A DNA stretch of 64,000 nucleotides from a virus. The notes beneath the pieces were generated by a model. That model was given only the letters and a program-made list of their open reading frames with translations, was not told the origin of the DNA and did not search any database. Made by a program: the position numbers and the translations under genes. Shown piece by piece: positions 1 to 64,000 of this stretch (within the stretch, counting starts at the first letter, position 1; every line of letters begins with the position of its first letter). The stretch lies in IMG/VR virus record IMGVR_UViG_3300042484_002457, positions 124,001 to 188,000 of that record; one strand, given 5' to 3'.

Positions 1-1
1 T

Positions 2-256
2 GGTATTCGGCCCCGCTGGGGCCGTGTGTATGCAGTGGGCCCTGACCAGTCTGGAGTGCGTGTAGGCGAATGGGTTTGTATAGAACATGGTCGTTGGACT
101 CGAGGTCTTGAAGTTGAAGACGAAGCTGGCAAACATACACTGCGCAGAGTTGATCCCAAGGATATCTTGATGAGTGCAGATGAGCGGCCAGATGATGTGA
201 CTTTCTCATCAGCCATTCACGTAGAAGCCAAACCCAGCCACATGCAGCACAACTGA
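2..256 (+). CDS. GroES-like co-chaperonin, C-terminal part (partial)
   Basis: The reading frame is open to the left edge of the window, so this is the end of a longer gene; the first possible internal start is a GTG at 26. The visible residues follow the Cpn10/GroES pattern: GRVYAVGP, then VRVGEWVCI, then a variable stretch, then DPKDILM. This corresponds to the beta-barrel body of a co-chaperonin that caps the host GroEL ring. In T4 that role is played by gp31, which is needed to fold the major capsid protein. The tail after DILM is longer than in bacterial GroES. It is followed two bases later by the next gene. The family call rests on pattern only and on about 84 visible residues. Confidence 0.55.
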   Translation, partial: GIRPRWGRVYAVGPDQSGVRVGEWVCIEHGRWTRGLEVEDEAGKHTLRRVDPKDILMSADERPDDVTFSSAIHVEAKPSHMQHN

Positions 257-257
257 T

Positions 258-518
258 ATGATAATCAACTGGGACGTAAACAAAGTTATTAGCGACTGCC
301 AGAAGATGTATTATGGGGCAAATGACCCATATGTGACCGGTTGGAACAACTGGCCTTGCAAACAAGACTTATATCGTGTAAAATTTGCTGTAGACGAAAT
401 GCTCAAGAACACTAGCAAATTTGCTGGTGAACAAGAGTGGTTGGAAGAACATGATAAAGAACAAGTTTGGAAAAAACTCAATGAAGTGCAACACTTGTCG
501 AAAAGACATAGATTCTAA
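258..518 (+). CDS. hypothetical protein, 86 aa
   Basis: I do not recognise this protein. It starts with ATG one base after the TGA of the upstream gene, which fits the packed layout. It is rich in Trp, Tyr, Lys and Glu, has no signal peptide or membrane segment, and looks like a small soluble alpha-helical protein. Its last 38 bases overlap the next small gene in another frame, so one of the two starts could be wrong. Confidence 0.5.
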   Translation: MIINWDVNKVISDCQKMYYGANDPYVTGWNNWPCKQDLYRVKFAVDEMLKNTSKFAGEQEWLEEHDKEQVWKKLNEVQHLSKRHRF

Positions 519-612
519 TTGCGACTGGCACCAAGGCCGATGTCCGCATCGTCCCAGCACCTGGGACGTTTTTATTACATGGTGGAGAAATAGAAATGAG
601 CAAAGGAAGTAG
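481..612 (+). CDS. small Cys-rich (zinc-ribbon-like) protein, 43 aa
   Basis: This short frame begins at an ATG inside the end of the previous gene. It encodes a protein starting MKCNTCRKDIDSNC, with CxxC followed by two further Cys residues and His residues (CDWHQGRCPH), a pattern typical of a small metal-binding knuckle. Longer in-frame starts exist upstream (a TTG at 421), but they add residues in a region already coding in another frame. The next gene starts inside its 3' end. The function is unknown. Confidence 0.5.
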   Translation: MKCNTCRKDIDSNCDWHQGRCPHRPSTWDVFITWWRNRNEQRK

Positions 613-790
613 ACCTCGTCCTTTAAGTATTCCAATTGTGGAATTGAACAATAGACTAGATACAATCTTTGGTGAAAAGCCAAAGAAACAGCGTTGGATA
701 CCACCAGCATTGCCCGAAGACATGCAAGGTATCAAAAGCTCGTTTGAGCAGCAACTGGGTGTGAATAAACTTCCACCTGGGCGCACATGA
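596..790 (+). CDS. hypothetical protein, 64 aa
   Basis: The ATG is preceded by a good ribosome binding site (GGAGAAATAGAA). The N-terminus MSKGSRPRPLSIP and a middle DTIFGEKPKK segment resemble short uncharacterised proteins I associate with T4-like aquatic phages. There are no membrane or catalytic motifs. The stop overlaps the next start as ATGA, so it is probably translationally coupled to it. Confidence 0.55.
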   Translation: MSKGSRPRPLSIPIVELNNRLDTIFGEKPKKQRWIPPALPEDMQGIKSSFEQQLGVNKLPPGRT

Positions 791-1005
791 AATTATTCAA
801 CCAGGTATATCTAGGAATGAATCCCACAATACAACAACTGATGCAACAGGCAGGCACTGACACCAGCGGCAAATGGATGAGTATAGACAATGCCGAAAAG
901 TTTGCTCAGTTGGTAATTGCAGCGTATAATAAAGAACTTGACGAGTCTTGTCAGGAAAGCAAAAGCAAACTTGGCTACAGCCGAATTGGATTGGAAAACG
1001 TATGA
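787..1005 (+). CDS. hypothetical protein upstream of the clamp loader, 72 aa
   Basis: This gene overlaps the previous stop (ATGA at 787) and its own stop overlaps the gp44 start (ATGA at 1002), so it is embedded in a coupled operon. The sequence contains QQLMQQAG and an AEKFAQLVIAAYNKEL helix but no motif I can name. In T4 the clamp-loader small subunit gp62 is adjacent to gp44. At 72 residues this protein is far too short to be gp62 (about 187 aa), and I see no resemblance. Confidence 0.55.
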   Translation: MKLFNQVYLGMNPTIQQLMQQAGTDTSGKWMSIDNAEKFAQLVIAAYNKELDESCQESKSKLGYSRIGLENV

Positions 1006-1925
1006 AAGAATTATGGGTAGAAAAATATCGTCCCAACACTGTGGATGGTTATGTGTTTGTTGACACTGCGCAACGTGAGCAGGTAACACAGTGGATCCGA
1101 GACGGAAGTATTCCTCACTTGATGTTGAGTGGTAGTGCTGGTACAGGTAAAACAACCCTGGCCAAACTGTTGATCAATGAACTAGGCGTAGACGAATATG
1201 ACGTGATGTACGCCAACGGTTCAAAGGAAGCTCGCAAGGTTGAGTGGGTGGACAAGCTGATCAGCTTTTGTCAAACCATGCCATTTGGTGCATTCAAAGT
1301 GGTGTTGATTGACGAAGCAGACTACATGAATCCCAACTCGGTACAGCCCGCACTACGCAACTTGATGGAAGACTACAGCCAAACTGTGCGGTTTATTCTT
1401 ACTTGTAACTATCCCAACAAGATTATCCCGGCCTTGCACTCACGTTGCCAAGGCTTTCACATCACCAAAACAGATCATACAGAGTTCACTGCTAGAGTGG
1501 CCACTGTGCTGGTGTCAGAAAATGTAGAATTTGATCTGGACACCTTGGATACTTATGTCAAGGCCACTTATCCAGATCTACGCAAGTGTTTGAACTTGGT
1601 ACAACCCAATTCAGTAACTGGAAAACTTGCACCCCCGGGCGAAAGCGATCGTGCTGTTCGAGACTGGAAGCTGGACTGTGTGGATCTGTTCAAACAAGGC
1701 AAGATTCGTGCAGCTCGTACTTTGCTGTGTCAAAGTGCCAGTGCCGAAGAATCAGATGAGATTTTTCGCTGGATGTACGACAACCTTGAACTGTTTGGTA
1801 AAACAGCTGAGCAGCAGGATCAAGCCATTGTGATTATTCGCAACGGCATTGCCAACATTCCCTTGGTCACAGATCAAGAAATCAACCTGAGTGCTACTTT
1901 AATTGAACTTGGCAACATCGCTTGA
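1002..1925 (+). CDS. 44: sliding clamp loader ATPase subunit (gp44/RFC small subunit-like), 307 aa
   Basis: This is the AAA+ ATPase that loads the sliding clamp onto primed DNA for the phage polymerase. The sequence starts MKELWVEKYRPNTVDGY, the classic RFC-family opening. It has a Walker A motif GSAGTGKT at about residues 44-51, a Walker B VVLIDEAD at about 100-107, and the clamp-loader SRC motif (HSRCQGF) near residue 146. The length matches T4 gp44 (319 aa). I chose the ATG at 1002 because the RFC N-terminus begins there and it overlaps the previous stop as ATGA; the longer frame from 948 adds unrelated residues. No gp62 partner is visible nearby. The 3' end overlaps a possible TTG start of the radical-SAM gene. 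Confidence 0.95.
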   Translation: MKELWVEKYRPNTVDGYVFVDTAQREQVTQWIRDGSIPHLMLSGSAGTGKTTLAKLLINELGVDEYDVMYANGSKEARKVEWVDKLISFCQTMPFGAFKVVLIDEADYMNPNSVQPALRNLMEDYSQTVRFILTCNYPNKIIPALHSRCQGFHITKTDHTEFTARVATVLVSENVEFDLDTLDTYVKATYPDLRKCLNLVQPNSVTGKLAPPGESDRAVRDWKLDCVDLFKQGKIRAARTLLCQSASAEESDEIFRWMYDNLELFGKTAEQQDQAIVIIRNGIANIPLVTDQEINLSATLIELGNIA

Positions 1926-3024
1926 GCCTGTGATTGATCCCAACAACAGGATCACATTCCTGTTGGATTGGGAACTCACAATGAAATGCAATCTGGATTG
2001 CAGCTATTGTGAAACTGGTATCTACGGTGGTCATGACAACAGCACACGACACCCGCCCAGGGCTGAGTGCTTGAAAACCATAGACTTTATGTTTGAGTAC
2101 GCTGATGCGTACATGAGCACCAAGCCCCAGGGCATTCGATATGTGATCCTGAATGTTTATGGCGGCGAAGCTTTGCACCATCCACACATTGTGGAAATTT
2201 TATCGGTGCTGCGATCTCGTCATGAGCAATACAAACAGCAATGGCATTTAACTGTTACCACAACTACCAATGCCATAATTGCGCCACACCGCTTGGACAA
2301 AATCATTCCTTTGATTGACGAGTTTACAGTAAGTTATCACACTGACAACACTCCTGAACAAAAACATCAATTTCAAGATAACTTGTTAAAAATCAAATCT
2401 GCGGGTGGTAGACTAAAGTGTGTGGTGCTCATGCATTCTGAGCCGGACAAGTTTGCCGATGCGCAAAACATGATTGAATGGCTAAAGAAAAATGATATCA
2501 AACATCTTCCGAGACAATTGGATCATGCAATTGAGCATGATTTCAACTACAATCAACAACAGGTAATTTGGTTTGAAAAACTCTACAACAAATCCCTGGA
2601 TCATGCTGTGGTACGAGACAACAAAATGGACCTGGCTGACACAGGTCGTGCCTGCTGCGGGGGCAGAAGTTTGTGTGCGGATCAAAATCGTCGAGACCCG
2701 CAAAAGTTTGTGTCAAACAAATTCCCAGGTTGGTACTGTAGTGTAAATCATTTCTTTTTGTATATCAAGCAAGTCAACGGCGAAGTCTACGTGAACAAAG
2801 ATTGCAAAATGAATTTTGATGGCACCGTGGGACCAATTGGGCATTTATCAAACACTCAGCCCATGATTGATCAGGCTCAAGATCATGATCGTCCTGTGAT
2901 ACAGTGTGCCAAACAACGCTGCTATTGTGGACTTTGTGCACCCAAGGCAGCAGATCTAGATACATATAACCACATAATGAAAAAATATGAGATACCTAAT
3001 TCTAACCTACGTGACCAGGCCTAA
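1903..3024 (+). CDS. radical SAM protein with SPASM/twitch-like Cys-rich C-terminus, 373 aa
   Basis: The motif CNLDCSYC (CxxxCxxC) binds the 4Fe-4S cluster used to cleave S-adenosylmethionine. The preceding strand LLDWELTMK is the usual first beta strand, so the true start must lie upstream of the ATG at 1981; a TTG at 1903 or a GTG at 1930 are the candidates. The C-terminal part carries a second set of cysteines (CCGGRSLC, WYCSV, CYCGLC), as in SPASM or twitch proteins that hold auxiliary clusters. The substrate is unknown; such enzymes often modify peptides or nucleotides. It lies directly after gp44 and overlaps the start of the next small gene. Confidence 0.8.
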   Translation: MNLATSLEPVIDPNNRITFLLDWELTMKCNLDCSYCETGIYGGHDNSTRHPPRAECLKTIDFMFEYADAYMSTKPQGIRYVILNVYGGEALHHPHIVEILSVLRSRHEQYKQQWHLTVTTTTNAIIAPHRLDKIIPLIDEFTVSYHTDNTPEQKHQFQDNLLKIKSAGGRLKCVVLMHSEPDKFADAQNMIEWLKKNDIKHLPRQLDHAIEHDFNYNQQQVIWFEKLYNKSLDHAVVRDNKMDLADTGRACCGGRSLCADQNRRDPQKFVSNKFPGWYCSVNHFFLYIKQVNGEVYVNKDCKMNFDGTVGPIGHLSNTQPMIDQAQDHDRPVIQCAKQRCYCGLCAPKAADLDTYNHIMKKYEIPNSNLRDQA

Positions 3025-3292
3025 TGGCAAAATTGACGAGCAAATGCAACTGGCTCGAAATATCAAACGCAGAGATTTGCAAACAGGCAATGTTATTCTT
3101 GACTTTCGTGAGCTCAAGGTAGTAAAATCTAGCATGAGTGGGCAACAAGTACCAAAAGATTTTGATCGAATTGTTGCTTACTATTATCAACACTATGCCA
3201 ACACAATAGATCGGCTACTGAAAGAAAATGGATACGAAATTGTCAAATCTGAAGAACCCCAAGCACAACCCGCAGAAACTGATCCTAGTTGA
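2987..3292 (+). CDS. conserved phage hypothetical protein, 101 aa
   Basis: The gene starts inside the end of the radical-SAM gene. The protein MRYLILTYVTRPNGKIDEQM.. has an alternating beta/alpha pattern and a VPKDFDRIVAYYYQHY stretch resembling small uncharacterised proteins of T4-like phages. There is no known catalytic motif. Its 3' end overlaps the convergent endonuclease gene by 8 bases, which suggests the endonuclease inserted directly behind it. Confidence 0.6.
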   Translation: MRYLILTYVTRPNGKIDEQMQLARNIKRRDLQTGNVILDFRELKVVKSSMSGQQVPKDFDRIVAYYYQHYANTIDRLLKENGYEIVKSEEPQAQPAETDPS

Positions 3293-4154
3293 TTAGTTTC
3301 CAACCTTTGTAACTTTTATACAGTCCTTTAACTAGTTTGTATGCTTCGGAGCCACTGCTAAAATTATATGCGGTGGCAAGATCTCCAGTTGTTCCGCAAA
3401 ATGTACCGTGGTTAGGATGAACAAAGTTATATTTGATAGCACGACTTTTTGTAGCATGGCTAATTTTCTTTCTTGATTCTGAGGCCCAAGCATGAGTTTT
3501 AAAACTTTCAGGTCTTTCTAATCTCCTTTGTTTTTGAGACTCTGATAATTTTTGTCGCATATCGTCGGTCCATATACGCTTACTATTAGATTCTCTTATT
3601 TTTTGTTTTTGGTAATCTGATATTGGATGAGACACATTTCCTTTAAGTTTTGCAGAAATTTTTTGTCTTGACTCTATAGTATGTGTTTTTCCATACATTG
3701 GATTATTTGTGCCTGAATTTCTATTAGATATATCAGACTTGAATTGTTTGGCTCGTTCGTCTCCAAATAATTCTTCATACGTCTTGTTTTTTCTGTTTTT
3801 GGATAATTGTTCTTTAGTTTCATTAGACAATGTGTGATGTTCTCCCCCTTTGGAGATATTAGTAAGGATACCACCGTCTTTTCTTCTACCGTATAAATCT
3901 ATTAGATGTGTTTCTCGGTCAATTGCTTCTTCTTTAGTTAACGATTCAAATACAACCTTGACTTCGGGAACTAAGTTTGCAGATAAGATGTTGCTAATTT
4001 CGTTAACTTTTTCTAAATTTACTATTTTAGTTCTAGTCTCCCGTATATGTTCTTTATATCGGAGTTCTGCTGTTCTTGATGTAATCCCTACATAAAAAAC
4101 GGTTTGAGTTAGTGGATTCAAAATCTCATAAACATAAAAAATTTTACTTGACAT
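3285..4154 (-). CDS. GIY-YIG homing endonuclease with NUMOD-like modules, 289 aa
   Basis: The N-terminus shows the GIY-YIG signature: FYVYEILNP, then VFYVGIT with Arg residues downstream, and a glutamate-containing ETHLIDLYGRR that supplies the metal-binding Glu. The middle carries repeated NUMOD3-like motifs (NPMYGKTH, ISAKLKGN, RQKLSESQKQRR). The C-terminus has a NUMOD1-like helix-turn-helix (TGDLATAYNFSSGSEAYKLVKG). The product is a free-standing nuclease that cuts phage genomes lacking it and spreads itself. It points against the flanking genes. A GATAAATA late-promoter-like box lies upstream on the same strand at 4201-4194. It is notably AT-rich compared with its neighbours. Confidence 0.9.
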   Translation of the reverse strand: MSSKIFYVYEILNPLTQTVFYVGITSRTAELRYKEHIRETRTKIVNLEKVNEISNILSANLVPEVKVVFESLTKEEAIDRETHLIDLYGRRKDGGILTNISKGGEHHTLSNETKEQLSKNRKNKTYEELFGDERAKQFKSDISNRNSGTNNPMYGKTHTIESRQKISAKLKGNVSHPISDYQKQKIRESNSKRIWTDDMRQKLSESQKQRRLERPESFKTHAWASESRKKISHATKSRAIKYNFVHPNHGTFCGTTGDLATAYNFSSGSEAYKLVKGLYKSYKGWKLIN

Positions 4155-4176
4155 ATACTATTCTTTCTATTATAAT
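4148..4176 (+). promoter_or_regulatory. consensus sigma-70 promoter, apparently leaderless
   Basis: A perfect TTGACA (4148-4153) and a perfect TATAAT (4171-4176) are separated by 17 bases. The expected transcription start, about 7 bases after the -10 box, falls on the ATG at 4183, so the mRNA for the HAD gene would have no leader. The -35 box overlaps the start codon of the divergent endonuclease. Confidence 0.8.
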
Positions 4177-4182
4177 CATACT

Positions 4183-4797
4183 ATGACTAAAGATATTTAT
4201 CAAAAACGCATAATTTTAACGGATATCGACGGTGTCGCGCTTGACTGGGAATATGCGTTTGATGTGTATATGCGGCAACACGGTTTCAACAAACAAGAAG
4301 GCGGCCAATTCAAATACAACATTGGCACACGCTACGGAATTGATACAGAACAAGGCAAAAAGCTGATCAAGATTTTTAATGAATCGGCACACATGGGATT
4401 TTTGCCACCCTTGCGTGATTCTATGTATTATATTAAACGTCTGCACGAAGAGCACGGATACGTGTTTCACGCAATTACTTCATTGAGCAAAGACGAAAAC
4501 GCACAAGAACTTCGCCGCATGAATATTAAGAAATTGTTTGGCGAATCAACATTTGAAAAATTTGTGTTTTTGGACACTGGAGCAGACAAAGATGAAGCCC
4601 TGGAGCCATATCGTGACTCAGGGCTATGGTGGATTGAGGACAAAATTGTCAATTGTGAAGTTGGATACAATCTTGGACTCTATCCCTTGTTAATGGAACA
4701 CGGGCACAACCTGGACTACGAAAATCCTGCTATTCCTCGTGTTCGTAATTGGCGTGAAATTTATTCAATAATTGCTCCTAGCGAGAATACAATTTAA
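4183..4797 (+). CDS. HAD-superfamily phosphatase / 5'-nucleotidase-like protein, 204 aa
   Basis: The N-terminal motif LTDIDGVALDW is the HAD motif I (DxDG), with the nucleophile and acid aspartates at about residues 14 and 16. The protein ends with a motif IV-like WWIEDK. It probably removes phosphate from a nucleotide or small metabolite in the cytoplasm; the substrate is not evident. There is no Shine-Dalgarno sequence before the ATG. A consensus promoter places the transcription start at or next to the start codon. Its 3' end overlaps the convergent phoH gene by 20 bases. Confidence 0.7.
   Translation: MTKDIYQKRIILTDIDGVALDWEYAFDVYMRQHGFNKQEGGQFKYNIGTRYGIDTEQGKKLIKIFNESAHMGFLPPLRDSMYYIKRLHEEHGYVFHAITSLSKDENAQELRRMNIKKLFGESTFEKFVFLDTGADKDEALEPYRDSGLWWIEDKIVNCEVGYNLGLYPLLMEHGHNLDYENPAIPRVRNWREIYSIIAPSENTI
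4194..4201 (-). promoter_or_regulatory. T4-type late promoter-like box GATAAATA
   Basis: Read on the minus strand, GATAAATA lies about 40 bases before the ATG (4154) of the GIY-YIG endonuclease. It resembles the T4 late consensus TATAAATA and the NATAAATA form of T4-like cyanophages. It lies inside the start of the divergent HAD gene. Confidence 0.4.
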
Positions 4798-5515
4798 GAA
4801 CATCACCAATGATCTTGTGTCGCTGTACGTCCCTGGATTCTAGTGGGCATACAGCGATTCCTTTGACCGGATGTGCTTGCAATCGATCACAAAGATCCAT
4901 CAAGCCGTTGTCGCCATTGGCGCGATCAGCTTGTTCTACGTCTCCTGTGATAACAATGCGACTGTTGACTCCAATACGAGTCATTAACATTTTGGCCTGT
5001 GCTGGTGTTGCGTTTTGCATTTCGTCTGCGATGATCCACGAGTGTTTGAATGTCCTGCCGCGCATGTAGGCCAGTGGCGCAATTTCAATGACTTGATCTT
5101 CAATCATGGCCACAATGTCTTGTGGTCTATAGTGTTCACGTAGTACGTCTAGCAAAGGCCTAGTCCATGGTTCCATTTTGGCGACCAAGTTGCCGGGCAA
5201 GAATCCGTGTTGTTCGCCTTCAACACCCACTGCTGGGCGTGTCATAATGATTCGTTCGCAGTCTCCTTCTTTTAATGCTTTGATTGCTGCCAACATGGCC
5301 AAGTAAGTTTTACCTGTACCTGCTGGCCCTGCAGTAACTACAATGTGCTGCCCTGGGTCTTGCAGTGCCATTACCAACTGTTCCTGATTTCGTGTTCGAG
5401 GGATCAAGTCTATGCGGCGCTGTGCCGCCTTAGGTGCCGGGTTAAAGGCTATGGTGTTTTCTACAGTTTGATTCATTCTCTTGTTTTGTGCTTTCGCAGC
5501 GCGGTTTCTACTCAA
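4778..5515 (-). CDS. phoH: PhoH-like ATPase, about 245 aa
   Basis: This is a P-loop ATPase of the PhoH family, which is very common in aquatic T4-like phages and whose biochemical role is unsettled. The sequence has Walker A GPAGTGKT, the PhoH feature GFLPG, a Walker B-like WIIADEMQN, and VITGDVEQ near the C-terminus. Three starts are possible. A TTG at 5515 has a good Shine-Dalgarno (AAAGGAG) eight bases upstream and is the one I chose. An ATG at 5569 adds 18 residues without a clear binding site, and an ATG at 5476 removes 13. The gene is convergent with the HAD gene. Confidence 0.9.
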   Translation of the reverse strand: MSRNRAAKAQNKRMNQTVENTIAFNPAPKAAQRRIDLIPRTRNQEQLVMALQDPGQHIVVTAGPAGTGKTYLAMLAAIKALKEGDCERIIMTRPAVGVEGEQHGFLPGNLVAKMEPWTRPLLDVLREHYRPQDIVAMIEDQVIEIAPLAYMRGRTFKHSWIIADEMQNATPAQAKMLMTRIGVNSRIVITGDVEQADRANGDNGLMDLCDRLQAHPVKGIAVCPLESRDVQRHKIIGDVLKLYSR

Positions 5516-5657
5516 AGTATTTTCTCCTTTAGTCCTCTCGGACCTGTTATTTACGGGCCTGCGCAACATGATAACACAACATTGATTTAACAACACCTGA
5601 TCACTAAATACTGACCTGGCGGCGTATTCCACAAAAACCCTGCTCTTGGTCAATCGA

Positions 5658-5664
5658 CTAAATA
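5658..5664 (+). promoter_or_regulatory. late-promoter-like CTAAATA box
   Basis: CTAAATA ends 5 bases before the ATG at 5670. The core TAAATA matches the T4 late -10 element, and the start would fall at the initiation codon. A second CTAAATA lies at 5604-5610. Confidence 0.45.
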
Positions 5665-5669
5665 TACGC

Positions 5670-6278
5670 ATGGACCGAGAACTCTTTAAAGACCACACTG
5701 ATTACTGGCAAGTTGCTGACAACATCCGCGACATCTACATGAGCGACGGCAGTTTGACCACGCTGTTGGATTTTGAGCGTGTGCTGGACGAAGTTGATAT
5801 CTACGCATTTAAAAACTGGGAAATTGGCGAGCTTGTGGCCGGTCCTGAAATTGGCCGATATCGTGTGAGCTGCACATTTATGTGGCCACTCAAACTCATG
5901 CCCGATCCACGTGGCGGACGCAGACTGTTGAACTACGACTGCGAAATAAGTTATCAACGCAAAGAAATAAAGATTCCTGTAAAGATCACAGACCCCAGTG
6001 ATTATCGCCCTGGCACCAAAAAAGCCAAGTTAATGACACAGGAAGTGTGGCTGGTGGAAATTGTCATGCCCAAGGCCTTGATGAATGATATTCGCACTGG
6101 ATCAATTGAAATGGAAGATGAGGATATTGATCTTGAAGAACTGGATCAGGCCTATGAGCAAGATCTAGATCAGGAAGCCAATCAGAGTGATGAGGCTGCC
6201 GATGATGCACAGGCCAGCCTGGACACACCCAACCCTGGAGGCGCACCAGCTGCTGCGCCAGGACAACCACAGATTTAA
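5670..6278 (+). CDS. conserved phage protein, 202 aa, acidic/Pro-rich tail
   Basis: I recognise this only as an uncharacterised family of T4-like aquatic phages. It has a structured N-terminal part (MDRELFKDHTDYW.. and a GPEIGRYRVSCTFMWP strand region) followed by an acidic, Gln/Ala/Pro-rich disordered tail from about residue 150. The start at 5670 fits the family N-terminus and the CTAAATA box just upstream; an in-frame GTG at 5646 adds eight residues. It is the first gene of a block leading into the QGVAEG polyprotein, so a virion or assembly role is plausible but unproven. Confidence 0.65.
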   Translation: MDRELFKDHTDYWQVADNIRDIYMSDGSLTTLLDFERVLDEVDIYAFKNWEIGELVAGPEIGRYRVSCTFMWPLKLMPDPRGGRRLLNYDCEISYQRKEIKIPVKITDPSDYRPGTKKAKLMTQEVWLVEIVMPKALMNDIRTGSIEMEDEDIDLEELDQAYEQDLDQEANQSDEAADDAQASLDTPNPGGAPAAAPGQPQI

Positions 6279-6280
6279 TC

Positions 6281-6847
6281 ATGAATACTTTTAATCCTTT
6301 TGACCCTGCCCGCCCCTTGCTGCTGGAAGGCCTACAGTACAAAGATCTTGACGGCATCATGAAACCCACAGTGCACGTGGATGAATTTTCTGCCAAACTG
6401 GGCGAAGATGCTGATGTGATTGTACTCAGCTTTTTTGTGCGCGACAAGCAAGCAGCACGTGATCTAATGGGCTGGTTTGAAAAAGGCTATGATTTTGTAC
6501 TAGATGCTGATGTCAGCCCCGGTGAAATCAAGCCTGGCCGGTATCTGGTGTATGTGGAAATTCGTCGCCGCAGCGCAGTACCTCGCCATGTTCAAACCTT
6601 GTTGGATGATCTTTCTACCCTGACAGAATTTGAGCCTGAAGACTGGCAGTTTGTGTATGAGGATGGTGACTTTGGCTGGGACCAGGATGAATTTATCAAA
6701 CGCATTCCACTAACACCCGACGCATATAGAGCCAGAAATGAATCTGATCTAAATGAAATGAGAGCTGCTGCCGGCTTGAAGCCAGTGCAGATTCATACTC
6801 CGCGGAGTGATGTCAAGGCATTAATGGCCGCAGCAGGGATATTGTAA
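6281..6847 (+). CDS. conserved phage protein, 188 aa
   Basis: This is an uncharacterised soluble protein. It begins two bases after the previous stop, and its own stop shares a base with the start of the polyprotein (TAATG at 6845-6849), so the three genes form one unit. The N-terminus MNTFNPFDPARPLLLEGL ends in LLLEG, resembling an x-x-E/G prohead-protease site. The middle has VIVLSFFVRDKQAARDLMGWFEKGYDFVLDADVSPGE, broken here by description: a strand, a helix around AARDLMGWFEKG, then DADVSPGE. No enzyme motif is seen. Confidence 0.6.
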   Translation: MNTFNPFDPARPLLLEGLQYKDLDGIMKPTVHVDEFSAKLGEDADVIVLSFFVRDKQAARDLMGWFEKGYDFVLDADVSPGEIKPGRYLVYVEIRRRSAVPRHVQTLLDDLSTLTEFEPEDWQFVYEDGDFGWDQDEFIKRIPLTPDAYRARNESDLNEMRAAAGLKPVQIHTPRSDVKALMAAAGIL

Positions 6848-9800
6848 TGTTACTAAACCACTTGTTTGAAAACCGCCCCGGGGGCACACTAAACGAATTT
6901 GCACCTGCAGGTGGTGGTGGCAATCGCATGGGTGGTGGTCGTATTGGCGGTGGCGGAGATGACGATGGTGCCGGTGATGATCCCTACAAGTATCCACAGC
7001 CAGACCACTATAGCCGTAGCATAGACTTCTTTGGACGGTTTGAAGCAGATCATTTTGACGACGAAGAGTTTGACAAAGCCACAGGCGAGTTCCGGGGCTA
7101 CTGGGACGATCAAGAGGGCCGTGATCAGATTGCCTATTTCAAGTTTGACAATCCCCGACGCACCGGAGACGACGACCCAGGCATGGGCTGGTACTACGAG
7201 CCACAAAATGAAAGCATGGCAGAAGCACAAACTGAACCTGAGCAGCAACAGATTGATGCTAACCGTCAAGCAGCACTGCGTCGTGAGCGTGAACCTGGTG
7301 GCAGCGAAAAGATTGATGCCCAGCTGGCACAACAAAATGCACAGCGCCAAGAATATGAACGCACTGGCAACTTCTGGCTCAAGCGCAAAGACACACAAGA
7401 ACACATCAGTGATGAGTTTGTGGGCAAAGCTGCCGCAGTGGCTGCTGCACAAGACTTGTTGAAACAACAACCTGATTTGCGTGGCAACATTGTGATCACA
7501 GCATACGGCCCAGGCGAAACTCAGGGTGTGGCGGAAGGCTTCAAGAACATGTACGCAGAGTTCTCTGGATACGGAAACTACATGCAAGGTCGTGCTGTCA
7601 ATGTATTCAACAAAGCTGGCTTGGAGATTGTCAGCAAAGATTACACAGAAGATGATGACATACAAACCTATGTTGTAAAGGGTGACCGCCAAGCTATCGA
7701 AAAAGCCGGCGAGTTCTTGGAACGCAATCCCGAACAGTTTGGCGGATATCACTTTGTCAAGCAAGGTGTGGCGGAAGGCGGATATCCTGAAGTTGACCAT
7801 ATGCCAGGTCCCACTATAAAGAGAACACAGACTGGTTGCAAAAGATGCCACGGCAAGGGCTATGTTTATAAAACACCAGACGGTGAAGTTCATCCTATGA
7901 ATCGTCCAGATGCCAAGAAATACAAATGTGGCAAATGTGATGGTATTGGGTTTGTCAAAGTAGCAGAGCAAGGTGTGGCGGAAGGCTCACAGGATAATGG
8001 AATTAGTTTTCGTGTACAAAAGGGTAAAAATAAATTTGTCACTACCATGACAGTTAATAACGAGCAGGTGGGTGTATACCAATATGATGCTACTACAGGT
8101 CGTAGCATAGCCGAGGTTTATCCAGAATTCAAGGGCAAAGGATTTGGTAAATTATTGGTTTTACATGCTATCTATACCGCGGCCAAATTAGGATTAGATT
8201 TCCAAGAAGATGAATCAAGAACTGCTGAGTATGATAATGTGTTAGACAGTTTGAGTAGCAACAGTTATATTGTAGATGATGATGGATATTGGTACGTTAC
8301 TGGTGAGGGCGAACAATACCTACAACAATCATTAAAACAAGGTGTGGCGGAAGGCAAGAGAATGAAAACTGCCAGCGGCATGTATCGTGACCAGCATACT
8401 GGAGTTGCCTACAGAGGAAAAACAGGACAAGATGGAAACGATAGTTATATGACTCCTGATTACTTGATTCAAAAGTATCAAGAGCGTTTAGCGCAAATTG
8501 CATCAGGTCCATACAAGCGTCCTAAAGAAGTAGCACAACTAAAATCTCGTATTGCTAAACTACAAGGTCAGCAAGGTGTGGCGGAAGGTGCTCCTATTGT
8601 AGTGGCACAGGCTCCTATTCATATTCGCAATCCTAAGAAACAACAAAGTCGTCAAGACAAGCCACTTACAGCATACCAACAAGGTGTTGCAGCACAGGGC
8701 AAGCCATACAAGAATCCGCATCCGTTTGATCCTAAAGCAGGCGCAGATGTGAACTACGACCATAATCAATATCGTGCTGGATATAAGAAGCAAGGTGTGG
8801 CGGAAGGCTCCTTGGAAGAAATAGACCGTAGAGGATTCTTAAAAGGCATGGGTGCAGCGGCAGTAGCAGGCACTGGACTATCACCTATGCCTGCGAAAGC
8901 CTGGTTTTTCTTTATAATACCATTACCTAACACTAACCCAGATGCAGCGGCAAATGCATGCATGCCTCCGACTGTCCAGGTCGGACAACAGGTAAATTTT
9001 CAAAACGAATTACAGGTCATACAAAAAATACACGGAGTCTCTAATAGATGCCAAAATCCAAATATGCCTGTGGCTGTCACTATTGGCAAACCTGAACCCG
9101 TTCAAGCACCAGTAGTAAAAGAACCTCCTAATCAAAAAACACCTCCGAATTACGCATCAAGAATTATAGCTAGAATAAGACCAAACATTCATTATTCTGG
9201 CGACACCTCAGGTAATCCACGTGCAGAAATTGAAGTTCGAGTATCTTCTGATGGTACAATTACCGGAGTAAAATTAGAAAAATCAAGCGGTAACTCAGAG
9301 TGGGACCAGGCTGTAATTGATGCTGTTAAAAAAACCCAAACAATGCCTTTAGATTCTACTGGTAATGTTCCATCTATTATGATAATGGGTTTTAGACCAA
9401 TGGATAATCAATCTTTACAAAGAGAAAGCGTTGACCAAGGTGTGGCGGAAGGCGGTGAGAAAGATCGTCAATGGTCCAACAAAGACATGGAGAGGCTGCG
9501 TGTTGCTACCAGAGACTTTGATGATATAATGGCATCTGATGGACCTGACCAAACCAAGCACGATTTAATTAAGAAGCGAATTCAAACAAAACCAATGGCA
9601 GGTCCTAAAGGCGTATTGCCGGAGGAAGGTGTGGCGGAAGGCGGATACAGCGGTATCGACGATACTGACACCGTGGGCTTTAGCGTCAACAGTGAACGGG
9701 CATACAATGCAGTAATGGCTCGCTTTGGCGACCAGATTGATCATGACGAAACTTCGGGTATTCTGTATGTGCCTGCACGTTTGTGGCCCAAAGTAGAAAT

Positions 9801-10014
9801 GGTAGCTTTTGATGCCGACGGCGAAGGTGCTACACAAACTGATGGCTTGGACGAAGGCGAGAAAGTTGGCAACATGGATGCTGATGCATTTGATGCTGCC
9901 ATGGCCCGCCTTAAAAAGCTAGCAGGCGCAGGACCAATGAAAACAGTTTATGACCCCAACAAACGTGTGTATCGTAATGTGCCCACAGCAGTTCAACCAG
10001 GTACCAAAAAATGA
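6847..10014 (+). CDS. modular QGVAEG-linked polyprotein (candidate capsid cargo), 1055 aa
   Basis: Eight copies of the hexapeptide QGVAEG (one is EGVAEG), at residues 226, 306, 375, 498, 576, 649, 864 and 927, separate nine unrelated segments. Segment 1 is Gly/acidic with a Gln-rich helix. Segment 3 has two CxxCxGxG zinc knuckles (CKRCHGKG, CGKCDGIG) as in DnaJ. Segment 4 looks like a GNAT acetyltransferase core (VYPEFKGKGFGKLLVLHAIY). Segment 7 starts with a twin-arginine signal (DRRGFLKGMGAAAVAG) and continues into a TonB/TolA-like C-terminal domain (AEIEVRVSSDGTITGVKLEK). The others are unrecognised. V-A-E-G resembles T4 prohead-protease sites, so the protein may be cut into separate cargo proteins. 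A 360-aa antisense frame over this gene is a shadow. Confidence 0.85.
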   Translation: MLLNHLFENRPGGTLNEFAPAGGGGNRMGGGRIGGGGDDDGAGDDPYKYPQPDHYSRSIDFFGRFEADHFDDEEFDKATGEFRGYWDDQEGRDQIAYFKFDNPRRTGDDDPGMGWYYEPQNESMAEAQTEPEQQQIDANRQAALRREREPGGSEKIDAQLAQQNAQRQEYERTGNFWLKRKDTQEHISDEFVGKAAAVAAAQDLLKQQPDLRGNIVITAYGPGETQGVAEGFKNMYAEFSGYGNYMQGRAVNVFNKAGLEIVSKDYTEDDDIQTYVVKGDRQAIEKAGEFLERNPEQFGGYHFVKQGVAEGGYPEVDHMPGPTIKRTQTGCKRCHGKGYVYKTPDGEVHPMNRPDAKKYKCGKCDGIGFVKVAEQGVAEGSQDNGISFRVQKGKNKFVTTMTVNNEQVGVYQYDATTGRSIAEVYPEFKGKGFGKLLVLHAIYTAAKLGLDFQEDESRTAEYDNVLDSLSSNSYIVDDDGYWYVTGEGEQYLQQSLKQGVAEGKRMKTASGMYRDQHTGVAYRGKTGQDGNDSYMTPDYLIQKYQERLAQIASGPYKRPKEVAQLKSRIAKLQGQQGVAEGAPIVVAQAPIHIRNPKKQQSRQDKPLTAYQQGVAAQGKPYKNPHPFDPKAGADVNYDHNQYRAGYKKQGVAEGSLEEIDRRGFLKGMGAAAVAGTGLSPMPAKAWFFFIIPLPNTNPDAAANACMPPTVQVGQQVNFQNELQVIQKIHGVSNRCQNPNMPVAVTIGKPEPVQAPVVKEPPNQKTPPNYASRIIARIRPNIHYSGDTSGNPRAEIEVRVSSDGTITGVKLEKSSGNSEWDQAVIDAVKKTQTMPLDSTGNVPSIMIMGFRPMDNQSLQRESVDQGVAEGGEKDRQWSNKDMERLRVATRDFDDIMASDGPDQTKHDLIKKRIQTKPMAGPKGVLPEEGVAEGGYSGIDDTDTVGFSVNSERAYNAVMARFGDQIDHDETSGILYVPARLWPKVEMVAFDADGEGATQTDGLDEGEKVGNMDADAFDAAMARLKKLAGAGPMKTVYDPNKRVYRNVPTAVQPGTKK
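7522..7539 (+). repeat. QGVAEG linker repeat, copy 1
   Basis: CAGGGTGTGGCGGAAGGC, in frame; it differs from the consensus CAAGGTGTGGCGGAAGGC at one base (CAG for CAA). It separates polyprotein segments 1 and 2. Confidence 0.9.
7762..7779 (+). repeat. QGVAEG linker repeat, copy 2
   Basis: Exact consensus CAAGGTGTGGCGGAAGGC. It precedes the segment with two DnaJ-like zinc knuckles. Confidence 0.9.
7969..7986 (+). repeat. QGVAEG linker repeat, copy 3
   Basis: Exact consensus 18-mer. It separates the zinc-knuckle segment from the GNAT-like segment. Confidence 0.9.
8338..8355 (+). repeat. QGVAEG linker repeat, copy 4
   Basis: Exact consensus 18-mer following the GNAT-like segment. Confidence 0.9.
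8572..8589 (+). repeat. QGVAEG linker repeat, copy 5
   Basis: Differs from the consensus only in the last base (GGT for GGC), a silent change. Confidence 0.9.
8791..8808 (+). repeat. QGVAEG linker repeat, copy 6
   Basis: Exact consensus 18-mer, directly before the twin-arginine signal of the TonB-like segment. A degenerate relative (QGVAAQG) lies in the preceding segment near 8680. Confidence 0.9.
9436..9453 (+). repeat. QGVAEG linker repeat, copy 7
   Basis: Exact consensus 18-mer. It ends the AT-richer TonB-like segment. Confidence 0.9.
9625..9642 (+). repeat. EGVAEG linker repeat, copy 8
   Basis: GAAGGTGTGGCGGAAGGC, giving E in place of the first Q; the other 15 bases are exact. It precedes the last segment. 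Confidence 0.9.
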
Positions 10015-10166
10015 GAAGCACTGCTAACGGTCGTGTTATAAGAACACTGCCTGGCGCTACAAAACCTGAAGCTCCTGTACAACCTCAGCAGCCCCAGGCC
10101 CGGATCAAACGAGCTATGCCAATAGCAGCGCTACTACAAAGTCATAGATTCAGACTAAACCCATGA
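10011..10166 (+). CDS. short basic Pro-rich protein, 51 aa
   Basis: This short frame overlaps the polyprotein stop as ATGA at 10011 and the next start as ATGA at 10163, which is strong contextual evidence that it is translated. It begins MRSTANGRVIRTLPGAT and is rich in Pro, Gln, Arg and Ala with a basic end. It has no known motif. It may be a small DNA-binding or capsid-internal peptide, but that is a guess. Confidence 0.6.
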   Translation: MRSTANGRVIRTLPGATKPEAPVQPQQPQARIKRAMPIAALLQSHRFRLNP

Positions 10167-10597
10167 GAAATTTTATCAATCTAATAGAAGCAGTGCAATC
10201 TGGTTGCCCACCAGCTACCCAGAGCATTGAATTGAATCTAAAAAATCGTCAAAAAGCCATTGAAGAATACCATTATGGTCCGTTGAATCCCAACGAGCCC
10301 AATCAAGAATACTGGGCTGAATTGGCTGACAAATGGAACACCAATGACATTGAATCAGTCAAAAACAACCGCTGCGGAAATTGTGCTGCATTTGATATCA
10401 CAGACAAAATGCTAGACTGTATTGCCAAAGGCATTGGCTCAGAGCCTGGGTCAGACCCACAAGGCACAATTGATGCTGGCGATTTAGGCTATTGTAAGTT
10501 TTTGAAATTCAAGTGTGCTGCACTGCGCACCTGTGATGCCTGGGTTGAAGGCGGCCCTGTAACAGATAAAAAAGATGAGAGCACAAGAATTCGTTGA
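10163..10597 (+). CDS. cargo-like protein with conserved Cys cluster (HiPIP-like), 144 aa
   Basis: The C-terminal half has a six-Cys pattern: RCGNCAAFD, MLDCI, LGYCKFLKFKCAA, RTCDAWVEGG. This resembles the short high-potential iron-sulfur or zinc modules I associate with aquatic phage proteins. The N-terminus MRNFINLIEAV resembles the T4 capsid-targeting pattern, with a candidate cut after LIE. It overlaps both neighbours. Its metal and function are not known; a redox module carried in the capsid is one possibility. Confidence 0.6.
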   Translation: MRNFINLIEAVQSGCPPATQSIELNLKNRQKAIEEYHYGPLNPNEPNQEYWAELADKWNTNDIESVKNNRCGNCAAFDITDKMLDCIAKGIGSEPGSDPQGTIDAGDLGYCKFLKFKCAALRTCDAWVEGGPVTDKKDESTRIR

Positions 10598-10871
10598 AGC
10601 TGATCTGGGTACTAACCCACGTAGAGCAGCCCGACAAGGGTCAAGACCTCCACGCGGGCACAACCCTGTGCCGCGCTATCGTAGTAAAAAAGCCGAGCCT
10701 GACCAGGAACAACTGGACGAGCTGATGTTCATGAACATGAGTCCCTGCAAAACTGACTGCTCGGGACACAGAGCAGGCTACAAATGGAGCAAGGATCGCG
10801 GCGGTGTCAGCACTGCGTCCTGGAGCGACAGCTTTAATCGCGGTGCTGAAATAGCCCGAGCAGGCTATTAA
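10575..10871 (+). CDS. cargo-like protein with MRAQEFVE N-terminus, 98 aa
   Basis: The N-terminus MRAQEFVEAD is nearly identical to the starts of the genes at 32476 and 33910. It resembles the T4 internal-protein leader MKTYQEFIAEA that is cut after the Glu. A basic Arg/Pro stretch follows. The C-terminal module (MFMNMSPCKTDCSGHRAGY, then SFNRGAEIARAGY) has two cysteines and a pattern I associate with other phage mosaic proteins. The start overlaps the previous gene by 23 bases. It ends just before a hairpin terminator. Confidence 0.65.
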   Translation: MRAQEFVEADLGTNPRRAARQGSRPPRGHNPVPRYRSKKAEPDQEQLDELMFMNMSPCKTDCSGHRAGYKWSKDRGGVSTASWSDSFNRGAEIARAGY

Positions 10872-11602
10872 CGTCGAGTATAAACAAAATACAACCTACC
10901 CAGTTCGGTAGGTTCTTTTTTGAATGTGTCTAGATTCAAGTTGTATTTTTCTGCAAACGCATTAACAACTTCAAAGCTCCAGGGAAAGATATCCACATAC
11001 GGGCCTGTTCGGTGTGGAATTCCTGGGTTGGCTCGCAAAAAGAATTTGCCACCTGGGCGCAAGAGATTCACACAGTGCGAGAATCTTTCTTCAATTTCAT
11101 CCTGTGAATTAAAGTTGATACTGCCCAGCGCAATGATCACGTCGTAGCTCTCAGGTTTTACTTTGTAATCCAGTATATCTACTTCATAATCAGCAGCGTC
11201 ATTGTAAGGATCAATGCCAACAATATTGTTGATACGCCCCTTGAATGGATGATAGCCGCAACCTACATCTAAGACTTTTTCTGGATTCAGCTTGTTAACT
11301 TCGTCAGCTAGTTCCCAGCCTGTGTGTTCGTAGTCGCCTGTACGCGGCTTCCAGATTTCTGCAAAAAATCGCAATATGTAACGCTCGCTAAGATCATCAA
11401 CAATGTCTTTTAGGGTGCCCACGTAATCACATGGCAGATGTAGCTCTGCTTCTACTGCGTCTTTGAATTTGCGATATCGAGCCGGAGTCCATGGCAACGA
11501 ATCTACAACAGTATTTGCATCGATTGCAATGTTTGCATACTTGGGTAAAGCAAATGCAGTCTGCAAATTTTTTATTAAGAGAGAAAAAATTTTGTTATTC
11601 AT
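10868..11602 (-). CDS. SAM-dependent methyltransferase, 244 aa
   Basis: A class I methyltransferase fold is indicated by motif I (VLDVGCGYHPF), an acidic strand end (VGIDPY), and a motif IV region (DVIIALGSINF) followed by LLRPGGKFFLRA. Similar proteins occur in T4-like cyanophages; the substrate (DNA, sugar or small molecule) cannot be told. An N-terminal region of about 100 residues precedes the core. It is transcribed against its neighbours. The upstream AT-rich stretch before 11602 may hold its promoter, but I see no clear consensus. Confidence 0.75.
   Translation of the reverse strand: MNNKIFSLLIKNLQTAFALPKYANIAIDANTVVDSLPWTPARYRKFKDAVEAELHLPCDYVGTLKDIVDDLSERYILRFFAEIWKPRTGDYEHTGWELADEVNKLNPEKVLDVGCGYHPFKGRINNIVGIDPYNDAADYEVDILDYKVKPESYDVIIALGSINFNSQDEIEERFSHCVNLLRPGGKFFLRANPGIPHRTGPYVDIFPWSFEVVNAFAEKYNLNLDTFKKEPTELGRLYFVYTRR
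10893..10921 (+). terminator. rho-independent terminator
   Basis: AACCTACC (10893-10900) pairs with GGTAGGTT (10907-10914) around the loop CAGTTC, followed by CTTTTTT. It closes the cargo operon and lies inside the 3' coding end of the convergent methyltransferase gene. Confidence 0.75.
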
Positions 11603-11692
11603 AAATATTTTGGTATATACAGTAGAAATTTTACAGGGAATAGTAAAAAATTATAACCTCCCTGGATAATTTATTATATTTAAGGAAACAAC

Positions 11693-12661
11693 ATGAACCT
11701 CAAAAAATTATTAGCAACATTTGCTGTTGCACTTCCGATGCTAGCATTAGCATTTACACCGCCCAAAGTGGTTAACGTCACTGTGGGATATGCACCCGGA
11801 TCTGGTAACGAAACCTCATTTAGGGGAGTTGCAGCCATTGTAGAAAAAGCCAACCCAAACATCACATTTGTAGTTACAAATCGCCCAGGCGCTGACGAAG
11901 TAGTAGCACTAAACCATTTTATGAAACTGCCTGGTGATGGACACAATCTGTATATTAGTAGTCAGCAAGGGGTTTTTACCACTATCGAACAGTGGTATCC
12001 GGATCAGATCAAATTCAACCCGCTGGACATGGAATTGGTCACAACTATTGCTAAATCTCCATTGGCTGTGATTGCCAATATTGATTCTCCTACTAACACT
12101 CCGCAAGAATTACTAGCACGTCTCAAGAACACTAACAAGCCTATTACATTTGGTCTAGGTGCTGGCGCTCACAAGCTGGTGTTTGAATACTTGATGGATC
12201 GAGGCCAAGGCAACCACAATCAAGTCAAGTCTGTGATGTATCGTGGTCCTGCACAAGCCGCACAGGACGTGGCTGGCAATCAGGTAGAGTTTGGAATCAT
12301 GCCTACAGCAGTGGCCTATGGTCTTTATAAAGCAGGAAAAATCAAGTATATTGCATTAGCATCAGAATTTAAACTGACTCAACTGCCTAACGTGCCACTG
12401 TGGAAAGATTCTGGCATGCCCGGTCTGAACATTTATGGTGCTTGGATGATTGCACTACCACCGGGAACTCCTAAGGAAATAGTAAAGTATTATCAGGACT
12501 TGTTTGTGCCAGCCATTAGATCAGCCGACGCCAAACAGTTTTTTGATTCAAACTTGATGTTTCCGGTACCTGCTGAGCAGAGTCCTGAAGGAGCTCGAAA
12601 GTTCATAATGAGTATTCGAGAAACCTGGATCCCATATGTGAAGAAAATGAAGTTAGATTAA
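11693..12661 (+). CDS. TctC/Bug-family periplasmic solute-binding protein, 322 aa
   Basis: The protein has a typical Sec signal peptide (MNLKKLLATFAVALPMLALA) and the Bug/TctC layout: a VGYAPGSGNE binding loop near the N-terminus, ITFGLGAGAH in the middle, and ALPPGTPKEIVKYYQDLF near the end. Its length is the family norm. These proteins capture carboxylates in the periplasm for tripartite transporters and are greatly expanded in Betaproteobacteria, so it is an unusual phage gene and probably host-derived. The ATG has an AAGGAA binding site six bases upstream. Its stop overlaps the next start (TAATG). Confidence 0.85.
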   Translation: MNLKKLLATFAVALPMLALAFTPPKVVNVTVGYAPGSGNETSFRGVAAIVEKANPNITFVVTNRPGADEVVALNHFMKLPGDGHNLYISSQQGVFTTIEQWYPDQIKFNPLDMELVTTIAKSPLAVIANIDSPTNTPQELLARLKNTNKPITFGLGAGAHKLVFEYLMDRGQGNHNQVKSVMYRGPAQAAQDVAGNQVEFGIMPTAVAYGLYKAGKIKYIALASEFKLTQLPNVPLWKDSGMPGLNIYGAWMIALPPGTPKEIVKYYQDLFVPAIRSADAKQFFDSNLMFPVPAEQSPEGARKFIMSIRETWIPYVKKMKLD

Positions 12662-13290
12662 TGAAATATATTTTTGTAGCCGGTGCACCAGGCAGTAAAT
12701 GGAGCAGTGTAGTTAAAAACATTTACTACAGTCCAGACATTGATCGCAGTGATTATAGAGATGAATGGACTTATTACCACGATGCATCAGGCAAAGAAGA
12801 GCTCATGCATTTAGGTGCATACTTTGATCCTGGTATGGCTTGCCCACTGCCTGATGATCTATCAGTGATGAGTAAAAAAGAAGCGGAGGCCAGTTTTGAT
12901 TATCCTTTTAACCTGAACTCTAAAGGAGTTAGAATTATCAAGAGTCATATTTTCTCGTATAAAGAAAACCTGGAATACCTTAGAAAACAATGGCCTGACT
13001 GTGCCATTGTACTGGTTCACCGCGGCGATGATTCTTGCCTGGGTTGGTGGGTAAAATGTGGACATTTTGACATTACCTATCCTGACTATTCAGAGTACTA
13101 TCAAGACCTGAAACACATGGCACAAATAATTAAAAAACAAAATGCTGGTATCTTATCAGCATGGTGGAAACACGAAGGCAAAGTAGTCACAGACAATCTT
13201 CAACTTGCCCAGGCATTACGAATTGAAGCGGCACCTACGGAATATTCCCAGGACTATGTGGTATCAAATGTGAGCGTAAAAGTAATATGA
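12661..13290 (+). CDS. sulfotransferase-like P-loop protein, 209 aa
   Basis: The N-terminus FVAGAPGSKWSSV resembles the phosphate-binding loop of sulfotransferase-fold proteins. A later AIVLVHRGDDSCLGW fits the 3'-phosphate-binding strand/Arg region. I associate similar proteins with T4-like cyanophages. It probably transfers a sulfate or other group from a nucleotide donor, but the substrate is unknown. It overlaps both neighbours (TAATG at 12661 and ATGA-type overlap at 13287), placing it in one operon with tctC and the oxygenase-like gene. Confidence 0.5.
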   Translation: MKYIFVAGAPGSKWSSVVKNIYYSPDIDRSDYRDEWTYYHDASGKEELMHLGAYFDPGMACPLPDDLSVMSKKEAEASFDYPFNLNSKGVRIIKSHIFSYKENLEYLRKQWPDCAIVLVHRGDDSCLGWWVKCGHFDITYPDYSEYYQDLKHMAQIIKKQNAGILSAWWKHEGKVVTDNLQLAQALRIEAAPTEYSQDYVVSNVSVKVI

Positions 13291-13946
13291 TAACAGAAGA
13301 ATTCAAAAGCAGTTGGGACTTTACCAAGAGCTACAGTACATACCATTTTGACCCTACAGTTAAAGACACACAGCAATCAGCGTTCACACAGCTAGGGCGT
13401 ATAAACCCCACATGGCTGGATGACATTGCTGACGTAGTGGCTAACTCGCGGCCTGCCACCTGGGAAACACGTGGCTACAAAGGCGAGGGTGTGCCTCCAC
13501 CGCGTGAAGATTTAATTGCCGAAGAGTATGACATTGAGCGTGTGGGTGCAGATCCCAAAATGATCATTACGCATCTGAATTGGCGCATACCTGATTCATT
13601 GAAATGGATCACTGAAGCATTTGCATTAGATGACTGCATGGAACGCATACACGTACAACAGCCTGGCGAAGTGTGGAATCTGCATATAGATAAACTGCAA
13701 AAGTGGTCACCGGAAGATCCTTCTAAAGTAGGACGCTATTTTGTTCAGCTCACAGACTGGCAACCAGGACAGTTTTGGGAGTATGGTAACTATCACTGGA
13801 ATCAATGGCGTGCCGGAGATGTCAGCACATTTGACTGGGCCAACATGCCACACAGCACTGCCAATGCTGGACATCACCCCAGAGTTACATTTCAGTTAAC
13901 TGGGGTTATTACTGATCAGACTCGAGCCTTTTTAGCCACACTATGA
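13287..13946 (+). CDS. 2OG-Fe(II) oxygenase-like (Asp/Asn beta-hydroxylase-type) protein, 219 aa
   Basis: A candidate iron-binding triad is present: HID within NLHIDKLQKW, and a distal His in NMPHSTANAG followed by HHPRVTFQL, where the Arg would bind 2-oxoglutarate. This spacing fits the double-stranded beta-helix dioxygenases. A hydroxylation role on a small molecule or peptide is inferred. It overlaps the neighbouring genes by 4 bases on each side (13287 and 13943), so it is co-translated with the two P-loop proteins. Confidence 0.55.
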   Translation: MITEEFKSSWDFTKSYSTYHFDPTVKDTQQSAFTQLGRINPTWLDDIADVVANSRPATWETRGYKGEGVPPPREDLIAEEYDIERVGADPKMIITHLNWRIPDSLKWITEAFALDDCMERIHVQQPGEVWNLHIDKLQKWSPEDPSKVGRYFVQLTDWQPGQFWEYGNYHWNQWRAGDVSTFDWANMPHSTANAGHHPRVTFQLTGVITDQTRAFLATL

Positions 13947-14569
13947 AAACAATGTTGATTTTAACAGGCCCTCAGGGGTCAGGAAATCATTTGTGGAGCA
14001 AGATATTTGCCCTGCATCCTCAAGTACAAGGCTGGAGCGAACTCAACAGCACATACTGGATAGGGCATGATCAAGAACCTTTTGCAGACTGCTGGGCCGA
14101 TCCTGACTTGTTACAGCAACGGGATTGGAGTTCTAGCAATTATTATGTAACAGGCGTAAGCACACCCTACATGCTCAACGGTGAATGCACAGTGCCTGAC
14201 ATTGTGCGCTTTGCTGCCACTGTAATGGGCCAGGGTATCCGTGTAAAAATTGCTATTATTGGCCGTGACCGCAACATATTAACATACCAGGAAACTCGTG
14301 TGCGTGGTGAGACTACATTTGAAATTGCTCAAAAAGAATTTGAACTTTTGCGCACTTGGAGCCCAGTGTTTTTAAGTTATGAATTACTGCATCTTTATCG
14401 AGATCTTTATCTACAACAGTTAAGTGATCAATTGGAATTTCCTATTGATTATGACAATCCTGCTGTGGATATTATTCTGCAGGATGACACAAACAGTAAA
14501 TATTTTAAGCCAGTGCTACATCATGCCACTGATGATCTAGCAAGACATACTTCAAGAAAATGGCGATGA
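13943..14569 (+). CDS. sulfotransferase-like P-loop protein, 208 aa
   Basis: The N-terminal MLILTGPQGSGNHLWSKIF is a P-loop of the type found in sulfotransferases, followed by a downstream VKIAIIGRDRNIL strand with an Arg suited to binding a 3'-phosphate. It is the second such protein in the operon and differs clearly from the one at 12661. The stop overlaps the next start. The acceptor is unknown. Confidence 0.5.
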   Translation: MKTMLILTGPQGSGNHLWSKIFALHPQVQGWSELNSTYWIGHDQEPFADCWADPDLLQQRDWSSSNYYVTGVSTPYMLNGECTVPDIVRFAATVMGQGIRVKIAIIGRDRNILTYQETRVRGETTFEIAQKEFELLRTWSPVFLSYELLHLYRDLYLQQLSDQLEFPIDYDNPAVDIILQDDTNSKYFKPVLHHATDDLARHTSRKWR

Positions 14570-15438
14570 CTAAACCAACTTTTTTACCAGAGTTATATTT
14601 GCCTTCGAGAGTCGATCAGCACTGGAACGAGTCTGGAATAGACAACATTAAATGGTGCAGGGATCGTGAACATTTTTTGTCATACCCACACCAGGTTGAA
14701 TATCATTATAACAGTCGAGGATTCAGAGATGCGGAATGGCCCGATGATATGCTTGAACTCAAAGAAGCTGTTTGGTGTATAGGGGACAGTTTTACGGTTG
14801 GTATTGGTAGTCCGGTGGAATTTACTTGGCCCCATCGGTTGTCAGTTGCAATTAATAAACGCACTATAAATGTCAGCATGGATGGCGCCAGTAACCAGTG
14901 GATAGCAAGAATTGCACAACATATTATCTCGGCTGTTGACCCTAAGAAAATAGTAATCATGTGGAGTTATACTCACCGTCGAGAACACAGTAATATGCTA
15001 CTAGACGACGAACATCGTAGAACACAGTTTATAAAAGCAACTGTTCAAGAAGACCTGGACAATTTGTTAGCTTGTAAAAAGCAAGTTGATTTGGTGGCCA
15101 GCAATGCTGTTGTGAATTTTGCAATCCCCGGCGCACATTCGGGCGTGTTGTTTAGTGTAACAGAGTGTTGGAATAAAATTCGAGATCCCAGCTGGCCCGT
15201 TGACGCTCCTGCTACTGCGGCTGAATTTATGGCATTGCCTTCAGACATATTGCTAGAAATAAAAAATTTACATAAACTCCAGGATGATATTCAAAACACC
15301 CTGGAGTTTGCACACTTTTTAAAAACTCAACATAATATTATGCCGGTTCAGCGGCTGGATATTGCACGAGATGGTCATCATTTTGACAAAATCACTGCTG
15401 ACTGGGTGGCGCAACAAGCTGTGTATTGCCTGGAGTGA
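14560..15438 (+). CDS. SGNH/GDSL hydrolase-like protein, 292 aa
   Basis: The block I motif is VWCIGDSFTVGIGSP, with the candidate nucleophile Ser after Gly-Asp. A C-terminal DGHHFDK is a reasonable block V (Asp-x-x-His). The central part, with GASNQWIARIA, fits the block II/III Gly and Asn of SGNH esterases. It probably removes or transfers acyl groups on a sugar. At least three other SGNH-like proteins occur in the window (35490, 61533, 63334). The 3' end overlaps the convergent gene by 47 bases. Confidence 0.6.
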   Translation: MAMTKPTFLPELYLPSRVDQHWNESGIDNIKWCRDREHFLSYPHQVEYHYNSRGFRDAEWPDDMLELKEAVWCIGDSFTVGIGSPVEFTWPHRLSVAINKRTINVSMDGASNQWIARIAQHIISAVDPKKIVIMWSYTHRREHSNMLLDDEHRRTQFIKATVQEDLDNLLACKKQVDLVASNAVVNFAIPGAHSGVLFSVTECWNKIRDPSWPVDAPATAAEFMALPSDILLEIKNLHKLQDDIQNTLEFAHFLKTQHNIMPVQRLDIARDGHHFDKITADWVAQQAVYCLE

Positions 15439-16633
15439 TAATAGATTTCCAAAATTGATCTTCAGTTTGTGTGCAGTCTTCAAACGTCTGATCAGTCATA
15501 GGTGAGGCAATGTCTGTGTTACAGCTGGCCCATTTGTTGTAAACCTCGACTAGCGCATCAAAGTTTTTTATTATTTTTCTTTTTTCGGTCAATGTTTGTT
15601 TTTTAATAGGCGGACCGTTTATCATAATGCCCAGCTCAATCATTTGATTTATAGTTTTTTGAGCCAACGCATATCCAGGTTTATAAGGCTCCAAGCACTG
15701 TTGTGTTTCTTGACTTAGTACAGAAATTATTCCTTCTCGACGTACAATATCTTGTGTCCACTGTTGTTTAATAGTAGCCGGAAGATTATCAATATCAGTA
15801 GATGAATGAACTGCCGGCCACTGGGCATGAGCATGTTGTTGATAGTCATTGACTAGGTCTAGGTCTGACGATATGAGTTTGTTTGCGGTGCTGTTGGTAC
15901 CCAGTGGCAGGCTGTTTATATCACTGCGAACATAATGCATTTGATTCCAGGAATTAAAACTTATTCCAAAATTCTTTTGCCAGGTAATTTTATTGGATTG
16001 ACTCGAAAATATTGGAAGGTCCAATATAAACTGTTCTAGTCTAGGAACATCTTGTTCGTAATTAAAGTATGTTCCAACGTCAAAGTACTGATTACTCCAT
16101 TGGATATACTGTTTGTAAGCATTTAATTGAGTGACAAATACCTGAGGATCTAGTGTTACTCCTGACTTGTATATTTCGTAAAAAGCATCAATTTTTTCAT
16201 ACGCATCGTATACATTTAACTTTTTGGTAATTTTATTAAGTGTCATGCTGATTCCGTGCTCAAAAACATTGGCACGTTTGCAAGCAATTATATAAAAGTT
16301 TTCATTGATATACTTGTAAAATGGAATCTGTTGTTCAACGCTGTCGCCGCGTTGTTTAATATGATAATGTGCAAGTCTTGATGTTTTGTAGTGATCAACA
16401 GTGTCTAGTAGTTCAGCTATTTCTTGAAGACTCTGATGATACCCCCATTTGGTATGCTTTTTACCAATTAGCTCTCTATTGAATTCGGGGCTGTAGTATG
16501 TTGACAACCCGTTTGTTAATTCGTGTAAATTAATAGTTGGACGATCAAACTCATGAAATTGCATGTATATAGTGATCATTCGTTGAAGCAGTGTGCTGCC
16601 TACTGCGTCAGGGGTTAAAATTAATACGTTCAT
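15392..16633 (-). CDS. P-loop sulfotransferase-like large protein, 413 aa
   Basis: The N-terminus MNVLILTPDAVGSTLLQRM resembles a sulfotransferase-like phosphate-binding loop. I associate similar large proteins with aquatic T4-like phages. The rest is helical with many aromatic residues and no further motif I can name. I chose the ATG at 16633 rather than the longer start at 16663, because the first strand begins at MNVLIL. The divergent gene starts only 24 bases away. Confidence 0.5.
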   Translation of the reverse strand: MNVLILTPDAVGSTLLQRMITIYMQFHEFDRPTINLHELTNGLSTYYSPEFNRELIGKKHTKWGYHQSLQEIAELLDTVDHYKTSRLAHYHIKQRGDSVEQQIPFYKYINENFYIIACKRANVFEHGISMTLNKITKKLNVYDAYEKIDAFYEIYKSGVTLDPQVFVTQLNAYKQYIQWSNQYFDVGTYFNYEQDVPRLEQFILDLPIFSSQSNKITWQKNFGISFNSWNQMHYVRSDINSLPLGTNSTANKLISSDLDLVNDYQQHAHAQWPAVHSSTDIDNLPATIKQQWTQDIVRREGIISVLSQETQQCLEPYKPGYALAQKTINQMIELGIMINGPPIKKQTLTEKRKIIKNFDALVEVYNKWASCNTDIASPMTDQTFEDCTQTEDQFWKSIITPGNTQLVAPPSQQ

Positions 16634-16644
16634 AAAATTACTTA

Positions 16645-16651
16645 GTAAATA
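16645..16651 (+). promoter_or_regulatory. late-promoter-like GTAAATA box
   Basis: GTAAATA ends 5 bases before the ATG at 16657, the same spacing as the boxes at 5658, 17464 and 39230. There is no Shine-Dalgarno sequence between box and start. Confidence 0.4.
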
Positions 16652-16656
16652 ACAAT

Positions 16657-17451
16657 ATGACACAACGTATTTTAATCATGGGCCTTCCAGGGGCCGGCAA
16701 AACATATCTGGCACAACACATTGTGGACCATTTGCAAGCAGACAAGAAACGAGTGGGTTGGCTCAATGCTGATGATGTACGCAAAAAATACAACGACTGG
16801 GATTTTAGTTCCGAAGGTCGTATCAGACAAAGTCTGCGTATGCGTGAACTTGCAGACGCAATGACTGACTGTGATTACGTAATTTGCGACTTTGTTGCGC
16901 CTTTAGTTGAAATGCGTAATAACTTCAAAGCTGATTGGACTATTTGGGTTGACACTATCGACAAAGGCCGTTACGAAGATACTAACAAAGCCTTTATTCC
17001 ACCTGAAGTTTACGACTTCCGCATCACAGAACAGCATAGCGAAAAGTGGGGTGAATTTGTTGCCGCACATATTTTAGATAATCGTCGCAGACCTGTGTTT
17101 GATTGGCAAAAAGAAACTGTTCAGATGTTAGGGCGTTGGCAACCGTGGCATGCTGGGCATCGTGCGCTGTTTGAACGTGCTATTGCAAAGACAGGACAAG
17201 TTGTTATTCAGATCCGCGACTGTCAAGGTTGGCAGGGCAGTAACCCATTTGAAATTGAAAAAGTCAAATCATTTATTCGCCGTGATTTAGATATGGTTTA
17301 TCAAGGCCAATACGAAATTCAAGTTGTTCCTAATATTGTTAACATCACATATGGGCGTGATGTTGGCTATCGCATAGAGCAAGAAGTCTTTGATGCAGCC
17401 ACCCATGCTATCAGCGCCACACAAATCAGACGAGATCTTGGACTAGCCTAA
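16657..17451 (+). CDS. APS-kinase-like / nucleotidyltransferase fusion protein, 264 aa
   Basis: The N-terminal domain (about residues 1-145) is a CysC-type kinase: P-loop GLPGAGKT, then GWLNADDVRKKY, then VICDFVAPLVEMR. The C-terminal domain (about 155-264) is an HxGH nucleotidyltransferase: GRWQPWHAGHRALFERA with a late ISATQIRRDL signature. The fusion could phosphorylate adenylylsulfate and transfer a nucleotidyl group. It lies beside three sulfotransferase-like genes, which is why a sulfation pathway is plausible. No sulfate adenylyltransferase of the usual kind is visible. The real substrate may be another nucleotide. Confidence 0.75.
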   Translation: MTQRILIMGLPGAGKTYLAQHIVDHLQADKKRVGWLNADDVRKKYNDWDFSSEGRIRQSLRMRELADAMTDCDYVICDFVAPLVEMRNNFKADWTIWVDTIDKGRYEDTNKAFIPPEVYDFRITEQHSEKWGEFVAAHILDNRRRPVFDWQKETVQMLGRWQPWHAGHRALFERAIAKTGQVVIQIRDCQGWQGSNPFEIEKVKSFIRRDLDMVYQGQYEIQVVPNIVNITYGRDVGYRIEQEVFDAATHAISATQIRRDLGLA

Positions 17452-17463
17452 TTGTAAGAAGTG

Positions 17464-17470
17464 CTAAATA
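17464..17470 (+). promoter_or_regulatory. late-promoter-like CTAAATA box
   Basis: CTAAATA ends 5 bases before the ATG at 17476 that opens the lysis block. Confidence 0.45.
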
Positions 17471-17475
17471 TCTCT

Positions 17476-17943
17476 ATGTGGATTTTGCACTTTCTTCCTG
17501 ACGCTGTAATACTGTGGTTCACCAACCTGTTGCTGTTTGCGGGTGTTGCACTCACAGTGGCTGGATTTTTTATTCATCGAATTCCGTCCCCGTTGATATA
17601 TCAGTATCAATTGCCATTCAAAATAGTAGGCGTTGTTCTGCTGGTACTGGGCGTGTATTTTCGTGGCGGCTATGCTATAGAAATAACCTGGCGCGAGCGT
17701 GTGGCAGAAGTAGAAGCCCAGTTGCGAGTTGCTGAACAACAATCAGCTCAAGAAAACACACGTATAGAAACTCGAGTAGTTAAAAAGACCGAATACATCA
17801 CACGTCGCGGATCAGATATTGTTCAGTATGTTGACCGTGAAATCGTCCGGTATGACACCAAGTTTGCTCCTGGCGGACAGTGTGAAATACCACGAGAATT
17901 TATCAAGGCCCACAATCAGGCCGCTGAGGCACCACCCAAATGA
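17476..17943 (+). CDS. inner-membrane spanin-like (Rz-like) protein, 155 aa
   Basis: Two hydrophobic segments (about residues 8-32 and 45-65) are followed by a charged coiled-coil region and a periplasmic tail containing EIVRYDTKFAPGGQCEIP. I associate this tail pattern with phage spanin-like membrane proteins. With the lipoprotein at 19120 it could form the complex that fuses inner and outer membranes at lysis. The start follows a CTAAATA box. The stop overlaps the next start (ATGA at 17940). The alternative reading is an unrelated membrane protein. Confidence 0.6.
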   Translation: MWILHFLPDAVILWFTNLLLFAGVALTVAGFFIHRIPSPLIYQYQLPFKIVGVVLLVLGVYFRGGYAIEITWRERVAEVEAQLRVAEQQSAQENTRIETRVVKKTEYITRRGSDIVQYVDREIVRYDTKFAPGGQCEIPREFIKAHNQAAEAPPK

Positions 17944-19118
17944 AATTCAAAGACTTTCGAACAGAAGAAAAAGTACGCTTGGATCCCAAGTGTTGGACAG
18001 GTAAAAAAATTGGCAACCCCAAGACCAAGGTCAAGGGTGGAGTTAGAGTCAACAACTGTGTGCCCGCTGAATCTGTTGAAGAGGCTGTAAATCCTGCACA
18101 ACAGGCTGCTATTGCTATTGCTAAAAAGAAAAAGAAACAAGGTCTGAAGGAAGGTACAGACAATCCCTACGGATATCGCAAAGGGCAAACTGTAAAACTT
18201 GGCAATGGTCAACAAGGTCGTGTCATTGATATTTTTGATGACAGCATTGAAGTTTTACTAGTTGGCGGCCGAACAGTCACAGTAGACTTCCGTGATGCAC
18301 GGGTAATCGACGAGCAAGGTGTGGCGGAAGATGCTGTGGCAGATTTCTTGGCTCGTGGTGGAGAAATACAAAAAGGCAAGCTACACAAACCACGCAAGGG
18401 TGAAACTTGGCAAGGATCATCACACATTGGTGCAGCAGGCGGAAAAGGTACCAAAGGCACAGTGTCGGGTCGAGCTGCTAACACCAATCCCAAAGGTGGC
18501 AAGCCAGTGGTCAGTGCTGAAGGTTTCAACCCTGAATACAACGACGAAGCAGGCATGGCCGACAACAATCTTGAAACCTTGGAACGTGCTGTGGCAGGTA
18601 TTGACGACCTAATTCAAACCGGTGATAACTTGCCAGAGTGGTGTCAAGAAAAGATCGCAGTGGCCAAGTCAATGTTGGTGGCTGTATGGGACTACATGGA
18701 AAGTGAAGAAGACTCTGAGGAAGTAGATCCTGAAGTGGACGAAATGTTTGAAGCCATGCAAGACCTGGTGTCAGAAATGGCCCAGAAAAATCGTGTGAGT
18801 GAAGATCTAGTGTGGGAACAGTTTGAAGCCATGCCGGATAACGTACTGTACGAAACAGCAGCTTGGCGTCGCAAAGAAGGCAAAAGCGCCAAAGGTGGAC
18901 TCAACGCCAAGGGTGTGGCCAGCTATCGCAGAGAGAATCCTGGTTCAAAACTACAAACAGCAGTCACAACCAAGCCCAGCAAACTCAAGCCAGGATCCAA
19001 AGCAGCCAAGCGCCGTAAATCATTCTGTGCAAGAATGGGCGGAGTCAAAGGACCAATGAAAAAGCCCAATGGCAAGCCCACACGCAAAGCTCTAGCCCTA
19101 CGTAAATGGAACTGCTAA
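17940..19118 (+). CDS. modular cargo-like protein with QGVAE linker, 392 aa
   Basis: This is a mosaic of short modules that I associate with aquatic phage proteins: CWTGKKIGNP..GGVRVNNCVP near the N-terminus, an SH3-like KGQTVKLGNGQQGRV segment, QGVAED at residues 126-131, an acidic helical module (GIDDLIQTGDNLPEW, then VWDYMESEE), and a C-terminal CARMGGVKGPM..ALALRKWNC module. The N-terminus MKFKDFRTEEK is capsid-targeting-like. The QGVAE codons match the 18-bp repeat of the 1055-residue polyprotein. It sits inside the lysis block between the two spanin candidates. Its function is unknown; delivery as capsid cargo is inferred. Confidence 0.75.
   Translation: MKFKDFRTEEKVRLDPKCWTGKKIGNPKTKVKGGVRVNNCVPAESVEEAVNPAQQAAIAIAKKKKKQGLKEGTDNPYGYRKGQTVKLGNGQQGRVIDIFDDSIEVLLVGGRTVTVDFRDARVIDEQGVAEDAVADFLARGGEIQKGKLHKPRKGETWQGSSHIGAAGGKGTKGTVSGRAANTNPKGGKPVVSAEGFNPEYNDEAGMADNNLETLERAVAGIDDLIQTGDNLPEWCQEKIAVAKSMLVAVWDYMESEEDSEEVDPEVDEMFEAMQDLVSEMAQKNRVSEDLVWEQFEAMPDNVLYETAAWRRKEGKSAKGGLNAKGVASYRRENPGSKLQTAVTTKPSKLKPGSKAAKRRKSFCARMGGVKGPMKKPNGKPTRKALALRKWNC
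18315..18332 (+). repeat. QGVAE(D) linker repeat, ninth copy in the window
   Basis: CAAGGTGTGGCGGAAGAT; the first 16 bases match the consensus used in the polyprotein 8.7 kb away, in frame, giving QGVAED. Confidence 0.85.
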
Positions 19119-19119
19119 A

Positions 19120-19389
19120 ATGAAATATTGGGCTATTGCAATATTGTTGTGCCTGTCAGGATGTAGTACTGTGGTGCCTGTGGTTGCTAAGTTTCCCGAA
19201 GCACCGGGCCAACTGGTAAGTGAGCCTTGTCCCAATCTTAAAAAATTAAATGATGATGCGGCCTTGAGCAACATTGCACGTACCATTACTGAAAATTACA
19301 CCGCGTACTACGAATGCGCAGTCAAACTAGACGCATGGATTGAGTGGCACGCAAAACAAAAAATAATATTTGAAGGAGCCAACAAATGA
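19120..19389 (+). CDS. small lipoprotein, outer-membrane spanin candidate, 89 aa
   Basis: A signal sequence MKYWAIAILLCLSGC ends in a lipobox (LSGC), so the mature protein starts with a lipid-modified Cys at residue 15 and is probably anchored in the outer membrane. Its small size, its position immediately before the endolysin and its helical C-terminus fit an o-spanin. It overlaps the endolysin start by four bases. The partner would be the membrane protein at 17476, although a cargo-like gene separates them. Confidence 0.65.
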   Translation: MKYWAIAILLCLSGCSTVVPVVAKFPEAPGQLVSEPCPNLKKLNDDAALSNIARTITENYTAYYECAVKLDAWIEWHAKQKIIFEGANK

Positions 19390-20006
19390 GCATATTAACA
19401 CTGGAACAACTAAAACAACTGGTACCGGGAAACCCGTATATAGAAGACTGGCACGAGGCCCTGGACCAGTTGCTGGATGACTACGGTATCAACACACCAC
19501 AACGGGTGGCACACTTTGTTGCACAATGCGCCCACGAATCAGGTGGGTTCAAGTTCATCAAAGAAAACTTGAACTACAGTGCAGCCGGCCTCAACACCAC
19601 GTTCCGTAAGTATTTCCCCACACTGGAATCAGCTCGTTCCTATGAGCGCAAGCCAGAAAAGATTGCCAACCGGGTGTATGCCAACAGAATGGGCAACGGC
19701 GACGAAGCATCAGGTGATGGCTGGCGCTACTGCGGACGTGGGCTGATTCAGCTCACAGGCAAAGACAACTACACATTCTTTGCGGGCAGCCTAGGCATTC
19801 CCGTGGAAGAAGCTGCTGAATACTTGGCCACATTTGAAGGCGCAGCACAGTCAGCCTGTTTCTTCTGGGAACAAAACAACTTGAATCGCTTTGCTGACGT
19901 CAATGATGTGCGGGGACTAACTCGTGCCATCAATGGCGGCGCAATTGGCCTAGAAGACAGACAAAAACACACCGAACATGCACTACATGTGCTGACCGGA
20001 CACTAA
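19386..20006 (+). CDS. endolysin, glycoside hydrolase family 19 type, 206 aa
   Basis: This enzyme would cut the peptidoglycan glycan chain at lysis. GH19 features are clear: FVAQCAHESGGFKFIKEN with the catalytic Glu after His, then YCGRGLIQLTGKDNY, and FFWEQNNLN..TRAINGG near the end. The length is that of phage GH19 endolysins. No signal peptide is present, so it depends on the holin encoded just downstream. Confidence 0.9.
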   Translation: MSILTLEQLKQLVPGNPYIEDWHEALDQLLDDYGINTPQRVAHFVAQCAHESGGFKFIKENLNYSAAGLNTTFRKYFPTLESARSYERKPEKIANRVYANRMGNGDEASGDGWRYCGRGLIQLTGKDNYTFFAGSLGIPVEEAAEYLATFEGAAQSACFFWEQNNLNRFADVNDVRGLTRAINGGAIGLEDRQKHTEHALHVLTGH

Positions 20007-20023
20007 AATAACAGGAGCCAACC

Positions 20024-20530
20024 ATGAGCAAAAAACAATTACCTCCCGGCAAAATTACCAAATCAGAAGAAGACTGGATGACCAAGAAATGGCGTCCCAT
20101 GATGGCCATTATGTACATGACCGCATGTTTGTTTGACTTTGTGTTCTTCCCTATTATGTTTACTGCGGTACAGTTCTGGGAAGTCAGTGCAGCCAACGAT
20201 GCCTTCCGTCAGTGGGCACCAATAACACTGCAAGGCGGCGGCTTGTTCCACGTGGCCATGGGTGCTGTACTGGGCGTTAGTGCATGGAGTCGTGGACAAG
20301 AGAAAATGGCTGGTGTGACTGGTGGCTCAGCGCCAGCACCTGGCTGGGGGTCAATGCCTGTAGCCAACAACAGCTGGGGCAGCGCACCTGGTGCACAAAC
20401 TGCTGCATACACTCCAGCACCCAGCTGGGGATCAACACCTGTGGCCAGCAACAGCTGGGGCAGCGCACCTGTACAAACAGGTTGGGGAGGCAAAAAGGCT
20501 CCGCCTGAAGCCGAATTCCCTGTATTATAA
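20024..20530 (+). CDS. holin-like membrane protein with WGS-repeat tail, 168 aa
   Basis: After a charged N-terminus there are hydrophobic segments around AIMYMTACLFDFVFFPIMF and LFHVAMGAVLGVSAW, as in three-segment phage holins that open the inner membrane. The C-terminal third is a low-complexity region of four SWGSxP-like units; two of its DNA units (around 20368 and 20446) are near-identical. A Shine-Dalgarno (AGGAG) precedes the ATG. It directly follows the endolysin. Confidence 0.75.
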   Translation: MSKKQLPPGKITKSEEDWMTKKWRPMMAIMYMTACLFDFVFFPIMFTAVQFWEVSAANDAFRQWAPITLQGGGLFHVAMGAVLGVSAWSRGQEKMAGVTGGSAPAPGWGSMPVANNSWGSAPGAQTAAYTPAPSWGSTPVASNSWGSAPVQTGWGGKKAPPEAEFPVL

Positions 20531-20539
20531 GGAAACATT

Positions 20540-20761
20540 ATGAAATCCATAATCTTAGCAATCACCCTGGCTCTAGGTACTTCGCTGGTGTTGGCCGAAG
20601 GGCCCCGAGAAACTGTCAAGGTCTGCGTTGACGTAAAAGACAAAGCAGGCCAAACAGTCATTGACCCCAAGACCAAGCAGCCCAAACAAAACTGCAAAGA
20701 AGTCAAAAAGCACAAGAAACTAGAAGGCGCTGAAAAAGTACCCGACGGCAAGAAGAAGTAA
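20540..20761 (+). CDS. small secreted Lys-rich protein, 73 aa
   Basis: A Sec signal peptide (MKSIILAITLALGTSLVLA) precedes a 54-residue Lys/Pro-rich mature part with two cysteines (VKVCVDVK, QNCKEVKK) that could form a disulfide in the periplasm. The ATG follows an AAGGAA site. It is the last gene before the terminator at 20782. The function is unknown; a lysis accessory role is possible from position. Confidence 0.6.
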   Translation: MKSIILAITLALGTSLVLAEGPRETVKVCVDVKDKAGQTVIDPKTKQPKQNCKEVKKHKKLEGAEKVPDGKKK

Positions 20762-20764
20762 CAT

Positions 20765-20794
20765 TTGACCTTGTGCCCCTGGGTCCTGTATAAT
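20765..20794 (+). promoter_or_regulatory. sigma-70 promoter for the dnaJ-like gene
   Basis: TTGACC (20765-20770) and TATAAT (20789-20794) with an 18-base spacer. The -10 box lies within the terminator hairpin at 20782-20814, and the start would fall around 20801. Confidence 0.65.
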
Positions 20795-20814
20795 TAAATG
20801 TACAGGACCTTTTT
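20782..20814 (+). terminator. rho-independent terminator overlapping a promoter
   Basis: GGTCCTGTA pairs perfectly with TACAGGACC around a 10-base loop and is followed by five T. It ends the lysis block and contains the -10 element of the next transcript. Confidence 0.85.
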
Positions 20815-20815
20815 C

Positions 20816-21577
20816 ATGACTGACTACTACGCCACCCTGGGTGTTGCAAAAACTGCCACTGCCGAGGAAATCAAACGAGCCTATCGTCGACTGGCTTCGC
20901 AACACCATCCTGATCGGGGTGGCAACACTGCCCAATTTCAACAGATTCAAGCGGCCTATGACACACTAGGCGATGCTGCCAAACGTGCCGCTTACGACAA
21001 CCCACAGCCGCAATTTGGTGGATTTGGTTTTCAACAAGGCCAAAACATCCATGACATTTTCAGTCAGATGTTTGGGCAACAACCACGTCGTGGCCACATA
21101 CGCATGACCATTGGAGTTGACTTAGTGGATGTGATCAATGGCAGCACAAGAACTGTGCAACTGGGCACAACACAGGGCTCCAACACAGTGGAAATTGCTA
21201 TACCCCGGGGTATTGACAACGGAGACACAGTGCAGTATGGCGGAATTGGTCCCGGGGGTTCAGACCTCATGGTACAGTTTAGAGTCAACCCCATGCCCAA
21301 TTGGCGCAGAGAAGGTATAAATCTGCACACCGAAGTTCAAGTGTCAATTTGGCAACTGATCCTGGGCAGTGAAATCACCATGACTGCACTCACAGGCAAT
21401 GAGCTTACTATTACAGTGCCCCCAATGACTCAACCCAATACTGTGATGCGCCTACGAGCACATGGAGTACATCATAGGTCTGGACAGCAGGGCGACATCA
21501 TGGTAAGAATTGTGGCCCAAATTCCCCAGAACATTCCCGCCGAAGTCATGGCAGCAATACAGCAACACTGCCCGTAA
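20816..21577 (+). CDS. DnaJ/CbpA-like co-chaperone, 253 aa
   Basis: The J domain is complete (MTDYYATLGVAKTATAEEIK, then the HPD motif in HHPDRGGN), followed by a Gly/Phe-rich linker (GGFGFQQGQN) and the C-terminal substrate-binding beta domains (GSTRTVQLG, TVEIAIPRGIDNGD). The Cys-rich zinc region of DnaJ is absent, so it is of the CbpA type. It would stimulate host DnaK ATPase. I chose the ATG at 20816 because the one at 20798 lies in the terminator loop and a Shine-Dalgarno AGGA sits eight bases before 20816. Confidence 0.9.
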   Translation: MTDYYATLGVAKTATAEEIKRAYRRLASQHHPDRGGNTAQFQQIQAAYDTLGDAAKRAAYDNPQPQFGGFGFQQGQNIHDIFSQMFGQQPRRGHIRMTIGVDLVDVINGSTRTVQLGTTQGSNTVEIAIPRGIDNGDTVQYGGIGPGGSDLMVQFRVNPMPNWRREGINLHTEVQVSIWQLILGSEITMTALTGNELTITVPPMTQPNTVMRLRAHGVHHRSGQQGDIMVRIVAQIPQNIPAEVMAAIQQHCP

Positions 21578-21591
21578 TGTCAGTAGATCAC

Positions 21592-21620
21592 TTGACACCA
21601 ACGACTGTAAGTAGTATAAT
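21592..21620 (+). promoter_or_regulatory. consensus sigma-70 promoter for clpA-like gene
   Basis: TTGACA (21592-21597) and TATAAT (21615-21620) with a 17-base spacer, a perfect host-type early promoter. A strong AAGGAG (21635-21640) lies before the ATG at 21645. Confidence 0.85.
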
Positions 21621-21644
21621 AATCACTGTAACTCAAGGAGCTTT

Positions 21645-23909
21645 ATGAATCCCACCGCCGAAATTGAACACATTGTTGAACAATCTGTAGCAATTGCTCA
21701 AACATTTCAACACGAATATGTCACAACCGAGCACCTGCTGCTGGCCATGGTTCGATATGCACCATTTCGAAAAACACTGGAGAATTTTGGTGTAGAAATT
21801 GACATGCTGGATCAAGACCTAACCAGTTATCTGAGTGGGTTACAAAATCTTGTTAAAGAAAATTCAGATCTAACACCCAAAAAGACCACGGCTCTGGAGC
21901 GTATTTTTAATCGTGCCAATGTGCAGGTGATGTTTACCGGGCGTAGACAAATGTCCCTGATTGATGTTTATCTTTCAATCATGGCTGAAGGCCACAGTCA
22001 CGCACAGTACTATCTCATGAGATACGGTGTGAAGAAAGTGGAATTTGTGGAGTTCTGGCAAAAGAACTATTCTGCCCAGGCCAGTGCCACTGGCATGAGT
22101 GTGAATCAAGCCAATGACATTCTCAACGAGTACTGCGTTGATCTCAGTGGTCGTGCTGCCAAGAACGAACTTGAGCCCATGATTGGTCGAGACACTGAAC
22201 TACAGGAAATGGTCACTGTGCTGGCACGACGCTTCAAGGCCAACGTGCTCATGGTAGGCGATCCTGGCGTGGGCAAGACTGCCATCATTGAAGGCCTGGC
22301 CCAGGAAATTCAAGCCGGTCGTGTGCCTGAGTTTCTCAAGGGTCACGAAGTATGGAGTTTGGAAATTGGCTCGCTGCTGGCAGGATCAAAGTATCGTGGT
22401 GATTTTGAGGAAAAGTTCAAGGCCGTGGTGTCAGCACTGGAAGCCAAGAAAAACTGTATCTTGTTTGTGGACGAAGCGCACACCATGAAGGGTGCTGGTG
22501 CAGGATCTAGCTCTAGCCTGGACTTTGCCAACATGCTGAAGCCGGCTATTACCAAGGGCAGTTTAAAAATCATTGCGTCAACCACCTGGGAAGAGTATTA
22601 CGAAAGCTTTGAAAAGGATCGTGCCCTGATGCGACGTTTCTATCGTCTCAGCATTGACGAACCTGATGCTGCGACCACAGAAAAGATTCTTATTGGACTC
22701 AGTCCACGCCTGGAACAGTTCCACAATGTGTTGATTGACACTGAAGCTATTACTGCTGCTGTGGACTTGGCCAATCGCTACATTCATGATCGCAAGAACC
22801 CTGACAAAAGTATTGACTTGATTGATGCTGCTTGTGCTCGGGAACGTGTGAAAGATGCAGGCTTGACAACCATCAACAAAGGCATGATTGAAGAACAGCT
22901 GAGCCGTGTGACCAGTGTGCCTGTAGACAAGTTACAGAACGAGCGCAGTGCCAAGATTGTGGAGCTAGAAGGCAATATCAAGCAACGGCTGTATGGACAG
23001 GATTCAGCTGTGGACACTGTGCTGGAACGTGTGTACATTAACTTTGCTGGTATTGGCAACGAGCGACGCCCCATGGCATCATTCCTGTTCTTGGGCCCCA
23101 CAGGCACAGGCAAAACTGAATTGGCTCGACTGCTGGCCGACAACTTGGACATGAAGCTGTTGAAATATGACATGAGCGAGTTCCAAGAGCGTCACAGTGT
23201 GAGTGGACTTATTGGTGCTCCCCCAGGTTACGTGGGCTTTGAAGACGGCAACATCGGCGGCGGCAAGCTGATTGCAGACATCAGCAAGAATCCTTTTTCA
23301 ATTATCTTGTTTGACGAGATTGAAAAGGCACACCCTGACGTTGCCAACATCATGCTGCAAATGCTAGACGATGGTGTGCTGACCAGTTCAAATGGCAAGA
23401 AAGTCAGCTGCAAGAACACCATTATCATCATGACGTCTAACCTGGGCGCACGTGATAGTGAAAGCAATGCAATTGGCTTTGGATCACAAGAAAAAACTGG
23501 TGAGGACGATCGTGCACTCAAAGAGCACTTCCGCCCCGAACTGCGAAATCGTATTGATGCTATCTGCAAGTTTGGGCGCCTGGACCAACTGGCCATTAAA
23601 AAGATTGTGCTGAAGTTTGTGGCTGAATTGCAAACCAGTCTTGGCAACAAAAACATACGACTCACTGTGACCGAAGCCATGGTAGAACACTTGGCCGAAA
23701 AAGGTTATGATCCCAAGATGGGTGCGAGGCCTCTGGGTCGCAAGATTGACGAGTTACTGCGTGTGCCACTCAGCAAGCGTATCTTGTTTGATCGCCTGGA
23801 CAACTGTGATATCACAGCTGACTTGGTGGAAGGTGGGGTCAAGTTTGATATTGCAACACACGAGACCAGCTTGCTAGACAGTGACGGAATTATTCGTTTC
23901 CCAGCATGA
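21645..23909 (+). CDS. clpA: ClpA-like AAA+ unfoldase, 754 aa
   Basis: Layout and length match bacterial ClpA (758 aa in E. coli): a Clp N-domain (VEQSVAIAQTFQHEYVTTEH), AAA module 1 with Walker A GDPGVGKT and LFVDEAHTMKGAG, and AAA module 2 with Walker A GPTGTGKT and ILFDEIEKAHPDV, then the C-terminal GARPLGR sensor-2 motif. There is no ClpB-type coiled-coil insert. It would unfold proteins for a protease such as host ClpP; whether a ClpP-docking loop is retained I cannot tell. Its own consensus promoter suggests early, strong expression. Confidence 0.92.
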   Translation: MNPTAEIEHIVEQSVAIAQTFQHEYVTTEHLLLAMVRYAPFRKTLENFGVEIDMLDQDLTSYLSGLQNLVKENSDLTPKKTTALERIFNRANVQVMFTGRRQMSLIDVYLSIMAEGHSHAQYYLMRYGVKKVEFVEFWQKNYSAQASATGMSVNQANDILNEYCVDLSGRAAKNELEPMIGRDTELQEMVTVLARRFKANVLMVGDPGVGKTAIIEGLAQEIQAGRVPEFLKGHEVWSLEIGSLLAGSKYRGDFEEKFKAVVSALEAKKNCILFVDEAHTMKGAGAGSSSSLDFANMLKPAITKGSLKIIASTTWEEYYESFEKDRALMRRFYRLSIDEPDAATTEKILIGLSPRLEQFHNVLIDTEAITAAVDLANRYIHDRKNPDKSIDLIDAACARERVKDAGLTTINKGMIEEQLSRVTSVPVDKLQNERSAKIVELEGNIKQRLYGQDSAVDTVLERVYINFAGIGNERRPMASFLFLGPTGTGKTELARLLADNLDMKLLKYDMSEFQERHSVSGLIGAPPGYVGFEDGNIGGGKLIADISKNPFSIILFDEIEKAHPDVANIMLQMLDDGVLTSSNGKKVSCKNTIIIMTSNLGARDSESNAIGFGSQEKTGEDDRALKEHFRPELRNRIDAICKFGRLDQLAIKKIVLKFVAELQTSLGNKNIRLTVTEAMVEHLAEKGYDPKMGARPLGRKIDELLRVPLSKRILFDRLDNCDITADLVEGGVKFDIATHETSLLDSDGIIRFPA

Positions 23910-24547
23910 CACTAGTATACCAACCACAGCCAAGAGACCGACTCTACTACGATCAGTATCAGTACTGCTTGACTTTTCAGCTCAGTCATTCTGGTCGCAG
24001 TCGCAGCCTGGACCCTGAAAAGATTCGCTCAGCTATTCATTTTGCCAATCTTTTGAAGTGGACCAATTCAAAAATCAGTGATGAACAAGAGAAAAATTTA
24101 CTAGAGTGCGCCAAAATATTTAGAGAATGTAACCAGCCACACAAACGAATTGTGTATGCCAACTGGCAGTATGTTTATACCAATCATGAAAGTCTACTGG
24201 CACAATTGCACAGTCTTGACTTTGTAAAACATTCCAAACTCACTGAAGCCGCAGTGACTCTGCCCCGGGATGTGGTAGTGCTTAAAAACAGCCAGTATCA
24301 GTTTAGAAGCTATTTCAGCAGTCGCTGGTTCAATCGAGAAGAAGTTGCTGCAATAAAGAACTTTCTGGTAAGCCGTGGCACTCAGTTTAGAACCACACTT
24401 GGTGTTCAGTCTCGATTAAATGGCCGATTCTTTTATCCCAACGACTGGATGTTTGTGGATCACAATGACGAAAAAGATGCATTGTTGCTCAATCTTGTAG
24501 CAAGTCAGTGTATTAGAAAAACGCTGCCCATACAGATTGCTAAATAA
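23906..24547 (+). CDS. hypothetical protein after clpA, 213 aa
   Basis: It overlaps the clpA stop as ATGA and is probably translated with it. The sequence is rich in Tyr, Arg and aromatic residues (MTLVYQPQPRDRLYYDQYQY; YQFRSYFSSRWFNREE). I see no membrane or enzyme motif. An adaptor or partner of the ClpA-like protein is possible from position alone. Confidence 0.6.
   Translation: MTLVYQPQPRDRLYYDQYQYCLTFQLSHSGRSRSLDPEKIRSAIHFANLLKWTNSKISDEQEKNLLECAKIFRECNQPHKRIVYANWQYVYTNHESLLAQLHSLDFVKHSKLTEAAVTLPRDVVVLKNSQYQFRSYFSSRWFNREEVAAIKNFLVSRGTQFRTTLGVQSRLNGRFFYPNDWMFVDHNDEKDALLLNLVASQCIRKTLPIQIAK
24540..24546 (+). promoter_or_regulatory. late-promoter-like CTAAATA box
   Basis: CTAAATA ends 7 bases before the ATG at 24554. 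It contains the stop codon of the upstream gene, so chance is harder to exclude here. Confidence 0.3.
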
Positions 24548-24553
24548 TTTACT

Positions 24554-24721
24554 ATGGCAAAAATACACGAAGAAACAGTTGTGATCACACTGAGCAAGTT
24601 GATCAAAGAACGAGACACTGAAGAACAGTATCTTGCTACCAATGACATCTGCGATGCATTGCAATCAGTAGCAGAAGAACTCCTGGGTCAAGGTGTATTG
24701 GTTGAAGTTGTGAGAGCATAA
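24554..24721 (+). CDS. small acidic protein, 55 aa
   Basis: This short frame runs from an ATG just after the previous gene to a TAA that shares its last base with the next ATG (TAATG at 24719). The product starts MAKIHEETVVITLSKLIKER and is a helical, acidic protein with no Cys and no known motif. The tight junctions on both sides support translation. The function is unknown. Confidence 0.6.
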   Translation: MAKIHEETVVITLSKLIKERDTEEQYLATNDICDALQSVAEELLGQGVLVEVVRA

Positions 24722-25089
24722 TGACCCCCACAACACAAACCATTCTGGGCACCACAATCTACGGTGAAGCTGCGGGCAACTACGACGGCAGCAGCCAGGA
24801 TTGGTTCAGTGTGGCTCGCAAAGCTGCTGACTACTATCGTGGATACGGTGGTGTTCAAACTGTGACAATATCAGTTGCTGGGTTTGAAGGCATCATGTAC
24901 ATCGAAGCCACTCTGGATTCTGACCCTGACTCTGCGGCCTGGTTTCCAACCTATACCTATGGTGACGGATCTAGCACACCTGTCACCGACTATCATCCTG
25001 CTACCATTACCGGAAACTTTACATGGATACGTGTAAGAGTTGAGGGATTTTCAGGTGGCACAATAAACTCAGTAACCATAACATACTAA
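24721..25089 (+). CDS. beta-rich hypothetical protein, 122 aa
   Basis: The protein is rich in Thr, Gly, Tyr and Ser with alternating hydrophobic residues (VQTVTISVAGFEGIMYIE; GNFTWIRVRVEGF), typical of an all-beta domain such as a virion decoration or fibre-associated module. It has no signal peptide. It is joined by one-base overlaps to both neighbours (24721 and 25089). A structural role is inferred only from composition. Confidence 0.55.
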   Translation: MTPTTQTILGTTIYGEAAGNYDGSSQDWFSVARKAADYYRGYGGVQTVTISVAGFEGIMYIEATLDSDPDSAAWFPTYTYGDGSSTPVTDYHPATITGNFTWIRVRVEGFSGGTINSVTITY

Positions 25090-25523
25090 TGAACCCTGAC
25101 AAAATTTCTTTTGAATTTGATGTGGAGCGCACCCCTGCTGAGCCTGCCTTGGCTTTTCGTGTGCTGCATAACAATGTAGTGGTACACACCATGACGTCAG
25201 ATCAAGAGTCTGTGAAATTTGACATTGACGACAGTAATGGCGTGCATCAAATAACATTTGAATTGCAGGGCAAGACCCAGGTTCATACTCATGTTGATGA
25301 TCAAGGACAGATCACACAGGATGCAGTGATCAACATCAAAAACATCACAGTTGACGGGATTGAGGTTGGTCTTTTGATTTTTAATCATGCTGAATACACA
25401 CATGACTTTAATGGCAATGGGCAACCAGTTGTTGAAAAATTTTACGGTACCATGGGCTGTAATGGTTTGGCCACTGTGGAACTCACCACACCCATTTACC
25501 TGTGGCTTTTGGAAAACATGTAA
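25089..25523 (+). CDS. beta-sandwich-like hypothetical protein, 144 aa
   Basis: A strand-rich protein (MNPDKISFEFDVERTP; HQITFELQGKTQVHTHVDD) resembling in style the one at 39242, both with carbohydrate-binding-like patterns. There is no catalytic motif. It ends two bases before the stop of the convergent HNH endonuclease gene. The function is unknown. Confidence 0.55.
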   Translation: MNPDKISFEFDVERTPAEPALAFRVLHNNVVVHTMTSDQESVKFDIDDSNGVHQITFELQGKTQVHTHVDDQGQITQDAVINIKNITVDGIEVGLLIFNHAEYTHDFNGNGQPVVEKFYGTMGCNGLATVELTTPIYLWLLENM

Positions 25524-25524
25524 G

Positions 25525-26193
25525 TTATCTCGACTTGCAATGGTCCCCGTGCCATCTACCAAAGTGTCCGGGAGCAAATGATTTTTGGCAGTATACACAT
25601 GAGATTCGTTCAGAGTGAGCAAATGCGTATTTTTCTTTTTGCTCTGTGGTTCTATTCAACTGCTGCTGCCTGATTATTTCTCTACGTTCAGGAGTCATTT
25701 GATCAATAGTTTTTTGTCTCAGTATTTGTTTCAGCTCGTTACTAATTGGGCCACGCTTGTGTCCAGTATTGCCAGATGTTTTACCTCGGCGAGCAATAGC
25801 TGCTTGATGGTTTTTTCTAACCTCAGGATCGTGCATTGGGTTGTTTGTTTTTGTGTGTATTGATTTAATTCTACTATATTGCTGCCTTAATAACTCGTAT
25901 GTTCTTCCAGTTATTTTGTGTCGTTGTTGATTCTGGTTTTCTAAATTCGCCATAGTCCAGGCAGCATAGATCATCTTTTCTTTGTGAGGGCTAACAACCA
26001 TTTTAGTCAGTAACCAATGACAAACAAAGTGTTCTCGTGCAGTTAAATCCACCAAATTTTCTTTGAGATTTGACCCATCTAAACTTCGTGGTATAATATG
26101 ATGTCGTTCTTTGTATTCTGTTAGAGATCTTGTTTTTGCTCGTTGAACAATGTTGTTATACCATGTGGTATATTTGTTGTCAATAAATATCAT
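25525..26193 (-). CDS. HNH homing endonuclease, 222 aa
   Basis: The HNH core is visible: ERHHIIPRSLDGSNLKENLV, then LTAREHFVCHWLL. The central part has NUMOD3-like NNPMHDPEVRKNHQ, and the C-terminus has a zinc finger (CVYCQKSFAPGHFGRWHGDHC, described: two Cys, His, His, Cys). I chose the ATG at 26193 because AAAGGAG lies eight bases upstream; the longer TTG start at 26211 would put the binding site inside the gene. Its leader (26194-26256) is conserved with that of the unrelated GIY-YIG gene at 44020. Confidence 0.9.
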   Translation of the reverse strand: MIFIDNKYTTWYNNIVQRAKTRSLTEYKERHHIIPRSLDGSNLKENLVDLTAREHFVCHWLLTKMVVSPHKEKMIYAAWTMANLENQNQQRHKITGRTYELLRQQYSRIKSIHTKTNNPMHDPEVRKNHQAAIARRGKTSGNTGHKRGPISNELKQILRQKTIDQMTPERREIIRQQQLNRTTEQKEKYAFAHSERISCVYCQKSFAPGHFGRWHGDHCKSR

Positions 26194-26256
26194 TGCTGGT
26201 GCTCCTTTCAAGCATTAGAGTAGTTGGATATGTCCAGTATCGCGAACTACACCTTT
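26194..26256 (-). promoter_or_regulatory. conserved structured leader of the HNH endonuclease
   Basis: Read on the minus strand it contains TCGCGAT, the small hairpin TGGA-CATA-TCCA, CTCTAATGCT and AAAGGAGCA. The same blocks in the same order precede the GIY-YIG endonuclease at 44020, where the hairpin is TGGA-CGCA-TCCA. Confidence 0.75.
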
Positions 26257-26263
26257 ATTTATA
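26256..26263 (-). promoter_or_regulatory. T4-type late promoter TATAAATA (minus strand)
   Basis: A perfect TATAAATA on the minus strand about 60 bases before the HNH start. It overlaps the opposite-facing TATAAATA at 26260-26267, giving a compact divergent late promoter. Confidence 0.6.
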
Positions 26264-26267
26264 AATA
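26260..26267 (+). promoter_or_regulatory. T4-type late promoter TATAAATA (plus strand)
   Basis: A perfect match to the T4 late consensus, ending 21 bases before the ATG at 26289. Confidence 0.6.
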
Positions 26268-26288
26268 AACGAACAAAGATTTAACTAA

Positions 26289-27350
26289 ATGGGCAAAACA
26301 ATAGTGATTCAACCGGGTGGTTATCATCCCTTTCACGCGGGCCATCTCGCGCTTTATCAAAGTGCACGCCGTGCTTTTCCTGATGCCGAAGTGTTTGTGG
26401 CCGCCACCAACGACACATCAACACGACCTTTTCCGTTTGCTGTGAAAGAAAAACTGGCCAAGTTGGCCGGAGTTGAGCCTGGACATTTTGTGCAGGTCAA
26501 GTCGCCATTTAGAGCTGAAGAAATCACCAGCAGATTCAATCCTGAACAAGACGTCCTGATTTTTGTGCGCAGCGAAAAAGACGAAAATAAACCTCCGCAA
26601 GCTGGCGGCGTTAAAAAAGATGGTGCACCTGCATACTTGCAACGGCTGGAAGATGCGCAGAGGCTGGAACCATTTGCCCGGCATGCATACATGGCTTACT
26701 TGCCCACAGTGGAGTTTGGTCCCGGAATGACGTCAGCTACAGAGATTCGTGCAGCATGGCCCAAGCTGAATGAAAAGCGCAAGACAGCTCTTGTGATGAG
26801 CTTGTATCCTGACACACAGCGAAATCCAGCCTTGGCAGCAGTAGTGGTCAAGATGTTGGACACTGCCATTGGTAGCACAGTGGACGAAAATCAAGGCTGG
26901 GCTGCTACATACACCAATGAAGGTAACAAGAATAAAAATTACGAAGCTGATCCTGAACTAAAACAATCAAAACTATTTGCTAAACAGCATTATTCGCAAC
27001 ACACCAATGATCCTGATATGGCTTTTGACAAGTGGGTACAGCGCAGCCTCATGCACAGCAAGCAAGACGATGTACAGCAGGATCAAATATTAAAACGTCT
27101 AACACAAAAAGTGGACATTCTAGCACGTCGTCTACAACAAGCACAGTTGCCCGTGGGCGAAAATGCTGGACAAATGGCCGGAACACCAGCTGTGGGTGGT
27201 ATGTGGGCCGGTTATCAGCAGCGTGAAAATCAGCCCGTGGACGAAGACTACGTTGAAGAAAAATGGAGCGCAAAATACAAGAGCAGTATCAATTGTGCCA
27301 ATCCTAAGGGATTTAGTCAACAAGCTCACTGTGCAGGTCGCAAAAAATAA
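26289..27350 (+). CDS. nucleotidyltransferase (HxGH) with cargo-like C-terminal module, 353 aa
   Basis: The N-terminal domain (about residues 1-190) is a cytidylyl-/adenylyltransferase: VIQPGGYHPFHAGHLALYQS with the catalytic HxGH, and a late GPGMTSATEIRAAWP. A helical, Gln-rich linker with a coiled-coil-like stretch (ILKRLTQKVDILARRLQQ) follows. The end is a compact module, KWSAKYKSSINCANPKGFS then AHCAGRKK, that I associate with aquatic phage mosaic proteins. The donor substrate is unknown. It is preceded by a TATAAATA late promoter and lacks a clear Shine-Dalgarno. Confidence 0.75.
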   Translation: MGKTIVIQPGGYHPFHAGHLALYQSARRAFPDAEVFVAATNDTSTRPFPFAVKEKLAKLAGVEPGHFVQVKSPFRAEEITSRFNPEQDVLIFVRSEKDENKPPQAGGVKKDGAPAYLQRLEDAQRLEPFARHAYMAYLPTVEFGPGMTSATEIRAAWPKLNEKRKTALVMSLYPDTQRNPALAAVVVKMLDTAIGSTVDENQGWAATYTNEGNKNKNYEADPELKQSKLFAKQHYSQHTNDPDMAFDKWVQRSLMHSKQDDVQQDQILKRLTQKVDILARRLQQAQLPVGENAGQMAGTPAVGGMWAGYQQRENQPVDEDYVEEKWSAKYKSSINCANPKGFSQQAHCAGRKK

Positions 27351-27368
27351 CACAGTCGTTTATAATCC

Positions 27369-27375
27369 GTAAATA
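27369..27375 (+). promoter_or_regulatory. late-promoter-like GTAAATA box with hairpin
   Basis: GTAAATA lies 23 bases before the ATG at 27399. CCGTAA (27367) and TTACGG (27386) can pair and would partly cover the Shine-Dalgarno GGAG. Confidence 0.35.
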
Positions 27376-27398
27376 CTACATCTTATTACGGAGAAAAC

Positions 27399-28292
27399 AT
27401 GGCTGACGCCCAACCCACAACTACACCCCCAACAGATCCCAACGCACAAGAACAAATGAACATTCAAGTTGATTTGGACTATTTGCGTACAACTCGTGTG
27501 CACATCTGTATGCCCTGCTATGGCGGCCAGCTTACAGAATCAACATTCATGAGTTTTATCAAATGGGCCAACATGGCTCGTCAATTAAGCATTGACTGGA
27601 CCGTGGAAACCATGACCAACGAGAGCTTGATTTCACGTGCTAGAAACACGCTCACTGCCAAGTTCTTGCACACCGAAGGCTCCACACACTTGATGTTTAT
27701 TGACGCTGACATTGGCTGGGAACCCTGGCACTTGTTGGTGTTGTTGAACCGCAAGGTTGATGTAATTGGTGGACTTTACCCCATGAAGAGCATGCCCATC
27801 AAGTGGTGTGTAAACGGCATTCCCGGCAAAGAAGATGGCGAAGACAATCTTGTAGAAGTCACCAAAACTGGCACAGGCTTCTTGTTGATCAAGCGCGAGG
27901 TGTTTGACAAGCTAGACGCACACCCTGCTGTGCGAGCCTTTGCTAATGACATTGGTTTGCCCCCTGAACTCAACAAGTACATGAAAACCTACTTTGACAC
28001 TGCTGTGCGCGAAGGTCGTTACTACTCAGAAGACTGGACATTCTGCGAAAATTGGCGCGACATTGGTGGGCAAGTGTTTGTGGACAAACGTGTGTTGCTC
28101 AAGCACACAGGCACATATGTGTTTGACGCTACCACACAGGACAAACTGTACTTTGAACTTGATGCTATTGCCAAGGCCAATACACAAAAAATCACACAAA
28201 TGGTACCGCAGGGTGGACACGAAGTTGCTGCGGACATTCTTGTCCCGGCAGCTGAACCTGAAGTGCTGGCCAGTTCTGACAACAGCAAATAA
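27399..28292 (+). CDS. glycosyltransferase-like protein (GT-A type), 297 aa
   Basis: After a disordered Pro/Thr-rich start, the GT-A pattern appears: VHICMPCYGG, then LISRARNTLTAKFL, then LMFIDADIGWEP, where DAD is the metal- and sugar-nucleotide-binding DxD motif, and WTFCENWRDIGG as a possible catalytic-base region. It probably transfers a sugar to DNA, a virion protein or a host glycan. The ATG has a GGAG site. It is closed by the hairpin at 28309. Confidence 0.75.
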   Translation: MADAQPTTTPPTDPNAQEQMNIQVDLDYLRTTRVHICMPCYGGQLTESTFMSFIKWANMARQLSIDWTVETMTNESLISRARNTLTAKFLHTEGSTHLMFIDADIGWEPWHLLVLLNRKVDVIGGLYPMKSMPIKWCVNGIPGKEDGEDNLVEVTKTGTGFLLIKREVFDKLDAHPAVRAFANDIGLPPELNKYMKTYFDTAVREGRYYSEDWTFCENWRDIGGQVFVDKRVLLKHTGTYVFDATTQDKLYFELDAIAKANTQKITQMVPQGGHEVAADILVPAAEPEVLASSDNSK

Positions 28293-28308
28293 CAGCACAA
28301 CAGCCACC

Positions 28309-28336
28309 AGCGCCGGTTCCGCCGGCGCTTTCATTT
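28309..28336 (+). terminator. hairpin terminator
   Basis: AGCGCCGG pairs with CCGGCGCT around TTCCG, followed by TTTCATTT. It is a GC-rich hairpin with a broken T run. Confidence 0.65.
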
Positions 28337-28341
28337 GTCCG

Positions 28342-28348
28342 CTAAATA
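28342..28348 (+). promoter_or_regulatory. late-promoter-like CTAAATA box
   Basis: CTAAATA ends 6 bases before the ATG at 28355, directly after a terminator, so it is a good candidate for the promoter of the giant gene. Confidence 0.5.
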
Positions 28349-28354
28349 CACATT

Positions 28355-31300
28355 ATGAATATCGAAGAGTTAGATTCCTTCAATCTTGCAGACGCTGTGA
28401 AGTTTCACAATCAGTTAAATCCCCGATTGTGGGATCAGCGTGAACATCTCAAGCCTGATGTGCACGCCAAGCTCATGGAAATTGCTAGAGATTTCCAAGA
28501 GTTTCTGGGCGTTCCTGACCTTGAAGTCAAGGACATCACAGTATCTGGCTCAAATGCTGCATACAATTACACACCGCACAGCGATGTAGATCTACACCTT
28601 GTGGTGGATATGCCTGACGCTAAAAACAGCGAAGTGTTTCGCGAGCTGTTTGACGCCAAGAAATTCCAGTACAACGCTGAACATGACATTCGTATTGGCG
28701 GCTATGATGTAGAACTGTATGTGCAAGATGCTGAACAAGAGCATCACTCACAGGGCATTTACAGCCTGTTGCAAAACCGTTGGATCAGTGTGCCCAAGAG
28801 ACGCAAACCTGATGTAGATGATATCAGTGTGAAAAGCAAATACCAAGATGTGGGACACAGAATTGAAGCTGCTATCCGTGGCGGTGACGCTGCACAAATG
28901 GAAGATGTTTGGAACAAACTACGTGTGATGCGCAAGCAGGGTCTTGAGCGTGAAGGCGAGTTTGCCCCAGAAAACATTGTGTTCAAGATGCTGCGCAACA
29001 ACGGCACCATTGGCAACCTCAAACAAGCAAGACAGGCTGTGCGTGATCGAGAGCTGAGTCTTGCTGAAGTCAACCGCCCCAAGCAACGTGTGCATTATGG
29101 CTTTGTAAGTGAAAGCCCCGATGGTGTAAATCCCAGTACCAAGATGTTTCTTGAAGAAGATGATGCCGAAAGTCTTGTAACTGAATTTATTTTTACCACG
29201 GCTGACAAGCTGGGCATTAAACGTATACCAAAAATTCATATACACACCAATGATGACTGGAGCAGAGAAAACAACAGTTTTGGAATGTTTGTTCCTGACA
29301 CATATGAACTGCATGTGAGTTTGATAAATCGCCATCCCATGGATGTGATGCGCACCATTGCGCACGAACTAGCACATGTCCGTCAACACGAGATCAAGCC
29401 GGTCAAACCCGGTGATGGAGAAACTGGAAGTGATGTTGAAAACGAAGCGCATGCCATAGCTGGTATTGTCATGCGAGACTTTGCCAGCAGCCATCCTGAA
29501 TATTTTGAAAAGCCTGCTGTGAGCGAAAGCTCGGGATACATTCCTACCCGAGCACAGGCTCAAGATCCTCGCTTTAAAATGGCCCTGACTGTGGACATCA
29601 AGCCAGGACAAACTGGTAAGGAAGCCAACAAGCTGGCCTTGCAAACAGATGCACAAGGCCGTCCAGCACTGTTGATGAAAACAGCAAACCTGCGTGAAGG
29701 CCGGATGCCGCAGCCCAGCCAAGGGCAGGGCCAGTATAGAGATTTAAACAAGCCCCTGGGTCCAGAAACACCTCCTACCATGCCCGCAGGCACTGTCAAG
29801 GTAGATGTGAGTGATGTGTATGACTGGTACAAGCTGGGCAGTCATATCAGCAACCTCAAAGGTCTGGGCAAACACGACTTTGGCGCAGGACCTCCTAGTA
29901 CTATCATCAGTTTTGGTGATGAGGAAACTGAACACAAGTACATCCAAGACCTTGAAAAAACTGGACTCACTACCACAGATATTGACCCCAAGGATCCCAA
30001 GCAGCCTCCAGGAATGAAACGTCAAAAGACTGATCCCACCTACAACGTGGCAGAAGATGACATTGTAGAAAGCCTGCGTCAAGAATTTGCTTTGCTGGAA
30101 GACGAGTACATCAGCGAAATCAAAATGACCGGAAAGAACCTGCGAGCCGAAGCTGCTCAAACAGGTGCGCAGGCTGGCATGGAATTTGAAATGATTGTGC
30201 CCAACGTTGAGACCGAAGAGCTAGACCCTGAATACGAACCAGACTGGGATCAGGATCAGCGTACTAGAAGCTTCAGTGACATTCGAGACTTTTTCCACGA
30301 TGGAGACTACAACGGTCGTCGCGAAGCAGACAACCTAATGGAAGAAATACAAAACGAGTATGAAGAATGGCAAGCAGAACAAACTGACGAAGCCTGGGCT
30401 CGAGATGGAGTAGATTACATGCGTGACTTTGTTGAAGTCAATGACTTGTTTGATCGTGAAGAAGCTATAGACACTGCTCGAGACGAGGTCATTGACGCTA
30501 ACCCTGACTTGCCACCTGAAAGCAAAGACTTCCAGGACCTGCTTCGTGCCAGACTCGATGAACTACAAGAACAGTTTGTGCTAGAATCGTTTGAAGATCA
30601 AGGCCGCATCTACAATGACGCATTGCAAGCGTTTGCAGAAGAGCAAAGAGACGAATACGACGAACGCAGTTTCTTGGATGACAAGTATCCCATGATGACA
30701 GATATTCAAAGCAACTTTGATATTTCATGGCCCCACTACTACAACATCAACGATGGTCAAGACAGTGGAGAAGTGGATGTAGATCAAGTAGCTGATGAGT
30801 TTGGCTCATACATGGGCAAACCTGTGAATGCCAGCAGACAATACCATGGCGGTCGTCGCGAAGCAGGAACCTATGTAGTAGAACCCGACGGCAGCTTAGA
30901 AGGTGACAACCCAGGTGATGGTGGCCTTGAGTTTGTTAGTCCGCCCATGCCCATAGATGAAATGATTTCAGACTTGAACAAGGTCAAGGCCTGGGCAGAC
31001 AAGACTGGTTGCTATACCAACGACTCTACAGGCTTGCACATCAATATCTCAGTGCCCAATTATTCAATTGACAAACTGGACTATGTAAAATTGGCCATCC
31101 TCATGGGCGACGAATACATTCTGGACTTGTTTGGTCGCTCAGGCAACACCTATGCCAAATCAGCCATGGGCAAGATCAAGTCAGCACTGAAACAAAAACC
31201 CGAAGCGTCAGCACAAATCATGGACTTGATGAAACAAGGACTGGACGGTGCTGCAACCAAGGCCATACACACAGGTATCACAGACAAGTACACGTCAATC

Positions 31301-32476
31301 AACACCAAGACTGGCTATATTGAATTCCGTAGCCCCGGTGGTGACTGGCTGGACAGCAATTTTGACAAGATTGAAAACACCCTGTTGCGTTTTACTGTGG
31401 CCCTGAGTGCTGCTATCAATCCAGAAGCATACCGCAAAGAATACTTGACCAAGCTGTACAAGTTGTTGTCCGAAGGCATGGCGGACAAGAGTGACGTAAA
31501 CATTATTCAGTTGTTCTCCAACTACTCAGCTGGTGAACTGGACAAAGCTGCTCTAATCCGTCAAGTGCGTCAAAAGCAACTGGCTCGCAATGTTGCCAAG
31601 GGCAAGGCCACAGGCAAGATGTGGTGGAATGTTTCTAGACCAGGATACATGGGCAGCATCGAAGTTGTTGCTAACAGCAAAGAAGAAGCCATTGATGTTG
31701 CATTACAGCCGAGCAATTATCCAAACTGGGCAAGTGCTAGAAATACATTACAGGCTAAACCATTACGTCCATACCAAGAAAAGCCAAGCGCACCTGCACA
31801 ACCTGCTGCGGACAATCAAGGCAACTGGGGTATCTGGTTGGATGCTGCAGAACGCTTTGTCCGAATACCTCGCACCGAAACTGGTGGCGACGGGCAAGCC
31901 TTGCGTAGATTCTCTAGCCAAGCGGCTGCAATGGCGTTCTTGGAGCGAACTCGAGAAGAGAATCCACTAATGAGAAGAGACATCAGCATTCGCGAAATCC
32001 CTGCAGACTATCAGTGGCCACCCGTTGCACCGGCTGTTAACCGCAATACGCTGACACCAACCGGTCCTGGACCTTGGGAAGTGTTTAGAATCAGTGACGG
32101 GTCAAGTGTAGCAGAGCTGGGGCAGACCAACCGCATGAGTGCTGAAGTAGAAGCTCGCGGAGTGATTGATCAACGTGGCGAAGCACCTGAACTGTATGGA
32201 GTAAGAACTCGTCAGTCTGACGCAGCACAAGGTGGCACAGTTGATGTAGGGGGAGAAACACCTGCAACAGCACCGCAGACACTGACTCGTCCCGGACAAG
32301 GCCAACAACAGTTCACAGGCACATGGCGAGTGTTAGATCCTGAAGACCGTGAGATCTATCGCTTTAGTGGTGTGGGCAACAACCAATCAGATGCCAATCG
32401 TGTGGCCCTGAACTGGATGCGTCAAAATCCTGGTCGCATGCAAGCAGGTGTCACAGTGGTCCCGGAGATGACCTAA
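28355..32476 (+). CDS. giant mosaic enzyme: nucleotidyltransferase + zinc metallopeptidase + amidoligase-like, 1373 aa
   Basis: Several domains occur in one chain. Residues about 60-160 contain a polymerase-beta-type nucleotidyltransferase signature (SGSNAAY..SDVDLHLVVD). At about 336-345 lies a zincin motif HELAHVRQHE. From about 605 to 1070 an amidoligase-like (COOH-NH2 ligase) region shows GMEFEMIVP, a GLHINISVP core at about 893 and YIEFRSPGGDWLD. The C-terminus has about four related 50-65-residue units, each starting with W (MWWNVSRPG, NWGIWLDAA, GPWEVFRIS, GTWRVLDPE). Short conserved linkers such as SDVYDWYKLGSHI occur between. A virion-packaged effector is possible. There is no capsid-targeting-like N-terminus. 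The stop overlaps the next start. Confidence 0.8.
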   Translation: MNIEELDSFNLADAVKFHNQLNPRLWDQREHLKPDVHAKLMEIARDFQEFLGVPDLEVKDITVSGSNAAYNYTPHSDVDLHLVVDMPDAKNSEVFRELFDAKKFQYNAEHDIRIGGYDVELYVQDAEQEHHSQGIYSLLQNRWISVPKRRKPDVDDISVKSKYQDVGHRIEAAIRGGDAAQMEDVWNKLRVMRKQGLEREGEFAPENIVFKMLRNNGTIGNLKQARQAVRDRELSLAEVNRPKQRVHYGFVSESPDGVNPSTKMFLEEDDAESLVTEFIFTTADKLGIKRIPKIHIHTNDDWSRENNSFGMFVPDTYELHVSLINRHPMDVMRTIAHELAHVRQHEIKPVKPGDGETGSDVENEAHAIAGIVMRDFASSHPEYFEKPAVSESSGYIPTRAQAQDPRFKMALTVDIKPGQTGKEANKLALQTDAQGRPALLMKTANLREGRMPQPSQGQGQYRDLNKPLGPETPPTMPAGTVKVDVSDVYDWYKLGSHISNLKGLGKHDFGAGPPSTIISFGDEETEHKYIQDLEKTGLTTTDIDPKDPKQPPGMKRQKTDPTYNVAEDDIVESLRQEFALLEDEYISEIKMTGKNLRAEAAQTGAQAGMEFEMIVPNVETEELDPEYEPDWDQDQRTRSFSDIRDFFHDGDYNGRREADNLMEEIQNEYEEWQAEQTDEAWARDGVDYMRDFVEVNDLFDREEAIDTARDEVIDANPDLPPESKDFQDLLRARLDELQEQFVLESFEDQGRIYNDALQAFAEEQRDEYDERSFLDDKYPMMTDIQSNFDISWPHYYNINDGQDSGEVDVDQVADEFGSYMGKPVNASRQYHGGRREAGTYVVEPDGSLEGDNPGDGGLEFVSPPMPIDEMISDLNKVKAWADKTGCYTNDSTGLHINISVPNYSIDKLDYVKLAILMGDEYILDLFGRSGNTYAKSAMGKIKSALKQKPEASAQIMDLMKQGLDGAATKAIHTGITDKYTSINTKTGYIEFRSPGGDWLDSNFDKIENTLLRFTVALSAAINPEAYRKEYLTKLYKLLSEGMADKSDVNIIQLFSNYSAGELDKAALIRQVRQKQLARNVAKGKATGKMWWNVSRPGYMGSIEVVANSKEEAIDVALQPSNYPNWASARNTLQAKPLRPYQEKPSAPAQPAADNQGNWGIWLDAAERFVRIPRTETGGDGQALRRFSSQAAAMAFLERTREENPLMRRDISIREIPADYQWPPVAPAVNRNTLTPTGPGPWEVFRISDGSSVAELGQTNRMSAEVEARGVIDQRGEAPELYGVRTRQSDAAQGGTVDVGGETPATAPQTLTRPGQGQQQFTGTWRVLDPEDREIYRFSGVGNNQSDANRVALNWMRQNPGRMQAGVTVVPEMT

Positions 32477-33462
32477 TGAGAGCACAAGAATTTGTAACAG
32501 AACTGTTTGAGCCAGGCAAAAAGTGGCAGTGGAGTTTTACTGGCAGTGAAGAAGCAGTAGCAGTATTTCATGTTGGTGAAGTGCCTTACATGTTCCATGC
32601 ATATGGCGCCGTCGGTGAATGGGAAGCAGAGTTCAAGCGGTATGGTAACAAACTAGATCGATCGCAAAAGTTTGGACTAACTGGCACTGGTAACTCAGCA
32701 GAAGTCATGAGCACAGTGGTTGACATCATGCGAGCGTTCTTGGAAAAATACAAGGACAAGATACAAGTGCTGACATTCAGTGCCAAGGAAGATTCCCGTC
32801 AGGGTCTATATGCCCGAATGGTCAAACGACTGCTGCCCGACTGGACCATGAAACAATCCGGTGAGCACTTTGTTCTTGTGGCTCCCAAACAAGATGTCAC
32901 AGAAACATGGGGTGTTGAAAAGTATCCTATTCCGCTGCCAATTGGGCAGTACCTTGCTGTTGGTAGTGATGAGTTTGCTCCGCCGGGCAACTATGCCAGT
33001 GCAGACGATCTTGTGGATGATGTGTACGACTTGATAGATGCAGGTGTTGAGCCCACAGTGGTTGCAGTTGATCCCAAGACTCTGTTGGCCACACAAGACT
33101 GGCTTAGTAACGAAGGCGGCGGCGATCCCTTGTTTGACGAGTACCCGGACAAGCCTGTGATATACAAGAAGGCAGGCAAGCTGTACATCCTTGACGGGCA
33201 TCACAGAACCACACGAGCTTGGAAAGCTGGTAGACCTATTTCAGTATACCTGTTTGGGGACGATCAACAAAACGAACTGGACGAAAACTTTGCAGATGGC
33301 CGAAACCCACAAGACAAAGGTGATTCAAAGCGTCACGGTATCAATACCAAAGCATCAGTTAGTAGTCTACGCAAAACTGCCAAACAAGGCGGCCGCAAAG
33401 GACAACTGGCACACTGGCTGGCTAACATGAAGTCTGGTAGAGCAAAGGCCAAACGAAAATGA
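32476..33462 (+). CDS. cargo-like two-domain protein with ParB-like fold, 328 aa
   Basis: The N-terminus MRAQEFVTELFEPG matches the capsid-targeting-like pattern seen at 10575 and 33910. An alpha/beta domain follows (VLTFSAKEDSRQGLYARMV, resembling an acyltransferase helix region). Then comes a ParB/sulfiredoxin-like segment with YILDGHHRTTRAW at about residues 236-248. The end is a basic Lys/Arg-rich module, KRHGINTKASVSSLRKTA then LAHWLANMKSG, resembling the ends of other mosaic proteins. It overlaps the giant gene's stop (TAATG). Confidence 0.65.
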   Translation: MRAQEFVTELFEPGKKWQWSFTGSEEAVAVFHVGEVPYMFHAYGAVGEWEAEFKRYGNKLDRSQKFGLTGTGNSAEVMSTVVDIMRAFLEKYKDKIQVLTFSAKEDSRQGLYARMVKRLLPDWTMKQSGEHFVLVAPKQDVTETWGVEKYPIPLPIGQYLAVGSDEFAPPGNYASADDLVDDVYDLIDAGVEPTVVAVDPKTLLATQDWLSNEGGGDPLFDEYPDKPVIYKKAGKLYILDGHHRTTRAWKAGRPISVYLFGDDQQNELDENFADGRNPQDKGDSKRHGINTKASVSSLRKTAKQGGRKGQLAHWLANMKSGRAKAKRK

Positions 33463-33920
33463 GCGCATATCGACTTGATCCTTTTTATGGCATTGGTGCT
33501 GTTTCCTTGAATGCAAACACCGCTAGAGCTCAGATAGAGCTGCGACCCAGTATGTTTTTGAATTTGGCACACAGACTTGATGCCAACAGTGAATGTGCAC
33601 TCCGTATAATACCCTACATCAGAACCAGATTGCAGTCAAGAGGTATTGGATATCCAATACTGCACATTGCGCCGCCTTTGGAATGGCGTAATAACGATTT
33701 TTCCAAACCTTGTCAAGTTATTGAAAGCAACGGACGCCATCGTATGCATGCAATTATGGAGGTTCAAGGCGATGAACCTATTCCAGTATTGTTGGTACCT
33801 TGGCAAGATATTACACAACAAGAGTTAAATACATGGCTACCTCGCATGCGTGAGCAAATGCTCAGTCAGGATGGCGAGTTGGTATCAGGTCAATTATGGG
33901 ATCAAACACATGAGAGCTAA
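33459..33920 (+). CDS. ParB-like nuclease-fold protein, 153 aa
   Basis: The segment VIESNGRHRMHAIMEVQGDE resembles the GRHR signature of ParB/Srx-type domains, like the DGHHR of the preceding protein. The rest shows no further motif. It overlaps the preceding stop as ATGA, and the next small gene begins inside its end. Whether it binds DNA or nucleotides cannot be told from the sequence. Confidence 0.6.
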   Translation: MSAYRLDPFYGIGAVSLNANTARAQIELRPSMFLNLAHRLDANSECALRIIPYIRTRLQSRGIGYPILHIAPPLEWRNNDFSKPCQVIESNGRHRMHAIMEVQGDEPIPVLLVPWQDITQQELNTWLPRMREQMLSQDGELVSGQLWDQTHES

Positions 33921-34110
33921 AGAGTTTGTTAATGAAAGTGTTGCGCCGGGCTTTCACGTGTATCAAGCACGAGTCAAAGTCAACAATCCTCTTTACTCTA
34001 ACAGTATTGATGTTGCAGTGTTTGCCAAAGGTCCGGCTATGGCTCGCGCTCTGTTACAGGCACAGTACGGCAAAGATAGTGTTGTGACCAACGTTACACA
34101 AATTGCATAA
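33910..34110 (+). CDS. small cargo-like protein with MRAKEFVNE leader, 66 aa
   Basis: Starts MRAKEFVNESVAPG, the clearest match in the window to the T4 internal-protein leader MKTYQEFIAEA, with a candidate cut after NE. The remaining 57 residues form a small alpha/beta domain (VYQARVKVNN; AMARALLQAQYG). The ATG at 33910 lies within the previous gene. The longer frame from 33850 is in a region already coding. A hairpin follows it. Confidence 0.65.
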   Translation: MRAKEFVNESVAPGFHVYQARVKVNNPLYSNSIDVAVFAKGPAMARALLQAQYGKDSVVTNVTQIA

Positions 34111-34113
34111 TTC

Positions 34114-34134
34114 TCTGTGGCGCAAAGCCACAGA
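34114..34134 (+). terminator. hairpin, possible terminator
   Basis: TCTGTGGC pairs perfectly with GCCACAGA around GCAAA. No T run follows, so it could be a weak or factor-dependent terminator or an mRNA-stabilising structure. Confidence 0.45.
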
Positions 34135-34144
34135 TACATAAGTG

Positions 34145-34984
34145 ATGATAGACATTGTTACTGTTGTTTTCCAAGAAGAAATTCCAATTTTAAAAGTACA
34201 AGCAGAGTCAGTTGCACGATACTGCCAAAATATTGGTATCCGTAATATCTATGTGGTAGTCAATGATGACGAAGACACCATACACAAAATTGATGCTGGT
34301 TGGTGGGGTGACTTGGCCAATCATGTGTTGGTAGTACCGCGTTCAGCGTTTAGCACACAGTTTATAGATAATGGTTGGGTCAGTCAGCAGGCTCTTAAAT
34401 TGCTAGCGGCTGCTATGAGCCATAACACCTGGAGCATGGTACTAGATGCCAAAACAGTATTTGTGCGTGAGCTGCAACTGACTGATTTATTGGACTGTGA
34501 TGGCCGTGCACGAGTAGGCACATTACCAGTGTTCCCAGTGTTTGAACCCACACGACTCATGATCAATGAGTTGTACAACATAGACATGAAAGATCAACTG
34601 GGGCCAGGCGGCGTGCCCTTTTTCTTTCAAAATGATGTAGTGCGACTCATGATTGCAGAAACAACATTCTTGGCCAAGAAAAGTTTTCCCATATGGTTTC
34701 AAGCAAAAGGACGCATCACTGAGTTTATGCTGTACTCAGGATACTTGCAATATAGATTTGGCGGATACGATACATTTTACTCGTCTGACTCAGCATTTGG
34801 TGCAGTGAACATCAGCCATGGCGAAGTTGATCAATTCAACACCAAGCTCAAGCAAATGCAAGATCCACGTACTCTTACAGTGAGTATACATCGTGGCGCC
34901 TGGAGTCAACTCAGCGCAGACCAACGCCAAGAATATCAGTTTAGATTAATTGAAGCAGGCCTAATAGGAGCACACAGTTTATGA
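34145..34984 (+). CDS. glycosyltransferase-like protein (DUF6492-like), 279 aa
   Basis: The pattern IVTVVFQEEIPILKVQAES at the start, a middle WSMVLDAKTVFV acting as a DxK/DxD-like site, and a late GGYDTFYSSDSAFG resemble the family of the protein at 37328. It probably handles a nucleotide sugar. I prefer the ATG at 34145 to the GTG at 34142. The stop overlaps the next start. It opens a three-gene unit with a deacetylase and an SGNH protein, suggesting glycan modification. Confidence 0.55.
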   Translation: MIDIVTVVFQEEIPILKVQAESVARYCQNIGIRNIYVVVNDDEDTIHKIDAGWWGDLANHVLVVPRSAFSTQFIDNGWVSQQALKLLAAAMSHNTWSMVLDAKTVFVRELQLTDLLDCDGRARVGTLPVFPVFEPTRLMINELYNIDMKDQLGPGGVPFFFQNDVVRLMIAETTFLAKKSFPIWFQAKGRITEFMLYSGYLQYRFGGYDTFYSSDSAFGAVNISHGEVDQFNTKLKQMQDPRTLTVSIHRGAWSQLSADQRQEYQFRLIEAGLIGAHSL

Positions 34985-35493
34985 AAGCCCTGTGCTTGGT
35001 TGCACATCCCGACGACTGTGTTATATTTGCCTACAGCTATATTCATAACCATCCTGAACTGGATTGGACGATTGGCTATTTGACCTACACTGCTGACAGT
35101 GAACGTGGTGTTGAGTTATCAGCATTTTGGCAACGACGAAACATACCTTGTGTGTTCCTTGGCTTTGTTGATGACTACCGAGATCAGGAGCAGCAACAAT
35201 TGTTACAATGGTACGGTATTGATGCCATGGCCGAGTGTGCCAATCTTGCCCGACAATACGACTTAGTTTTGACCCACGATGAACACGGTGATTACGGGCA
35301 CATACATCATCAAGTGGTGCACGATGCAGTAAAACTCCATCCACGTTTGATTACATTTGCCAAGCCTGGTCAAGGTACAACATACACAGTACCGCCAGGC
35401 ACATACACTCTTGATGAATTGCCCATGCACGGTGAAATTGTTGCCAGCTTTCATAGCCATGAACACAAAAACAGTTACAAGGAATCAAAATGA
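34981..35493 (+). CDS. PIG-L-family deacetylase, 170 aa
   Basis: The PIG-L/LmbE zinc motif AHPDDCVIFA at the start and the distal GDYGHIHHQVVHDAV (GHxxH) are intact. Family members remove the acetyl group from N-acetylglucosamine-type sugars. Its overlap with a glycosyltransferase-like gene upstream and an SGNH gene downstream (ATGA at 35490) supports a role in editing a surface or virion glycan. Confidence 0.85.
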   Translation: MKALCLVAHPDDCVIFAYSYIHNHPELDWTIGYLTYTADSERGVELSAFWQRRNIPCVFLGFVDDYRDQEQQQLLQWYGIDAMAECANLARQYDLVLTHDEHGDYGHIHHQVVHDAVKLHPRLITFAKPGQGTTYTVPPGTYTLDELPMHGEIVASFHSHEHKNSYKESK

Positions 35494-36302
35494 AATTGAT
35501 GGTAGCAGGATGCAGCTTTAGTGCTGTGAGTCAAAAGCATCCAGGCACAGCCTGGAGCGAAGTTCTAGCACAACGCCTGGGCTGGGACTTGGAAAATCTA
35601 GCACGCCAAGGATGCAGCAATGGCGGTATCCGCGTGCAGATTGAAGAAATTATTAGACAACGACCAGACTTTGCAATTGTGACTCCTACGTTTTGGGACC
35701 GGATGGAAATCCCTGCAACTGCTGCACCATTTGACTGGAAGAAAAGCACAGGCGGTTGGAATCCTGAAATTCAAAAACACCTACAGGATCGCACATTAAA
35801 AAATGGGTATAATCGTGCTGATGGTATCAACAATGTCAACTATGGCAACAACAACTACAACATGATTTGCGAGACCATCTATACCTTGGCAGAGAACTTT
35901 AGTCACCCCTATCGGTCAGGCCTGATCAGCAAGGTATCACAAAACGCAGTGCGTTACTACATTGATGCCATCTATGATTCAGAATGGAAGAAGCAACAAG
36001 ACGAGTGGTTGATCAAAGAAGGTATATTTGAGCTGTATCATGCCGGCATAGACTTCTTGTTTGTGCCTGTACTGCTGTGGCCCTTTGATCCTGTACTGGG
36101 CCAACAACAGTGGCGCAACGTGATTACCACGGCTATACCTGATCGCAATGTGATGTTCAATGAACCAGAATCAGTACTGCCCATTTGTGGCAACAATCCG
36201 TTTACGGGCGAAGATCCTGGATATCATAGCGGTGCACAAGGGCAAAAGATCATTGCTGAAAACTACTATCGCAGAATCACTCAAGACTTTGGGCTGACTT
36301 AA
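35490..36302 (+). CDS. SGNH hydrolase-like protein, 270 aa
   Basis: Block I is VAGCSFSAVSQ with the candidate Ser near residue 9. Block II is ARQGCSNGGIRVQ, and block V is DPGYHSGAQGQK with the His. This belongs to the group of phage SGNH proteins also seen at 61533 and 63334. It may add or remove acyl groups on sugars. The last 26 bases overlap the convergent gene at 36277. Confidence 0.6.
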   Translation: MKLMVAGCSFSAVSQKHPGTAWSEVLAQRLGWDLENLARQGCSNGGIRVQIEEIIRQRPDFAIVTPTFWDRMEIPATAAPFDWKKSTGGWNPEIQKHLQDRTLKNGYNRADGINNVNYGNNNYNMICETIYTLAENFSHPYRSGLISKVSQNAVRYYIDAIYDSEWKKQQDEWLIKEGIFELYHAGIDFLFVPVLLWPFDPVLGQQQWRNVITTAIPDRNVMFNEPESVLPICGNNPFTGEDPGYHSGAQGQKIIAENYYRRITQDFGLT

Positions 36303-37347
36303 ACAACTGCTGCATTTGGTGCTTGACTTCAGGCACCATTTCCAGCAACCTGGCATGATTGTGATCCAGTACTGACTGCAATTGATTTTGCACAGCCACA
36401 GGATCTTGTTGGCTGAGATACACCACTTGCTGCATAGCAAGATCAAACCGCTCAAAATCCAAGGGACTATTGTCGTAGCTTTCATCTATCACACTACCAA
36501 ACGTTTGGAATCCTTGATCTCTCAAACGTTTTAAATGATGCTGATTTCCGAACAGAACAAATATGCGTTTGGCAAACAAGGCTTTGATACTTTTTTCACT
36601 CATGAAGAATCCGCCACCAGTGCCTAGGGTTTCGGTCAAGATACTATAGTATGTGCGTTGATAAATGCGTTCAGGTACAATAAAACTTATTTGATTGTTG
36701 ATATTTTGCGCAACCTCCCACGCAGGATCAAGATGCGGACTCACATAAGGATACAGCAAAGGTGTGTCTTTAAATATTTCAGCAAACTCTTGATTTTGAT
36801 GATTGATCACACCACCTGGAAAACAATCACGATATGTAACAATGCACTGATCCAACAAGTTGTTTTTTGCTAGACCCAGTATCACATAGTCTCTGTTGGG
36901 CCTGCGAGCACCTAGCAGTGCATCAAACATATAGTGCTTGTGGTCATTGCGTGTGTCCACAAAGGTATTTGTATCAACAAAGCGTTCAATGTAAAAATTG
37001 CGATACAACATTCGACCAGGATCTAACACATTGTTTTGATGGGTGCCGCCCAGTGCAATCAAGTAGTTGTTGATGCGATTATCACGACACCACTGTTCAA
37101 TTTGCGGCTGCGAAAAATATTCAGGATCACTTATCAACACAAGATCAAACTGGTCAAGTTGGATATTGGCAATTAATGCATCGTAACTAAAGATCCAGGC
37201 ACAATTATAAAAGGGTCGTACTGCTGCTACACGATATGGTTGTGCTAGAGCTGTCTCTAAATCAGTTGTGGTTTGGTCAGGCGTAAAACCCCAGTCATGT
37301 GCACAGTTTACACTTTGCCAGCAGGGGTTATAAACTTTGAATTGCAT
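36277..37347 (-). CDS. glycosyltransferase-like protein (GT10-like end), 356 aa
   Basis: The C-terminal half has a pattern recalling fucosyltransferase-type GT-B enzymes: YSILTETLG..FFMSEKSIKALFAKR, then LFGNQHHLKRLRDQGFQTF and VIDESYD. The N-terminal half has alternating strands and helices. The acceptor is unknown. It is the last gene of a minus-strand unit and begins inside the gene upstream of it. Confidence 0.55.
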   Translation of the reverse strand: MQFKVYNPCWQSVNCAHDWGFTPDQTTTDLETALAQPYRVAAVRPFYNCAWIFSYDALIANIQLDQFDLVLISDPEYFSQPQIEQWCRDNRINNYLIALGGTHQNNVLDPGRMLYRNFYIERFVDTNTFVDTRNDHKHYMFDALLGARRPNRDYVILGLAKNNLLDQCIVTYRDCFPGGVINHQNQEFAEIFKDTPLLYPYVSPHLDPAWEVAQNINNQISFIVPERIYQRTYYSILTETLGTGGGFFMSEKSIKALFAKRIFVLFGNQHHLKRLRDQGFQTFGSVIDESYDNSPLDFERFDLAMQQVVYLSQQDPVAVQNQLQSVLDHNHARLLEMVPEVKHQMQQLFKSAQSLE

Positions 37348-38209
37348 GACATTTCTCTTTTACTTTGGCAAGGTGCCGATTAAAGTTGGCTATGGTCAAG
37401 GTGTCCCAATCCATTTGCATACTGAGACTGAGATCAGGTATGGCATCGCATATGGAATTGTGCGCGGAACCAAATCCAGCAATGTTGCTCAAGGTATTGT
37501 ATTCGTAACGATGTTGTGCTTGGTATGTTACACTGCCCTGGGACACTGCCCAGTTACCCAGTAGCTCGTATTCACTGAACCATTTGATAATGTTGCCTGT
37601 ACCCCAAGGCGGAACTGTGGGCATCCCTGGTACCGCATCAATAATTGCATCCAACCAGTGCTTGTTGGGCCAACGCTGTTGCAGATGTTCACGAAGTTTT
37701 ACAAAATCTTTTTTTCTAACTGCACATAATTCAGTAACAAAGCAATGTGGTGATTGATGGCGCAACCCTGTGATGGCTTCAAACACCCCATTGTAACTGC
37801 CTTGGGTGGTGTTCATTAGTGACAACAAATTTAACTGATTGTTGGGATAGGGATTGTATGGCTCAAGCATAAATGTATCAGCATCGTGCATGAGAAAAAC
37901 ATCATGCTCCAATATGTCAAGATATGCTAACTTGATAGCTTGCTGGCGCAACCACCAGCCACGGTAGTCATCTGGAAACACCCAGTTGTTGACTTCAGGG
38001 TATTGTTTATATATTATGCTATCGTTAATGTATTCAAAGCGACTGCTGTCAATATTGTATTTGTGCCAGACTGGCTCAAGTTCGTCCCGTGTCATTGGAC
38101 TAGCAATCACTGTGGTATCAATACCTTTAAGGTTGTGATCCCACTGCATAGCAAATGCTGCATGAGGCACACGATACTTGGCCAAAAACAAAACTCTTGC
38201 AACTGTCAT
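37328..38209 (-). CDS. glycosyltransferase-like protein (DUF6492-like), 293 aa
   Basis: The motif VFLMHDADTFMLEPY gives the DxD site of a GT-A-type transferase, preceded by WWLRQQAIKLAYLDI and followed by PPWGTGNIIKWF. It is related in style to the protein at 34145. It overlaps the radical-SAM gene upstream as ATGA (38206-38209) and the gene downstream by 20 bases, so the three are co-translated. Confidence 0.6.
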   Translation of the reverse strand: MTVARVLFLAKYRVPHAAFAMQWDHNLKGIDTTVIASPMTRDELEPVWHKYNIDSSRFEYINDSIIYKQYPEVNNWVFPDDYRGWWLRQQAIKLAYLDILEHDVFLMHDADTFMLEPYNPYPNNQLNLLSLMNTTQGSYNGVFEAITGLRHQSPHCFVTELCAVRKKDFVKLREHLQQRWPNKHWLDAIIDAVPGMPTVPPWGTGNIIKWFSEYELLGNWAVSQGSVTYQAQHRYEYNTLSNIAGFGSAHNSICDAIPDLSLSMQMDWDTLTIANFNRHLAKVKEKCHAIQSL

Positions 38210-39225
38210 GTTTGATTACAACTGTTGACACAGGCATATAACCTGCCTGTGGAAATACTAGTGTTTTGCCAAGATGCTTCCACCTGATCAAACCACTCCA
38301 TACAATGCTCTAGACTATGCTCAAGAGCATTGTTTTCACGAACCATGTCAGTTAATTGGCTGTTTCCTGGATGTGTCATTTGTCCAGGATAGAATCCCAA
38401 ATAGCAACAGGGATAAACAGATCCATCGGCGGCCAAATATATTTCTCTATTGACTTTGTGTTGACATCTCAAATTCAATTGCTCAGTATCTTTTTGTAGT
38501 TGTATTGTTTTGGCATCAAACCATGTGACATGACTGTGAAGCAAAGCGTCAATAGGTGGCGGTGTTGATGCAGGGCCCAACCAATGCGAAAAGGTGCCAT
38601 CTCGGGCATACACTGGCCCTGCATCGCGGCCATCATAGATGTTTTCAAACCGCGCAAACCCCCACTCCTGGGCCAATCTTTTGCATTCAGCTTCTTGGTG
38701 ACGATTGTGATCAAACGGTACAAATCTCCAAAGTGCTTGCCCCCCAGCATTGATATAGGCACGAGCATTTTCTGTTACTCGATTCCAATCTGTATCTTGA
38801 CGGTACAGTGCGTGGGTGTCAGCAAGGCCGTCCAGAGCAAAGCCTATAGTGACCAAGGGATGGGCCATCTGTGCCCACCAATCAGGGGTTCTTGCTCCCC
38901 CATTGGTGTTGATGTTTACTTGTATGCCCTGACTGCTCAACCACTGCACAATTTCTGCTCCGTCTCGGGCCAGTGCAAAATCTCCAAGATTGCCGTTGAA
39001 ATTTACAGCATAGTTGGAATTGAGTTTTAGTTGGGGTATCAAGGGCTCAATAATATGTTTAAACTCAGGTAGCCTAAGCTCGCATGTGGGATATCCTGAG
39101 TTGTAATCTACCCCGCGGTAGTTTCTTGGGCACATTGGACACCTGGCATTACACCGTGTTGTGAGTTCAACATGAACACGACGTATATCGCTAACTTTCA
39201 GCATTGGATATTTATAGGCATACAT
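38206..39225 (-). CDS. radical SAM/SPASM protein, 339 aa
   Basis: The cluster motif is CNARCPMC, preceded by VHVELTTR. The C-terminal part has cysteines typical of a SPASM domain (RCQHKVNREIYLAADGSVYP.CC, then C near the end in YACVNSC). Such enzymes often carry out oxidations or epimerisations on peptides or sugars. With the two transferases downstream it may act on a glycan precursor. An alternative ATG at 39204 would remove seven residues. It is divergent from the gene at 39242. Confidence 0.8.
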   Translation of the reverse strand: MYAYKYPMLKVSDIRRVHVELTTRCNARCPMCPRNYRGVDYNSGYPTCELRLPEFKHIIEPLIPQLKLNSNYAVNFNGNLGDFALARDGAEIVQWLSSQGIQVNINTNGGARTPDWWAQMAHPLVTIGFALDGLADTHALYRQDTDWNRVTENARAYINAGGQALWRFVPFDHNRHQEAECKRLAQEWGFARFENIYDGRDAGPVYARDGTFSHWLGPASTPPPIDALLHSHVTWFDAKTIQLQKDTEQLNLRCQHKVNREIYLAADGSVYPCCYLGFYPGQMTHPGNSQLTDMVRENNALEHSLEHCMEWFDQVEASWQNTSISTGRLYACVNSCNQT

Positions 39226-39229
39226 TTTG

Positions 39230-39236
39230 CTAAATA
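39230..39236 (+). promoter_or_regulatory. late-promoter-like CTAAATA box
   Basis: CTAAATA ends 5 bases before the ATG at 39242 in the 16-base gap between divergent genes. Confidence 0.45.
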
Positions 39237-39241
39237 TTATT

Positions 39242-39544
39242 ATGCAAGCTGAATTTATTATTGCCGTGGTAGATGTTTATTGCAAATGGACTGGCGAGCA
39301 CCCACGCTATCGCTGCTATGTTAATGATGAGCTATTTGCCGAGCGCACATGGATATGGCACAACGAGTACCTTGAAGAAGAATTTCAAATTCAAGCGCCA
39401 CCAGGTAACTATAAAATCAGATACGAGCTGGTTGATCCAGCCAATGCCAAGTTAAAAATTCGCAATGTTAGAGTGTGTGTGGGTCCAGCAGTGGTAGACC
39501 CAAATGGCATAGTTCAAATATACACGCCGGAGAAACCACAATGA
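39242..39544 (+). CDS. beta-sandwich-like hypothetical protein, 100 aa
   Basis: A strand-rich small protein (FIIAVVDVYCKWTGEHP; YKIRYELVDPANAKLKIRNV) resembling carbohydrate-binding-like modules and the protein at 25089. I chose the ATG at 39242 because the TTG-like start at 39227 lies in the promoter box. The next gene overlaps it as ATGA. The function is unknown. Confidence 0.55.
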   Translation: MQAEFIIAVVDVYCKWTGEHPRYRCYVNDELFAERTWIWHNEYLEEEFQIQAPPGNYKIRYELVDPANAKLKIRNVRVCVGPAVVDPNGIVQIYTPEKPQ

Positions 39545-39744
39545 GACTGCGGGAAATTACTGAAAACGTCAGCACTGTAGCAGGATCTTTTGCTCCAGTC
39601 GTTATGCCCATGGGCACTGTGTCAAGAAACGGCGGAGGCTTGCTTTCAGGTAAATATACAACTGATCCTACGCCTAACACGCCCAAGGAATACAAAAGGA
39701 ACAAAAATGCTCGCGGACGCTTTAAAAACTCTCCTGGCAACTGA
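39541..39744 (+). CDS. small cargo-like basic protein, 67 aa
   Basis: Starts MRLREITENVSTVAG, a short leader resembling the capsid-targeting pattern with a candidate cut after ITE. The C-terminal half is basic and disordered (EYKRNKNARGRFKNSPGN). The ATG overlaps the previous stop. The longer frame from 39475 is out of context. The dps gene starts inside its end. The function is unknown. Confidence 0.5.
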   Translation: MRLREITENVSTVAGSFAPVVMPMGTVSRNGGGLLSGKYTTDPTPNTPKEYKRNKNARGRFKNSPGN

Positions 39745-40150
39745 ATACGCATTCGTAATCAAGGCCCAGCTATTTCACTGGAATGTGGAGGGTCCAGACT
39801 TTGCTCAACTGCACAAGTTCTTTGGCAAGATCTACGACGAAGTGTACGAAAATTCTATAGATCAAACCGCAGAGTTTATCCGCATTTTAGATGACTACAC
39901 TCCTGGCAGCTTTGAACGTTTTGGTGAGCTGTCTACAATTTCTGGCCAAACCAAGATTCCGCGTGCTCGACTCATGATTGAAGAGTTGTATGCCAACAAC
40001 GATCAAATGATAGACTTACTGAACAAAACATTCCAAATTGCTGAACAAGAAAATCAGCAAGGCATCATGGACTTCCTGGCCGCTCGCATTGACGCACACG
40101 GCAAGCACGGTTGGATGTTGAGAAGTTTTTTGAAAGACGCTAGAGCATGA
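39707..40150 (+). CDS. dps: Dps/ferritin-like DNA-protection protein, 147 aa
   Basis: The Dps ferroxidase pattern is visible: QLFHWNVEGPDFAQLHKFF with His and Asp, then YDEVYENSIDQTAEFIRIL with the metal-binding carboxylates. Dps proteins form 12-subunit cages that oxidise iron and shield DNA from peroxide. The start at 39707 has an AAAGGA site, while the longer frame from 39590 reads through the previous gene. A phage Dps is uncommon. The basic N-terminal tail of some Dps proteins is missing. Confidence 0.85.
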   Translation: MLADALKTLLATEYAFVIKAQLFHWNVEGPDFAQLHKFFGKIYDEVYENSIDQTAEFIRILDDYTPGSFERFGELSTISGQTKIPRARLMIEELYANNDQMIDLLNKTFQIAEQENQQGIMDFLAARIDAHGKHGWMLRSFLKDARA

Positions 40151-40884
40151 GTTCATCAGACATTAGAGATATACTAAGCCGACTGTCATCACTGGAGGAG
40201 TCTCAATTGACTCCAACTTCGGTTCGGCACGGATTAAATCCACAACAGAAAAAAGCAGGGCAACTACCTGCACTGTTCAAACCCAAGGATATAAGTCCCA
40301 CACTTACAAAGAAACCCTATCAAAAGCATCCCATGGACGGCAAGCTGGTTGGCGACAGTGTAGAGCCAAAAAAGAATCCGCTTGAAGAAGCCATGCAAGA
40401 AGTTGAAGAAGACATGCTCAGCAAGGTCAAATCAACTTTTGTTGATTATCTTGAGCAATTAGAAGATAAAAACAAAATTGACAGTCGCTTGGTGCGCAAA
40501 GCCAAGGCTGAACTCAACATTGATGACGATCCACAAACTGAAGAAGTTGATGGCGGCGCAACCTGGGACGCTGATGTGGCCCCCCCAAGTGATCCTGGTG
40601 ATACAGAAACTGCACACGGGCTGGAAGATCATATAGCCGCTGCGGTGAGTCAGCCAGCAGCACCTGTTGCAACCATGGAAATGGTTGCACAATTTGAAGG
40701 TCACGATGGTATCCCGTTTGAATGCTGGGGCGACAACGATCAAGGATACGAAATACGACGCCAAGACAAAGCATTACCCACACGCTTTAAATCGCCAGGC
40801 GAGGCAGAAGTAGCAGTAAAGTTGTTTCAACAAAGAAGAAAGAAGCAACAGGACTTGAGTCAAGATTATATAGAAGAACGCTGA
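40147..40884 (+). CDS. acidic hypothetical protein, 245 aa
   Basis: It overlaps the dps stop as ATGA. The N-terminal 70 residues are Pro/Lys-rich and disordered. A helical middle (DMLSKVKSTFVDYLEQLEDK) is followed by an acidic linker, and the C-terminal segment (FECWGDNDQGYEIRRQDK, then FKSPGEAEVAVKLFQQRRK) looks like a small folded domain. There is no enzyme motif. It may be a virion or scaffold-associated protein; this is a guess from neighbours. Confidence 0.6.
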   Translation: MSSSDIRDILSRLSSLEESQLTPTSVRHGLNPQQKKAGQLPALFKPKDISPTLTKKPYQKHPMDGKLVGDSVEPKKNPLEEAMQEVEEDMLSKVKSTFVDYLEQLEDKNKIDSRLVRKAKAELNIDDDPQTEEVDGGATWDADVAPPSDPGDTETAHGLEDHIAAAVSQPAAPVATMEMVAQFEGHDGIPFECWGDNDQGYEIRRQDKALPTRFKSPGEAEVAVKLFQQRRKKQQDLSQDYIEER

Positions 40885-40885
40885 T

Positions 40886-43591
40886 ATGTACATTACACAA
40901 CTATTACCACAACAAACGTCTAGCATTCGTAGACTAGACGAAAGTGTCCTATTAGAAGATCCAGTATACCGCAAGTTCAAGACTGTGGGTCGTTACATTG
41001 CTGAACGCCGCATGAGCGAAAAAGAAATTCTACAAGTATTTGCAGACGCCGAAGCAGGCATGACTGACAAAGCTACCGGAGCCAACCGTACTATGTTAGG
41101 CCGTGGCAAAGATACCACCATGGACTTTGCTGGCGGTGTAAAAGACGCAGTGTCTAGTGTACTCAACAGCATACAGAATTCAGTTCCTGTTGCCGCAGTA
41201 GATGTTGCTTATGACCAAGCCACTGACGCTTTGGCCAATATGGCTGGCGGACAAAAAGGCAAAGTCATGCAGGCCATCAAAGGCTATCGCAACTTGGTCA
41301 AACAGTATCCTAAAACAGCAGGCTTTGCCAAAGCAGCCTTGGTTGCTATCGCTGGTCTAGCCACAGGCGGTGCAGGGTTGCCTGCTATTGCAGGTTTGAC
41401 CTATGCACTGGATTCGGCTATCCGTGGAGATAAACTATCCAGCGTTCTTGGCAAAGGTGCTGGCGCTACTGCTGTTACTTGGGGCGGTCAACAAGTGGCC
41501 GGTGCTTTGGGCGGTGGAGATGCTGCTACTCCTGATTCAAATTCTCAAGGTCCAAATGTTGATGATAGAATTGATGCTGCTAGAGCAAGAGTTGACGCAG
41601 CCAATTCCAAATTAGGAATAGACGGGTCTGCACAGAACTACGATGTTACAGGTAATGTCAGTCAGGCTGCCGGAGTTGATACACCTTTGCCACAAGGTGC
41701 CACAGTAAGATGCCCGTTGGGATCATGCAATGGTGATGCATGGCAAGTGAAGCCTGGCGAAACTTTTAGCGATATTGCACAACAAATTGGTGTGCCACCA
41801 GAAGAGCTAGTTAAACTGAATCCTGGGCTTGCTGGACCTGGCGGCACTTATACTGTGATGAAAGGTGACCAACTGGGATTTATTGCTCAAGCGCAAGGAA
41901 CAACACCCGAAGCAATTCGCGCAGCAAATCCAGATATTAATTTTTCCAAGGCATTGCAGCAAGGACAAGAAATCAATTTACCTGCTGCTGGTACTCCTGG
42001 TCAAGGCAGTGTGTGGGCAGATTACAAGGGCGGCATGTATGGAGACAAAGCAGCCGCGCAAACAGCAGGTTCTGGCACAGGATCTGTTGGACCAACAAAT
42101 CTTGGACCAAATTTTAATCCGGACAATGTTCCTGCAGGTTGGACAATGAAACAAGCACCTAGTCCAATAGACACAACTGCTGGAACTACTCAACGTTATA
42201 TTCCACAGTCTGATGGTACTTGGATTGATGCTAGCACGGGCAAAGTTGCAGATGCTGCTAAACTACAAGCATCGCAGGACGCTGTGAGAAATGCGTTGCG
42301 CACAGGATTTAAAGAATCTATCAAGTTTAAAACACTGCCAGTTGACAAATTAATTGATCACAAACTCACTGTAATGTCTTGGGCACTAAATGAAAGTGTA
42401 GGCAAACCACAAGGTCAAAGCGTACAGCTGACCACTGCTGGTACCTACACAGTGTTTGAAAACGTTGACCGATATCGCAAGGCCGTCATGGAACTCAAAG
42501 GTGTGCCAGGCAGCACACGCCCAGCTCAATATCGACCAGACATGTCCGGCGGCGCCGGCGTGAAATCCAAGCCAGGGATTGTTGGCAAAGGCCTTAACTG
42601 GTTAGACAAAACTGCAGGCAAAGTAGGCGGAGCACTGAGCAATTTTGGACATCAGTTTACTACTAACGTCACAAAAGAAAAACTCAAGATGAACTGGCAC
42701 CAGGCCGGCAAGCCCAGTGATTCAGATCAATTGGCTGCTTGGTTAGCCAAACAAGGTGTGCCACAAGACGTTGTTACCAGTGTGTATAGCAAGATGGGTA
42801 TTCCTGTTAGTGCGCCAAGTCCAGTCCCAACACCTGAGCCTGCGCCAATGGATACTAATCCCGCACCAACACCGTCTCCAACACCTGTATCGATAAATCG
42901 TTCAGGCATTGGAAGAATAGCAGGATCAACTGAAGTTGCGTCAGGCTTGATAAATCCCAAAACTAAAAAACCATACACTTATCAAGAACTCAGAGCCATG
43001 GGCAGCGAACCAGAGACTGCACCAACTACTCCAACTACGCCAAGTACAACACCAACAGTTGCCCCAGTAGGTTACAACGCCAAGAACGTTATGAACCTGC
43101 CAGGCATGGAAAAATATGCCAAGCAGCCTGCAGCGCCGGCCAAGACAGCCAACTTTGGCGTACCCAATGCATACAGCAAAACTACTACCACAGTTAAACC
43201 CATGGCTGGGGTACCTGGTGCCAAGACTGCTACACCAGCAGCACCTGTTGCACCAGCAGCACCTGCAGCGCCTGGCGTACCAGCAGCACCTACAATGAAA
43301 ATTGGTGGCCAGGCCTTGAATCCAAAGAATCCCGCCGATAAAAAGATCATTGACAAAGTACAAGCACAGGCTGAAAAAGTAGCAGAAGCTCTTGAAATAC
43401 CTGTGTCCAAAATGCTAGACCTAGTTGAGACAAAAGAAGATGTGCGCCAGATTAAAAATTTCATTGATCAGACCTTTGTAAAATATGGTATGATAGGCGA
43501 AAGTGCATTTGTTGTTCGTAACAAATTGATTGAGCACGTGACACATGTTGGCGCACAACGCCGTAGAGAGTTTGCCCGCAAGAACAGCTGA
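40886..43591 (+). CDS. large LysM-containing protein, 901 aa
   Basis: Two LysM motifs occur at about residues 285-335 (QVKPGETFSDIAQQIGVPPE) and 335-375 (YTVMKGDQLGFIAQAQGTTP), which bind peptidoglycan. Around residues 150-185 there is a Gly/Ala-rich hydrophobic stretch (AALVAIAGLATGGAGLPAI) that could cross a membrane. A long Pro/Ala/Thr-rich region follows, and a folded C-terminal helix bundle ends the protein. The N-terminus contains RRLDESVLLED, with possible protease-like sites. It could be an internal or injected protein that touches the cell wall. It is closed by structured RNA at 43593. Confidence 0.75.
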   Translation: MYITQLLPQQTSSIRRLDESVLLEDPVYRKFKTVGRYIAERRMSEKEILQVFADAEAGMTDKATGANRTMLGRGKDTTMDFAGGVKDAVSSVLNSIQNSVPVAAVDVAYDQATDALANMAGGQKGKVMQAIKGYRNLVKQYPKTAGFAKAALVAIAGLATGGAGLPAIAGLTYALDSAIRGDKLSSVLGKGAGATAVTWGGQQVAGALGGGDAATPDSNSQGPNVDDRIDAARARVDAANSKLGIDGSAQNYDVTGNVSQAAGVDTPLPQGATVRCPLGSCNGDAWQVKPGETFSDIAQQIGVPPEELVKLNPGLAGPGGTYTVMKGDQLGFIAQAQGTTPEAIRAANPDINFSKALQQGQEINLPAAGTPGQGSVWADYKGGMYGDKAAAQTAGSGTGSVGPTNLGPNFNPDNVPAGWTMKQAPSPIDTTAGTTQRYIPQSDGTWIDASTGKVADAAKLQASQDAVRNALRTGFKESIKFKTLPVDKLIDHKLTVMSWALNESVGKPQGQSVQLTTAGTYTVFENVDRYRKAVMELKGVPGSTRPAQYRPDMSGGAGVKSKPGIVGKGLNWLDKTAGKVGGALSNFGHQFTTNVTKEKLKMNWHQAGKPSDSDQLAAWLAKQGVPQDVVTSVYSKMGIPVSAPSPVPTPEPAPMDTNPAPTPSPTPVSINRSGIGRIAGSTEVASGLINPKTKKPYTYQELRAMGSEPETAPTTPTTPSTTPTVAPVGYNAKNVMNLPGMEKYAKQPAAPAKTANFGVPNAYSKTTTTVKPMAGVPGAKTATPAAPVAPAAPAAPGVPAAPTMKIGGQALNPKNPADKKIIDKVQAQAEKVAEALEIPVSKMLDLVETKEDVRQIKNFIDQTFVKYGMIGESAFVVRNKLIEHVTHVGAQRRREFARKNS

Positions 43592-43592
43592 A

Positions 43593-43628
43593 CACACCTT
43601 AGGACCGGTACTTGTTACCGTAAGTGTG
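43593..43628 (+). other. compound RNA hairpin after the LysM gene
   Basis: CACAC (43593) pairs with GTGTG (43624), and inside it CGGTA (43606) pairs with TACCG (43616) around CTTGT; TTA/TAA can add pairs. There is no T run. It lies in the 166-base gap before the dsbA-like gene and could be a 3'-end processing or stability element. Confidence 0.4.
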
Positions 43629-43697
43629 AGGCGGCTGCTGCCTTGGAATTGAACGATTCGCTACCTAGTAAATTCCTAAAACGAGCATATACATCCC

Positions 43698-43725
43698 GCA
43701 GCGGCTTGACCAAGGCCGCTGTTTT
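43698..43725 (+). terminator. rho-independent terminator overlapping a promoter
   Basis: CAGCGGC pairs with GCCGCTG around the loop TTGACCAAG, followed by TTTT. The loop contains the -35 box of the next promoter. Confidence 0.75.
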
Positions 43726-43735
43726 CATTTATACT
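43706..43735 (+). promoter_or_regulatory. sigma-70-like promoter for the dsbA-like gene
   Basis: TTGACC (43706-43711) and TATACT (43730-43735) with an 18-base spacer. The -35 is in the terminator loop. A strong GGAGG site precedes the ATG at 43759. Confidence 0.6.
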
Positions 43736-43758
43736 AGTACTTTACAACAGGAGGTCCT

Positions 43759-44019
43759 ATGTCGGACAAAACTTTTAACGGCGATCAAAAAATCAAACTG
43801 ATAACTATCATCAATGAGGGCATGGCAGTCATGCACGAAATTGAAACACTGCAAGGTGGCCTCAATGACACCATCAAAGCTGTGGCCGAAGAACTGGAAG
43901 TCAAGCCAGCTATTCTCAAGAAGGCAATCAAACTTGCACACAAAGCTGAATTTGGCAAAGAGAAACAAGACCACGAAACTCTAGAAACTATTCTTGAAAC
44001 AGTGGGGCGCACATTGTAA
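43759..44019 (+). CDS. dsbA: DsbA-like dsDNA-binding protein, 86 aa
   Basis: The size and the helical pattern (GLNDTIKAVAEELEVKPAIL, then KAIKLAHKAEF) resemble T4 DsbA, a small double-stranded-DNA-binding protein that enhances late transcription. The ATG has a very good GGAGG site and a sigma-70-like promoter. It ends directly before the stop of the convergent endonuclease. The family call is by resemblance only. Confidence 0.6.
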   Translation: MSDKTFNGDQKIKLITIINEGMAVMHEIETLQGGLNDTIKAVAEELEVKPAILKKAIKLAHKAEFGKEKQDHETLETILETVGRTL

Positions 44020-44655
44020 TTAATTTTTAGAAGCAGCTCTTCTCTGGTGTGCTAGTCTCATACGTTCTTTGGTCTCCGCAGAATGCGTTTTTCCTAGCAT
44101 GCCCGACACTTTAGGTTTTTTACTGTATGTCTCTCTAAGAGACTCTTTAATTTTCTTTTTTGTTTCTTCCGATCGCATCGATTTGCTACGCGAATTTCCA
44201 ATTAGTGATTTACTAATTTTTTCCTTAGTTTCATCACTGGTTATTTGCAAGGCTCGTTTATTGCGAATTTTTTGTTTGATTTTCTCAGATAGCATTTTGC
44301 CTGTTTGAGCAAGACGAATACTATTCTTGTGTTCTTCACTAAGTGATTCGCACTTGAATCGATTTTTTCCGTGAAAACAAGATCGATTCAATAGTAAATT
44401 GCTACCCCAGTTTTCAAATATCAATTGCTGTTCAAAATCGTATGCATCATTGCCAGTATAAAACTCTGCAATAATATACCATACATAATCATCAAAGTTG
44501 TTAGAAACAATAAGGGATGATGTTTTATAATACATAAAATCTACATTAGATGGTAATGTGTTGGCTTCTCTGTAGCCGATATAAAATTCTTTTGATTCTT
44601 TATGAATGCACATATAAACATACGGCATTGCCTTCGTTGATGGATAAGTATTCAT
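44020..44655 (-). CDS. GIY-YIG homing endonuclease with NUMOD3 repeats, 211 aa
   Basis: The N-terminus has the GIY-YIG core in the form YVYMCIHKESKEFYIGYR, with the metal-binding Glu likely in DFEQQLIFENW. The C-terminal half is Lys/Arg/Ser-rich with NUMOD3-like units (GNSRSKSMRSEETKKKI; GMLGKTHSAETKERMR). I chose the ATG at 44655 because AAAAGGAG lies at the proper distance; the longer start at 44676 overlaps the leader. It sits just upstream of the polymerase gene and opposes it, a frequent place for homing genes in T4-like phages. Confidence 0.88.
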   Translation of the reverse strand: MNTYPSTKAMPYVYMCIHKESKEFYIGYREANTLPSNVDFMYYKTSSLIVSNNFDDYVWYIIAEFYTGNDAYDFEQQLIFENWGSNLLLNRSCFHGKNRFKCESLSEEHKNSIRLAQTGKMLSEKIKQKIRNKRALQITSDETKEKISKSLIGNSRSKSMRSEETKKKIKESLRETYSKKPKVSGMLGKTHSAETKERMRLAHQRRAASKN

Positions 44656-44710
44656 GCTGATTGCTCCTTTTAGCATTAGAGCCGGTGGATGCGTCCAACA
44701 TCGCGACTGG
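44656..44710 (-). promoter_or_regulatory. conserved structured leader of the GIY-YIG endonuclease
   Basis: On the minus strand it reads TCGCGAT, hairpin TGGA-CGCA-TCCA, CTCTAATGCT, AAAAGGAGCA. The same elements precede the HNH gene at 25525, although the two proteins are unrelated. Confidence 0.75.
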
Positions 44711-44716
44711 CAACTT

Positions 44717-44724
44717 TATTTATC
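44717..44724 (-). promoter_or_regulatory. late promoter-like GATAAATA
   Basis: On the minus strand, upstream of the conserved leader; it matches the NATAAATA late form. It corresponds in position to the TATAAATA of the HNH gene. Confidence 0.5.
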
Positions 44725-44731
44725 TTTTAAA

Positions 44732-44760
44732 TTGTATTTAGACTGCGTTTAGTTTATACT
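44732..44760 (+). promoter_or_regulatory. sigma-70-like promoter for the polymerase gene
   Basis: TTGTAT (44732-44737) and TATACT (44755-44760) with a 17-base spacer; the start would lie near 44767, giving a leader of about 19 bases with GGAG at 44775. Confidence 0.5.
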
Positions 44761-44785
44761 CTTAACTTAATATTGGAGAATTATC

Positions 44786-47449
44786 ATTAGCTACGTAGAC
44801 AGTTTATTTGATCGTGAGCACGATCGCATTCATGTTGTTGAGCGCCGTGATGGTGTTCGCAAATATCAAGAATACCCGGCCAATTATGTTTTTTATTACG
44901 ACGACCCACGTGGCAAGTTCAAAAGCATTTATAGTACGCCAGTATCAAGATTCAGCACACGCAACAACAAAGAGTTTCGCAAAGAAGTTCGCATGCATTC
45001 CGGCAAGCAACTTTACGAAAGCGACATCAACCCTATCTTTAGGTGCTTGGAAGAAAACTACAAAGATGTCGATGCTCCAGAACTGCACACAGCATTTTTC
45101 GACATTGAAGTAGATTTTGATAAAGTTCGGGGTTTTAGTCCTGTTGAAGATCCATTCAATCCTATCACTGCAATTTCTGTTTATCTAGATTGGTTGGATC
45201 AGTTAATAACCTTGGCGGTGCCGCCCAAGGGCCTGAGTTGGGAAACTGCGCAAGATTTGGTCAAAGAATTTGATAATACTATTCTGTTTGATAACGAAGC
45301 AGACATGATCAAAACTTTTCTTGATCTCATTGACGATGCAGACGTACTGTCAGGTTGGAACTCGGAAGGTTATGACATTCCGTACACTGTAAACAGAACC
45401 ATACGTATTCTCAGCAAAGACGATACTCGTAAGTTTTGTTTATGGGGGCAGTTGCCCAAGAAGCGCATGTTCGAACGCTTTGGTGCTGAACAAGAAACTT
45501 ATGACTTGGTGGGCCGTGTTCACATGGACTATATGCAGTTGTACCGCAAGTACACTTATGAAGAACGGCACAGCTACAGCTTGGACGCCATTGCTGAATA
45601 CGAGCTAGGTGAACGCAAAACACAGTTTGAAGGTACACTGGATTCCTTGTATAATCAACACTTCAAGACATTTATTGAATACAACCGTCAAGATACCTTG
45701 TTGTTAAACAAGCTGGACAAGAAATTGCGATTCCTGGAACTGGCCAGCGAACTGGCACATGCCAACACTGTGCTACTACAGACCACCATGGGCGCTGTGG
45801 CAGTTACCGAACAGGCCATTATCAACGAAGCACACGAACGTGGCATGGTTGTGCCCAATCGCAAACAGCGACTGGACAGTGAAGACACACAAGCAGCTGG
45901 AGCATATGTTGCATATCCCAAAAAAGGCATGCACGAGTGGGTGGGATCAGTAGACATTAACTCACTGTATCCGTCGGCCATTCGAGCCATGAACATGGGC
46001 CCCGAGACTGTGATTGGACAGTTGCGACCCATCATGACTGACAGGTATATTGCAGACAAAATGGCCAAGAACCGTGGCAACTTTGCTGACGCCTGGGAAG
46101 GCTTGTTTGGATCGCTTGAATACACTGCTGTGATGGAACAGAATCGTGGCACTGAAATCATCATCGACTGGGAGTCAGGCCAAGAAACCAAGCACAGTGC
46201 CGCTGAAGTTTGGAACTTGATGTTTGACAGTAACCAGCCTTGGATTTTGACTGCAAACGGTACTATTCTAAGTTTTGAGAAACGAGGTATCATTCCTGGT
46301 TTGCTGGAGCGTTGGTATAGTGAACGTAAAGAAATGCAGGCCAAGAAAAAAGATGCCACTGATCCCAAAGAGATTGCGTTCTGGGACAAGCGACAACTGG
46401 TCAAAAAGATTAACTTGAACAGCTTGTATGGTGCTATTTTGAATCCAGGTTGCAGATTCTTTGACAAACGCATTGGACAGTCAACCACACTCACTGGTCG
46501 AGCAATTGCTAGACACATGGATGCTTACATCAATGAATGTGTAACTGGCAAGTACGACCACCTGGGCGAAGCAGTGATTTATGGTGACACAGACTCATGC
46601 TATTTCTCAGCCTGGCCGGTGCTACAGAAGGAAGTTGAACAAGGACGTATGGAGTGGAGCAAGGAAACTTGTATTGCACTGTATGATTCAATTGCAGACC
46701 AAGTCAACGAAAGCTTTCCTACATTCATGGAACAGGCATTTCATTGTCCCAGAGACATGGGCTCATTGATCAAGTGTGGTCGAGAAATGGTTGCAGATCG
46801 CAGTTTGTTTATCACAAAGAAACGCTATGCCGTAAACATCATTGATCTAGAAGGCAAACGACTAGATGTCAATGGCAAGATTGGCAAGACCAAGGCCACT
46901 GGCTTGGACTTGAAACGTAGTGATACACCCAAAGTTATTCAAGACTTCTTGTTGGAAATTCTAAATAGTCTGTTGGCAGGCGCTGACAAAGATACTATTG
47001 TAGAAAAAATTCGTGAGTTCAAATACAAGTTTATGGAACGCCCGGGTTGGGAAAAAGGCTCACCCAAGCGTGTGAACAACTTGACCAAGTACGCTGCTGA
47101 CGAAGCACGTGAAGGCAAAGCAAACATGCCTGGTCATGTGCGAGCAGCACTGAACTGGAACAACCTGCGTAGAATGAACTCGGACAACTACAGTATGCAG
47201 ATTGTGGATGGTATGAAAACCATTGTGTGCAAGCTCAAGAGCAATGCACTGGGCTGGACGTCAATTGGTTATCCCACAGATGAACAACGTTTGCCTGCTT
47301 GGTTTACAGAATTGCCGTTTGATAACGACCTCATGGAAGCCACTGTTGTGGACAAAAAAGTTGACAACTTGTTGGGTGTACTAGAATGGGATCTAGCCTC
47401 AGCAACCAATACTGAAAATACATTTACATCATTGTTTAGCTTTGAATGA
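44786..47449 (+). CDS. 43: family B DNA polymerase gp43, apparent AUU start, 887 aa
   Basis: All hallmarks are present: exonuclease motifs AFFDIEVDF, SGWNSEGYDIPYT and YNRQDTLLLN; polymerase motifs A (VDINSLYPSAI), B (KKINLNSLYGAI) and C (IYGDTDSCYF). The length matches T4 gp43 (898 aa). The first ATG in frame is at 44993, but 69 conserved residues precede it (SYVDSLFDR.., YPANYVFYYDDPRGKF). The frame upstream contains no ATG, GTG or TTG before its stop. A GGAG site seven bases upstream points to ATT at 44786 as the initiation codon. It overlaps the next gene as ATGA. Confidence 0.95.
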   Translation: MSYVDSLFDREHDRIHVVERRDGVRKYQEYPANYVFYYDDPRGKFKSIYSTPVSRFSTRNNKEFRKEVRMHSGKQLYESDINPIFRCLEENYKDVDAPELHTAFFDIEVDFDKVRGFSPVEDPFNPITAISVYLDWLDQLITLAVPPKGLSWETAQDLVKEFDNTILFDNEADMIKTFLDLIDDADVLSGWNSEGYDIPYTVNRTIRILSKDDTRKFCLWGQLPKKRMFERFGAEQETYDLVGRVHMDYMQLYRKYTYEERHSYSLDAIAEYELGERKTQFEGTLDSLYNQHFKTFIEYNRQDTLLLNKLDKKLRFLELASELAHANTVLLQTTMGAVAVTEQAIINEAHERGMVVPNRKQRLDSEDTQAAGAYVAYPKKGMHEWVGSVDINSLYPSAIRAMNMGPETVIGQLRPIMTDRYIADKMAKNRGNFADAWEGLFGSLEYTAVMEQNRGTEIIIDWESGQETKHSAAEVWNLMFDSNQPWILTANGTILSFEKRGIIPGLLERWYSERKEMQAKKKDATDPKEIAFWDKRQLVKKINLNSLYGAILNPGCRFFDKRIGQSTTLTGRAIARHMDAYINECVTGKYDHLGEAVIYGDTDSCYFSAWPVLQKEVEQGRMEWSKETCIALYDSIADQVNESFPTFMEQAFHCPRDMGSLIKCGREMVADRSLFITKKRYAVNIIDLEGKRLDVNGKIGKTKATGLDLKRSDTPKVIQDFLLEILNSLLAGADKDTIVEKIREFKYKFMERPGWEKGSPKRVNNLTKYAADEAREGKANMPGHVRAALNWNNLRRMNSDNYSMQIVDGMKTIVCKLKSNALGWTSIGYPTDEQRLPAWFTELPFDNDLMEATVVDKKVDNLLGVLEWDLASATNTENTFTSLFSFE

Positions 47450-48390
47450 AATTAAGTGAAATAGTTGCATATCTAAACTTGCTGGACACCCTGGACGTTG
47501 AGGCCGAGGGTGCCGAAACTCTGCGTCGTTTACAAGCAATTGCTCATGTGATTGAGACTAATCAGATACAGATAAAAAGTCATACCAAGGACATGAAAGA
47601 CAGTATTGATTCCATCAACTACTATGTTGGTAAATTTTCAGAATCAATGCAACAACTCAAACAAGAACTAAAACAACAGGTTGCAGAACAAGAACCCAGT
47701 TACTTGCATGACAGTTACAGGGTGTTTGAACATGAAATGGTATTTGAGAACAACGATTACATTCTCAACCGTAGGCTCAAGATTGACGATGACAGCAATA
47801 TTTTGTTAAGAACAAAACTAAGAAATTTGTCTGATTGGCGGTTGCCTGGTTTAATTTTTAGACCAGGACTTGAAGACTTTGTTGAAGACCTAGTGCCACT
47901 TGATCCATTGTACCTGGTGGACCAACACCAAGATCTATTGGCGCCGTCAGTTCGCAAGTTTACCCCCGAATATCAACGACGGCTTCGCGAATATGTAGTT
48001 GATGACAGACAACCCAACGCCATATTAGAAAAACTGCCCAACAACCAATTTGGCTTTGTGTTTGCCTACAACTATTTTAATTACAAGCCCTTGGAAATTC
48101 TAAATAGGTATATTGCAGAACTTGCTGTAAAACTGAGACCAGGTGGAACACTGTTGATGACCTATAACAATTGTGATCAAGCACAGGGCGTGGGTCTTGC
48201 TGAACGGGCCTGGATGATGTATCAGCCTCAACGCTTGGTTGTTGCACAGGTTGAACAGTCGGGACTAGAAGTTGCTGGTGCCTATGATGGACCTGGCGAC
48301 ATAAGCTGGCTGGAAATACGCAAGCCTGGCAATATTGAAACACTTCGTGGTGGCCAGACTCTGGCCAAAATTGTTGCACTTTCGCAATAA
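47446..48390 (+). CDS. methyltransferase-like protein with coiled-coil N-terminus, 314 aa
   Basis: The first ~90 residues are helical (MKLSEIVAYLNLLDTLDVEA; a likely coiled coil through QQLKQELKQQVAEQ). The second half resembles the end of a class I methyltransferase fold: FGFVFAYNYFNYKPLEILNR, then KLRPGGTLLMTYNNC. A clear glycine-rich SAM-binding motif is not visible, so activity is uncertain. It lies between gp43 and gp45, where T4 instead has regA, 62 and 44. Confidence 0.5.
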   Translation: MKLSEIVAYLNLLDTLDVEAEGAETLRRLQAIAHVIETNQIQIKSHTKDMKDSIDSINYYVGKFSESMQQLKQELKQQVAEQEPSYLHDSYRVFEHEMVFENNDYILNRRLKIDDDSNILLRTKLRNLSDWRLPGLIFRPGLEDFVEDLVPLDPLYLVDQHQDLLAPSVRKFTPEYQRRLREYVVDDRQPNAILEKLPNNQFGFVFAYNYFNYKPLEILNRYIAELAVKLRPGGTLLMTYNNCDQAQGVGLAERAWMMYQPQRLVVAQVEQSGLEVAGAYDGPGDISWLEIRKPGNIETLRGGQTLAKIVALSQ

Positions 48391-48402
48391 AATCTATATA
48401 AT
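48374..48402 (+). promoter_or_regulatory. sigma-70-like promoter for the clamp gene
   Basis: TTGCAC (48374-48379) and TATAAT (48397-48402) with a 17-base spacer; the transcript would start about 11 bases before the ATG, just at the AAGGAG site. Confidence 0.65.
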
Positions 48403-48419
48403 GTATACAAGGAGCACTT

Positions 48420-49142
48420 ATGAGAGATCATCTTTTAGATTTAGTAGAACACACTTTTGACCTTGGTTGTATTGACCTAGTTAAAATTACCGGCGACGAT
48501 ACCAGTACACAAATTGCCGGCCTGGCCGAAGATTTAAGTGTGGTAATTCAAGCCAACTTCCACAATCCTGTGGCAGACTTTATTGGCACATTTGGCATGC
48601 CAAACTTGGCCAAACTCAAGACCTTGCTTAATCTGCAAGAGTACAAAGAACATGCCAAGCTTACCATTACACGCAAAGTCACAGGCGAACCTGATGGTAT
48701 CAATTTTGAAAACAAAGCTGGCGACTTTAAAAACAACTACAGATTCATGGCCAGTGAGATTGTAAACGACAAACTCAAAACTGCCAAGTTCAAAGGTGTT
48801 AACTGGCACATTGAATTTGAGCCCACAAACGCCAGTATCCAAAGACTCAAGTGGCAAATGAGCGCCAACACTGAAGAGCCTAACTTTCAAGCCAAGACTG
48901 AAAACGGTGATCTCAAGTTCTTCTTTGGTGATCACTCAACTCATGCTGGTAACTTTGTGTTCCAAGCTGGTGTTACAGGACAGTTGAAACGTGCATGGTC
49001 GTGGCCAGCAGCTCAGGTTGCTAGCATCCTGAGCCTTACAGGTGACAAAGTTGTGCGCATCAGCGACGACGGTGCTGCACAGATCACAGTGGATTCTGGC
49101 TTGGCCGTGTACAACTACATCTTACCAGCACAAAGCAAGTAA
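48420..49142 (+). CDS. 45: DNA polymerase sliding clamp gp45, 240 aa
   Basis: The length (T4 gp45 is 228 aa), the position behind gp43 and the pattern FIGTFGMPNLAKLKTLLNL (cf. T4 DLNGFLGILSLV) with KLTITRK following support a trimeric sliding clamp. The middle LKWQMSANTEEPNF and a C-terminal VYNYILPAQ are consistent with the clamp fold. The clamp tethers the polymerase and, in T4, also activates late transcription. The start has its own AAGGAG site and promoter. Confidence 0.8.
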   Translation: MRDHLLDLVEHTFDLGCIDLVKITGDDTSTQIAGLAEDLSVVIQANFHNPVADFIGTFGMPNLAKLKTLLNLQEYKEHAKLTITRKVTGEPDGINFENKAGDFKNNYRFMASEIVNDKLKTAKFKGVNWHIEFEPTNASIQRLKWQMSANTEEPNFQAKTENGDLKFFFGDHSTHAGNFVFQAGVTGQLKRAWSWPAAQVASILSLTGDKVVRISDDGAAQITVDSGLAVYNYILPAQSK

Positions 49143-50776
49143 TGAGCGAACCAATCAGTCAAGATGATCTCACAGCCAAGCAGTTGACCTATGCTGTGTT
49201 CCTTCCGGCTATAAGTGGTTTCTATGCTACATTTGTGGGCCGCCAAAGAAATGAACCGTATGTGGATCCTGCAAGATTTCCACAGGGTCTTAAGGATATG
49301 GAACAGCTTAACTGGCTCAACTCTAGCAAGGCCCTGTTTCCTTATCGATGGAGCCTCTACTCAGGCGGTCATGCCAACTTGGATCTCTCAAAGCAGGATT
49401 GGTCAGAGGACATGGTACGAAGTCGGGAGCCTGGGAATTTTATACTGGGAGACTCGGGCGGCTTTCAGATTGCCAAGGGACTATGGGAAGGTGACTGGAA
49501 AGCCAACTCAGGTTGTGCCAAGGCACAGAAAAAACGAGACGGTGTCCTAAAGTGGTTGGATAACATTGCTGATTACGGCATGATTCTTGATATTCCCACC
49601 TGGGTTATTCATGACAAGAAGTCTAGCCAGGCTTGCGGAATTTCTACCTTGGATCAAGCATTTGAAGCCACCAAGTTCAACAACGAATATTTCATTGCCA
49701 ATCGCCGAGGCAAAGAAAATGGCGGTGCCAAATTCCTAAACGTGTTACAAGGTGATAATCATACCTCAGCAGAGATTTGGTATCAAGAGATGAAGAAATT
49801 TTGTGATCCTGCTCAATACCCTGGACGTCACTTTGATGGTTGGGCCATGGGCGGACAGAACATGTGCGATGTACACCTGGTGTTGAAACGCCTGGTGGCA
49901 TTGCGTTATGATAACTTGCTGCAAGAAGGTGTGCATGATTGGATGCACTTTTTGGGAACCAGCAAGCTAGAGTGGGCAGTTCTCTTAACTGTTATTCAAC
50001 GAGCCGTAAGGAAATATGTCAATCCAGCGTTTACCATCTCTTTTGATTGCGCCAGCCCATTCCTCGCAACAGCGAACGGACAGGTCTACTATGAAAATGT
50101 CTTCCCGCAAGACGGCAAATGGTCGTATCGCATGGCTCCTTCAGCCGATGACAAAAAATACTCCACTGACACACGAAAGTGGAATACAGGAGTAATTGCT
50201 GATGGTATCTATCCGCGTTGGCAAGATAGTCCCATAAGTGATATGTTGACCATGAAGGATGTTTGCATCTACAAAGATGGTATACCCAAGGCTGGTGTTA
50301 CTATTACCGAAGAAAATTTTAAAGATCCTGCGCTATACGATGTATTGCCAGATCAAAACAAAAATGGTAAATGGGGCAAAACAAGCTGGGATAGTTTTAG
50401 CTATGCCTTGCTCATGGGTCACAATGTGTACATGCACTTGACTGCTGTGCAAGAAGCCAATCGACGTTTTGATGCAGGAGAGCATCCTGCCATGATGCGT
50501 CGAGATGGTGGCAATTATGAGTATTTTGAACACATTGTAGAAGCCATTTTTGCTGCACCAGATAGGCAAACTGCTGATGCCATAATTGAACAATACAGTT
50601 CATACTGGATGCAAATTGTGGGCACACGCGGATTCAAAGGCAAAAAAGCCATGAATGCACGTACACAGTTCAACGCACTGTTTGATTTAGAAGAAACTGC
50701 GGTTGAAGACGAATTGGATGATAGTGTACAATTAGACAACAACAAACTTGATCAACTAGAACAGGACCAGCAATGA
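49142..50776 (+). CDS. tRNA-guanine-transglycosylase/DpdA-like base-exchange enzyme, 544 aa
   Basis: The TGT-family active site is recognisable: GDSGGFQ at residues 103-109 (Asp104), VLQGDN at about 201-206, GWAMGG at about 233-238, MHFLGTS at about 268-274, and ISFDCASPF with the candidate nucleophile Asp302. The CxCxxC zinc motif of bacterial TGT is not visible. The length exceeds bacterial TGT (about 375 aa), as in DpdA, which inserts 7-deazaguanine bases into DNA. FolE, QueD and QueE are encoded in the same window, so a DNA substrate is likelier than tRNA. It is joined to gp45 by TAATG and to the next gene by ATGA. Confidence 0.8.
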   Translation: MSEPISQDDLTAKQLTYAVFLPAISGFYATFVGRQRNEPYVDPARFPQGLKDMEQLNWLNSSKALFPYRWSLYSGGHANLDLSKQDWSEDMVRSREPGNFILGDSGGFQIAKGLWEGDWKANSGCAKAQKKRDGVLKWLDNIADYGMILDIPTWVIHDKKSSQACGISTLDQAFEATKFNNEYFIANRRGKENGGAKFLNVLQGDNHTSAEIWYQEMKKFCDPAQYPGRHFDGWAMGGQNMCDVHLVLKRLVALRYDNLLQEGVHDWMHFLGTSKLEWAVLLTVIQRAVRKYVNPAFTISFDCASPFLATANGQVYYENVFPQDGKWSYRMAPSADDKKYSTDTRKWNTGVIADGIYPRWQDSPISDMLTMKDVCIYKDGIPKAGVTITEENFKDPALYDVLPDQNKNGKWGKTSWDSFSYALLMGHNVYMHLTAVQEANRRFDAGEHPAMMRRDGGNYEYFEHIVEAIFAAPDRQTADAIIEQYSSYWMQIVGTRGFKGKKAMNARTQFNALFDLEETAVEDELDDSVQLDNNKLDQLEQDQQ

Positions 50777-51300
50777 ATCGAGAAGGTCATGACAACGTCA
50801 ACTTTTTTGTGGGAACAGAAGTTGAGCGTACACCAGCATTTGGAAAGCGCACACTATTTGTGGTAGGAGTGCAACCGGTTGCAGAAATTCAAGACTGGCT
50901 GGATGACTTAAACAGCTACGAAGATCAATCCAAGCACGTCAAGCATATCTTCTTTGGTGCCAATCACAGTTTTTGCCCAGACAACAACTCAGAATGGGCA
51001 CAATGGGAAGGCATGATTGGGCACTTTCTTAAAAAAGGTCACATGTGCAGTCTTGATATTCCTGTCAAGTGTGTGGAAGAATTTAACGATTCGGGCTTGT
51101 GCGAGTATCGTAACTTTGTTCCGCAGATTCGAGTAAGCATTCCGTATGTGCGGCTATGGAACTACAACACCATGATCAAGATTGACGACAACAATTTTGA
51201 TGCAACCAACCCAGGAGTGTGGACTCACAGTTTGCACAGCCTGATGTCAAGACGAACATTCACTGACTGGGATCAGTACAACGAGGACAAACCTGTATGA
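50773..51300 (+). CDS. conserved phage protein linked to the TGT-like gene, 175 aa
   Basis: It starts by overlapping the TGT-like gene (ATGA). The sequence FVGTEVERTPAFGKRTLFVV, FFGANHSFCP and a late SIPYVRLWNYNTMIKIDD resembles an uncharacterised family I recall from T4-like cyanophages, also near 7-deazaguanine genes. There is no known enzyme motif. The tight coupling suggests it works with the base-exchange enzyme, perhaps as a partner or specificity subunit. Confidence 0.65.
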   Translation: MNREGHDNVNFFVGTEVERTPAFGKRTLFVVGVQPVAEIQDWLDDLNSYEDQSKHVKHIFFGANHSFCPDNNSEWAQWEGMIGHFLKKGHMCSLDIPVKCVEEFNDSGLCEYRNFVPQIRVSIPYVRLWNYNTMIKIDDNNFDATNPGVWTHSLHSLMSRRTFTDWDQYNEDKPV

Positions 51301-51725
51301 ATCAACAACAAAGAGAAACCGTGGAAAGAATTAAAAGTGCAGCAAAACGACAAATCTGGGTCACCTTTCAACGTGCCGGATTTCATCGTTATCCAGCAGC
51401 TAGCGAAGATCCAAAATTAAGTGACGTAAGCTATCTTGGATCTCGGCATAGACACCTGTTTAAATTTAAGGTAGAGATTGAAATTTTTCATAACGATCGT
51501 GAGTTAGAATTCCATCAGGTCCTAAATTATTGCGAATCTCTTTACAAAGACACCCATCTCGAAATAGATTACAAAAGTGTTGAAATGCTTGCAGATGATC
51601 TGTATCTACAATTAGCCAGTAGATATCCAGGAAGATTCATGTCCATTGAAGTAAGTGAAGACGGCGAGTGCGGATGTAGGATTGAATACAAAACTCAACA
51701 ACCAAATTTGATGGTCAAGATTTAA
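51297..51725 (+). CDS. conserved phage hypothetical protein, 142 aa
   Basis: Overlaps the previous gene as ATGA. The segment WVTFQRAGFHRYP..YLGSRHRHLFKFKVEI and DRELEFHQVLNY recall a tunnelling-fold-like strand-helix layout, but the zinc ligands of QueD are not in place. I recall similar proteins from T4-like cyanophages. Its place in the replication/deazaguanine block suggests a role there, but nothing in the sequence fixes it. Confidence 0.6.
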   Translation: MNQQQRETVERIKSAAKRQIWVTFQRAGFHRYPAASEDPKLSDVSYLGSRHRHLFKFKVEIEIFHNDRELEFHQVLNYCESLYKDTHLEIDYKSVEMLADDLYLQLASRYPGRFMSIEVSEDGECGCRIEYKTQQPNLMVKI

Positions 51726-51744
51726 GATTGATATGGAATATATG

Positions 51745-51751
51745 CTAAATA
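51745..51751 (+). promoter_or_regulatory. late-promoter-like CTAAATA box
   Basis: CTAAATA lies 17 bases before the ATG (51769) of a GIY-YIG endonuclease. Confidence 0.4.
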
Positions 51752-51768
51752 TCCGTAGAGGAAATGCT

Positions 51769-52485
51769 ATGAAATATTATGTGTATATACTATCTGACCC
51801 AAGAAACAACGTTCCTTTTTATATAGGTAAGGGCAAAGGCAAAAGATCTATGTCCCACCTTAAGGAAACAAAAGAAACTACAATCAACATTAGAAAATAT
51901 AATAAGATACAATCAATTTTCAGTGAAGGTCTGACACCCTTGATTTCTTACTATGCCACTGACTTGTCTGAGCAAGATGCTTATGAATTAGAAGCTTCTC
52001 TTATTAAACAATACGGACGCAAAGATTACGATGCTAACGGAATCTTACTTAACATTTGTGAAAACAATCGCCCTCCTGGGCACGATAATTTTTTAACCAA
52101 CAACCCTGGATTGAGGATGAAAGGGAAAACGTATGAGGAGATCTACGGTGAAGAAAAAGCCAAACAGTTAAAACTTCAAAGAACATTATCTTCTTCTGTA
52201 AGAGAAGTTACACAAGAGACTAAAGACAGAATGAAAGAATCTGCCCTTGTCAAGATGGCTAATGGATACAAAATGCCGTCAAGAAAAGGAAAGAGAGATT
52301 CTGAAGAGACACGTTTGAAAAAATCTTTGGCACACAGAGGCAAAATTAAGCCGTCGATGAGCGAAGAGACAAAGAAAAAAATTTCAGACACAAAGCGAAA
52401 AAATAGTAAAAAATTTTTAAACATTCAATATTTAAGGAAGTACCATGGCCAAGCCTACATTCAAACCCAACCAGCGCCTGACTGA
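51769..52485 (+). CDS. GIY-YIG homing endonuclease, 238 aa
   Basis: The GIY-YIG core is clear: YYVYILSDPRNNVPFYIGKG, followed by KGKR and the Glu-containing YELEASLIKQYGRKD. Downstream there are NUMOD3-like Lys-rich repeats (NNPGLRMKGKTYEEIYG; AHRGKIKPSMSEETKKKI). I chose the ATG at 51769 because a GAGGAAA site precedes it and the fold begins there. Its 3' end overlaps the next gene, including that gene's binding site, which suggests insertion between two coupled genes. It is AT-rich relative to neighbours. Confidence 0.9.
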   Translation: MKYYVYILSDPRNNVPFYIGKGKGKRSMSHLKETKETTINIRKYNKIQSIFSEGLTPLISYYATDLSEQDAYELEASLIKQYGRKDYDANGILLNICENNRPPGHDNFLTNNPGLRMKGKTYEEIYGEEKAKQLKLQRTLSSSVREVTQETKDRMKESALVKMANGYKMPSRKGKRDSEETRLKKSLAHRGKIKPSMSEETKKKISDTKRKNSKKFLNIQYLRKYHGQAYIQTQPAPD

Positions 52486-52672
52486 GATCTTTGAAGATCT
52501 TGAAGTGTTCTTGGAATTCTGCCAAGACTTTGGGTATCGTTACAACGAGAGCGATCTCTACAACTTCAAGAGCTATGCTTGGCAACAGTTTACCAAGCAT
52601 AGCACCGGCAAGAACGCCAAGAACATGTGGAGTGAAGACGCTCGACGCTTTGCAGGATACCGTCCAGCATGA
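52445..52672 (+). CDS. hypothetical protein, 75 aa
   Basis: The ATG has an AAGGAA site and lies within the end of the endonuclease gene. The helical protein (LTEIFEDLEVFLEFCQDFGY; AWQQFTKHSTGKNAKN) has no recognisable motif. It ends overlapping the next gene as ATGA (52669). The function is unknown. Confidence 0.6.
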   Translation: MAKPTFKPNQRLTEIFEDLEVFLEFCQDFGYRYNESDLYNFKSYAWQQFTKHSTGKNAKNMWSEDARRFAGYRPA

Positions 52673-52923
52673 GCGCCGCTCGAGAGAAAGACCAAGCGGA
52701 CTTTGATCTCGAGCGATTCGTTGACATGTTCGACGAGGCCCTGACCAGTCAGGATCCGCGAGTGATTGAAACGCTACGCAATCTCTTGATGATGGTAACA
52801 CTAACACGACCGGAAACTCGCGAGGAACACGGTCGTAGGTCTGGACCGCTGAGAAGATTGTTTGAGGACGTGAACGATCTAAATAGAAGCATGAGTCGCA
52901 TGCAGGAAGAAGTTTTACTATAA
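52669..52923 (+). CDS. hypothetical acidic helical protein, 84 aa
   Basis: It overlaps the previous stop. The charged helical sequence (DLERFVDMFDEALTSQDPRV; EDVNDLNRSMSRMQEEVLL) suggests a small coiled-coil protein, possibly structural or regulatory. No motif is recognised. Confidence 0.55.
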   Translation: MSAAREKDQADFDLERFVDMFDEALTSQDPRVIETLRNLLMMVTLTRPETREEHGRRSGPLRRLFEDVNDLNRSMSRMQEEVLL

Positions 52924-52941
52924 TCAAACAAAGGAAGTTTT

Positions 52942-54156
52942 ATGCGAAAGTTAATTTATATGGGACTCGAACAACTGGAGTCAAGATACACACTACAGCT
53001 AACTGAGTGGAATCGACGGGTATTTGATCGTCGAGGGCTCGATGTTGTCTATGTCCCTGGGCTAAACATTGATAATACTAAACAGATTTCTGTTGGACAA
53101 GTTTTAGATGCTCATGGTCGAAGTTATTTTTCTATGAGCCAGATGATGAACTTAGTTCAGATGATGCGTAATGGAGAAATTACAAACGAAGATGTAGTGT
53201 ATTTCGAGGACATGTTTACTCCTGGCTTCGAAAGTCTTGGTTACATCATGAATCAGATTCCCCGCGAGCAGTGCCCACGCATCTATGTTCGCTGTCTAGC
53301 ACAAGCTATTGATCCTGATGACTTTGTGCATGTTTGGGGCATGGCTCGATGGATGAACTTGTATGAACAAATGGTCAATGAGATGGTGGTTTTCTCGGGG
53401 GGTGCAGTATTGGCAACCAATGAGGAAATGGTCGCGCACATGCGCATCGCTGGATGGACTGCTCCAATCTACAACATTTCTGGGTTGGCATTTGGAAAAA
53501 CAGAAGTACTGGAGCGGATCGGTGGGAAAGAAAACATCCGGCCGTTTGATTCGCGTCCGCGGAGGGTGGGTTTCGCAGCTAGGTTCGACCAAGAGAAACA
53601 GCCTGGTTTTTTCATGGACCTTATTGAAATGTACGGTGAGCTCACCAATGAACCATGTGAGTTTGCAATTTTCAGTGGGGGGCCACTCAGGTCTAATAAT
53701 CCAGAGTACGTGGAGAGAGCCCGCCGCATGGAATCCAAAGGCAAACTCCAGATTTACGAAAATCTAAACAAGAATCAGTATTATGATTTACTTAACAATA
53801 CTCGTGTTCTCTTTAATTGTGCTCTTCAAGACTGGGTATCTAACACTGTATCCGAAGCCGACACTGTGGGGTGCAATGTTCTTTACCCTGCATATCGTAG
53901 CTTTCCTGAAACTTTTGCAAATGATCCTAACCGACTATATGTTCCTTGGAGCATAGATGACGCTTATCATAAGATACAAAATTTATTGCGAGAACCGCAT
54001 CACAACATGGGTCTCATCTCGGATTGGAACAACGCCACTATTGACCGTATTGTTGATATTATTACTGGTCGAGGTGAGCAATGGAATCGGGCGGGCAATC
54101 GATATCGTGACCACGTTGCTCACGAAAAATATCAAGTTGTAAAGATTGAGGAATGA
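52942..54156 (+). CDS. glycosyltransferase family 4-like (GT-B) protein, 404 aa
   Basis: The C-terminal half has a GT-B donor-binding layout: RRVGFAARFDQEKQPGFFMD, then FAIFSGGPLRSNN, then the ESKGKLQIYENLNKNQYYDL region and NCALQDWVSNTVSEADTVGC as the E-x7-E-like site. It probably transfers a sugar from a nucleotide donor. The start has an AAAGGAAG site. It overlaps the epimerase gene as ATGA, so sugar supply and transfer are coupled. Confidence 0.7.
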   Translation: MRKLIYMGLEQLESRYTLQLTEWNRRVFDRRGLDVVYVPGLNIDNTKQISVGQVLDAHGRSYFSMSQMMNLVQMMRNGEITNEDVVYFEDMFTPGFESLGYIMNQIPREQCPRIYVRCLAQAIDPDDFVHVWGMARWMNLYEQMVNEMVVFSGGAVLATNEEMVAHMRIAGWTAPIYNISGLAFGKTEVLERIGGKENIRPFDSRPRRVGFAARFDQEKQPGFFMDLIEMYGELTNEPCEFAIFSGGPLRSNNPEYVERARRMESKGKLQIYENLNKNQYYDLLNNTRVLFNCALQDWVSNTVSEADTVGCNVLYPAYRSFPETFANDPNRLYVPWSIDDAYHKIQNLLREPHHNMGLISDWNNATIDRIVDIITGRGEQWNRAGNRYRDHVAHEKYQVVKIEE

Positions 54157-55097
54157 GCACCGTAGTTGTAACAGGAGCTTCTGGATATATTGGAGGGCAA
54201 TGTGCTCTCCAATTGCACGATGCTGGCCACCAGGTGGTTGGCATTGATCGCAGGCCGCTGCCTTTGCAGTTGAAGGGCATGATACAGTTTGTGCAGGCTG
54301 ACTTTGACAGTGACGAGTCGTTTAGAAAAATCATTGAGCTAAGACCCAGTGCCATAATTCACTGTGCCGGTACTAGTCTTGTGGGACCAAGCATCCGGCA
54401 TCCATCAGACTACTACAACAACAACGTGGTCAAGACCTTGCACCTGTTGGGTATAATTGTGTCAGCTGTGCCCCGGACTAGATTTATTTTTAGTAGCAGT
54501 GCAGCCACATACGGAGTTCCCGCAGCCAGCTTGCCCTGCCAAGAAACTGATGCGCTAAAGCCTATCAGTCCATACGGTGAAAGCAAGCAGATGGTAGAAC
54601 AAATCCTTAAATCATACCATCGTGCTTACAATTTAGACTATGTGGCATTTCGTTATTTCAATGCTTGCGGGGCTGATCCACAACAACGACATGGGCAAGA
54701 GCCTGGTGCCACACACATTATTGCTCGTGTGCTAGAAAGCATTAGAGACCAACAGGAGTTTACGTTGTATGGTAACGATTACGATACACGAGACGGGACT
54801 TGTGTTCGCGACTATGTTCATGTTGGTGATATTGCGCAGGCACATGTTGCAGCCCTGTCTAATAAAATTCCTGCGGGCATCTACAATCTCGGATCTAGCA
54901 CTGGAACCAGCAACCAAGAAATAATTGCTGCGGCTGAACGTATCACTGGGCAAAAGGTCCAGCTGCATCACAGTGCTAGGCGCGAGGGTGATCCTGACGT
55001 GTTAGTAGCTGATGCTGCTCGGTTTAATCAGCTGGTACACTGGCAACGTTTTGATCTAGATCACATGATTCAACATGCATGGAACTGGTATGTTTGA
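54153..55097 (+). CDS. galE: GalE-like UDP-glucose 4-epimerase, 314 aa
   Basis: An extended short-chain dehydrogenase: NAD-binding TGASGYIGG at the start, FSSSAATYG with the catalytic Ser/Thr, and YGESK with the catalytic Tyr-Lys pair, then YFNACGADP and RDYVHVGDIA, which are typical of GalE. It would interconvert UDP-glucose and UDP-galactose (or the N-acetyl forms) to feed the neighbouring glycosyltransferase. The length is normal to slightly short. Confidence 0.9.
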   Translation: MSTVVVTGASGYIGGQCALQLHDAGHQVVGIDRRPLPLQLKGMIQFVQADFDSDESFRKIIELRPSAIIHCAGTSLVGPSIRHPSDYYNNNVVKTLHLLGIIVSAVPRTRFIFSSSAATYGVPAASLPCQETDALKPISPYGESKQMVEQILKSYHRAYNLDYVAFRYFNACGADPQQRHGQEPGATHIIARVLESIRDQQEFTLYGNDYDTRDGTCVRDYVHVGDIAQAHVAALSNKIPAGIYNLGSSTGTSNQEIIAAAERITGQKVQLHHSARREGDPDVLVADAARFNQLVHWQRFDLDHMIQHAWNWYV

Positions 55098-55677
55098 TAA
55101 AATTTTAAAATTTGAACAAGAGCTAGCAGAGTTTACAGGTGCGCCCTATGCCATCATGACTGACTGCTGCACTCATGCCATAGAATTGTGCCTGCGTCAT
55201 GAACGAGTGCAAGAAGTTGTAATGACTCCTTACACCTACTTGAGCATTCCTATGACCATGCACAAGTTGGACATTCGTTACTACTATCGAGAAGAAGAGT
55301 GGACTGGAGAATATCAGTTTCATGGCACACGCATCTGGGATTCAGCACGTAGACTGGAACCCAACATGTATCGAACTGGACAAATGCAATGCTTGAGTTT
55401 TGGGCATGACAAGCCTTTACACATAGGCCGTGGTGGTGCTATACTACTAGATAACGAGTCAGCATATCGTCGACTAATTCGTATGAGGTACGATGGTCGC
55501 GATCTAAATATATCGCCCTGGGCAACACAAAAGGAATTTGAGGTTGGATATCATTACAAGCCCACTCCCGAAGAAGCTGTGCAAGGACTTGCACAGCTGG
55601 AAGGTTTGCGTGAGTTTTGTGCTCCTCCGCGAGCAGTTGTGTATCCAGATTTAAGAACCATCACTATCAAGAACTAA
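55090..55677 (+). CDS. shortened DegT/DnrJ/EryC1-type aminotransferase, 195 aa
   Basis: The N-terminal part matches sugar aminotransferases: FTGAPYAIMTDCCTHAIELC and PYTYLSIPMTMHKL. The PLP lysine may be the one in CLSFGHDKPLHIGRGGAI. Full enzymes are about 370 residues, so this protein lacks about half, including the C-terminal small domain. It may be a naturally reduced form or a pseudoenzyme. The frame is clean to a normal stop, so I do not call it a pseudogene. The ATG at 55090 overlaps the galE stop; a start at 55075 would add five residues. Confidence 0.65.
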   Translation: MFDKILKFEQELAEFTGAPYAIMTDCCTHAIELCLRHERVQEVVMTPYTYLSIPMTMHKLDIRYYYREEEWTGEYQFHGTRIWDSARRLEPNMYRTGQMQCLSFGHDKPLHIGRGGAILLDNESAYRRLIRMRYDGRDLNISPWATQKEFEVGYHYKPTPEEAVQGLAQLEGLREFCAPPRAVVYPDLRTITIKN

Positions 55678-55678
55678 T

Positions 55679-56380
55679 ATGACAGATACAAGCAAACACC
55701 TATCACAAGCAATCCGCGAGCGTATGAAATCCGACGGCAAGAGATTCTGGGCCGGGGACAACATTAGTGAATACATCAAACCAGAAGAACGCAGACTGCT
55801 AATCGACGAGGCTGCAGAAGCATTTGAAGTAGTACTGGACCGACTACTGATTGATCGAGAAACAGATCCCAACTCAAAGGGCACAGCCCGTAGGTTGGCC
55901 AAAATGTACTACAATGAAATAATGGCAGGTAGATATGAACAAGCACCAGATGCAACAGCATTTCCAAACGATTCGCAGGACCGCTACGAAGGTATGCTCG
56001 TGGTTCGCAGTGAACTTCGTAGTATGTGTAGTCATCATCACCAACCCGTTGCTGGGGTTGCTTATATTGGCATTATTGCGGCAGAGAAATTAATTGGCCT
56101 CAGCAAGTACACCCGAATCGCACAGTGGTGCGCCCGCCGTGGTACACTACAAGAAGAACTATGTAATGACATTGCTCGCGAGATTAGCAAGGCTACTGAA
56201 TCAGAAAACGTAGCAGTATATGTGCAGGCAATTCATGGTTGTTGTGAGAATCGTGGTATTATGGCTCACAGTAGTCTTACACAGACCACAGTTCTTAGAG
56301 GCGCTTTCAAAGAAGATCAAAGTGTCAAGAAAGAGTTCTTTGACAACATCAAGTTGCAGCAGGACTTTGCACCACGTTAA
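55679..56380 (+). CDS. folE: GTP cyclohydrolase I, 233 aa
   Basis: FolE opens GTP to 7,8-dihydroneopterin triphosphate, the first step of 7-deazaguanine synthesis. The zinc ligands are in SMCSHHHQPVAGVAYIGI (Cys and His) and in IHGCCENRGI (Cys). The active-site KLIGLSKYTRIAQWCARR and QEELCNDIA are conserved. The length matches bacterial FolE (about 220 aa). It lies two bases after the aminotransferase-like gene. With QueD and QueE it supplies the modified base for the TGT-like enzyme. Confidence 0.93.
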   Translation: MTDTSKHLSQAIRERMKSDGKRFWAGDNISEYIKPEERRLLIDEAAEAFEVVLDRLLIDRETDPNSKGTARRLAKMYYNEIMAGRYEQAPDATAFPNDSQDRYEGMLVVRSELRSMCSHHHQPVAGVAYIGIIAAEKLIGLSKYTRIAQWCARRGTLQEELCNDIAREISKATESENVAVYVQAIHGCCENRGIMAHSSLTQTTVLRGAFKEDQSVKKEFFDNIKLQQDFAPR

Positions 56381-56390
56381 ATTTATCTAA

Positions 56391-56397
56391 CTAAATA
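56391..56397 (+). promoter_or_regulatory. late-promoter-like CTAAATA box
   Basis: CTAAATA is 25 bases before the ATG at 56423; there is no obvious Shine-Dalgarno in between. Confidence 0.4.
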
Positions 56398-56422
56398 TAA
56401 TTTCAATCAAGATGATACACTA

Positions 56423-57241
56423 ATGTTTTTAGCGTTAGAACAAGATTTACCCAACAATAAAATTATTCCATTGCCCCAGTTTAACAATCAAGTCAGCATT
56501 GTTAACACTGAGCAATACCGCCTTATATCCAACATTTGTCCGCATCAGAACTCCAAAATTGCAAAATCTGCTACGGAGCATTTGCGCTGCCCTTATCATG
56601 GCATGACATTTGACTGTCAGGGCAAAGGTACCAACAACAACTATGAATTGAAAACATGGGACACCTATCGAACACAGACCATGTTGTTTGATAAGCCTGT
56701 TGACCATTTTCCAATTGCAACGCATAACATGACCTTGGTTGAACATCGACAAGATTATGTGAATGCATCAACGCACGTTATCATGGATGTGTTTCTTGAT
56801 ATTGATCATATACCTGTTGCGCATCAAGGTGTATATGACCAGGTGGGTATTCATAGCGTGGACAATGTATCGTGGACCATATTTGAGAATGGAAGCATAC
56901 AATATGTACCAGCACAAGATACTGATCACATACTTGAGTCAGACAAGATCTACAATCTTGGTGCAGTATGGATGGCTGTTTATCCCGGTAGCATGATTGA
57001 GTGGCAGCCTGGTGCATTGTTTGTAACCGTTGCATGCAAACGCGGTTTGGGCAGTGCTGTACAAGTCTACAAGTATCGGGATACCAGGTACGATCAGAAC
57101 AGTTGGGATCTTAATGAACAAGTATGGGAACTGGCTTGGTCACAAGATCGAGCACTGGCAGAAGGTATCTGCTTGCTGGCAGAAAACAACCTAGACGATT
57201 TAAAAAAACATTACAGAAACTGGATCAATCATGCTGTGTAA
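56423..57241 (+). CDS. Rieske non-heme iron oxygenase, 272 aa
   Basis: The Rieske cluster ligands are intact: ICPHQNSKI (CxH) and LRCPYHGMTFDCQGKG (CxxH). The mononuclear iron site appears as the sequence DIDHIPVAHQ, with the Asp-x-x-His-x4-His pattern of ring-hydroxylating oxygenase alpha subunits, preceded by NASTHVIMDVFL. Length is on the short side (family about 340-460). It needs an electron donor, not seen here. The substrate is unknown. It overlaps the PP-loop gene, suggesting a joint pathway. Confidence 0.85.
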   Translation: MFLALEQDLPNNKIIPLPQFNNQVSIVNTEQYRLISNICPHQNSKIAKSATEHLRCPYHGMTFDCQGKGTNNNYELKTWDTYRTQTMLFDKPVDHFPIATHNMTLVEHRQDYVNASTHVIMDVFLDIDHIPVAHQGVYDQVGIHSVDNVSWTIFENGSIQYVPAQDTDHILESDKIYNLGAVWMAVYPGSMIEWQPGALFVTVACKRGLGSAVQVYKYRDTRYDQNSWDLNEQVWELAWSQDRALAEGICLLAENNLDDLKKHYRNWINHAV

Positions 57242-58094
57242 AGATAACTGGATTGAGATGTCCTGGGACGGATTGCCTGCTAGACAAGGTCCTGAGAACC
57301 TGTCAGTCAATATCAATCGCAAGGCCAAAGAGCTTTTGCCCTTTGACACTGCTTGCAGTCGCGTAGCAGAAGAAATATATAGCACACATAAAAATTTATA
57401 CATTGCCATGAGTGGCGGCAGTGACAGTGAAAACGTTGCCAACACGTTTTTACGCATGGGTATTCCGTTTACCCCAATCATGATAACATACGATGTAACT
57501 CGCCACAATGATCAAAAATTAGAAATGTGGTGGGCGCAACAATGGTGCAAAAAACACAACATAGAACCTCTTGTAGTTGATGTGGGTAATTATGCCAACA
57601 GTAAAACAGAAAAACAATATACTTCAATTGTTAAACCGCGACTTGGCAATGGCACAGTAACTCATGGACTAATCTTAGACACTGTACAACAACTAAACGG
57701 GCATATAGTATCTGGTTTCCAACTTGAATACTATCCTGACCACGAACAGATGGAATACCTAACACCAGTGCTGGGAAACTACAATGGCTTTGTAATGGAA
57801 GAAGCTGACCTCTATGTAGAAACCTTGGTGCCAAATCAACATCCCTGGGCGTTTTATTATTGGAACGCCGAAGTCATGGCCAGTTTTGTGTCAGAGTGGG
57901 ATACTAATCTTACTATGCAGGAAAACAAAGCCAAAATTTACGGCACTGTGCATAGACCAAAATTTGTTTACCATCAAGATGTGTTTGAACCAACCATTAA
58001 AAAAATTCGAGACCGATGTAAACAGCATTGGGGAACCAGAGATTGTGCATTGTTGGGCTCTAGAGAACAACTACTTGCACAATTACTTGGGTAA
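57231..58094 (+). CDS. PP-loop ATP pyrophosphatase-like protein, 287 aa
   Basis: The N-type ATP pyrophosphatase motif is AMSGGSDSENVANTFLRMG (SGGxDS), followed by TPIMITYDVTRHND. Such enzymes adenylate a carbonyl or carboxylate before amide or thio transfer. QueC, which makes preQ0 from CDG, belongs to this fold. However, the QueC zinc cysteines are not visible, so I do not call it QueC. Its start lies inside the Rieske oxygenase gene. It may act on the same substrate as the oxygenase or be an alternative CDG-processing enzyme. Confidence 0.7.
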   Translation: MLCKDNWIEMSWDGLPARQGPENLSVNINRKAKELLPFDTACSRVAEEIYSTHKNLYIAMSGGSDSENVANTFLRMGIPFTPIMITYDVTRHNDQKLEMWWAQQWCKKHNIEPLVVDVGNYANSKTEKQYTSIVKPRLGNGTVTHGLILDTVQQLNGHIVSGFQLEYYPDHEQMEYLTPVLGNYNGFVMEEADLYVETLVPNQHPWAFYYWNAEVMASFVSEWDTNLTMQENKAKIYGTVHRPKFVYHQDVFEPTIKKIRDRCKQHWGTRDCALLGSREQLLAQLLG

Positions 58095-58175
58095 ATAGTT
58101 CTTTACAGCGGTCTTCGGTCATCATCCCGCTATACAAACTCTGCTGCCTATGCTACAATAACATAGGAGAATAAC

Positions 58176-58673
58176 ATGCAACCAGTAGTTTACAAATACA
58201 CAAGTACTAAAGAATATCACGATGCGTTTCCGTGTGCTTATCGACAATGGCGGGCCGACAGCCATTGCAATCTAATTCACGGATACAGCTTCTCAATGAA
58301 GTTCTATTTTGGCACCAACGATCTTGATGTTCGCAATTGGGCAGCTGATTACGGTGGCCTCAAGGAACTAAAGAAAATATTAGAAGACCAATTTGATCAT
58401 ACACTGATCGTGGCACAAGATGACCCTGAACTAGAAACCTTCAAGCTTTTACAAGAGCGCAAGATGGCCAAGATTGTTGTGTTGCCAAAGCTGGGCTGCG
58501 AAGGACTGGCTGACCAACTGTACAAGTTTGTGAACGGCATCTATATTCCTGAAAACTGGGGACCTGGAGAAGCCGAACGCTTGTGGTGCTATCGTGTGGA
58601 AGTTCGCGAAACACAGGCAAACATGGCTTTCCGTGAAGGCCACCGTGAATGGAACGAAGATTTATTTGCCTAA
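58176..58673 (+). CDS. queD: 6-carboxytetrahydropterin synthase-like (QueD), 165 aa
   Basis: The tunnelling-fold family is recognised from CAYRQWRADSHCNLIHGYSF, where His residues replace the usual HxH zinc motif with HGY, and from FGTNDLDVRNWAADYGGLKE and DQFDHTLIVAQDDPE. As I recall, T4-like phage QueD proteins share this divergent zinc region. It converts the FolE product to 6-carboxytetrahydropterin. An AGGAG site precedes the ATG. Confidence 0.82.
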   Translation: MQPVVYKYTSTKEYHDAFPCAYRQWRADSHCNLIHGYSFSMKFYFGTNDLDVRNWAADYGGLKELKKILEDQFDHTLIVAQDDPELETFKLLQERKMAKIVVLPKLGCEGLADQLYKFVNGIYIPENWGPGEAERLWCYRVEVRETQANMAFREGHREWNEDLFA

Positions 58674-58674
58674 T

Positions 58675-59529
58675 ATGGAACAAACAGTACAAGAACCCAA
58701 ATTTGACATTGCAATATTGCTGGCCACACGTGGTCGCACAGACTCGGTAAGTCGCAGTATTCGCAGCCTAGTTGACCTTGCTGACAACATCAAAAGTGTA
58801 CAAATCATGTTTGCTTTTGACAAGGATGACAGTGTGGGCCCGTCACACTTTTTGACAGACATCAAACCCATGTTGGATCAGGCTGGTGTATCATACACTG
58901 CCATGAACTTTGAACCCATGGGTTATGTGAACTTGCACAAGTACAACAATGCCATGGCCGCAAGGACCAACAGCCGATGGTTGGTTATCTGGAATGACGA
59001 CGCTGTGATGCAGACCAAGGGCTGGGACAGCAAGATCATGGGTTATCATGAGCAATTCAAGTTGCTGGCATTTCGCACACACAATCTGCATCCGTATAGT
59101 ATTTTTCCAATTGTGCCAAGAAAGTGGTATGACTTGTTGGGTTACATCAGTCCGCACCCCACACAGGATGGTTGGGTAAGTCAACAAGCATATCTGTTGG
59201 ACATATATGAGCGCATTGACGTAGATGTATTGCACGACCGCTATGACTTGACTGGCAACAACAACGACGAAACATTCCGCAATCGCCCCATGCTAGAAGG
59301 CAAACCCAACGATCCCAATGATTTTCACAGTGAGAACATGATTGATTTACGGCACCGTGATGCTGCAAAACTGGCTACATGGATGCGGGGACAAAGTATC
59401 AGTACCAAGTTCTTTGAAGCGGTGTTTGCCGGAACACAAGACCCCTGGGAAAAACTAGCCCAGAACGATGTGAATCAGTTAATGGTACAATTTGCCAACC
59501 CACACAAGCACTTCTCTGACAGTAAATAA
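58675..59529 (+). CDS. glycosyltransferase-like (GT-A) protein, 284 aa
   Basis: The start FDIAILLATRGRTDSVSRSI is typical of GT2-like transferases. WLVIWNDDAVMQTKGWDSKI supplies the DD metal site. The late DPNDFHSENMIDLRHRD may be an acceptor-side motif. I chose the ATG at 58675, one base after the queD stop; the longer frame from 58594 overlaps queD. The acceptor is unknown. Confidence 0.65.
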   Translation: MEQTVQEPKFDIAILLATRGRTDSVSRSIRSLVDLADNIKSVQIMFAFDKDDSVGPSHFLTDIKPMLDQAGVSYTAMNFEPMGYVNLHKYNNAMAARTNSRWLVIWNDDAVMQTKGWDSKIMGYHEQFKLLAFRTHNLHPYSIFPIVPRKWYDLLGYISPHPTQDGWVSQQAYLLDIYERIDVDVLHDRYDLTGNNNDETFRNRPMLEGKPNDPNDFHSENMIDLRHRDAAKLATWMRGQSISTKFFEAVFAGTQDPWEKLAQNDVNQLMVQFANPHKHFSDSK

Positions 59530-59532
59530 CAA

Positions 59533-61533
59533 ATGAAAAACAAAATTGCCTGGGTTCAACCCAACTTTCAGCAAGGTCCCAAAGAGTTTAATGCTTATTA
59601 TCTTCCTTACTCTGCAGGTGTAGTATGGAGTTACAGTCTAGCTGATCCAGCCATACGTGAACGATTTGAAGCCACTGACTGGATCTGGCGCCGAGATGCA
59701 CTGGAGCCAACAGCACAACGCCTGGCACTCAATAACATTGTGACTTTCAGTACCTATGTATGGAATCACCGCTATAACTATGAGTTGGCCCGCCGAATCA
59801 AAGAAATCAATCCCACGGTATTGACTGTGTTCGGGGGTCCTGAGCCGGCAATAACTGACCCAGATCTGTTTCGCAAAGAACCTTTCATGGACCTGGTGAT
59901 CTGTTACGAAGGCGAAATCACATTCAAAAGAGTGCTGGAACACTTTGAAACTGCTGACTGGGAATCGGTGCCAGGACTGTTGATCAATCGCAACGGTGAG
60001 GCTGTGAAAACCCAAGACGCTGAACGTATTGAAAGTCTTGAGCAGGTAGCTAGTCCTTACTTGTCGGGCATATTTGATCAAATGATGGCGGACCATCCTG
60101 AAGTAACATGGCAAGGCACCCTGGAAACCAATCGTGGTTGTCCGTTTGCCTGTACTTTTTGTGACTGGGGTAGTCTAACTTACAACAAGGTCAAGCAGTT
60201 TGAACTCACTCGAGTGTTCCACGAACTTGAATGGATGGCCCAACGCAACTTCGATTGGATCTCAATCACCGATGCCAACTTTGGCATGTTTCCCGAACGT
60301 GATGGCATGATTGCAGACAAGATCATTGAGATGCAGGAAAAGTACGGATCACCGCGCACCTTCTCAGTGGCCTGGGCCAAGAATCAAAAGAAGGAAGTGA
60401 TTGACATTGTGAAAAAACTGCTGGATGCTCGAGGCTTCAATCAAGGTCTCACGCTGAGTGTACAGAGTCTTGACTTGGATGTGCTGGAAAATATTCGCAG
60501 AAAAAACATGGAAATGAACAAACTAAACGAAGTGTTTGAACTGTGTGATCAACGCAATATTCCTGCCTATACCGAGCTGATCCTTGGCTTGCCCGGGGAA
60601 ACGTTAGAGACCTGGAAGAAAAATTTCTATGCATTGTATGATCTAAATCAGCACACTGGTATCACTGTGTTCCAAGCCCAGCTGTTGGAAAATGCTGAGA
60701 TGAATCTACTACAGAAAAAACTGTTCAAGATCACTAGCCAACCAGTTACCGATTACTTTGCTGGCTCATACAGTGTGGAACACATTGAAGAAAGCATTGA
60801 CGTTATAACTGGCACCAAAGACATGCCCACCCCTGTGATGTTGGATGCACAGATTTTTTCGTGGTTCCAAACTACTATGCACATCAATGGATTTGCTACT
60901 ATAGTGGCCAGGTTTATCAACAAGTATCTAGGCATCAGTTACCACAACTACTATGAAGACCTGTTTGCATATGCCATGACTCATGACTGGTTGAAGAAAG
61001 AAGCAGACGAAGCTAGAACGTATTTTTCTAACTGGATGGATACTGGCCGGATCAACCATCCCAAGATTGGTGTGGAGATTCATGGTTGGAACATCATACA
61101 TCGTACATCAATGAACATGCACCAAGAAGACCGTGTGGATGACTTGTATGATTTCTTGGAAACTTTCTTAGAGCGTTACAACTTGCCCAAAAATCTATTA
61201 GCCAGCCTCATGCGTCTCCAACGCAGTTACTACATCAAGTATGATGACAGAAATGCCTATCCCATGAATTTGACTCTAGACTATAATATTTGGGAATACC
61301 TCAGTTTTAACCGACCCTTGGTCAATGAACCCACAGTGTATCGTTTGGATTTTCCTGAAGACAAGACCATGAGCCTCAATAGATTTTTGGAATTGTTTTA
61401 TTTTGCTCGACGTCGCAACTTTGGCAAAGCCACAGTTGATTTAGTAGGCAAAGTTGACAGCAAAGCAAGTCAGCGCGGCAAAGGTGCTGCCAAGGCACAA
61501 GGTTCATTCTCAATCAAACAACTAGCAGCCTAA
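59533..61533 (+). CDS. B12-binding radical SAM enzyme, 666 aa
   Basis: An N-terminal cobalamin-binding-like domain (about residues 1-185, with TVFGGPEPA and DLVICYEGE) is followed by the radical-SAM core with CPFACTFCDWG (CxxxCxxC), then SITDANFGMFPER and ELILGLPGET. A long C-terminal extension lacks recognised motifs. Enzymes of this class often methylate unactivated carbons or build complex lipids and cofactors. I recall similar genes in T4-like cyanophages. It is joined to the next gene by TAATG. Confidence 0.85.
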   Translation: MKNKIAWVQPNFQQGPKEFNAYYLPYSAGVVWSYSLADPAIRERFEATDWIWRRDALEPTAQRLALNNIVTFSTYVWNHRYNYELARRIKEINPTVLTVFGGPEPAITDPDLFRKEPFMDLVICYEGEITFKRVLEHFETADWESVPGLLINRNGEAVKTQDAERIESLEQVASPYLSGIFDQMMADHPEVTWQGTLETNRGCPFACTFCDWGSLTYNKVKQFELTRVFHELEWMAQRNFDWISITDANFGMFPERDGMIADKIIEMQEKYGSPRTFSVAWAKNQKKEVIDIVKKLLDARGFNQGLTLSVQSLDLDVLENIRRKNMEMNKLNEVFELCDQRNIPAYTELILGLPGETLETWKKNFYALYDLNQHTGITVFQAQLLENAEMNLLQKKLFKITSQPVTDYFAGSYSVEHIEESIDVITGTKDMPTPVMLDAQIFSWFQTTMHINGFATIVARFINKYLGISYHNYYEDLFAYAMTHDWLKKEADEARTYFSNWMDTGRINHPKIGVEIHGWNIIHRTSMNMHQEDRVDDLYDFLETFLERYNLPKNLLASLMRLQRSYYIKYDDRNAYPMNLTLDYNIWEYLSFNRPLVNEPTVYRLDFPEDKTMSLNRFLELFYFARRRNFGKATVDLVGKVDSKASQRGKGAAKAQGSFSIKQLAA

Positions 61534-62213
61534 TGAAGAGACTGTTCACTTTTGGGTGTAGCTTCACTAACTACAGATGGAGCACCTGGGCTGACTGTCT
61601 AGCACCCGAATTTGACTACTTTGAAAATTGGGGTCAGAGCGGCGGTGGCAACGGCTATATCATGAACTCAGTGATGGAAGCCGATCAACGCAATCGATTT
61701 GGTCCAAATGACACTGTGGTTGTGTGCTGGACCAGTCACACGCGAGATGATCGATATGCCAATCGAAAGTGGCAGACTTTGGGAAATATTTTTACTTGCC
61801 CCATATACGATCCTGCGTATTTGAAAACTCATGTTGATGATCGTGGTTACATGATACGTGATCTTGCGTATGTCAAGGCTGTAAAAACTTTATTGGAATC
61901 TCGGCCTGGACTGACCTGGAGATTTATCAGCATGACCACCTGGGGGTCAGTATCATTTTATAGTGACGCTGTTGAGCTGTATAAAGATTGTGTTGATATT
62001 ATTTCCAAAGGCTACGATCAAGTGCTTTACCCCAACGGCTGGCCCAATCGAGAAGATCCACACCCTAGCCCTGCTGAGCATTTGGCCTATTTGGATGCAG
62101 TATTGCCTGGTTGGGTTACAAAACAATCTACTCGTGTTATAATGCATGATGAAAGCGTCAATCTAAATAAAGATCCCCGTAAGTCGGGTATGGCAAAAGT
62201 AACAAGACTATGA
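61533..62213 (+). CDS. SGNH hydrolase-like protein, 226 aa
   Basis: Block I FTFGCSFTNYRW has the Ser nucleophile, block II GQSGGGNGYIMNS has the Gly/Asn oxyanion residues, and block V DPHPSPAEHLAYL supplies the His. It is the third SGNH-like protein in the window and closely resembles the one at 35490 in layout. The stop overlaps the MazG gene as ATGA. Confidence 0.65.
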   Translation: MKRLFTFGCSFTNYRWSTWADCLAPEFDYFENWGQSGGGNGYIMNSVMEADQRNRFGPNDTVVVCWTSHTRDDRYANRKWQTLGNIFTCPIYDPAYLKTHVDDRGYMIRDLAYVKAVKTLLESRPGLTWRFISMTTWGSVSFYSDAVELYKDCVDIISKGYDQVLYPNGWPNREDPHPSPAEHLAYLDAVLPGWVTKQSTRVIMHDESVNLNKDPRKSGMAKVTRL

Positions 62214-62485
62214 CACCACAACACAAAGAGATTCTAGATATCACACAAGAAGAGTGTGCTGAGGTAATTGTTGCCGTCAGCAAAATTAACCGTTTTGGTC
62301 TAGACAATGTCAAGCCTGGCAAACCATTGACCAATAGGCAACACCTGGCAGAAGAACTAGGGGACTTGCAGGCCATGATTGATTTGTGCACTGACTTCGA
62401 CCTTGTGAGTCGCGAGGAGGTGCTTGCTGCTGCCAGCAACAAGATTACCAAACTAAAACAGTGGTCAAACATTTTTAAGGACTAA
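62210..62485 (+). CDS. mazG: MazG-like nucleotide pyrophosphohydrolase, 91 aa
   Basis: The metal-binding ExxE...ExxD pattern is present: TQEECAEVIVAVSK, then LAEELGDLQAMIDL. MazG-type enzymes hydrolyse NTPs or dNTPs to monophosphates and, in aquatic phages, are common accessory metabolic genes. It lies one base before queE. Confidence 0.8.
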   Translation: MTPQHKEILDITQEECAEVIVAVSKINRFGLDNVKPGKPLTNRQHLAEELGDLQAMIDLCTDFDLVSREEVLAAASNKITKLKQWSNIFKD

Positions 62486-62486
62486 C

Positions 62487-63332
62487 ATGAAATTAAAAGT
62501 AAGTGAACTATTTTATTCTGCACAAGGCGAAGGCCGCTATGTAGGCGTTCCTTCAATTTTCCTCCGCACATTTGGTTGTAACTTCACCTGTTCAGGCTTT
62601 GGTTGTAAGCCTGGAGAAAAAAGCACAGGTGCTGACGAAGTTGCCAAGACTGTGCATTTATACAAGACTTTTGAAGAACTGCCATTAGTAGATACTGGCT
62701 GCGACAGCTATGCTAGTTGGCATCCAGACTTCAAACATCTAAGCCCCACATACACTCCTGAAGAACTTGTGGAAAAGATGGCAGCATTGTTGCCTAACAA
62801 TAACTGGCAACAACCCAACGGCAACCCTGTACACTTGGTTATCACTGGTGGCGAGCCATTGCTGGGCTGGCAGCGAGCATATCCTGAGTTGTTGGACCTG
62901 TTGCACGAACGTGGTTTGCGACACATTACATTTGAAACCAATGGTACTCAAGAACTCACACGTGACTTCAAACAGTATCTGGCAAACTGGCACGGTGAGA
63001 TCACATTCTCAGTAAGCCCCAAGCTGAGTGTATCAGGTGAGACTTGGGCAGATGCAATCAAGCCAGATATTGTATGGGATTACGAAACACATGGCATCAC
63101 TTACTTGAAGTTTGTGGTAGACAAGATTGAAGACTTCGACGAGCTGGATCGTGCTGTGGATGAGTATCGACTGCGTGGTTTCAGTGGCCCCGTGTTCGTG
63201 ATGCCAGTGGGCGGTGTGGTTAGCGTATATGACAGCAATAGAATTCATGTTGCAGACGAAGCACTCAAACGCGGTTACTGGTATACCCCAAGATTGCATG
63301 TGGATCTTTGGGGCAATGGCTGGGGGAAATAA
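62487..63332 (+). CDS. queE: 7-carboxy-7-deazaguanine synthase (QueE), radical SAM, 281 aa
   Basis: QueE rearranges 6-carboxytetrahydropterin into CDG. The N-terminus SELFYSAQGEGRYVGVPSIF is diagnostic. The cluster cysteines are Cys31 and Cys35 (FGCNFTC) and, after an insertion of about 36 residues, GCDSYASW with Cys72, which replaces the usual CxxCDT spacing. ITGGEPLLGW and FETNGTQ follow as in the family. It ends one base before an SGNH gene. With FolE and QueD it completes the route to CDG in this window. Confidence 0.92.
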   Translation: MKLKVSELFYSAQGEGRYVGVPSIFLRTFGCNFTCSGFGCKPGEKSTGADEVAKTVHLYKTFEELPLVDTGCDSYASWHPDFKHLSPTYTPEELVEKMAALLPNNNWQQPNGNPVHLVITGGEPLLGWQRAYPELLDLLHERGLRHITFETNGTQELTRDFKQYLANWHGEITFSVSPKLSVSGETWADAIKPDIVWDYETHGITYLKFVVDKIEDFDELDRAVDEYRLRGFSGPVFVMPVGGVVSVYDSNRIHVADEALKRGYWYTPRLHVDLWGNGWGK

Positions 63333-63333
63333 C

Positions 63334-64000
63334 ATGTTTGATTGTGTACTGGTTAATGGTGACAGCTATTCTGCAAAGAACAGCTCGACTCATGTTTACA
63401 GCGATTTTTTAAAAAAAGAGCTAGACTTACCAGTACACAACATAGCAGCAATTGGTGCAAACAATCAAAGAATTATAAGAAGTACGATAGAAAAAGCACT
63501 AGAGTTAAAATATCAAGGTAACATGCCATTGATATTGATTGGTTGGAGTTTTATTCGGCGTATAGAAGTTTGGTATTATGGCAACAAACCTGGAGTGTTA
63601 AATCGAATTCCAGATTCTCTAGTAGGTAACGAACATAAAAATCCAAAGTTTGTTACACTCGATGTGTTGTTGAAGGAGAACGAAGCTACCTTAGAACAGA
63701 AATGTTTAATCAACAACGACATGTTTGTACACTCACAATTGACTAATTTTTATACCAGTCTTTTTATGCTTGCAAACACCTTAGAAGCATTGGGGCTTGA
63801 ATATCGATTTTTTTCTGCTGCTAAAAACACTGAGATCCCAGTAAATAGTTTTCCCTACATTGAATCTTTACAACAAGTGCAATGGTGTATTAACAATAAG
63901 AATTTTTATCAGTTGCATAATTTTTGTGTGCTAGATTGGGCCAAAGACAATGATCCTAATGCTCATCAAGTCACTGGGCATCTAAGTACAGAAGGGCACA
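63334..64000 (+). CDS. SGNH hydrolase-like protein (partial, runs off the window)
   Basis: The frame starts at an ATG one base after the queE stop and is still open at the window edge (222 residues seen). Block I is VLVNGDSYSAKN; a Gly/Asn-containing AAIGANNQRIIR resembles block II; and the last visible residues (TGHLSTEGH) include a His suited to block V. It continues the series of SGNH proteins in this genome. The C-terminus is not visible. Confidence 0.7.
   Translation, partial: MFDCVLVNGDSYSAKNSSTHVYSDFLKKELDLPVHNIAAIGANNQRIIRSTIEKALELKYQGNMPLILIGWSFIRRIEVWYYGNKPGVLNRIPDSLVGNEHKNPKFVTLDVLLKENEATLEQKCLINNDMFVHSQLTNFYTSLFMLANTLEALGLEYRFFSAAKNTEIPVNSFPYIESLQQVQWCINNKNFYQLHNFCVLDWAKDNDPNAHQVTGHLSTEGH

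Follow-up and report, generated by a model that had tools for sequence, protein, structure and literature searches.

A viral gene of exchangeable modules joined by an 18-bp in-frame linker: a putative polyprotein of T4-type internal head proteins

The array gene and its surroundings

The window, a stretch of 64,000 nt (positions 124,001 to 188,000 of IMG/VR record IMGVR_UViG_3300042484_002457), lies on a viral contig of 209,543 bases and carries a 1055-aa ORF in which G-V-A-E-G occurs eight times, seven times as QGVAEG and once as EGVAEG (Table 1). The sites separate nine segments of 225, 74, 63, 117, 72, 67, 209, 57 and 123 aa. None of 5000 residue shuffles of the protein contained more than one GVAEG, and the initial annotation, according to which eight QGVAEG-type hexapeptides cut a 1055-residue protein into nine unrelated segments, is borne out. 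Site-to-site spacings in the gene range from 189 to 645 nt, each different and each divisible by 3; the array is therefore not a tandem repeat. At least two further sites in the protein appear decayed, SMAE/A at 7213 and GLDE/G at 9844 (here and below, a slash marks the module boundary or putative cut). Both fall at module ends in relatives, so that the protein is probably made up of 11 modules when decayed sites are counted.

Table 1. Coordinates of the array gene, its sites and modules, and associated genes in the window.
Feature	Position	Strand	Basis
Virion structural (head) gene, phrog_12928	5646..6278	+	E 3e-27; syntenic upstream of L041 and L198 arrays
Virion structural (head) gene, phrog_13138	6281..6847	+	E 2e-17; immediately precedes the L041 and L198 arrays
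Array gene, 1055-aa modular polyprotein (putative)	6847..10014	+	ORF; beads-on-a-string AlphaFold2 model
Capsid-targeting-like leader MLLNHLFE/N	6847..6873	+	Looser class, as MFVDDLFD, MFVNELF and MNLNNLFE starts of other arrays
Decayed site SMAE/A within segment 1	7213..7227	+	Module boundary in relatives: L061 NESVAEG/WKNVV; L004 begins with next module
Site 1, QGVAEG	7522..7539	+	Motif
Module 2, folded alpha+beta, pLDDT ~80-95	7540..7761	+	93% identity in L086 and L202, there behind QGITEG
Site 2, QGVAEG	7762..7779	+	Motif
Module 3, Cys-rich, DnaJ-zinc-like (weak)	7780..7968	+	Weak similarity
Site 3, QGVAEG	7969..7986	+	Motif
Module 4, GNAT-like, pLDDT >90	7987..8337	+	Weak Pfam GNAT; relative L077 matches PF00583, E 5e-7
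Site 4, QGVAEG	8338..8355	+	Motif
Module 5, helical hairpin	8356..8571	+	AlphaFold2 model
Site 5, QGVAEG	8572..8589	+	Motif
Module 6, disordered	8590..8790	+	L117 relative directly behind QGVAEG
Site 6, QGVAEG	8791..8808	+	Motif
Module 7, Tat signal and TonB/TolA C-terminal domain	8809..9435	+	PF13103, E 2e-18; PF10518
Site 7, QGVAEG	9436..9453	+	Motif
Module 8, helical	9454..9624	+	Sequence comparison, AlphaFold2 model
Site 8, EGVAEG	9625..9642	+	Motif
Module 9, probable inner decayed site GLDE/G at 9844-9858	9643..10011	+	Relatives align to first part only or second part only
Single cargo candidate, leader MRNFINLIE/A, HiPIP-like	10163..10597	+	Annotation of homologues as high potential iron-sulfur protein; L027 has it as an array module behind QAVAE/D
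Single cargo candidate, leader MRAQEFVE/A	10575..10871	+	Leader
Distant single cargo candidate, leader MRAQEFVTE, DUF6934	32476..33462	+	Leader; weak ParB-like nuclease match

In the AlphaFold2 model, made from an alignment without the partial rows that were misplaced in the full-length alignment, modules 2, 4, 5, 7 and 9 form folded beads, and each of the eight sites falls within, or borders on, a stretch with pLDDT below 50. A Foldseek search with the full model returned nothing at E<=0.001; the best rows include acetyltransferase-like folds (7e-3), which are not counted as evidence. No peptidase domain was found in the protein with Pfam. Across the arrays, 157 internal modules fall into 116 families with a median length of 73 aa. 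Pfam matches among the modules include Tat signals (4), GNAT (2), ParB, nucleotidyltransferase, DnaJ, TonB and zinc-ribbon, with DUF6934 and ParB_N also occurring as modules, and most modules are without a Pfam match. Because few have a known function, we infer rather than observe that they act as effectors.

Additional observations concern genes at greater distance and other contig regions. The product of the HiPIP-like gene behind the array is possibly an electron-transfer protein packaged in the head; the HiPIP annotation of its relatives comes from spring-water phage records. Segments related to the distant DUF6934 product occur in 35 ORFs elsewhere, and window positions 21645-23909 encode an ATP-dependent protease family protein (phrog_4871, E 8e-238). 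Contig G000 carries, at 60484-67222 (L132:484-7222), genes for CsgG (curli secretion, E 7e-52), a FecR protein, a fatty acid desaturase and a CHASE2-adenylate/guanylate cyclase, a host-like envelope and signalling set that is unusual in a phage and may come from a chimeric assembly. A TctC-type receptor (E 6e-10) and a Gram-negative porin (Porin_4, E 5e-28) at 203321-206335 (L136:16321-19332) suggest that the host of this phage is Gram-negative, perhaps Burkholderiales-like. By eye, the N-termini of ORFs at 46039-46689, 52381-53034, 109522-110178 and 191942-192502 of the same contig resemble GIY-YIG homing endonucleases, which are possible agents of recombination.

The linker as protein site and as DNA

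The linker is nearly fixed as DNA too (CAAGGTGTGGCGGAAGGC, with the rare Ala codon GCG). The eight window copies all have the same 14-nt core, GGTGTGGCGGAAGG, a coincidence with a probability of ~3e-18 under local codon usage; GCG and GTG make up 8% and 21% of their synonymous sets in the genes considered, yet both are fixed in the core. Within the 209,543-base contig the core is found eight times, each time inside the array gene. At least 120 IMG/VR stretches contain the exact 17-mer, almost always in frame; their contigs are up to 374 kb long. A synonymous-free scan with AARCARGGNGTNGCNGARGG, run to avoid the bias of an exact-motif scan, added 78 loci beyond the exact 17-mer set, and 88 of its 124 distinct matches carry the exact core versus 0.6% expected from codon usage. 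In 257 Gb of cellular genomes the 18-base version matches 26 single places, about the chance level. The window protein gave no tblastn match in the 50,697 phage records of INPHARED, and QGVAEG was not found in the open-access papers searched (subscription papers lay outside the search).

What selection keeps at the site was read from a set with up to 3 mismatches to the linker, drawn from 198 viral loci and the window. It comprises 527 matches, of which 523 lie, in the QGVAEG frame, within ORFs no shorter than 100 aa. Nonsynonymous changes in these 523 copies number 100 at Q, 38 at the first G, 27 at V, 32 at A, 4 at E and 103 at the last G. The changes at V lead to M, L or I in 26 of 27 cases, and the four amino-acid changes at the P1 Glu codon stand against 32 silent ones. 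The synonymous excess is marked at E (P ~1e-26) and V (~3e-8), with the other codons near neutral, although the copies are related by descent, so that the P values overstate independence and indicate strength only. Homologues behind decayed sites retain [VLIM]xE at the boundary, e.g. MAEG, ITEG, VSEG and VVEG. The T4 prohead protease gp21 cuts after Glu in L/I-x-E (PMC9026906); P3 of the linker is Val versus L/I in the T4 sites. Judged by these substitutions, the residues spared in the linker, V(M/L/I)-x-E, are those that gp21 reads, in agreement with the earlier suggestion that V-A-E/G fits a gp21-type site.

The same sites mark where neighbouring sequences part company. Among 509 sites compared with their 90-nt flanks, 139 pairs are alike upstream only, 118 downstream only and 3 on both sides, that is, 257 one-sided versus 3 two-sided pairs, and flank identity drops from ~0.9 to 0.28 exactly at the edge of the 18-mer. 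The orthologues L177 and L178, whose DNA is 91-97% identical, are set apart by two whole extra in-frame modules between MAEG and RGFSG. Arrays of differing content directly follow one and the same pair of head genes in L041, L198 and the window. As these alignments read, the 18-mer is the exact junction of module exchange. In T4, recombination takes place at 6-10 bp of microhomology (PMC9391042).

Leaders, head genes and the proposed polyprotein

T4 IPII and IPIII start with MKTYQEFIAE/A and the array-type leader reads MRAxEFIxE; 10 leader residues are enough for packaging in T4 (PMC9026906). Loose leader regexes, with a background of 20% of controls, were dropped and replaced by a pattern tested against shuffles. 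This pattern is present in 50 of 128 array ORFs versus 1.5 after shuffling (39% vs 1.2%), in 175 of 1403 other ORFs at array loci versus 9.4 after shuffling, in 5 of 43 T4 ORFs and in none of the 148 ORFs from cellular control loci. Some 60% of the complete array ORFs fall outside it, and the start of the window gene, MLLNHLFE/N, misses the strict pattern and belongs to the looser class only.

Module starts are alike behind leader and linker. The Tat module of the window begins as MRATEFVTE/MDRRGFL in one setting and as QGVAEGSLEEIDRRGFL in the other, and its Tat start is common to L052, L174 and L195, where it stands behind QGVAEG, and to leader-led genes. A second module is found as MRATEFIVE/NSIPTIGINV and as QGVAEGSSNNIPTIGINV, and the HiPIP-like module as the single gene MRNFINLIE/A and the array link QAVAE/D. 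L077, the relative of window module 4, sits close behind the leader MRAQEFITE. On such pairs, leader and linker are equivalent, one module standing either as a single leader-led gene or as an array link. At array loci, the credible Tat signals have a site or leader no more than ~10 aa away. A Tat signal is functional only close to the N-terminus, and this placement therefore argues for cleavage.

Homologues of gp21 (phrog_207, E ~1e-60) and gp23 (phrog_138, E ~1e-100) occur jointly on 6 of 29 array contigs examined, and one of gp21 on 3 more (9 of 29 in total); all 29 are classed as linear and are often fragments. PHROG families were used in place of Pfam PF03420 and PF07068, which gave no match on the window's contig and were silent in the control search too. 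With the PHROG families, gp21 and gp23 were not detected on the window's own contig, a linear fragment. Both are present on contig G001; its array and that of the window have part of segment 1 in common, at 78%. Around the conserved active-site His and Ser, the gp21 homologues resemble T4 gp21, with GE(L/V)DHP...GVSSRG kept, and the gp23 of array phages has LAE/N, LAE/S, LKE/N or LLE/N near the T4 gp23 cut FLTE/A, in a gapped alignment that gives no exact superposition. By gp23 (~65%), the closest cultured relatives are Pseudomonas phage PA5oct and its kin. In PA5oct (MCP 65% identical), proteins starting MKINDIITEG and MKIKDILVES, of a like leader type, are recorded as detected in virions by ESI-MS/MS. 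The leader pattern matches 0 of 137 long PA5oct ORFs, and the leader-bearing ORFs of this phage, being short or deviant, are cited case by case.

We consider it probable that the product of the array gene is a polyprotein uniting internal (ejected) head proteins of the T4 type, that the prohead protease cuts it and that its modules are shuffled at the cut-site DNA. This reading draws on the site pattern, the in-frame rule, the leader, the equivalence of modules, the sharp junctions of exchange and the co-occurrence of gp21 and gp23, all directly visible in the sequences. The initial annotation had likewise proposed a packaged cargo polyprotein cut inside the capsid, and selection at the site, gp21/gp23 co-occurrence, leaders and leader-led single-gene modules lend it support at the level of sequence. 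The capsid-targeting-like leader would bring the entire chain to the core of the prohead, where a gp21-type protease would cut after Glu in V-x-E during head maturation, at LFE/N in the leader and VAE/G in the linkers. The freed modules would stay with the DNA and be injected at the next infection, and Tat-bearing modules, their signal exposed at a new N-terminus, could then be exported by the host Tat system. The 18-bp cut-site DNA would double as a homology patch for in-frame gain, loss and exchange of modules between phages, so that the payload would evolve by cassette shuffling; this route of recombination, like the functions of the modules, we infer.

Phages are known to have polyvalent proteins composed of unrelated domains, and the N4 virion RNAP is packaged unprocessed (PMC5512222), so the chain could be packaged and used uncut, with VAEG as a flexible linker only. 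This seems unlikely to us: a plain linker needs no P1 Glu and aliphatic P3 while other positions drift, mid-chain Tat signals would be useless, and modules start at the same point behind a leader-type E/ and behind VAE/G. We also doubt that the chain, though cut, is head core or scaffold like T4 gp67, gp68 or gp22, its pieces filling or leaving the head and its modules not being injected effectors. T4 core proteins too have many gp21 cuts (PMC9026906), and many modules are short; however, a scaffold would be expected to be conserved, and the modules are spread over the many families above, GNAT, ParB-like, nucleotidyltransferase, DnaJ, Tat and TonB among them, while a separate ORF occupies the gp22 position between gp21 and gp23 in array phages. 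A recombination or mobile DNA element translated by accident, with no protease role, would suit the excess of exact cores (88 of 124) and the exchange exactly at the 18-mer edges but is highly improbable given one frame in 523 of 527 copies, protein-level selection on V and E, and near-chance matches in cellular genomes.

Beyond the window, the polyprotein reading would extend, with reasonable though lesser confidence, to a delivery system not previously described and widespread among uncultured jumbo phages of the T4 type: the protease sites of packaged polyproteins would also be recombination sites, and the arrays would amount to a library of in-frame cassettes for injected proteins, some of which the host Tat pathway would export again. 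As far as found, one 18-mer serving as both protease site and exchange point is undescribed in the open-access literature. If true, the linker would be a sequence tag on hundreds of packaged modules, making 'unknown' phage genes searchable as a catalogue of injected proteins and revealing how the payload gets rearranged, and the arrays would serve as a natural model of how phage heads deliver several proteins.

Comparison with known systems

The nearest likeness is to T4 IPI, IPII, IPIII and Alt, which have the leader MKTYQEFIAE/A against MRAxEFIxE/ in the arrays and in which, as in the arrays, variable cargo shares the leader only (PMC3012670, PMC9026906, PMC12373910). Each of IPI-IPIII blocks one specific restriction enzyme (PMC12373910). 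Like these proteins, the arrays would fit a cut after Glu by a gp21 homologue. In T4, however, there is one protein per gene per leader, whereas the arrays hold nine or more modules per ORF, with their own cut site at each junction and shuffling at the DNA level; one mature cargo per gene is thus a T4 feature that the arrays lack.

Polyvalent proteins (Iyer et al. 2017; P1 DarA/DdrB) contain 2-15 unrelated domains in a chain that is delivered together with the genome and were likened to polyproteins by their authors (PMC5512222). Arrays, which would be packaged as well, share with them many unrelated domains per chain. Release of polyvalent domains is ascribed to an embedded peptidase (PMC5512222), whereas the array sites suit a protease acting in trans, that of head maturation. 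Fixed linker DNA is a feature of the arrays, none having been found described for polyvalent proteins (PMC5512222). Ejection proteins of the SPN3US/phiKZ type form a large head payload processed by the prohead protease (PMC10052503), as the array products presumably do, but there N-terminal propeptides are cut from single proteins and the arrays are chains of exchangeable cargo.

At the DNA level, PeSL promoter-stem-loop cassettes (Comeau 2014, cited in PMC5348500) resemble the 18-mer, being short stretches of conserved DNA that favour the shuffling of modules in T4-like phages; PeSLs are promoter-terminator motifs and thus lie outside reading frames, whereas the 18-mer is in frame and encodes the putative cut site. 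Integron-like gene cassettes have a recombinase and structured attC-type sites outside the frame, in contrast to the in-frame array site of only 18 bp, and no integrase was found among the scanned subset of window proteins.

In cultured marine T4-like cyanophages, proteins from the gp16-gp17 interval (S-SM2 SSM2_109, S-SCSM2R_117 and P-RSM1 CPPG_00199) share array modules (KKDACYHKVKSRYSVWPSAYASGALVKCRKVGAKNWG, at most 79% identity) standing behind VAE, INE or VNE. Unlike the arrays, these proteins have degenerate sites, with no invariant 18-mer seen, and are annotated without function. The gp16-gp17 interval of marine T4-like cyanophages is a known hot spot (PMC3037559), and four cyanophage loci with a modular gp16-gp17 protein (L263, L264, L265 and L266) could serve as a culturable model for the arrays.

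Follow-up and report, generated by a model that had tools for sequence, protein, structure and literature searches.

Within a single long ORF of a giant, freshwater-type phage, a twin-arginine (Tat) signal peptide lies directly downstream of one of eight copies of a short repeated linker, and we favor the interpretation, at a probability of roughly 0.7, that this ORF encodes a capsid-packaged cargo polyprotein that is cut by the prohead protease and ejected, some of its pieces then being exported by the host Tat system. The window analyzed is a stretch of 64,000 nt, corresponding to positions 124,001–188,000 of IMG/VR record IMGVR_UViG_3300042484_002457, and all coordinates are those of the window unless a locus is named.

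A Tat signal and a TolA-like domain inside a long ORF

The features of the polyprotein ORF and its surroundings are listed in Table 1. After the linker QGVAEG at 8791–8808 come SLEEI and DRRGFLKGMGAAAVAG, which lead to a PAKA|W site, then to a proline-rich spacer and finally to a C-terminal domain of the TolA/TonB type; at the sequence level SLEEI leads into DRRGFLKGMGAAAVAGTGLSPMPAKA|W, continuing as WFFF, the Pro-rich stretch and the C-terminal domain, and the next linker, at 9436, closes the module. A preliminary description of this DNA had reported the signal, the PAKA site, the spacer and a TonB/TolA-like domain after QGVAEG, and all of these are present in ORF 6847–10014. The module has the features of a Tat substrate (an RRxFLK motif, a neutral h-region and an A-x-A site), but the signal sits at about residue 660 of the ORF rather than at the protein N-terminus, and would become N-terminal only if the linker is cut.

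Table 1. Coordinates of the polyprotein ORF, its linkers and the associated features in the window
Feature	Coordinates	Strand	Remarks
Homologue of PA5oct gp189 virion structural protein	5646..6278	+	marked ESI-MS/MS
Homologue of PA5oct gp188 virion structural protein	6281..6847	+	
Cargo polyprotein ORF (putative)	6847..10014	+	1055 aa, 8 linkers, 9 segments
Linker copy 1	7522..7539	+	QGVAEG
Linker copy 2	7762..7779	+	
Linker copy 3	7969..7986	+	
Linker copy 4	8338..8355	+	
Linker copy 5	8572..8589	+	
Linker copy 6	8791..8808	+	QGVAEG; predicted cut VAE|G between 8805 and 8806
Tat signal peptide GSLEEIDRRGFLKGMGAAAVAGTGLSPMPAKA	8806..8901	+	above NCBIfam TAT_signal_seq cut-off
Second possible cut site LEE|I	8812..8820	+	directly before Tat motif; cut between 8820 and 8821
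Twin arginines (RR) of Tat signal	8827-8832	+	
Predicted signal-peptidase cut A|W	after 8901	+	
Pro-rich spacer	9058..9141	+	read from sequence; low pLDDT
TolA-III/TonB-like C-terminal domain	9142..9408	+	
Linker copy 7	9436..9453	+	end of Tat module
Linker copy 8	9625..9642	+	EGVAEG
Second linker ORF	17940-19118		holds linker copy 9
Linker copy 9	18315..18332	+	QGVAED, in ORF 17940-19118

Signal prediction and structure prediction had been proposed as checks on this module. The NCBIfam model TAT_signal_seq scores 23.3 against a cut-off of 16.7, and the Pfam TAT_signal match (1.7e-4) falls slightly short of the Pfam cut-off. The C-terminal part matches Pfam TonB_2 (1.9e-18), TonB_C (4e-6) and TolA (5e-5), and NCBIfam tonB_Cterm (38.3, cut-off 27.1); the full-length TolA model tolA_full reaches 47.1 bits, below its cut-off of 59.45, and the module has no TolA-I or TolA-II region. 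AlphaFold2 predicts residues 118–206 of the module confidently (pLDDT 82–92) as helix-strand-strand-helix-strand, with the signal and spacer at low confidence, and the best Foldseek matches are to TolA domain III (6s3w, 1.3e-5; 3qdp, 2.6e-4), TonB domains ranking after these. The TonB/TolA assignment thus holds for family and fold, but its emphasis on TonB does not, as the predicted fold is nearer to that of TolA III, with which it agrees (PMC7391070, PMC4339652). Unlike TolA, the module lacks a TolA-type inner-membrane helix and the long TolA-II helix, and carries a Tat signal instead.

Across the ORF, Pfam finds the TolA-like domain strongly and a DnaJ-type zinc finger and a GNAT domain weakly, so that several unrelated domains occur in one polypeptide, as in polyvalent proteins; no Pfam match to an embedded metallopeptidase or assemblin-like domain is seen in the ORF. 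The weak CxxCxGxG zinc finger and GNAT-like matches, both below Pfam cut-offs, lie in the modules at 7780–7968 and 7987–8337. A tblastn search of 50,697 phage genomes with the module and the polyprotein gives 0 matches, a PHROGs search places the polyprotein in no family, and bacterial genomes yield no confirmed relative of the TolA module.

The linker as peptide and as DNA

The 18-base linker occurs nine times in the window (≤3 mismatches), eight times in ORF 6847–10014 and once in ORF 17940–19118, and since shuffled sequences predict only 0.02 copies, nine in 64 kb cannot be attributed to chance. An exact 17-base core is found in at least 120 IMG/VR stretches, and all 343 of 343 copies with ≤3 mismatches are in the QGVAEG frame; none of the papers searched describes the motif. 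Between copies 5 and 6, at 8680–8700, there is also a degenerate linker, QGVAAQG, which lacks the Glu and uses the codons GTT GCA, neither GTG nor GCG.

Among 441 in-frame copies with ≤4 mismatches, the linker Glu has 24 synonymous and 5 nonsynonymous changes, compared with a neutral ratio of 1:8 (p=8e-19), and is under strong purifying selection. The Val is also constrained (45:29 synonymous to nonsynonymous, p=1.5e-6), and no protein-level constraint is detected at Gln, Gly or Ala in the same copies; what is kept is therefore a Glu at P1 and a hydrophobic residue at P3. These are the positions shared by the T4 cleavage motifs ITE and LTE (PMC5694885), and they agree as well with the capsid propeptides of this phage lineage at their putative cut points, LLE|G and LAE|N.

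The linker is nonetheless conserved as DNA to a degree that needs an explanation beyond a protease site. Its codons are nearly uniform, with GCG making up 92% of the Ala codons (7% elsewhere) and GTG about 90% of the Val codons (20% elsewhere), and the neighbors of a given module vary, eight copies of one module having seven upstream and seven downstream partners. Because of this uniformity and these many neighbors, recombination probably also joins cassettes at the repeat, and cassette shuffling fits the DNA conservation. The same observations would favor a linker that is chiefly a recombination or insertion element shuffling in-frame cassettes, the peptide being a tolerated scar and the Tat segment an inactive passenger, but we consider this unlikely, given the single reading frame, the protein-level selection on Glu and Val, and the fact, documented below, that a Glu boundary is common to N-terminal leaders without the repeat and that Tat signals follow hydrophobic-x-Glu without it too. 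The DNA and protease-site functions are compatible, and it is only the version in which the peptide is nothing but a scar that is rejected.

Interchangeable junctions and buried Tat signals in other phages

We identified 37 distinct ORFs in which, close to the start, there begins a module found elsewhere after a linker. The residue preceding the common module is Glu in 16 of the 37 (background 3.8%, p=1e-13), and the residues upstream of it are unrelated, with 21 of 175 identical. Homology starts immediately after the Glu, as in MRVTEIINE|DWQK (leader) and QGVAE|DWQK (linker); MRVTEIINE|DWQKTNKKDKTDGMS matches QGVAE|DWQKVNKSDKTDGMS, and MRSSEFVFE|KWSEKYKSSINCS matches QGVAE|EWSQKYKSSINCS. For several of the remaining junctions, the point of alignment is a second site inside the linker (QGVAE|EQLDE|KWSQ with MKAS-EFVSE|KWSR). 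Because modules follow either one with the boundary at Glu, linker and leader look interchangeable as cut sites.

The leaders at these junctions are similar to the starts of T4 IPII and IPIII, MKTYQEFIAE|A. A leader of about ten residues ending in hydrophobic-x-Glu (such as MKTLRDYINLIE, MRATEFIIE and MRAIEFLTE) is present in 50% of 88 linker ORFs, compared with 18% of 954 other ORFs, and the N-terminus of the polyprotein ORF itself, MLLNHLFEN, is a looser match. When a loose form of this test was applied to PA5oct it did not separate proteins detected by mass spectrometry (6 of 44) from those undetected (12 of 67). Three further window ORFs, at 10163, 10575 and 32476, have T4-like targeting N-termini (MRNFINLIEA, MRAQEFVEAD and MRAQEFVTEL) and no linkers; these are possible additional internal head proteins.

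Searching for the linker followed by RRxFLK recovers 20 stretches and an independent, linker-free pattern, DRRGFLKGxG, recovers 36, their union being 38 distinct Tat signals, whose distance from the ORF start ranges from 9 to 994 residues. In 37 of the 38, that of the window included, [LIVMT]-x-Glu precedes the twin arginines with the Glu 3–5 residues before RR, where 4.7 would be expected at random positions and the maximum in 2000 trials was 13; the sole exception (L181) has no linker. Since the Tat cassettes are homologous and share common ancestry, the 37 of 38 measures the steadiness of the arrangement and not a number of independent origins. The passengers comprise about 24 unrelated families (25 counting L181), including GH19, SLT, LysM, M48 and TolA/TonB domains, most with periplasm-type functions, and Pfam TAT_signal is found in 36 of 37 related modules. 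In L016 the arrangement is at the very start of the ORF, MRATEFVTE|MDRRGFLRG, with a GH19 domain after it.

The argument that an internal Tat signal is itself evidence for linker cleavage, made originally from the one module and on the premise that signal peptides act solely at an N-terminus, is strengthened by the unrelated passengers, the selection on Glu and the module boundaries at Glu. Homologues without the twin arginines had been named as the finding that would tell against it; a TolA-like homologue in another phage (L174, 44% identity) keeps them. Two ways of accounting for the buried signals without cleavage can be considered. The ORFs could encode uncut multidomain proteins in which the linkers are flexible joints and the signal is either read internally by Tat or vestigial. 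Some polyvalent phage proteins, such as the N4 virion RNA polymerase, are indeed packaged uncut (PMC5512222), and internal Tat recognition would count for this option too; with RR as far as 994 residues into the ORF, unrelated modules on both sides, and a conserved Glu and interchangeable junctions that are unexpected for a joint, we regard it as very improbable. Alternatively, GGAAGG in the linker could act as a ribosome site from which the Tat module is made separately, and in the window a TTG does lie four bases 3′ of GGAAGG. In most of the 38 Tat modules, however, the stretch separating linker from RR contains no ATG, GTG or TTG, its Leu codon usually being TTA, and other modules start without start codons; internal initiation is the least credible of the alternatives and we reject it.

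Signal-like stretches follow 20 of 45 linkers in a set enriched for Tat loci; in an unbiased set without that enrichment, hydrophobic signal-like stretches lie right after 6 of 30, which is not significant (p=0.10). A second, Sec-like signal family is found directly 3′ of linkers in L083, L088, L120, L114, L121 and L137, for example QGVAEG-WKDLAVGGAMALGALGAGHAQA. None of the papers searched describes Tat signals on ejected phage proteins.

Virion context and a proposed route to the periplasm

The source phage is a distant relative of the PA5oct/RaK2-type jumbo phages. The ATG of the polyprotein gene overlaps the stop codon of the virion-protein gene just upstream, and the polyprotein gene comes after the gp189 and gp188 homologues, with DnaJ and ClpA located further on in the order seen in PA5oct. 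A further, indirect link to the virion is provided by an 829-residue protein of the source phage (L147:982-3471, that is, G000 982-3471), a homologue of PA5oct gp278 (marked ESI-MS/MS), whose C-terminal part contains three linker copies, QGMAEG, QGVAEV and QGVAEA, and modules 72–84% identical to polyprotein modules of other phages. This virion structural protein homologue has acquired linker modules in its C-terminal part.

PA5oct has a T4-type cluster of portal, core, S77 protease gp331 (Pfam S77, 5e-24) and Gp23 capsid gp329. Of 16 linker-carrying contigs, 6 encode homologues of gp331 (54–58% identity), next to which lie core and Gp23-type capsid genes, and the capsid precursors of these relatives read MTQALLE|GRWGETKDALLE|GLSG...HLAE|NATAG, with the cut points assigned by us. 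Pfam and PHROG searches of the source record for the S77 protease and Gp23 gave no match, with only one of four control runs positive; the record starts inside terL, and the head cluster of the relatives lies beyond its extent. We preferred the S77-matching gp331 to PA5oct gp212, which is annotated as a head maturation protease but matches families of ATP-dependent proteases as well; the gp212 homologue in the source phage (L151:3753-4346) is ClpP-like in appearance. The S77 prohead protease is the likely cutter of the linkers.

From these elements we infer the following route. A T4-like capsid-targeting sequence at its N-terminus would draw the polyprotein into the prohead, where the phage's presumed T4-type S77 protease would cut after the Glu of every linker (VAE|G), and the freed pieces would be retained in the head and ejected along with the DNA. 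In the cytoplasm of the new host the freed piece would have an N-terminal Tat signal, GSLEEIDRRGFLKG or IDRRGFLKG, and being N-terminal after the cut it would allow host Tat to export the folded TolA-III-like domain to the periplasm. Burial of the signal within the chain would also block export in the producing cell before packaging. The preliminary description is supported in its proposal of linker cleavage, and missed the S77 prohead protease and the route through capsid packaging and ejection.

TolB binds to domain III of TolA, which phage g3p and colicins use as their target (PMC7391070, PMC4339652), so a free periplasmic copy could compete for these contacts. By this analogy, which makes competition a guess, the exported domain would most likely compete in Tol-Pal or TonB-type contacts, and so change the envelope or exclude later phages and bacteriocins; the interference with uptake or superinfection suggested earlier is a plausible guess of the same kind. 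Cutting by another protease or for the benefit of the producing cell, with the Tat piece acting late in lysis or release rather than after ejection, would suit the cell-wall hydrolases among the passengers (GH19, SLT and LysM), but the T4-like leaders and the virion-protein link point to packaging and make late action improbable.

The proposed packaged and ejected cargo resembles several known systems. T4 IPI–IPIII and Alt have a capsid-targeting sequence that is cut by gp21, an S77 protease (PMC9958956, PMC5694885), and the short leader ending in hydrophobic-x-Glu, the S77 protease and Gp23-type capsid in the lineage and the proposed ejection are similar here; in T4, however, one gene gives one cargo protein, whereas here many modules, some of them bearing Tat signals, are chained by repeated putative cut sites and shuffled between phages. 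Polyvalent proteins of phages and plasmids, for which injection is predicted and processing has been proposed (Iyer et al. 2017, PMC5512222), likewise carry many diverse effector-like domains in a single long polypeptide, but their processing is attributed to built-in metallopeptidase or assemblin-like domains, as opposed to short, uniform linkers that are DNA-identical repeats with a predicted cut in trans; the text of Iyer et al. does not mention signal peptides (PMC5512222). The ejection proteins of SPN3US and phiKZ, processed by an S80 prohead protease, share the Glu at P1, multiple propeptide sites and, on the reading proposed here, ejection (PMC5694885, PMC10052503), although those cuts remove propeptides and no array of separate cargo modules like the present one has been described.

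More broadly, the data may reflect a cargo system that is widespread among jumbo-type phages and shuffled by recombination, in which the 18-base repeat is both recombination junction and prohead-protease site and delivery to the periplasm takes two steps, capsid ejection and host Tat; we consider the case for this generalization to be evenly balanced. If it is correct, the boundaries of a large repertoire of phage proteins that enter bacteria as infection begins can be recognized by one short peptide, mature cargo can be read directly from metagenomes with buried Tat signals flagging the envelope-acting cargo, and phage proteins have a route to the periplasm from within the new host.

Several other features of the phage were noted. 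The C-terminal part of the second linker ORF, 17940–19118, matches phrog_4689 and other PHROGs of unknown function, and it also has hits in hundreds of cyanophage and pelagiphage records. The phage encodes DnaJ and ClpA, a putative ClpX, a putative ClpS and two putative ClpP-like proteins (window 20798 and 21645; L149:16258 and 18493; L151:853 and 3753), and PA5oct has a similar DnaJ/Clp set. ORFs 3285–4154, 44020–44676 and 51733–52485, dispersed among other genes, resemble GIY-YIG homing endonucleases by eye. Finally, ORFs 11693–12661, L154:17454-18335 and L150:15934-17022 resemble by eye a TctC/Bug-type periplasmic receptor, a beta-proteobacterial porin and a PstS-like protein, a likeness hinting at a Burkholderiales host.
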